This document shows positions 1 through 20,230 of a stretch of DNA of 20,230 nt, one piece after another (within the stretch, counting starts at the first letter, position 1; each line of letters begins with the position of its first letter). The translations under genes were made by a program, and so were the position numbers. The notes beneath the pieces are model-generated. The model searched no databases and was not told the DNA's origin. It saw only the letters and a program-made list of their open reading frames with translations. The stretch spans positions 1-20,230 of IMG/VR virus record IMGVR_UViG_3300032092_000326, one strand, 5' to 3'. This stretch comes from a virus.

Positions 1-71
1 GCACACTGGTCGTCGTCGCCCTGTATCTGGGCGTCTGGTGGCTCGACATGCGCGACGGAGAAGACCAATGA
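1..71 (+). CDS. C-terminal end of a membrane-helix protein (partial)
   Basis: The frame is open from the left edge (first full codon at position 3) and stops with TGA at 69-71. The 22 visible residues are a hydrophobic stretch (LVVVALYLGVWW) followed by a short charged tail (DMRDGEDQ). This is what the end of a single-pass membrane protein with a cytoplasmic tail looks like. Its stop overlaps the next gene's start as ATGA, so the two are probably translationally coupled in one operon. In a phage, small proteins of this type are often holins, spanins or unknown membrane proteins, but nothing here chooses among them. The 5' part lies outside the window. Confidence 0.5.
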   Translation, partial: TLVVVALYLGVWWLDMRDGEDQ

Positions 72-298
72 ACCTCCAAGATCTCCTGACCAAGCACAAC
101 ATTCGGCACAAGGATCTCGCCTTCATGACGGGCCGCACCGAGCGTGCGGTCCACATGTGGGTTTACGGCATCAGCCCGCTGCCACGATCGGTTGAATTGC
201 TCCTGCTCGCCCTCGACGACGGTCGCATCGACGAGCGGTGGCTGGCCGAGCACTTAGCAAAGCACATACCCAACACGACTAAGTTCGAAACTCGTTGA
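68..298 (+). CDS. Small helix-turn-helix protein (XRE/Cro-like)
   Basis: A 76-residue protein. The helix-turn-helix lies at about residues 13-40: the segment around KDLAFMTGRTERAVHMW fits helix-turn-recognition helix, and the following PLPRSVELLLLAL is the usual third and fourth helix of XRE-type domains. I chose the ATG at 68 because GGAG at 57-60 lies 7 nt upstream and because it gives an ATGA overlap with the preceding stop. The GTG at 38 would add a poor, Arg-rich extension. Proteins of this size in phages bind DNA as small regulators or serve as accessory factors. The target is unknown. It is the last plus-strand gene before a convergent AT-rich spacer. Confidence 0.65.
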   Translation: MNLQDLLTKHNIRHKDLAFMTGRTERAVHMWVYGISPLPRSVELLLLALDDGRIDERWLAEHLAKHIPNTTKFETR

Positions 299-505
299 GA
301 TTCAGTCCTTTAAGAGAAGATATTATAGATATTTTATCTTATATTTATATTTCAATGCCTCAAAACGAGTCTCTAACTCTCTTCTAATTGCTCTATAGAT
401 TGATGTGTATCTCTCTTAGAGAGCGGTTATCTGTATTATCTACTCATAAGCCGCTGATTTTAGGGCTATTATGGATTTAGCGCCATTGAATATCCGGTTT
501 GCTAC
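299..505. other. AT-rich convergent intergenic region; candidate origin/unwinding element
   Basis: This spacer separates two converging genes and is the longest gene-free stretch in the window. Positions 311-350 contain only 5 G/C in 40 bases. TTATCT occurs three times in direct orientation (334-339, 427-432, 436-441). A perfect 6-1-6 palindrome, CTCTCTTAGAGAG, lies at 411-423. There is no hairpin followed by a T-run, so a classical bidirectional terminator is not evident. Low melting energy, a repeated hexamer and adjacency to the primase-helicase gene would fit a replication origin, but this is inference. A termination or regulatory region is equally possible. Confidence 0.3.
411..423. repeat. 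Perfect short palindrome CTCTCTTAGAGAG
   Basis: Six-base arms CTCTCT and AGAGAG flank a single T. CT-rich runs also occur just upstream (371-385). It could be a protein-binding site or a tiny hairpin. It is too short to interpret alone. Confidence 0.35.
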
Positions 506-2758
506 CTACCCAGCCGCCTTGTATCGCTTGACCGCCGTGCCCTTGAACCTGTGCGCGCCTTCGGTCGCTGTCAGCATGCCGGCGGCGACCATCTGATCAA
601 GGCATTTCTGGATGTCGGTCTTTTTGTATTTCCGCATGCGGTTGACCAGCACGCCGAACGTCTCGCCCTCGTCGCCAGCCGTCAGGTTCATGATGCGGGC
701 TTTCATGGCCATCAGCGGATTGTCTTTGGCGCGCTCGTTGGACGTGACGAGATCCATCTTCTCGCGGATGTCGCGGCGCACGAGCGCATAGGCCCACAGG
801 ACGTGCTCTTCAGTGCGGATGCCGCCGGGCACGGCGAGGATCAGGGAGACCTTCGCCACCTGCTCATAGGCGCGCATGGCGAGCGCCTCCAGACCTGTCG
901 AGCTCTTGGCGTCCTCTGCCATCTGCTCAAACGCATCTGAGACCCTATCAAGAAGCTCTGCGCCACCGGGCGTTGTGGGGACAGGTATGCGGTCGTCGTA
1001 ATACTCGACGCGGCCAGAGCCTGTCATGTCGAAGCTGCCGGCCGCGAACAAATCTTCCAGCGATTGCTTGAGACCGGGAGGCATAGGCCGTGGCTTGAAC
1101 CCTTTCTTGCGGGGCGGGGTCGTGTCGCGCTCGGTGAATAGCAAGCTGCGCCCGATGAACCCGTTGGTTGCGTTGTAGAAATCAACCAGCTCGTCAAAGG
1201 TCTCAGGCGTGGTGAAGCCACAAAGCGACAGGAAAGGCCGATCGAGGCCGAAGTCGAGCGTTTCCATCGAGCGGCGCACGGCACCGATGCGGGACAGGAT
1301 AGCAGGGCTGGGGTTCTCTTGCTTTTCCAGCTGCTGCAGCTCGCCCTTGAGGGCTTTGCGGATTTCTTTCTTGAGATCGCCGGTGAGCAGCATGAAACCA
1401 TTGGCCTTGGAGTAGGCTGACATGAGCGCGCCGATCACGCCATCGAGGTAAGACGCGCCGCCCTTGAGCTGGGCGTTCTTGACCTTCTTCAGGAAGATTC
1501 CGATCTCGTCGATCAGGAACATGGCCGCCTGATGATCGACCAGATTGCGGATGATCTCCTGCTCAGACTTGATCGAGCCGTGCACCGCCTGTTGGATGCG
1601 GGCCGCCTTCAGGACGGCCGCGACGGCTTGCTGGATCGGCTCCTTGCCTGTGCCAGAGCCCGCCACGCAGAAGGTGAACAGGTTTGTCGTGACGCCGTTC
1701 AGATCGTCGGTGTAGCGCAGGCCGACAATGTTGCCGATGGCGGTGAGCGCGCCAGCGACGGCGAGGTGTTCACGGGGGCGGTAGGATTGATCTTCGATCC
1801 ATGCCGCAACCTCGCCGACAAAACCCGGCGGCCGCTTTAGGTTGATGTGGGAAATGTCGAGGGGATCGGTCGGCAGGATCTCGAAGTCAGAATCAAATGT
1901 GACCGGCTGCTGCCAGCCTGCGGCCTCGGCGTAGTGGATCAAGGTGCCGAGCGTGACAGGGTTCGCGCTTTTCCCGAACGAATGCCAGCGCTTGGTGAGC
2001 ATGTCGCGGCCGGGATATTTCGTGCCACGGTTGGACCATGTGTCCCAGACGTCAAACGCCGTGCCGCCTGATGCGTGATGCAGGCCCATGCCGCACCGGA
2101 TCCACGTCTCATGGTCCGAATCAGGATCGACGTGGGAGATCATCTCGGCGAGATCAGCGTGCGACACGTCCATTGTCGTGCCATTGCCGAGATCAGCGCG
2201 ATGGCGCTCGGGCTTGCGCAGGAGATCAATAAGTGACTGCGGCGCAGGCTCAATGTCGTATGGCGAGCCGTAGGCGACTTCGTAGCGATTGCCCGATGCA
2301 TGCATGGAACCGGGGCCGACAACATAGCCGGATGATTTGAAATCAATGCCGGGATAGTCGGAGTGATGCTGCATCAGGGCGAGGCCTTCGGCGAGCTGAA
2401 AATAGTAATGCCGCGACCCGCCACCGGACCCAGTGTTGACGACGAGTCCTGCTTTTTCAACAAGCGGGAAATCGTTCTTGAGCCGTTCGTATGATTGCAC
2501 GCCGCCATTGCGGGCATCGACATCGATCACAAGCAGCCCGCGAATCAGGATGCCATAGCCGGTGTCGAGCTGACCCGACAGCTCCTTGGTTTCGACCTGC
2601 TCGTCGTCCCACTCGGGCGTATGCTGCCAGTTCGACACGAGCGGGTGCTTGTAGGCTGCTTTGCAGTCCTTGTTTCCGCATGCGCAATTGCCGCGCTTGT
2701 CCACACCATACAGGCCGAAGAAACGAAATCCGGCCTCCCGAAACTCGCGATAAAGCAT
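506..2758 (-). CDS. Primase-polymerase / DUF3987-type helicase (phage replication protein)
   Basis: A 750-residue multidomain replication protein. Numbering below counts from the GTG at 2761, so subtract one for the ATG at 2758. Residues 26-39 hold a Cys/His cluster (C26, C28, C33, H39, ending KHP) typical of N-terminal prim-pol domains. The archaeo-eukaryotic primase core follows, with catalytic IDVD (D80, D82), the second motif GSRHYYF (H118) and IDFKSSGYVVGPGS from about 139. A PriCT-2-like segment spans about 203-262 (ETWIRCGMGLHHASGG, then FDVWDTWS). The rest is a P-loop ATPase with Walker A GSGTGKE (368-374) and Walker B FLIDE (415-419). The family primes DNA synthesis and unwinds the fork. 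The ATG at 2758 overlaps the upstream stop as TGATG, with GGGGG at 2765-2769 as ribosome site. It lies opposite in strand to the recombination genes. Confidence 0.88.
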   Translation of the reverse strand: MLYREFREAGFRFFGLYGVDKRGNCACGNKDCKAAYKHPLVSNWQHTPEWDDEQVETKELSGQLDTGYGILIRGLLVIDVDARNGGVQSYERLKNDFPLVEKAGLVVNTGSGGGSRHYYFQLAEGLALMQHHSDYPGIDFKSSGYVVGPGSMHASGNRYEVAYGSPYDIEPAPQSLIDLLRKPERHRADLGNGTTMDVSHADLAEMISHVDPDSDHETWIRCGMGLHHASGGTAFDVWDTWSNRGTKYPGRDMLTKRWHSFGKSANPVTLGTLIHYAEAAGWQQPVTFDSDFEILPTDPLDISHINLKRPPGFVGEVAAWIEDQSYRPREHLAVAGALTAIGNIVGLRYTDDLNGVTTNLFTFCVAGSGTGKEPIQQAVAAVLKAARIQQAVHGSIKSEQEIIRNLVDHQAAMFLIDEIGIFLKKVKNAQLKGGASYLDGVIGALMSAYSKANGFMLLTGDLKKEIRKALKGELQQLEKQENPSPAILSRIGAVRRSMETLDFGLDRPFLSLCGFTTPETFDELVDFYNATNGFIGRSLLFTERDTTPPRKKGFKPRPMPPGLKQSLEDLFAAGSFDMTGSGRVEYYDDRIPVPTTPGGAELLDRVSDAFEQMAEDAKSSTGLEALAMRAYEQVAKVSLILAVPGGIRTEEHVLWAYALVRRDIREKMDLVTSNERAKDNPLMAMKARIMNLTAGDEGETFGVLVNRMRKYKKTDIQKCLDQMVAAGMLTATEGAHRFKGTAVKRYKAAG

Positions 2759-2967
2759 CACTTGCCCCCAGCCAGATAATCAGCAAGCTTTTCCAGCGTT
2801 TCGATGGCTGGGGTTTTATTGTTTCCGTTAGCAATTGATCGAACCGTATTCTCATGCAGCCGCACGTTCTTAGCGACCTTTGAGAGGTTGCGATCAGCCA
2901 GCCCCGCAACGACATATTCGCGCAGCCGTTCATAGGCCTCGCGCAATTCCACTGTTTGTTTTGGCAT
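2758..2967 (-). CDS. XRE-family transcriptional regulator
   Basis: A 69-residue protein that is almost entirely one helix-turn-helix domain. The helix pair NLSKVAKNVRLHENTVRSIANG at residues 28-49 is a textbook XRE recognition unit, and ETLEKLADYLAGG supplies the closing helices. Its stop codon overlaps the primase start (TGATG), so regulator and primase-helicase are one leftward unit. Its start is 91 bp from the divergent recombination operon, and the spacer carries dyads suited to such a dimer. I infer that it represses the rightward operon and probably itself. Whether this is a lysogeny repressor or only a timing regulator cannot be told, because no integrase is in view. Confidence 0.8.
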   Translation of the reverse strand: MPKQTVELREAYERLREYVVAGLADRNLSKVAKNVRLHENTVRSIANGNNKTPAIETLEKLADYLAGGK

Positions 2968-3058
2968 TTTTCAAACCTACTAGGGGCAACATTTAGGATG
3001 TTGACAGTGCCACATGATTCGGCATACCGTCAACCCGTTAAGAGAAGGAGAAATGCCA
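2968..3058. promoter_or_regulatory. Divergent control region with promoter and nested operators
   Basis: This is the only divergent gap in the window. A consensus -35 box, TTGACA, lies at 3001-3006 on the plus strand. The -10 near 3023-3028 (CATACC) is weak, matching 3 of 6 bases. A perfect inverted repeat CAACAT-N5-ATGTTG (2987-3003) overlaps the -35 box by three bases. A second, slightly asymmetric nested dyad, TTGAC..TGCC...GGCA..GTCAA, spans 3001-3033. Reading the minus strand, TTGACG at 3033-3028 could be a facing -35 box, but no good -10 follows it. A strong ribosome site, AAGGAG, at 3045-3050 serves the rightward operon. Confidence 0.6.
2987..3003. promoter_or_regulatory. Candidate repressor operator (17-bp perfect dyad)
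   Basis: CAACAT, a five-base spacer and ATGTTG form a perfect 17-bp dyad, a length common for dimeric phage repressors. It overlaps the first three bases of the TTGACA -35 box, so bound protein would block the rightward promoter. The adjacent XRE regulator gene is the obvious candidate binder. Binding itself is inferred. Confidence 0.5.
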
Positions 3059-3814
3059 ATGAGCATTCTTTCAACGGTCAGCAAACCCGCTGACCGCCCT
3101 GTGATCGTCACGATCTGTGGCGATAGCGGCTTGGGTAAAACCACCCTTGCCTGCACGTTCCCCCAGCCCATCGTCATCCGTGCCGAAGACGGCCTGCAGG
3201 CAATTCCTGCTGATCGTCGCCCGGATGCGTTCCCAGTTCTGACTGGGCCAGATGCGTTGTGGGAGCAATTGAAAGCCCTCATCCACGAAGAGCATGAGTA
3301 CAAGACCTTGATCGTTGATTCGGTCACGGCACTGGAGCGCATGTTCTCTACCTATGTGGTTGAGACTGACCCGAAGAAGCCCAAGGGCATCCAGCAAGCT
3401 CTCGGGGGATACGGCGCGGGCCGCGATGCAATCGCAGCCATGCATGCTCGTCTGCGTAAGGCTGCGGGAATTCTCGCAGACAAGCGTGGCATGAACACTG
3501 TGTTCGTGGCCCACGCCGACACCAGCCGCATCGAGCCGCCGGATGACGACGCCTACATGCGTTACACGCTTCGCCTTCATGAGAAGAGCATGCCAGCCTA
3601 CGTCGATGACGTAGACGTCGTGGGCTTCCTGAAGCTGGAGACCTTCACGACAGGTGAAGGCGAGCGCAAGAAAGCAATTTCTGATGGCACGCGCGTGTTG
3701 ATCACGCATGCGACCGCAGCGAACGTCAGCAAAAACCGTTTCGGCATCACTGAACCGATCAATGTCGAAATCGGCGTCAATCCCCTTACTGCTTACATTG
3801 GAGCTTTGAAATGA
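3059..3814 (+). CDS. RecA-fold AAA ATPase, Sak4-like single-strand annealing protein
   Basis: A 251-residue P-loop ATPase. Walker A GDSGLGKT is at residues 21-28 and Walker B TLIVDSVTAL at about 83-92, with D87 the magnesium-binding acid. The short N-terminal lead-in and overall size fit the AAA_24/Sak4 group of phage recombinases, remote RecA relatives that anneal single strands with help from a cognate SSB. The next gene is just such an SSB-like protein, joined by an ATGA overlap, and a YqaJ exonuclease lies further down the operon, which supports the recombination role. I chose the ATG at 3059 because AAGGAG (3045-3050) lies 8 nt upstream. The ATGs at 3053 and 3014 are too close to it or ahead of it. 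Other phage P-loop NTPases remain possible. Confidence 0.8.
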   Translation: MSILSTVSKPADRPVIVTICGDSGLGKTTLACTFPQPIVIRAEDGLQAIPADRRPDAFPVLTGPDALWEQLKALIHEEHEYKTLIVDSVTALERMFSTYVVETDPKKPKGIQQALGGYGAGRDAIAAMHARLRKAAGILADKRGMNTVFVAHADTSRIEPPDDDAYMRYTLRLHEKSMPAYVDDVDVVGFLKLETFTTGEGERKKAISDGTRVLITHATAANVSKNRFGITEPINVEIGVNPLTAYIGALK

Positions 3815-4323
3815 GTGACTTCTGGAATTTTGAACAATCCACGACTGGCGAATTCGAAATGGGCGGCGGTGATATCCAGCCGATCCCTGCTGATACGTCA
3901 TGCCTCGCGTCTGTTGATGAAGCGAAGTGGGATGAGAAAGACGGCGCGCGTTATATTTCGTTGCGCTGGAATATTCTGCAGCCTACGGAGTACAAGAACC
4001 GCAAGGTGTACCAAAAGCTGTGGGTTGCTGATGCAGATCCTTTGGCAAAGGACGCAGAAAAGAAGCGTGAAAAAGCAAAGCGTATGCTGGCTGCAATTGA
4101 TCTGAATGCTGGCGGCAAGCTTCGCGCAGCTGGTGTTGAGCCGACTGATGAATCTCTTGGCAAAGCGTTGGTAGACAAGCCAATGGTGATCAAGGTCATG
4201 CAGTGGAAGGATAGAGAAACCAATATGCCGAAGGGCAATTGGATCGGCGCTGTGTCTGCCAAAAAAGGCGCGGCGCCTGCACCAGTTGCCAAGCCAGCCG
4301 TGACGGAGGACGCGCCGTTTTAA
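3811..4323 (+). CDS. DUF669-like single-stranded DNA-binding protein
   Basis: A 170-residue protein. The body, with SLRWNILQPTEYKNRKVYQKLWV at about residues 50-72 and VIKVMQW further on, fits the DUF669 family found beside phage annealing proteins and exonucleases. A Lys/Glu-rich helix (about 78-95) interrupts the core. Residues about 148-164 are a Pro/Ala-rich linker, and the chain ends TEDAPF. That acidic, Pro-Phe terminus resembles the C-terminal tip by which bacterial SSBs recruit partner proteins (DDDIPF in E. coli). I infer that it coats single strands and loads the preceding Sak4-like protein. It starts with an ATGA overlap of that gene. The family call is by motif resemblance only. 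Confidence 0.72.
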   Translation: MSDFWNFEQSTTGEFEMGGGDIQPIPADTSCLASVDEAKWDEKDGARYISLRWNILQPTEYKNRKVYQKLWVADADPLAKDAEKKREKAKRMLAAIDLNAGGKLRAAGVEPTDESLGKALVDKPMVIKVMQWKDRETNMPKGNWIGAVSAKKGAAPAPVAKPAVTEDAPF

Positions 4324-4329
4324 GAAGTT

Positions 4330-4365
4330 GCGGGCTGGGGTTTTTGACGAGACTGGCCAGCCCGC
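4330..4365 (+). other. Strong GC-rich RNA hairpin between operon segments
   Basis: GCGGGCTGG (4330-4338) pairs perfectly with CCAGCCCGC (4357-4365), giving a 9-bp stem with an 18-nt loop, starting 6 nt after the preceding stop codon. No T-run follows, so it is not a standard intrinsic terminator. It may slow polymerase, protect an mRNA end or mark a processing site. It lies in one of the few non-overlapping gaps of the early operon. Confidence 0.6.
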
Positions 4366-4420
4366 CACGCACCTGAGCAAGTGTTGAAACTGCTCGCCTA
4401 ATTAACCGGAGACCAGACCA

Positions 4421-4654
4421 ATGACTGAAGAAGAACTCCAACACATGAAGCAAATGGTGCATGATCTGTGCGGCGTCACGCTTCGCCTTCAGATTGACAT
4501 GCAGAGCAAAACCAGTTTGCGCGACAAGTTCGCGATGGCGGCGTTGACGGGATTGCTGGGTGTATACCGCGACGGGATGGCAGAAGCTTTTGCCATACAG
4601 GCATACAAACACGCAGATGCAATGCTTGCCGCGAGGGACGAGAAACATGATTAA
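4421..4654 (+). CDS. Small phage accessory protein (RDxFA-type)
   Basis: A 77-residue, mostly helical acidic protein. The central SLRDKFAMAALTGLLG (residues 29-44) resembles the RD-x-FA-x-x-A-x-x-GLL segment seen in many small proteins of phage early operons. Its function is not known to me. ATG at 4421 follows GGAG at 4408-4411. This is the first gene after the 4330-4365 hairpin and does not overlap its upstream neighbour. Its stop overlaps the next gene's start by 8 nt. A role in host takeover or DNA metabolism would be a guess from position alone. Confidence 0.65.
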   Translation: MTEEELQHMKQMVHDLCGVTLRLQIDMQSKTSLRDKFAMAALTGLLGVYRDGMAEAFAIQAYKHADAMLAARDEKHD

Positions 4655-4886
4655 TCTTGAGGAAATAGATCGTGATCCATGGTCCACCTATCCTGTAGAC
4701 AAGAAAGATTTGCACGAGATCAACGATCTGGTGACGAAGCTCATCAAGCGCGTCTCCGCTTTGGAAGGCGCTCTGCTTTTCTACGCCGAGGAAGCACACT
4801 GGGAGAAGCACCCCTTTGAACCATCGCGCATCGACATGGACAATGGTCGCACGGCACGTCTCGCACTGAACGGGGGCAAAGAATGA
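4647..4886 (+). CDS. Small coiled-coil phage protein, member of a local family
   Basis: A 79-residue hypothetical. A helical, heptad-like N-terminal half (LHEINDLVTKLIKRVSALEGAL) leads to FYAEEAHWEKHP and a C-terminal DNGRTARLALNGGK. That plan reappears in the gene at 5373 (LEVALRFYKDGFKYHP, then CGETAIAALGEKK), so the two look like diverged duplicates. I chose ATG at 4647 because it starts 8 nt inside the previous gene, with GAGGGA at 4633-4638 as ribosome site. An upstream in-frame ATG at 4560 would bury the start inside that gene. No catalytic motif is visible, and function is unknown. Confidence 0.6.
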   Translation: MINLEEIDRDPWSTYPVDKKDLHEINDLVTKLIKRVSALEGALLFYAEEAHWEKHPFEPSRIDMDNGRTARLALNGGKE

Positions 4887-5089
4887 CCAGCGAAGACAAA
4901 ACCTACCACACCAAAGATGGACATAAGATAGATGATTTTGGTGTTTGGTTTGACGGCGGCTTCTGGGGGAAAATTGTGCCGAATCCAGATGAGAAAAGCC
5001 CACCGATCTTCACGGCTTGGCATCTTGATGGAACATGCCGCGCATTCCAGCGCCTTGAATGGGAACTGGTTGAGGAGGCGCGCAAATGA
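4883..5089 (+). CDS. Hypothetical small protein
   Basis: A 68-residue protein rich in aromatic residues (FGVWFDGGFWGKIVPNP, then FTAWHLDGTCRAFQRLEWEL). It looks like a small beta-rich domain ending in an acidic helix. I do not recognise a family. It overlaps both neighbours by ATGA junctions, which supports real translation. It lies in the run of six accessory genes between the SSB-like protein and the exonuclease. Confidence 0.5.
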   Translation: MTSEDKTYHTKDGHKIDDFGVWFDGGFWGKIVPNPDEKSPPIFTAWHLDGTCRAFQRLEWELVEEARK

Positions 5090-5376
5090 CCAGCAAAGAA
5101 ATGTGGGTTCTCTGCGGCGACTGCGAGCATAAGTGGGTTGCTGTGCATCTGCCAATGACGATTGAAAAAGTTTCCGTAATCATGAGGAGACTGATCTGTC
5201 CGAAATGCGCGAAGACTAACAAGATTTATATATGCGAGCCCGAAACACATGCCACGCATGTTTCGGTTGGCAGCGGTGGCGGTTCTGGTCGTATTAAGAC
5301 TGGCGGTGGGTCCATACGCGGCCACGTTACTATTCCTGCGGGTGGACCTAAAGGCTGGGCAGGAGAAACGAAATGA
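5086..5376 (+). CDS. Small zinc-ribbon protein with glycine-rich tail
   Basis: A 96-residue protein. Two CxxC knuckles, CGDC (residues 10-13) and CPKC (about 38-41), separated by a helical linker, form a probable zinc ribbon, and a further Cys follows in IYIC. From about residue 62 the chain becomes a low-complexity Gly/Ser-rich segment (SVGSGGGSGRIKTGGGS). The N-terminal half probably binds zinc and perhaps nucleic acid or a host protein. The tail may be flexible or anchor-like. It has ATGA junctions at both ends. No homolog or function is recognised. Confidence 0.55.
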   Translation: MTSKEMWVLCGDCEHKWVAVHLPMTIEKVSVIMRRLICPKCAKTNKIYICEPETHATHVSVGSGGGSGRIKTGGGSIRGHVTIPAGGPKGWAGETK

Positions 5377-5615
5377 CTGACGCGATCAGAGAGGCGGTCA
5401 AGGACATTAAGTTTTATTTGGACCGGATTGAGGAATTGACTAGCCGCAACAAAAAACTGGAAGTGGCTCTGCGTTTTTACAAAGACGGATTTAAATACCA
5501 CCCAAAACGGACGATCACCGGGATCAATCTATCTGAATGGAAGCCCACTGAAGAGCTTCTTAATGATTGCGGAGAAACCGCCATCGCTGCGCTAGGAGAG
5601 AAGAAAGATGGCTGA
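5373..5615 (+). CDS. Small coiled-coil phage protein, second family member
   Basis: An 80-residue protein with a long N-terminal helix (REAVKDIKFYLDRIEELTSRNKKLEVAL) of coiled-coil character. FYKDGFKYHP and a C-terminal CGETAIAALGEKK follow. The order of elements matches the gene at 4647, suggesting duplication and divergence with two unrelated genes in between. It starts with an ATGA overlap and its stop lies 8 nt inside the next gene. The function is unknown. Coiled-coil plus short C-terminal motif would suit a protein-protein adaptor. Confidence 0.58.
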   Translation: MTDAIREAVKDIKFYLDRIEELTSRNKKLEVALRFYKDGFKYHPKRTITGINLSEWKPTEELLNDCGETAIAALGEKKDG

Positions 5616-5799
5616 GGAGCAGGACGACCTGACGCTCGTTTACATGTGGGCATTTAAGCAGGGCGAGAAAAGCGCGGAGAAGCGCGTTGAGGAACTGGAA
5701 GCTGCTCTGATTCTGATCACACAAACAGCGCCATTCGGCGAGCCGCAAGAGATCGCCCGCAAGGTATTAAGGAGAACGAATAATGGAACAGCGCAGTAA
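5608..5799 (+). CDS. Small acidic helical protein
   Basis: A 63-residue protein with helical segment EKSAEKRVEELEAALILI in the middle and QEIARKVLRR near the end. The ELEAAL segment echoes LEGAL and LEVAL of the genes at 4647 and 5373, so it may be a shorter third relative, but the match is weak. The start overlaps the previous gene by 8 nt and the end overlaps the exonuclease gene by 17 nt. No function can be assigned. Confidence 0.5.
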   Translation: MAEEQDDLTLVYMWAFKQGEKSAEKRVEELEAALILITQTAPFGEPQEIARKVLRRTNNGTAQ

Positions 5800-6649
5800 G
5801 GAATGGTTCAAGGCCCGCGAAGGCCGCATCACAGGGTCCAGCGTTGGCGCGATTTTGGGCTATTCTCCGTTCATGTCGCCAGATGATGTCATGCGCCGCA
5901 TGGTGCGGGAATATCACGGCGCGGAATCAGAATTCAAAGGCAATGCAGCAACGGAGTGGGGCACGTTGAACGAGCCCGGCGCTTGCGTTGAGTATGAAAT
6001 GGAAACAGGCAGCACTGTCGAGCTGTGCGGTTTCTACAAATATGAGCACTGGCTGGGCGCTTCGCCTGACGGCCTGATCGGCAGCAATGGCTTGGTTGAA
6101 TTCAAGTGCCCCTACAGCATGCGCAAGGGCGAGGGCCGCTTCAAGACGGCGCTGGAACAACTTCACTATTATGCGCAGATGCAGGTCCAGATGTTCATTA
6201 CGGAACGGGACTTCTGCGACTTCTACCAGTGGTCGCCGGGCAAGACGCAGTTGGAGGTTGTGAACCGCGACGAGCAGTTCATCAACAACATGCTGCCGCG
6301 CTTGAAGGAGTTCTACGAGGCGTACCTTGAGGAGATCAAGCACCCGGAACGTCATCTTGCGCCGAAGCGGGCTGAGTTCAACGCGCCGCAGATCCTTGCG
6401 GAGTACGACGACACGGTCGAAGCGATCAAGCTGTATGAAGAACGCAAGAAAGAACTTCTGGCGAAGCTGGTCGAGATCGCCGGCAATAAGAACGCGATGT
6501 TCGGCACCCGCAAGCTGACGTTCGTGCAGAAGGCCGGCAACGTGGCTTACGCGACAATCGTCAAGGAACAATTGCCCGACTTCGACGTCGAGCCGTACCG
6601 TGGCAAGGGCAGCGAGTATTGGATTTTGAGCAATGGGAAAGAGAAGTGA
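5783..6649 (+). CDS. YqaJ-family 5'-3' exonuclease (lambda-exo-like)
   Basis: A 288-residue nuclease of the PD-(D/E)XK superfamily. The N-terminus carries the YqaJ signature RITGSSVGAILGYSPF (residues 15-30). The catalytic core is WGTLNEPGACVEYE (E64 and E70 region), GASPDGLIG with D96, then VEFKCP with E106 and K108. YYAQMQVQMFI (129-139) is the usual Gln-containing helix. Such enzymes resect one strand of linear DNA so that an annealing protein can pair the exposed strand. Together with the Sak4-like and DUF669 proteins upstream it completes a phage recombination module. The ATG at 5783 has AAGGAG at about 5768 and overlaps the preceding gene by 17 nt. The length fits the family. Confidence 0.9.
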   Translation: MEQRSKEWFKAREGRITGSSVGAILGYSPFMSPDDVMRRMVREYHGAESEFKGNAATEWGTLNEPGACVEYEMETGSTVELCGFYKYEHWLGASPDGLIGSNGLVEFKCPYSMRKGEGRFKTALEQLHYYAQMQVQMFITERDFCDFYQWSPGKTQLEVVNRDEQFINNMLPRLKEFYEAYLEEIKHPERHLAPKRAEFNAPQILAEYDDTVEAIKLYEERKKELLAKLVEIAGNKNAMFGTRKLTFVQKAGNVAYATIVKEQLPDFDVEPYRGKGSEYWILSNGKEK

Positions 6650-7145
6650 TCTTGAACGTAAGCCAATGGATTTTTACAGCACCCCTTACGAGGCGGTGCT
6701 GCCATTGCTGGCGCATCTCCCGGTCGAAACTAAGTTCTGTGAGCCATGTGCTGGTCAGGGGCACCTTATCGCCCATTTGGAGCGGCACGGTCATCGCTGT
6801 GTTGCGTCTTACGATGCTGATGCCGGGTCACCGTACACGCACCATGATGCGGCGTTCTTGTCGCATGAAGATGTGGCCGGAGCCACGCATATCATCACCA
6901 ATCCCCCATGGGCGCGGCCTGTCCTTCACCAGCTGATTGAGCGCTGCTCCATGCTGCGCCCGACTTGGTTCCTGTTTGATGCGGACTGGATGTTCACCAA
7001 ACAAGCTCGGCCGTACCTGAACAGGTGCCATTTGGTGGTCTCGGTAGGCCGCGTAAAATGGTTTGGAAATGCTGTTGGCAAAGACAATTGCTGCTGGTAT
7101 AAGTTTCACAGCCCAACCAACGAGACCAGATTCGTGAGTAACTAA
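6633..7145 (+). CDS. Adenine-specific DNA methyltransferase-like protein
   Basis: A 170-residue Rossmann-fold protein. Motif I, EPCAGQG, at residues 37-43 is the SAM-binding loop, and NPPW at 90-93 is the motif IV signature of N6-adenine (or N4-cytosine) methyltransferases. FLFDADWM at about 113-120 follows. It is short: there is no evident separate target-recognition domain, as in many phage enzymes of this type. The likely role is self-modification against host restriction or marking sites for regulation. The target sequence cannot be read from the protein. Its start lies 17 nt inside the exonuclease gene. The alternative internal ATG at 6666 would remove 11 non-core residues. Activity without a recognition domain is uncertain. 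Confidence 0.78.
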   Translation: MGKRSDLERKPMDFYSTPYEAVLPLLAHLPVETKFCEPCAGQGHLIAHLERHGHRCVASYDADAGSPYTHHDAAFLSHEDVAGATHIITNPPWARPVLHQLIERCSMLRPTWFLFDADWMFTKQARPYLNRCHLVVSVGRVKWFGNAVGKDNCCWYKFHSPTNETRFVSN

Positions 7146-7146
7146 A

Positions 7147-7548
7147 ATGACCAAATTCAAAAAAAACTATGGATCTTGGCGCGAAGATCATCTTGAAAAA
7201 GCAATAATACTCATCGACCAAGGCGTAAGCTATGGTGATGTTGTGTCGGCTTTTGCAACAATTGATCCAGAAATTAAGTTAGCTCAAGCGTATTCAAAGA
7301 AAAACGCTATTGAGAAATTGAAATACGCTCTCAAAAAATATGACAAGCCGTATCTCAAAAATCAGTCTTGGCTGAAGTGGAGAAGTATTTATTCTGCGCC
7401 ACGCAATGGTCATAAATTTTTATGCGTTCAAAACGGTGACATGTACGTCGCTCATTGGAATGACAACAAATTTTTAGAAACAGGTGGCGCAGAAATTAAA
7501 CCAGATCATTGGATGCCGCTCCCTGCTGCGCCGAAGTACATGCCATGA
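7147..7548 (+). CDS. DUF551-like protein in an AT-rich patch
   Basis: A 133-residue Lys-rich protein. The C-terminal half, WLKWRSIYSAPRNGHKFLC to DHWMPLPAAPK, fits the DUF551 pattern (Trp near the start, a P-x-x-G turn, HWMPLP at the end), found mostly in phages and with no established activity. The N-terminal half is helical and basic, with QGVSYGDVVSAF reminiscent of a helix-turn-helix, possibly a separate module. By hand count, positions 7201-7500 are about 38 percent G+C, against about 53 percent in a sample of the preceding exonuclease gene. This suggests separate acquisition. It is nearly adjacent to the previous stop, and its own stop overlaps the helicase start as ATGA. Confidence 0.65.
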   Translation: MTKFKKNYGSWREDHLEKAIILIDQGVSYGDVVSAFATIDPEIKLAQAYSKKNAIEKLKYALKKYDKPYLKNQSWLKWRSIYSAPRNGHKFLCVQNGDMYVAHWNDNKFLETGGAEIKPDHWMPLPAAPKYMP

Positions 7549-9281
7549 CCTTACGTCCTTACCAACAAGAAGCCCACGACAAGATCATTGCATGGATCCG
7601 CAAGACCACGGAGCCGTGCATGATCGAGGCCGCCACAGGCGCGGGCAAGAGCCACATCATCGCGGAGTTGGCAAGAACAGTGCGGGCGATGAGCAACAAG
7701 CATGTGCTTTGCATCGCGCCCTCTAAAGAGCTGGTCGAGCAGAACCACAGCAAATATCCCGAAGAAGCATCGTTTTTCTCAGCCAGCGTTGGCATCAAGT
7801 GCCGCGAGCACCCAGTGGTGTTTGGCACGCCGCTGACTGTTTTGAACAGCATTGAGCGCTTTGGCGAAGAGATTGGCATGATCATTATTGATGAGTGCCA
7901 TGGCTTTACGCCGACGATCCGTAAGATCATTGGTAAAATCCCGAACCCGAATATGCGGGTTGTGGGCATGTCGGCCACGCCTTATCGGCTTGGCAGTGGC
8001 TATGTGTTCAAACAGTGGGAAGATGGCAGCAAGGCCGGCGAGAACGCCTTCTTCACTCGCTGCGTGTACAGGATCACGGCGCATGAGCTGATCGGTCAGG
8101 GATACCTGACGCCCCCGGTCGTGGGCAGCTTGAACGCCGACGCCTACAGCACCAAGAACATGCAGCTCAACAGCATGGGCCAGTTCAACAAGGAAGACGT
8201 GGATCGCGCATATCATGGTCAGGGGCGCAAGACGGCGCGGATCATTGCCGACATTGTGGCTCAGTCGCAGGACCGCAAGGGCGTGCTGATCTTCGCGGCG
8301 ACTGTGCGCCATGCCAATGAATGCTTGGAAAGCCTGCCGCCAGAGCTGTCGGCGATCGTAACGGGTGAGACGCCAAAGAAAGAACGCGAGGAGATTCTGC
8401 GCCGGTTTAAAGCACAAGAGATCAAGTACATCGTGAACGTCTCGGTTTTGACCACGGGCTTTGACGCCACGCATGTTGATGTGATCGCCATGCTGCGTGC
8501 GACGGAATCGGCCAGCCTGATGCAGCAGATCATAGGGCGCGGGCTGCGCCTGCATGAGGGGAAAGAGAATTGCCTCGTGCTTGATTATGCGGAGAACATT
8601 GATCGGCATTGCCCAGATGGTGATATCTTCGACCCTACGATTGAATCAAAAAAGAGTAAAAACGATGCGGAAAATCTGGAATGCATTTGTTCAACATGCG
8701 AAACGCGCAACGTATTTCGTATGCGGCCTAATCCTGACGGGTATGGGATTAGCCGGTATGGCTATTTTGTCGATCTGGACGGCAACACGCTTGAAGGTGA
8801 GTTCGGCCCTATCCCGGCTCACTTCGGCCGCCGCTGTACAGCGGTTCACTTGTTGGGCAACGAACTGCGCCAGTGCTCTGGCCGATGGACTTTCAAGAAG
8901 TGCCCGCAGTGTGAAAGCGAAAACGATATTGCTGCGCGACACTGTCATGCGTGCGATCACGAGCTTGTGGACCCGAATGACAAGCTAAGGCTGGCATTTG
9001 AGAACAAGAAGAAAGACCCGACACAGATGCAATGTGACGAGGTTATTGCGTGGTATCCAAAGCCGACGGTCAGTCGCAATGGCAAGCCGATGATCAGGGT
9101 TGATGTGGTGACGCCGCATCGCAAGTTTCCGTTCTGGATCGCTGAGTGGCAGCATGCGTTGGGCGGCATGTTCAACAGGTTGAACGGCGAAAAGCCGCGC
9201 ACGATCACATACAAAAAAGATTACGACAGCCAGTTCTACAAGGTCTACGCATTCAACGAGAAGGTCGATGAAGCTCCATAA
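7545..9281 (+). CDS. SF2 DEAD/DEAH-type helicase with C-terminal zinc clusters
   Basis: A 578-residue superfamily 2 helicase. The motifs appear in order: Q-like RPYQQEA (4-10), Walker A ATGAGKS (30-36), DECH (116-119), SAT (143-145), motif V TTGFDATHVD (303-312) and motif VI QQIIGRGLRL (327-336). The C-terminal part adds two Cys clusters: CICSTC at 380-385, and C431/C444 with CPQC (453-456) and CHAC (467-470), likely zinc ribbons for DNA binding. Such helicases remodel forks and recombination intermediates (the UvsW/RecG-like role) or aid replication initiation. The ATG at 7545 makes an ATGA overlap with the preceding gene; upstream in-frame sequence belongs to that gene. The VRR-NUC-like gene follows with a 14-nt overlap. 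Confidence 0.88.
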   Translation: MTLRPYQQEAHDKIIAWIRKTTEPCMIEAATGAGKSHIIAELARTVRAMSNKHVLCIAPSKELVEQNHSKYPEEASFFSASVGIKCREHPVVFGTPLTVLNSIERFGEEIGMIIIDECHGFTPTIRKIIGKIPNPNMRVVGMSATPYRLGSGYVFKQWEDGSKAGENAFFTRCVYRITAHELIGQGYLTPPVVGSLNADAYSTKNMQLNSMGQFNKEDVDRAYHGQGRKTARIIADIVAQSQDRKGVLIFAATVRHANECLESLPPELSAIVTGETPKKEREEILRRFKAQEIKYIVNVSVLTTGFDATHVDVIAMLRATESASLMQQIIGRGLRLHEGKENCLVLDYAENIDRHCPDGDIFDPTIESKKSKNDAENLECICSTCETRNVFRMRPNPDGYGISRYGYFVDLDGNTLEGEFGPIPAHFGRRCTAVHLLGNELRQCSGRWTFKKCPQCESENDIAARHCHACDHELVDPNDKLRLAFENKKKDPTQMQCDEVIAWYPKPTVSRNGKPMIRVDVVTPHRKFPFWIAEWQHALGGMFNRLNGEKPRTITYKKDYDSQFYKVYAFNEKVDEAP

Positions 9282-9693
9282 TGACATACCCATCTTCGGT
9301 GATCAGGCGTATCGTGGCGACTGCCCGAGCGAGGCGGTTGAGCAAGTTACGTTCTTTGCTCGCATCAGAAAGAAGTACCCCGACACTTGGGGACGCATCG
9401 CGTTGCACCCGCGCAACGAGGGAAAGCGCAGTCACTTTCAGGTATCGCACCAAAAAGCGGAAGGCATGACCAGCGGCGCGTGCGATATCATCATACCCGG
9501 CTCGCCAGCTTTTGTGTGCGAGCTGAAACGTCGAGATCACAAGAAGTCCGTGTGGCAGAGGGACCAAATGGAATACCTGCTTGCGGCTCAAGAGCTAGGG
9601 AGCTTCGCCTGCGTGGCGTTGGGAGCGGATGCGGCGGAAGAAGCATTCATCCAATATTTGGACAAACACTACTCGTCCAAGCGAACAGATTAA
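9268..9693 (+). CDS. VRR-NUC-like nuclease
   Basis: A 141-residue PD-(D/E)XK-type nuclease candidate. The core GACDIIIPGSPAFVCELKRRD provides D73, E85 and K87, the D...ExK triad. WQRDQMEYLLAAQELGSFACVAL (about 96-118) matches the Gln-containing helix and following strand of VRR-NUC domains. Small stand-alone VRR-NUC proteins are common in phages next to SF2 helicases and are thought to cut branched or replication DNA. It starts 14 nt inside the helicase gene with GAGAAGG as ribosome site, so coupled expression is likely. The fold is inferred from motifs, and a Holliday-junction role is speculative. Confidence 0.72.
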   Translation: MKLHNDIPIFGDQAYRGDCPSEAVEQVTFFARIRKKYPDTWGRIALHPRNEGKRSHFQVSHQKAEGMTSGACDIIIPGSPAFVCELKRRDHKKSVWQRDQMEYLLAAQELGSFACVALGADAAEEAFIQYLDKHYSSKRTD

Positions 9694-9700
9694 CCAGATC

Positions 9701-9901
9701 ATGTCTGGGCGAGCGCCATACGAACTTGCCCAGCCTGCTATTCAGTCCGCGTGTCGCATTCAGATTTATCAGGGCGCATGCGAGATCCTGAAGTTAGACC
9801 AGCCGCTGAGAAAGGCAGCGCTGGAACAGTTACCGGCCTCGATAAGGCCGTACATTCAAGAGGAGGTAGTTAGAATATGGAGAATCAGAAATGATGTTTG
9901 A
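9701..9901 (+). CDS. Hypothetical small helical protein
   Basis: A 66-residue protein, predicted almost all helical (YELAQPAIQSACRIQIYQGACEILKL, then LEQLPASIRPYIQEEVVRIWRIR). I recognise no domain. The start at 9701 lies 7 nt after the upstream stop and lacks a clear ribosome site. The same frame is open upstream to 9629, so a start inside the nuclease gene is possible. Its end overlaps the next gene by 11 nt, which supports it as a real gene. Confidence 0.5.
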   Translation: MSGRAPYELAQPAIQSACRIQIYQGACEILKLDQPLRKAALEQLPASIRPYIQEEVVRIWRIRNDV

Positions 9902-10145
9902 GATCATCATGAATATGCCTGTGAGGCCTAAGAAGGACGAGCAGTCTGTAACGAACTTGGTTCACAGGATCATATGTTCATATCCCGTGGAATCCATGGC
10001 TGATATCGTCGAAGACCTTAATCAGACAGACTTTATCATTGTGAATGAGTGGTACCCAAACGAGCAAAACAAGTACGAGAACCACGGGATTATAGCACTT
10101 AACCGCCGGTACATCGGCAAGATCAAAGAATGGAGCACAAAATGA
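9891..10145 (+). CDS. Hypothetical small protein
   Basis: An 84-residue protein with an alpha/beta pattern: a helix SVTNLVHRIICSYPVESMADIVEDL, then a strand-rich part TDFIIVNEWYPN and HGIIALNRRYIGKIKEW. No family is recognised. GGAG at 9879-9882 is well spaced from the ATG at 9891, and an ATG at 9894 is an alternative. Its stop overlaps the next start as ATGA. It sits between helicase/nuclease genes and the DUF6378-like gene. Confidence 0.5.
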   Translation: MMFEIIMNMPVRPKKDEQSVTNLVHRIICSYPVESMADIVEDLNQTDFIIVNEWYPNEQNKYENHGIIALNRRYIGKIKEWSTK

Positions 10146-10489
10146 ACAGCCAAGACATCCTTCGCCACGCTGCCTCGACCTACAACGAGCGCGGCAAGCA
10201 GTATGGTGACATCGCATTCATGTTCGACACCGTGGCTGCGCTTGCCACGCTGATGACTGGCCGCGAGTACAACAAGTACGACGTCACCGTGATCATGGAA
10301 GCACTGAAGCTTGCCCGTCGCCGTGTGGACCCTGCAAATCCTGAGAACTACATCGACGGCGTCAACTACATGACGTTCTCGGCGCAGTTTGCATGCCATG
10401 GAAATTCTAACAGGATTCCGACGATAGAAGATGACATAGCGGAATTCGCGAAGAAGTTCGCACCCGTCGTGAAGGAGGAGGGGGCTTAA
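10142..10489 (+). CDS. DUF6378-like phage protein
   Basis: A 115-residue protein. The pattern fits the DUF6378 family common in phage early regions: ERGKQYGD near residue 16, a helix with DTVAALATLMTG, DVTVIMEALKLARRR and a closing ENYIDGVNYMTFSAQF. The order of conserved Tyr-Gly, Lys-Leu-Ala-Arg and Asp-Gly-x-x-Tyr suggests an all-helical metal or nucleotide enzyme fold resembling MazG-type pyrophosphohydrolases, though no activity is established. The ATG at 10142 was chosen over 10130 because of the ATGA overlap and GGAG 8 nt upstream. The stop codon lies inside a perfect palindrome that ends this gene cluster. Confidence 0.7.
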   Translation: MNSQDILRHAASTYNERGKQYGDIAFMFDTVAALATLMTGREYNKYDVTVIMEALKLARRRVDPANPENYIDGVNYMTFSAQFACHGNSNRIPTIEDDIAEFAKKFAPVVKEEGA

Positions 10490-10495
10490 GCCCCC
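10480..10495 (+). other. Perfect 16-bp palindrome / RNA hairpin over a stop codon
   Basis: GGGGGCTTAAGCCCCC is fully self-complementary and would form a 6-bp GC stem with a TTAA loop. The loop contains the TAA stop of the DUF6378-like gene. No T-run follows (ACTCTAACC), so it is not a standard terminator. Like the hairpin at 4330-4365, it sits just before a gene that does not overlap its predecessor. Confidence 0.6.
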
Positions 10496-10524
10496 ACTCT
10501 AACCAACCAGCCAACGAGACCAAC

Positions 10525-10860
10525 ATGATCAAAGAAATATTGGAACTCTGGAACAAGAAGTACACCACCACGCAGATCGCCAAAGAGCTTGGCGTCACAA
10601 GAGGCGCAGTGGCTGGTCATATCTTTCGCGCAAGGCGTGACGGCATGGGTGTGCAAGAGCGCCCGGCGGTTGTTGTGAGGAAAAAACCAACGGAGGTTCA
10701 GTTCGACAACAACATCACGCGGTTGAGAATTGATAGCTGTCGGTACATCCTGAACGACGACATGACCAAGCCGATCTTCTGCGGCGAACCGATATCGCGC
10801 AGAGCATATTGCGAAACGCATGCTAAACTTTGCTACGTCGTTTCGGAGAAAAGAAAATGA
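10525..10860 (+). CDS. GcrA-family cell-cycle regulator homolog
   Basis: A 111-residue protein with both ends of the GcrA family. The N-terminal helix-turn-helix, ILELWNKKYTTTQIAKELG and VTRGAVAGHIFRAR (residues 5-38), matches GcrA's DNA-binding region. The C-terminus, CRYILND, then PIFCGEPISRRAYCETHA (C72, C86, C96, H99), matches the sigma-interacting domain signature. Canonical GcrA is longer (about 170 residues), and the linker here is short. In Caulobacter and relatives GcrA binds sigma70 and activates promoters carrying CcrM-methylated GANTC sites. A phage copy could redirect host RNA polymerase to phage promoters or disturb the host cycle. It follows the 10480-10495 hairpin, and its stop overlaps the next start. 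Confidence 0.82.
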   Translation: MIKEILELWNKKYTTTQIAKELGVTRGAVAGHIFRARRDGMGVQERPAVVVRKKPTEVQFDNNITRLRIDSCRYILNDDMTKPIFCGEPISRRAYCETHAKLCYVVSEKRK

Positions 10861-11102
10861 CCGACAGGCTCGTGAAACACGGATGGCACTGGTCGTTTGG
10901 CTGGCTGCGCCGGCCAGAGATGGATCAGAACAACATGTATTGCTACGAAGAGCCGGACGGGGATTTGGTCTTCGTCAGGAAAGCAGAGCAGTGTGTGCAG
11001 CTATATCTTGATTGCAGGCGCGACGAAGAGATCGGCGAGAACTACACCTGCATCGCCCCCATCCCAAGGAAGGCTGCGTATAAGCGCAGGACAGTGACAT
11101 GA
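10857..11102 (+). CDS. Hypothetical small protein
   Basis: An 81-residue protein with an aromatic N-terminus (HGWHWSFGWLRRPEMDQNNMYCYEEPDGDLVFV) and a basic C-terminus (RKAAYKRRTVT). It contains three Cys in no recognisable zinc pattern. No family is known to me. The ATG at 10857 gives an ATGA overlap with the GcrA-like gene, and its own stop overlaps the next start the same way, so it is a genuine link in the operon. Confidence 0.5.
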   Translation: MTDRLVKHGWHWSFGWLRRPEMDQNNMYCYEEPDGDLVFVRKAEQCVQLYLDCRRDEEIGENYTCIAPIPRKAAYKRRTVT

Positions 11103-11290
11103 TTCATCAACTCTCGCCGCCGATCCCAGTGGACACGCCAAAAGGCAAGGCGCTTTGCATAGCGTGGATTGACTACGGCCCGGAGCATCATTTGATCTGG
11201 GTCTGCTTTCAGAACGAAACAAGAGAGTGCTGGTGCTGGCCGAACCCGCAAATCAGAGCCCAATCAAATCCGAGCATGGAGCGCACATGA
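11099..11290 (+). CDS. Small conserved-type phage protein
   Basis: A 63-residue protein. PVDTPKGKALCIAWIDYGPEHHLIWVCF followed by ECWCWPNPQIRAQSNPSMER follows a pattern I recall from many phage hypotheticals: P-x-x-TPKGKG, then IDYG-x-EH, then NP-x-IR-x-x-N. These are thought to be short beta-rich domains, with no known activity. It has ATGA junctions at both ends. Confidence in the gene is moderate; function is unknown. Confidence 0.58.
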   Translation: MIHQLSPPIPVDTPKGKALCIAWIDYGPEHHLIWVCFQNETRECWCWPNPQIRAQSNPSMERT

Positions 11291-11985
11291 TCCACTTCAT
11301 ATGGCTTACGCAGCCCGGCAGCCGGGCGTTCAGTTTCATCAACATGCTGGCGGTTCGGGCCGCGCATAAGTTCTATCCAGACGAGATCGTCATGTGGACG
11401 AACGATGCGCCGAAGAACAATCCGAACTGGGAATGGTACAGATTTGAAACCCGCCATGTCGATCTGCCAGACAATGACTGGCCGGTCCAGTACAAGGCGG
11501 ACCTCCTGCGGCTACAAATCATGCACGAGCACGGCGGCATATATCTCGACACCGACAGTCTGCTGCTGCGTCCGCTGGACCCGCTGCTCGGGCCTGATTG
11601 CGTTCTGGCGCGTGAGAGTAGCGATTCCTATGCGATGTCGCCGATCATTGCGAAGCCGGGCGCCCAGTTCATCAAGACGTGGCTGGACAGGCTGCCGGGC
11701 GCTATTGGGCCGGTGTGGGCCAGCCATGCCGTGAACCTGCCTGTAGAGCTGCACAAGTACCACAAGTGCGACGTGCGCCCGCAGGAGGAGTTTTTCCCGT
11801 TTGACCTGCGGCACAATTATCTGTTCGACGACGGCCGCGCCGACGAGCATGCGGAGCGCATGGGCAATCCATACGCTCTGCACGTCTATGAGACCTACTG
11901 GGCCGGGTATCTGGAAGGCGTGAACGAGACCTACATGAAAACGCGCGACACCTTATTCGCGCGTCTCTTTAAGCATCTTGTTTAG
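11287..11985 (+). CDS. Glycosyltransferase with DXD motif (GT32-like)
   Basis: A 232-residue sugar transferase of the Gly_transf_sug / GT32 type. The N-terminal IHFIWL strand, KADLLRLQIMHEHGGIYLDTDSLLLRPLDPLL (DTD is the metal- and nucleotide-sugar-binding DXD motif) and a late HVYETYWAG segment fit the family. It has no membrane anchor, so it acts in the cytoplasm. The acceptor is unknown: modified phage DNA bases, host surface sugars or a virion protein are possible. The ATG at 11287 overlaps the preceding stop as ATGA. The in-frame ATG at 11227 is inside that gene. It is the last early gene, and its TAG overlaps the stop of the converging structural gene. Confidence 0.82.
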   Translation: MIHFIWLTQPGSRAFSFINMLAVRAAHKFYPDEIVMWTNDAPKNNPNWEWYRFETRHVDLPDNDWPVQYKADLLRLQIMHEHGGIYLDTDSLLLRPLDPLLGPDCVLARESSDSYAMSPIIAKPGAQFIKTWLDRLPGAIGPVWASHAVNLPVELHKYHKCDVRPQEEFFPFDLRHNYLFDDGRADEHAERMGNPYALHVYETYWAGYLEGVNETYMKTRDTLFARLFKHLV

Positions 11986-14072
11986 CGGACGTTGCCGGGG
12001 CCGGGGATTGTCAATTCAGGAATAGGCTCGCCCGGCCCCTCTGCTGCTTCCCCACCCGAAACGCGACCCGCGCGGCCAGCAACAGTCTTCGTGACCTGTG
12101 CCGCTTTGGCTTGTTTACGGGCTTGCTCTTCGACAAAGGCCTCAAGTGACTTGGTAAGGCGCTCAACGCCTTTCATGTCGTTCTTGCGGAGCATTTCGCC
12201 GATTGCTTCAACGCGCTTTTCTGGGATCGTTGGGTTTTTAGCGATGATTGAGAACAGCGTGTTCATGGCAGGGAAATAGCTTCCTTGCGCGGCCTGACGT
12301 GCTGCGCCCAGCATGCTGAGATCAGTCTCGCCTTCAAGATCAGCGCGCAGACGACCACGACGTTCAGTCTGAGAGCCGCCTTTGATCCTCTGAGCATTCG
12401 CCGCGATCTTGGCTTCTGCTTCAAGATAATCTTGGAACAGGCGCGCATTGAGCGGGTTCGGCATGATGATGCTAAGAGCATCACGGCGGTCCTGAATGGT
12501 CTGGCCGATGCGTTTTGTGGCATCGGTGAAGTCGCCAGAACCAAAAAGGCTGTCGCGGATGCTTTTGAGAGCACCAGCGCGATAGGCTTCTTTTTCAGCG
12601 ACGCTCATGCCGCCCCAGTTAATTGCCAGTTCTTCGGGATCAACACGGCTGAAACCTTTGCGGGCATCTTCCAGCGCCTGTTTGACCTCAAGGTCGCCTT
12701 TGTACTGTTTGCGGGCAGCACCAAAAGCCGGCACTTCGTTGTCGAGGATCGTTGCAATCTCACTACGAAACTTCTTTGCGCCGCCGCCAAGCTGCGTCAC
12801 CTTGCCAGTGACTGCATCGGTCTCTTTCTCAATCACCTGACCGAGACCACGCATAATATAATCCCACTGCTGCACCTTCGGGATCATATCAAAGGCTTCA
12901 TTGCCGCTGGGCAACTCGCGTGTGCCGATACGCTTAAAGTCGCCAGAGCGACGTTCGGAAGCGAATAGCTTGCGAGCATAAGACAAAGCCTCCGGGAACG
13001 CCTCCTTGAGATCGTTGCCAATGACTTGCAAGTCATACTGGGCCTCAACCGGGATTTCGGATTTATAGGCTTTATCATAGAGCGGCTTGGCCTGAGTGCG
13101 CAAAGCCTCTGCCGCGTCCTCGGCGGTTTCGTAATAGCTCTTGGTCTGACCAAGGCGGCCTCGGGCCTCTCCTACGATACGCTCGCGTTGATCACGTTGT
13201 CTTTTGGCGATGTCCTCGACAATGCCTTCGCCAGCCGCGCCCTCACGCTGGACAAGAGATTCCGCACGCGATGTCAAAGGCCCGCTCACATCAAAATAGC
13301 TGGGGCTTGCGCCAGATTGTTGCAGGATTTCAAATTCTTTTTTAGCTTGCGCAGGCGTCATGCCAGACCTCTGGAGATCTTGCAGAACCTTCATCTTTGC
13401 AACGTCTTCGGCCATTGCTTCGGGGCGCACACGCTCCATGATGCCACGGACAATAGGCGTGCCAGCTTTGACAGCCGTGCCAACGGTTGCGCCCACGCCT
13501 GCACCAACGGCTGCGCCAGTGGCGCCTCCCTTGAGCCGCTGCGCGATATCTTCTGCGCTGAAGATATCAGTGCTTTCAGATTCGCCCGTCCCAGCCAGTG
13601 TGCCCTGAATAGCACCAGCCTTTGTCGCTTGCGCCACTGGGCCTGCTACTGCACGACCAAGTCGGCCTGCCTGCATGGTCGATTGCGCAACCTTTGCGGC
13701 ACCGAGGCCGGGCACGAACAGTGTTGGGACGCCGCCAGCAATCTCTGCGCCGATGGCCATCTTAGGGTACTGCTCTTCGAAGGCTTTCTTTTTTGTGCGT
13801 TCGTCGGCAAGCGCCTGTTCGTATGGAATGCCTTCGACGCGCGAGCGAATAGCTGCGATGCCTTCATCGCTCCAATTGAACGTCAAGCCAGAAGCTGCGG
13901 ATCGAGCAAGGCCTTTGCCGTACTCGCCCCAAGACATTTCAGGGCGCATCTCAGGAAATTCAGATGAAGTATTTTTCTGAGCAGGAGCCCTACGGTTCCT
14001 GCTTAGAAATTCTTGAATTTCCGCTCCGGTTGCGTCATCAGGAAAGCTGAAGCCTTCGACGATCTTAGGCAT
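11982..14072 (-). CDS. Large Gly/Ala-rich internal (DNA-ejection-type) virion protein
   Basis: A 696-residue protein. The N-terminus, MPKIVEGFSFPDDATGAEIQEFLSR, is of the FPDxxT type seen on phage internal proteins. Residues about 61-115 (LTFNWSDEGIAAIRS, then ERTKKKAFEEQYPKMAIGAEIAGGV) follow a pattern common in podoviral structural genes. A glycine-zipper stretch at 182-205 (GGATGAAVGAGVGATVG) could insert in membrane. The rest is long, charged, helical and coiled-coil-like, with Ala/Lys-rich helices near the C-terminus. This composition suits proteins that leave the capsid with the DNA and form a channel, but no enzymatic domain is visible. AAGGA about 8 nt upstream of the ATG serves it. 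Its TAA converges on the glycosyltransferase stop. Confidence 0.6.
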   Translation of the reverse strand: MPKIVEGFSFPDDATGAEIQEFLSRNRRAPAQKNTSSEFPEMRPEMSWGEYGKGLARSAASGLTFNWSDEGIAAIRSRVEGIPYEQALADERTKKKAFEEQYPKMAIGAEIAGGVPTLFVPGLGAAKVAQSTMQAGRLGRAVAGPVAQATKAGAIQGTLAGTGESESTDIFSAEDIAQRLKGGATGAAVGAGVGATVGTAVKAGTPIVRGIMERVRPEAMAEDVAKMKVLQDLQRSGMTPAQAKKEFEILQQSGASPSYFDVSGPLTSRAESLVQREGAAGEGIVEDIAKRQRDQRERIVGEARGRLGQTKSYYETAEDAAEALRTQAKPLYDKAYKSEIPVEAQYDLQVIGNDLKEAFPEALSYARKLFASERRSGDFKRIGTRELPSGNEAFDMIPKVQQWDYIMRGLGQVIEKETDAVTGKVTQLGGGAKKFRSEIATILDNEVPAFGAARKQYKGDLEVKQALEDARKGFSRVDPEELAINWGGMSVAEKEAYRAGALKSIRDSLFGSGDFTDATKRIGQTIQDRRDALSIIMPNPLNARLFQDYLEAEAKIAANAQRIKGGSQTERRGRLRADLEGETDLSMLGAARQAAQGSYFPAMNTLFSIIAKNPTIPEKRVEAIGEMLRKNDMKGVERLTKSLEAFVEEQARKQAKAAQVTKTVAGRAGRVSGGEAAEGPGEPIPELTIPGPGNVR

Positions 14073-14083
14073 GATACGTTTCC

Positions 14084-15598
14084 TTAATCAGCTATAAGCC
14101 TGCCTTGCGCATCTCTACGAACAGGAGTGGCGCCTTCTTGTGCTTTTTTCCTGAAGTATTCTTGATAAGGCAAACGATTGGTGTTGGGCCTCAAGTCTTC
14201 AACCTTAAGTTTTGTCGGGTCAAAGCGTTCTCCTTCAGGATATACAAAGAACGGGTTGGCGTTAATGTACTCTTGCCACATCCTTTCAGCATTTTGGAGG
14301 TTTTTATTCACTGCAAGGTAATCACGCATGAATGCTCGACGATCAAGTTCTGTTTGAGCCCGCATGATACCAAATCGAGCAATGTTGGTGTTGGCTTCCA
14401 AGTTTTTGCTGGTGCTTGGGCCGACGTTTCCAAAAATAGCAACATCTCTATCAGATGCCGCACCTTTAAGATCTTTACCGGCCGCAATTTTCAACTTTGA
14501 TTCAATCGACAACATTTGTTGGGCGCTTGATGTCACATTCGGTGTTAAACCCCAACCGGCTCCTGTTCTCGGATTTTCTCTGTTGAGCGTTACGAAAGTT
14601 TTATAATCAAGAATTTCACCACGCAGAGCAGCGTCAGGAACTTCGTCAGCTTCTTTCTGAAGAACACGAGTGTCTGCATTAAAGCGATTTATGCGCGCCT
14701 TCTCTCTCTCCTTGGGGGAGAGGCTAGCAAATGGGTCGCGAGGATCTAAAGGAACACCAAGCTCAATAGCTTGATCTTGCCTATCACGGGCGACTTCTTG
14801 CTGACGAGCAGTTTGAAGCTGGGTCGTGTCTATCTTTTGTTCAGTAATCGGGTCGAACACTTGACCATTTTTGACCAAGACAGACATGGTTGTGCCGTCT
14901 GGCAGTGTGAGCGTTTTCAACTCACCAGACTTCTCAATTCCAAGCTTGCTGCGCACAACAGCCGTGCGCTCTTCCTCTGGCAATAGCTCCATCAGACGTT
15001 CTGTTTCGCCTTTTTGAGGTATCATGCCAAGTCTACTACGGATTGCTGCAAGAACCTGCGGATCTTGCTCTGTGCGCAGCCGCTCCATAAGACGCTCGGT
15101 CTCACCCGGCTTCTGGATGCCCTCTTGCTGAACGCGATATAGCTGCAACAACTCAGACGCAGACGGGCCGGTCGAGCCCATCTCTGCGGCCAGCTTGGCG
15201 CGAGCCATCTGAAGCTGTGCCATTTTTTCTTCGCGGTCGCGCTTGGCCTGTGCGGCCTTCATCAGCGGGCCTGAGACAGCCGAGCCTGCGGAGCCAATGC
15301 TTTCCATCAGGCCGCCAGAGCGCGTGGGCGCAGCCAGTGCGCCAGCGGCTTGGAACATGATCGACGCCTTGTCGAGAGGCGACATGCCTTCCTGACCATA
15401 ACGCTGGGCCTGCTGCTCAATCATCTGCATCTGTGATTCAAGAGCCTTGCGACGTGCCGCGCCTTCTCTTTCTATCTGAGCATAGATGCGTGCGAGGGCC
15501 GGATTGTTGGCATACGGGTTGCCGCCCGGAACAGGGGAGCCCTCGTCAGAGCCACCATCGGCCAAGTCCTCATAAACCTGATTGATCCCGTTTGCCAT
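14084..15598 (-). CDS. Structural coiled-coil protein with internal repeat
   Basis: A 504-residue protein. Residues 35-70 form a Gln-rich coiled coil (ARIYAQIEREGAARRKALES). Residues about 85-112 are a small Gly/Ala-rich hydrophobic segment, and another coiled coil runs 113-140. Residues 163-191 and 196-220 are two copies of one repeat, each starting GETERLMEL/RL and ending VRSKLG or IRSRLG. The C-terminal half is predicted helical, with repeated Asn/Arg. I recognise no enzyme. Position among internal virion genes suggests a minor or internal virion protein, perhaps an ejection or tail component. The previous stop lies 9 nt upstream, with only a weak ribosome site. Confidence 0.58.
   Translation of the reverse strand: MANGINQVYEDLADGGSDEGSPVPGGNPYANNPALARIYAQIEREGAARRKALESQMQMIEQQAQRYGQEGMSPLDKASIMFQAAGALAAPTRSGGLMESIGSAGSAVSGPLMKAAQAKRDREEKMAQLQMARAKLAAEMGSTGPSASELLQLYRVQQEGIQKPGETERLMERLRTEQDPQVLAAIRSRLGMIPQKGETERLMELLPEEERTAVVRSKLGIEKSGELKTLTLPDGTTMSVLVKNGQVFDPITEQKIDTTQLQTARQQEVARDRQDQAIELGVPLDPRDPFASLSPKEREKARINRFNADTRVLQKEADEVPDAALRGEILDYKTFVTLNRENPRTGAGWGLTPNVTSSAQQMLSIESKLKIAAGKDLKGAASDRDVAIFGNVGPSTSKNLEANTNIARFGIMRAQTELDRRAFMRDYLAVNKNLQNAERMWQEYINANPFFVYPEGERFDPTKLKVEDLRPNTNRLPYQEYFRKKAQEGATPVRRDAQGRLIAD
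14939..15112 (-). repeat. Tandem coding repeat within the 504-residue structural protein
   Basis: Residues 163-191 and 196-220 align over GETERLM, a variable hinge and RSxLG. The copies differ in length (29 and 25 residues) and in DNA sequence, so this is an old duplication rather than a recent slippage event. It may extend a helical rod or create a second partner-binding site. Confidence 0.6.
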
Positions 15599-15607
15599 GG
15601 CCTAGAC

Positions 15608-16597
15608 CTATTTCAGAAGATTGCTAAGGGCAGCAGCACTCATGCCGGCACTGGCAAGTTGTGCGAGAGGCGATGCAGAATATTGCTGGCCTACGCCAGT
15701 TGTTGAAGCAGAAGTTGTACCGCCGCCAGATGGAAGGCCGCGAACGATTTCGCTCAAGAAGCGGATCTGCTCTTTCGGGTACTGCCCCTGACGCATGAAA
15801 TCCTGATAAGCAAGATCAAGGTTTCTCTGCTTTTGCTGCTGTTGCGTCATACCGATGGTCTCAAGCGCACCGGCGCCTTGCAAACCAAGAGCCTGTTCTC
15901 TTTGAGCCAGCGCGCCCTGCACATTGGCAAGGTTGGCAAGGTTCTGCATTTCGGTGCCGGTAATTTGCCCTGCTGCCTGACCAATCGACGCCTGACGACG
16001 CAGATCTTCCTGCGCCTGCTGTCCAGCGGTCGTGTAACCAGACGCAAGCTGCGCGCCGATCTGGCTGGCAAGGTTTTCCGAGATGTCACGAACGCCACGC
16101 TGCGCCAGTTCTTGCTGGCGCGTCGATCCGAACTGACCAGCGCGAATGAACTGATCGCCGAGTTCCGGCATCAGCTTTTCTTTGATCTGGCGAGCGGCAA
16201 TGTCACCCATGCGTTCGGTGACATTCTCAATGTACGGGTTCATGTAGTCGCCGACGACGCCCGGAAGGGTCTCGCCAGCCTGTTTAAAATAAGGCTGCGC
16301 TGCTGCCGTCGGGCTCAAGCCAGCGGCTGTTTCTGCGGTTTCGCCGGCGGCGGCAAGCTGCGGCTTATATGCATCCGCAGCCTCTCGCGTGACATCAAAA
16401 GCAGCAAGCTGGTCGGTAGTAAAGTCTGACAGACGAGGGCCGGTGTATGGCTTGTACTCTTCTTGAGCGGCGCTGTAGGCGCCAGACATCAAGTTGTAGA
16501 GATAGTCAGACAGATACTGCGGCACCTGAGACGTCGTCAGCGTCGAGGTCTTGGACGGCAGCGGCTGCCCTTGCGTCAAGAAGTTGAGGAAGGCCAT
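15608..16597 (-). CDS. Gln/Ala-rich virion protein (internal or tail-associated)
   Basis: A 329-residue protein. Near the N-terminus, VPQYLSDYLYNLM and YKPYTGPRLSDFTTDQLAAF (about residues 48-67) follow a pattern I associate with conserved podoviral virion proteins. RAGQFGSTRQQELAQRGVRDI (about 152-172) is a second recurring motif. Much of the middle is low-complexity, Gln/Ala-rich helix, and the last 40 residues are Ser/Thr/Gly-rich with a hydrophobic end. No signal peptide or catalytic site is visible. It starts in a TGATG overlap with the gene upstream and belongs to the block of internal virion genes. Function is by context only. Confidence 0.6.
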   Translation of the reverse strand: MAFLNFLTQGQPLPSKTSTLTTSQVPQYLSDYLYNLMSGAYSAAQEEYKPYTGPRLSDFTTDQLAAFDVTREAADAYKPQLAAAGETAETAAGLSPTAAAQPYFKQAGETLPGVVGDYMNPYIENVTERMGDIAARQIKEKLMPELGDQFIRAGQFGSTRQQELAQRGVRDISENLASQIGAQLASGYTTAGQQAQEDLRRQASIGQAAGQITGTEMQNLANLANVQGALAQREQALGLQGAGALETIGMTQQQQKQRNLDLAYQDFMRQGQYPKEQIRFLSEIVRGLPSGGGTTSASTTGVGQQYSASPLAQLASAGMSAAALSNLLK

Positions 16598-17937
16598 CAG
16601 ACATACTCCTCGGGGCGTTTAGCATTCGGGCTGAACTTGCCCTTGGCCAGTTCGCGGCCCTTCTGTTTGCGGATATTAGCACGGAACTGGTCGAGACGTT
16701 GAGCCCCAGCCTTTGAAGATCCATCGCCGAGCATCGACACGGTCTCAGCATCCATGACGTACTCGCCATCGGACAGGCGGGCGTCAATGCTGTCAGAACG
16801 GCCAGTGCCGCCACCCTGCACGAAACGGCTCAGAGGGCCACCAGTGGCCGCCTTAACGGTCGGCGCTTCAGTCTCTACGGGCGCACCGAAGAAGACATTC
16901 TCAGCGCCGGATCCGTAGGTGTAGTAGTTCGCCGGCCCAGCCAGTTGCGGGCGGAACAGCGGAGCCATGTCGAGGCGTTTGGTGAGATTTGGATCGGTCG
17001 ATTCCGCCACGCCACCCTGATCAGGAAGAGCCTGCGGCTTGCCGCCCATCGCTGCGGTCGCAAGGAGAGCGGCCGGGATGACAGTCTTTGCCCCGCCGAG
17101 GCTGGCCAGAATACCAGTCTCTGCTGCTTTGGCAGCGGCCTCTGGGGCGGCGGTCGTCATGCCGAGCGCGGCCGCTTCAGCGCCAGTCGGGCGAACAGGA
17201 GGCAGCGGCATGCCGCTCTTGGCATATGCAGCGTTCGTCGCTTCGGCCGCGCCACCCGTGCCGGCCGCTCCAAAGTAGTCACCAGTGCCCATGCGGCTCC
17301 ACCAACCAGAAAAACCTTCTGATCCTGTGCCTGTCACGCCAGCGCCTGTGGCGCCCAGAGCGCCTGCGCCAATCGTCCCGATGCCGCCGAGCGCACTGCC
17401 GAGCAGGGCGCCTTTGGTGCCGCCCGTAAGGCCGCCGACGCCCGCGCCGATAAGAGCATTGCCGACGACGCTGGGAAGCGCCGCGCCGGCAATCGTGGTG
17501 CCAGCCGCCGATGCGGGCAGCAGAGCCGCGCCAATCGGGGCGCCAATGCCAGTGGCCATGAGAGCCGCGCTGGCAATGGCAGCGACGGGGGCAAACCACT
17601 TCTGCTTCCAGAACGGCGTGAACTGCGGCATGCCGGTGTGGGGGTTGATCGTGGGATCGCCCCACTCCTTGCGAAGCTGCTCAAATTCCTGACGGTTGAT
17701 GTGGATGATCAGCTCGTCGCCGCCGACGCCTGCATCGCGCACCCGGCGCGCTTCAGCGGCGAGGCCGCCCTTTGCATAATTGGCTGGCTCACGCGGCACG
17801 ACAATGCGAACCGGCTTGGTCCCGACGCGGCCGCCTTCGTAGAACATCGACATAGGATTGCCGCGAAACGACGAATCGGCGGCATCGTTGGCCAAAGGCT
17901 GGTAGTTGGCGGGATAATCAGCAGTGTAAGTCGTCAT
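16597..17937 (-). CDS. Gly/Ala-rich virion protein with conserved SDGEYVMDA C-terminal motif
   Basis: A 446-residue protein. The middle (about residues 118-205) is an extended Gly/Ala run with hydrophobic stretches, able to form glycine-zipper membrane helices. The C-terminus, DSIDARLSDGEYVMDAETVSMLGDGSSKAGAQRLD, is a motif I recognise at the ends of many phage virion proteins, including tape-measure and internal proteins. I chose the ATG at 17937, one base after the upstream stop (17939-17941). The GTG at 17964 would extend into that gene. The extended Gly-rich part may act in the membrane during DNA entry; that is inference. Its stop overlaps the next start as TGATG. Confidence 0.62.
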   Translation of the reverse strand: MTTYTADYPANYQPLANDAADSSFRGNPMSMFYEGGRVGTKPVRIVVPREPANYAKGGLAAEARRVRDAGVGGDELIIHINRQEFEQLRKEWGDPTINPHTGMPQFTPFWKQKWFAPVAAIASAALMATGIGAPIGAALLPASAAGTTIAGAALPSVVGNALIGAGVGGLTGGTKGALLGSALGGIGTIGAGALGATGAGVTGTGSEGFSGWWSRMGTGDYFGAAGTGGAAEATNAAYAKSGMPLPPVRPTGAEAAALGMTTAAPEAAAKAAETGILASLGGAKTVIPAALLATAAMGGKPQALPDQGGVAESTDPNLTKRLDMAPLFRPQLAGPANYYTYGSGAENVFFGAPVETEAPTVKAATGGPLSRFVQGGGTGRSDSIDARLSDGEYVMDAETVSMLGDGSSKAGAQRLDQFRANIRKQKGRELAKGKFSPNAKRPEEYV

Positions 17938-17938
17938 C

Positions 17939-18175
17939 TCAGCCACCGGGGAGGTTAACGGCACGGGTGAAGGCGAATGCCCATTCCTGCCAATCGTTGT
18001 AGTTCATGGGATTTGGCGGGTTCTGCGCTCCTACTGTGAAGAACGATACTACACCCAAAGCCCAATTTTGCCACTTCTCTGGATCGTCAAGACGGCCAAT
18101 CGTCCCATATTTTTCGAGACTATAGACCATGGAATCGGTCCAGTCAGTAACTGTCATGCCGCGTGGGTCGATCAT
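17939..18175 (-). CDS. Small conserved-type virion-cluster protein
   Basis: A 78-residue protein, TVTDWTDSMVYSLEKYGTIGRLDDPEKWQNWALGVVSF then NYNDWQEWAFAFTRAV. The repeated W-x-x-W and DP-x-x-WQ-x-WA pattern matches a small gene I recall beside P22 gp10-like genes in podoviruses, especially marine types. Its role is unknown. The ATG at 18175 overlaps the preceding stop (ATGA on the minus strand); the longer upstream start at 18217 lies inside that gene. Evidence is pattern recall and position. Confidence 0.62.
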   Translation of the reverse strand: MIDPRGMTVTDWTDSMVYSLEKYGTIGRLDDPEKWQNWALGVVSFFTVGAQNPPNPMNYNDWQEWAFAFTRAVNLPGG

Positions 18176-19704
18176 CCGAGGAGCGTCCCGTCGCTGGTTT
18201 CGATGTGGGCGATGCACTGACCCATCTGGTAGTTGCCGCCAACCACATTGGATTTGAAGATAAAGCGCATTTCGCGCCGGGTTTCTTTGAAGAACACGAT
18301 CTGCTCTTCGGGCGTCACGATGTCCTGCGGGGCCGGAAAAGCGTGCTCGTCGCTGGTCACTTCAGGCGAGCGGGCGTTGGCCCGGCCGGTAACCTGACAC
18401 GTCATTTCGCCGCTCTGGATAAAGTCAGGCTCGATGTAGGTCACACGCAGGGAGCGGTTTTTCGGCTGCTGCTGATCGGCAACGGCAGATATGTCGGCCG
18501 TCTGGAAATAGGACGGGATCGAATTTATTTGCGTCCCATCAATTTCATCAAGGCCGAATTCCATCTGCCAAAGCTTGTAGAAGCCGCCGTCTTCGACAAC
18601 GCCCGCTGTGATCGGGTACTGGTAGACGGTGACGAATTTTGCCGCAGAACGACCGCTATTAGGTAGCTCGGTGTCATACCAAGTATTCTCTCGCACGTTG
18701 TAGATCACGGCGTGTGTGCATTCGGTGGCATTGCCACGCGGATAGCACCACCAGATTTCGCCAAAACGCGGCACCTTGTAGGCGAAGACCTTCTGGCGCT
18801 GCGCATAGTTGAGGTTGTCGAAGAACCAGTTCTGATTGAGTTGGTTCGGGATTTCGCGCACGACGCCGTTGAACATCAGGAAGCGGTCAACGCCGCACCA
18901 GTAGAAGATGCCGTCGTATTCAACGGGCGATTGCGAAGACAGAATTGAGCTTTGCGTTGTGATTGTGTCGAACTGGAAAACAGCCGTGCCACCAACAAAG
19001 GTGCAGCGGATCAGACTGTCCAAGGACCAGAACAGGCCAGCCGGTGCGTTGCCGGGACCAGCGCGCAGCGGCAATGCTGCGACGATCTTTTGGGCAGTGA
19101 CGTAAGCTGACCCAGCGCCTGTGCTGACCCAATCGTCTGGGTCGTTGGCAACGCTCCATGCCACAAAACCGTCTGAGCCATAAACAAACGTGTATGGATA
19201 CAGGCTTACAACACCGCCAGAGACGGCGGGCGCGCTGTTTGCGATCAAGTCAACAGTGTCGTTGACGAGACCCCAGTACAAGTCTGACGTTGCGTCGCTG
19301 TCGATCTCGACGAGGTTTAAGCCGGGGTGAGCGAAGATATATGATCCGGGCGTGACGCCGACGGAATCATAGGTGACATCGAACGTCCAGAGATTTCTGT
19401 CATCGGCAGGAAAAGCAGAAGGCGTTCTGTCAACAATGCTGGTGACGAGGCCGTTCTGGTTGACCAGAAACTGCGTCAGAAAGCTCTTGCTGCCTGACAT
19501 CAGATACAGCAAGCCGTTCTGGTTGTAGCCCGTCAGGCCACGAGAGATCTCTGGCATTTCGTTGCTGATGCGACGATAGCCAAACATCTTGCGCGGGAGG
19601 CCGCGCTGGAACCTGCACCACTGGCCATCAACATAGAAACCGTTCTCAAAGCGAGTACCGTCTCGCTTGATGCCGGGCAGTGATTTGATGATGTATGGTG
19701 CCAT
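18172..19704 (-). CDS. P22 gp10-like packaged-DNA stabilisation / tail hub protein
   Basis: A 510-residue beta-rich protein. The N-terminus, SLPGIKRDGTRFENGFYVDGQWCRFQRGLPRKMFGYR (about residues 8-44), is the signature of the phage stabilisation protein group that includes P22 gp10-like proteins. Repeated strands with aromatic residues (LWTFDV, YWCGVDRFLMFNG, IWWCYPRGN, ENTWYDTELP) look like a beta-propeller. In P22, gp10 joins the portal ring to the tail and keeps packaged DNA in. Podoviral position and neighbours agree. It starts in a TGATG overlap with the tail-fibre-like gene. Confidence 0.68.
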   Translation of the reverse strand: MAPYIIKSLPGIKRDGTRFENGFYVDGQWCRFQRGLPRKMFGYRRISNEMPEISRGLTGYNQNGLLYLMSGSKSFLTQFLVNQNGLVTSIVDRTPSAFPADDRNLWTFDVTYDSVGVTPGSYIFAHPGLNLVEIDSDATSDLYWGLVNDTVDLIANSAPAVSGGVVSLYPYTFVYGSDGFVAWSVANDPDDWVSTGAGSAYVTAQKIVAALPLRAGPGNAPAGLFWSLDSLIRCTFVGGTAVFQFDTITTQSSILSSQSPVEYDGIFYWCGVDRFLMFNGVVREIPNQLNQNWFFDNLNYAQRQKVFAYKVPRFGEIWWCYPRGNATECTHAVIYNVRENTWYDTELPNSGRSAAKFVTVYQYPITAGVVEDGGFYKLWQMEFGLDEIDGTQINSIPSYFQTADISAVADQQQPKNRSLRVTYIEPDFIQSGEMTCQVTGRANARSPEVTSDEHAFPAPQDIVTPEEQIVFFKETRREMRFIFKSNVVGGNYQMGQCIAHIETSDGTLLG

Positions 19705-20230
19705 CAGCCGAGCGCCACTGCGTATTGGATTGAGATGTCTGCTGCTTCTTGTGCGCTTACTGCACTAAGAGCTGCGCGACCCGCTGCGGCATTGGCGGCC
19801 GTGAAGACAGCAATACCTGTCGATGTGCCACCAAGATTGACACGCGCGCCAGAAGCGGTTGTCGCGCCAGTGCCGCCATCCGCGATTGGGATCGGCGTGG
19901 CAATGCCCGCGCTTGTCTGCGCCTGAACGACGTTTGTGCCGTCGCAATACAGGATCTGCGCTTCACCTTGAGGAACGACAATGCCAGTGCCCGCGCTGGT
20001 TTTCACCGTGAGCGTGAACGCGCCAGTCGTGTCGTTTGTGATCCAATACTGTTGGATCGTAGCTGGCACGATGATGTTGCGATTGCCGGTGAGAATGCCG
20101 GACAAGTTGTAAGAAACGCGGTTCAGCTCAAACGTGGACAGGGTGTAATTGCCTGTGCCCGCGACATTGATGGCGAGGTAGTCAAAGGTTCCAGCGGTGG
20201 CCTGCGTCAGGCCGACGGTGTAGAAGCCGA
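19704..20230 (-). CDS. Tail-fibre-like protein (5' end beyond window)
   Basis: An open frame of at least 175 residues, read from the right edge to a TGA at 19704-19706. No ATG or convincing start is inside: the most upstream candidate is a TTG at 20105, and the frame stays open to the edge, so the true start lies outside. Beta-rich repeats (SGILTGNRNIIVP, TGAFTLTVKTSAGTG) lead to GGTGATTASGARVNLGG, the linker motif I know from tail fibres and tail-spike bases. Ala-rich sequence closes the protein. It probably takes part in host attachment. The receptor and the rest of the protein cannot be judged. Confidence 0.6.
   Translation of the reverse strand, partial: GFYTVGLTQATAGTFDYLAINVAGTGNYTLSTFELNRVSYNLSGILTGNRNIIVPATIQQYWITNDTTGAFTLTVKTSAGTGIVVPQGEAQILYCDGTNVVQAQTSAGIATPIPIADGGTGATTASGARVNLGGTSTGIAVFTAANAAAGRAALSAVSAQEAADISIQYAVALG

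Follow-up and report, generated by a model that had tools for sequence, protein, structure and literature searches.

The virus record considered here, called the window below, has 20,230 bp and is a 20-kb fragment of a phage. Within it, a 91-bp gap separates two divergent genes, one for a small XRE/Cro-type regulator of 69 aa (2967-2758, minus strand) and one for a Sak4-like (AAA_24) annealing ATPase (3059-3814, plus strand). These coordinates agree with the arrangement originally predicted, an XRE gene and a recombination operon facing away from each other. Relatives share the Sak4 start codon at 3059 (ATG) but not the ATG that precedes it by six bases. Sak4 is the first gene of the rightward operon, followed by genes for a phage single-strand DNA-binding protein (SSB; 3811-4323, plus strand; phrog_9002), a YqaJ/RecE-like exonuclease, and a helicase. 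The regulator is the first gene of the leftward operon, and downstream of it lies the gene for a Prim-Pol/PriCT-2/DUF3987 primase-helicase (506-2758, minus strand). Replication and recombination genes thus flank the gap on both sides. The regulator stop codon TGA (2760-2758) and the primase ATG (2758-2756) share one base (TGATG), and in many relatives the two codons overlap or lie a few bases apart. Such closeness fits translational coupling and supports the predicted close tie between regulator and primase-helicase.

The regulator consists of a helix-turn-helix (HTH) without a further domain. It matches the Cro/C1-type HTH profile HTH_26 at 23.2 bits, above the Pfam cut-off of 22, and scores slightly below the cut-off for HTH_3; by sequence, no relative was found in the Protein Data Bank at an E value of 0.1 or less. 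Its recognition helix is of the H-x-N type (HENTVRSI).

Two inverted repeats lie in the gap, both at the positions originally given for them. Dyad 1 (2987-3003) is a perfect CAACAT-TTAGG-ATGTTG, whose right arm covers the TTG of a TTGACA (3001-3006). Dyad 2 (3001-3033) pairs TTGAC (3001-3005) with GTCAA (3029-3033), with TGCC and GGCA inside. Dyad 1 alone is at chance level in a gap of 91 bp, as a perfect 6-bp arm with a loop of 3 to 10 turned up in 10.6% of dinucleotide shuffles of the gap (P about 0.11). Dyad 2, taken alone, is not beyond chance either (a perfect arm with a loop of 18 to 30 in 12.7% of gap shuffles; P about 0.13). It is the comparison with relatives that makes both dyads real.

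Relatives were collected from phage records and by six scans of IMG/VR, five with Sak4 queries and one with the XRE, giving 323 sequences in all. A usable Sak4 start was present in 296, which reduced to 177 distinct upstream regions; 173 of these were scored, in 103 clusters at 80% core identity. Beside Sak4, 143 of the 177 regions have a small divergent XRE gene, and five more were added on inspection. The remaining regions mostly have other small DNA-binding proteins (P22_Cro or YdaS/CI-like by Pfam), and one (L270) has a possible ribbon-helix-helix protein in the regulator slot, with a score just under the cut-off. A BLAST search of phage records showed that Pseudoalteromonas phage H103 shares this module and that other phages have parts of it. 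Owing to the shortness of the arms, gapless scores of the best inverted repeat per upstream region did not stand out from those of shuffles, and position-based tests were used instead.

The search of relatives proposed for the two dyads had a divided outcome: dyad 2 is widely kept, dyad 1 in part only. For dyad 2, the comparison establishes conservation of the arms, with a CAA closing the element 31 to 36 bases from the left TTG; the right arm is found in 84 of 103 clusters, compared with 9 to 14 of 103 at control spacings. When the left arm is taken as a -35 box, a rightward -10 is found at a spacer of 16 to 18 (z = 12.6 versus shuffles). When the right arm is taken as the -35 of the opposite strand, a leftward -10 is found at spacers of 16 to 18, where it sits at 17 or 18 (z = 10.9 versus shuffles). 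A reading with a rightward promoter only, in which GTCAA is kept because rightward transcripts begin there, would account for the place of this arm immediately behind the rightward -10, where the start is inferred. However, such a reading would not call for leftward -10s at 17 to 18 bp, and the loci in which no divergent gene is seen (L004, L153, L164, and L255) have no right arm; we regard this reading as very improbable.

The leftward -10 signal differs with composition, with z = 10.6 in AT-rich elements and 3.3 in the GC-rich elements that include the clade of the window. Its core (A2 and T6) is present in 58% of elements at a spacer of 17, versus 7% at 16 and 8% at 19. AT-rich elements include near-consensus leftward promoters such as TTGACA-17-TAGTAT (L068), TTGATA-17-TATGAT (L067), and TTGATT-17-TATACT (L266/L267); TTGCAA-17-TACTAT (L142) is another example. 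In the GC-rich clade of the window, the leftward hexamer reads NAnTGT and overlaps the left arm. There, a T at +8 is found in 34 of 39 loci, and CACA at +10 on the plus strand in 24 of 39, versus 1 of 44 in other clades. This CACA coincides with the extended -10 (TGTGn) expected for a leftward promoter, and together the two positions would place a weak leftward hexamer with an extended -10 in this clade. The nested element is not repeated to any extent elsewhere in the phage genomes.

The arms of dyad 2 are thus best read, from sequence comparison, as parts of two sigma-70 promoters that run antiparallel and are fully nested in each other: each arm would be the -35 box of one strand, with the -10 of the other strand abutting or overlapping it. 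In the window, the rightward promoter would consist of TTGACA (3001-3006, plus strand) and the -10 candidate TACCGT (3025-3030, plus strand), separated by 18 bp; relatives have TATCGT, TAACGT, or TAGGGT in the latter position. The leftward promoter would consist of TTGACG (3028-3033, minus strand) and the -10 candidate CACTGT (3004-3009, minus strand), again with an 18-bp spacer, and the CACA described above would supply its TGTG extended -10 element (3011-3014, minus strand). From the positions of the boxes, we infer starts near 3037 on the plus strand and near 2997 on the minus strand. Both -10 candidates are weak in the window, the rightward one matching 3 of 6 consensus positions and the leftward one A2 and T6 only. 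When the region was scanned with a strict promoter consensus, no complete promoter came up, because the -10s are weak in this clade. The geometry nevertheless upholds, in the window and in relatives, the earlier proposal of overlapping divergent promoters beside the XRE gene.

The original prediction went further, taking dyad 2 as a second operator and the whole gap as a repressor-controlled genetic switch, with both dyads bound by the XRE protein. Both dyads are indeed real, the TTGAC...GTCAA pair nearly always adjoins a small regulator gene (74 of 82 clusters with one), and some arms change together, as in TTGCAA...TGCAAC (L073 and relatives) and TTTACA...TGTAAAC (L027). However, the co-change is loose; strict co-variation from arm to arm was rejected as evidence for an operator, since TTGACA is often paired with TTGCAAC. 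The arms keep the same sequence beside XRE proteins of many recognition-helix types and beside P22-Cro-like and YdaS-like regulators. In one locus without a regulator, where the primase is directly divergent, they are perfect (L146). They were also kept through an exchange of the regulator that sets apart two loci (L062/L063) whose Sak4 proteins are 99.6% and promoter elements 97% identical, while the regulators are 35% and the upstream 40 nt 40% identical; a second pair (L026/L031) has undergone the same kind of exchange. An operator, moreover, would not need leftward -10s at exactly 17 to 18 bp. We therefore consider two XRE operators quite improbable and do not favor the second-operator reading of dyad 2, whose arms are unchanged when the class of regulator is replaced. 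Since the nested promoter pair persists beside XRE, P22-Cro-like, and YdaS-like proteins, it is not the regulator's own site. A further locus without a regulator (L066), where the primase also diverges, has no right arm, which would not be expected if the element were purely a promoter; the two regulator-less loci thus speak one each way.

One can envision the nested promoters as a fixed early platform, beside which unrelated regulators (XRE, P22-Cro-like, YdaS-like, and possibly ribbon-helix-helix) would be swapped together with their own operators. We take this possibility seriously, although we stop a little short of favoring it. If true, the promoter would stay in place while repressor specificity changes. 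The primase seems to be exchangeable too: in L078, L083, L084, L085, and L086, the N-terminal part of the leftward primase differs (MIYELQE...), with Sak4 and the nested promoter kept. Two loci have an extra open reading frame between regulator and primase that reads as a putative homing-type endonuclease, GIY-YIG/T5orf172-like in L062 (near 620-1160) and HNH-like in L024 (near 1830-2560, minus strand); L062 is also a locus of regulator exchange. In phage phiHSIC (L005, 3590-3625), a divergent XRE gene is present and the TTGACA element lacks the right arm; its spacer contains a perfect dyad of another sequence, TAACT-AGC-AGTTA.

That leaves dyad 1, which spans the rightward -35 and the presumed start of the leftward transcript. 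In the clades of the window and of L070, 24 of 40 dereplicated loci have an ACA 10 to 12 bases ahead of TTGACA. Across all dereplicated loci, sorted by recognition helix, this ACA is present in 27 of 44 with an H-x-N regulator and in 0 of 39 with other helix types (P = 1e-10). The association also holds within two clade groups taken separately (P = 0.0025 and P = 0.0024), and the position of the ACA is kept while the flanks diverge below 80% identity. Loci with a SYPT-type helix have AAA...CTT where the ACA stands elsewhere. In the L062/L063 pair, this ACA core was exchanged along with the regulator, next to promoter cores that are 97% identical. We conclude that the small XRE protein probably has its operator in dyad 1.

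An alternative would keep the nested promoters but give the regulator no site among them: dyad 1 would be a chance or leader feature, and the XRE protein would act elsewhere or on something else. Besides being at chance level alone, the dyad lacks its ACA in 17 of the 44 H-x-N loci, and among relatives the spacing of the ACA-TGT half-sites varies from 5 to 7 bp, which is unusual for one dimer site. It also lies beside the regulator gene, and shared descent can mimic co-variation; because the two are neighbors, their joint exchange may reflect linkage or shared descent rather than matched recognition. Against this stand the absence of the ACA from every locus with another helix type, its association with the H-x-N helix inside each clade group, and its near-fixed position between diverged flanks. 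We hold this alternative to be unlikely, if far from negligible. The predicted 17-bp operator thus survives in a weaker form, through its association with the helix type, whereas the perfect dyad as such is at chance level and is broken in a locus whose XRE protein is 94% identical (L017), where ACA-N7-TGT alone is left. We also considered whether the conserved ACATT in dyad 1 might be the -10 of a second leftward promoter, and rejected this because the spacing is wrong and there is no A at position 2.

We think it fairly likely that the gap serves as an early promoter in both directions and has one XRE site through which both operons are shut off. The same 33 bp would hold two sigma-70-type promoters, one on each strand, and RNA polymerase would occupy them in one orientation at a time, because each -10 abuts or overlaps the -35 of the other strand; the operons would share one start platform. 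The leftward transcript would carry the XRE gene and the primase, and the rightward transcript Sak4, SSB, exonuclease, and helicase. We imagine that the XRE protein, once made, would bind dyad 1 and, because this covers the rightward -35 and the inferred leftward start, would repress both operons, its own gene included. The timing would be that of a Cro-like early shut-off.

The divergent transcription, the HTH regulator, and the dyads in the gap resemble an immunity region, and the word switch in the original prediction could be taken in the sense of lambda-type lysis-lysogeny control, with the XRE protein as prophage repressor. However, tyrosine integrase (PF00589) was found in 0 of 41 relatives of up to 73 kb, complete phage records included, and serine recombinase (PF00239) in 0 of 23. 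The S24 repressor (PF00717) was likewise found in 0 of 23, a test that covers CI repressors with an S24 domain and not those without it. The marks of a lambda-type switch, an integrase or recombinase and an S24 CI-type repressor opposing Cro, are thus not seen in these relatives. A scan of bacterial genome contigs gave one relative only, on a metagenome-assembled Planctomycetes contig that is uninformative as to host. The regulator, as noted, is a bare HTH between replication and recombination genes. As long relatives yielded neither an integrase nor a serine recombinase nor an S24 repressor, a switch in the lysogeny sense is hardly credible, and we favor an autorepressing, Cro-like early shut-off of both operons.

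Divergent promoters that overlap, and whose regulator is encoded by the transcript of one of them, are already known, and the gap is a variant of these. In the Bacillus conjugative plasmid pLS20, the -35 and -10 boxes of Pc are believed to double as the -10 and -35 boxes of Pr (PMC4207663). Candidate boxes lying over the same DNA in opposite order are also what we find here, in the sequence of the window and statistically in relatives. As proposed here, the gene for the pLS20 regulator, RcoLS20, is transcribed from one of the two promoters; its sites overlap and flank the core (PMC4207663). Binding over the core promoters is in our case a candidate feature, suggested by the co-variation of dyad 1 with helix type. 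pLS20 differs in that one of its promoters is strong and the other weak, and in its DNA looping and tetrameric regulator. In contrast to pLS20, the boxes here have a staggered arrangement in which the two -35s make up a 33-bp dyad, and this is conserved in a group of phages.

In Escherichia coli and other prokaryotes, bidirectional promoters are defined by starts 7 to 25 bp apart; both directions use a common -10, and the distance between the starts is mostly 18 bp (PMC12825309, PMC10268837). They resemble the present case in that the DNA is near-symmetrical and polymerase can bind either way, one way blocking the other (PMC12825309, PMC10268837). Here, by contrast, the -35s form the dyad, the predicted -10s (3025-3030 and 3009-3004) do not overlap, and the inferred starts are about 40 bp apart, outside the definition of Warman et al. 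Like the Cro proteins of P22 and lambda, the regulator is a small HTH protein encoded beside early operons, and a P22_Cro protein occupies the same slot in some relatives. Unlike those systems, there is one candidate operator, the regulator is of the XRE type (HTH_26), and neither an opposing prophage repressor nor an integrase was found in relatives. Phage H103 (NC_028819) has the same gene order, regulator and primase leftward and Sak4, SSB, exonuclease, and helicase rightward. It differs in its right arm (L003, 6536-6584), TGTCGAA, which stands 10 bp further out, about one helical turn, and in a regulator with another helix type.

Among open-licence papers, we found no description of this geometry conserved with exchange of the regulator across a large phage group, and its novelty is provisional. 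The group offers about a hundred diverged natural examples of one geometry in which two polymerases would compete for the same DNA. It lets one ask how phages balance two early operons through mutual exclusion and one repressor, and how repressor specificity swaps between related phages without rebuilding the promoter.

Two other genes of the window may be mentioned. Downstream in the early region, 10525-10860 matches the cell-cycle regulator GcrA at 43.1 bits, above the Pfam cut-off; GcrA is typical of Alphaproteobacteria, and the match hints at a host in that class. Between the early and structural genes, an open reading frame at 11227-11985 resembles a sugar transferase with a DxD motif (HGGIYLDTDSLLL).
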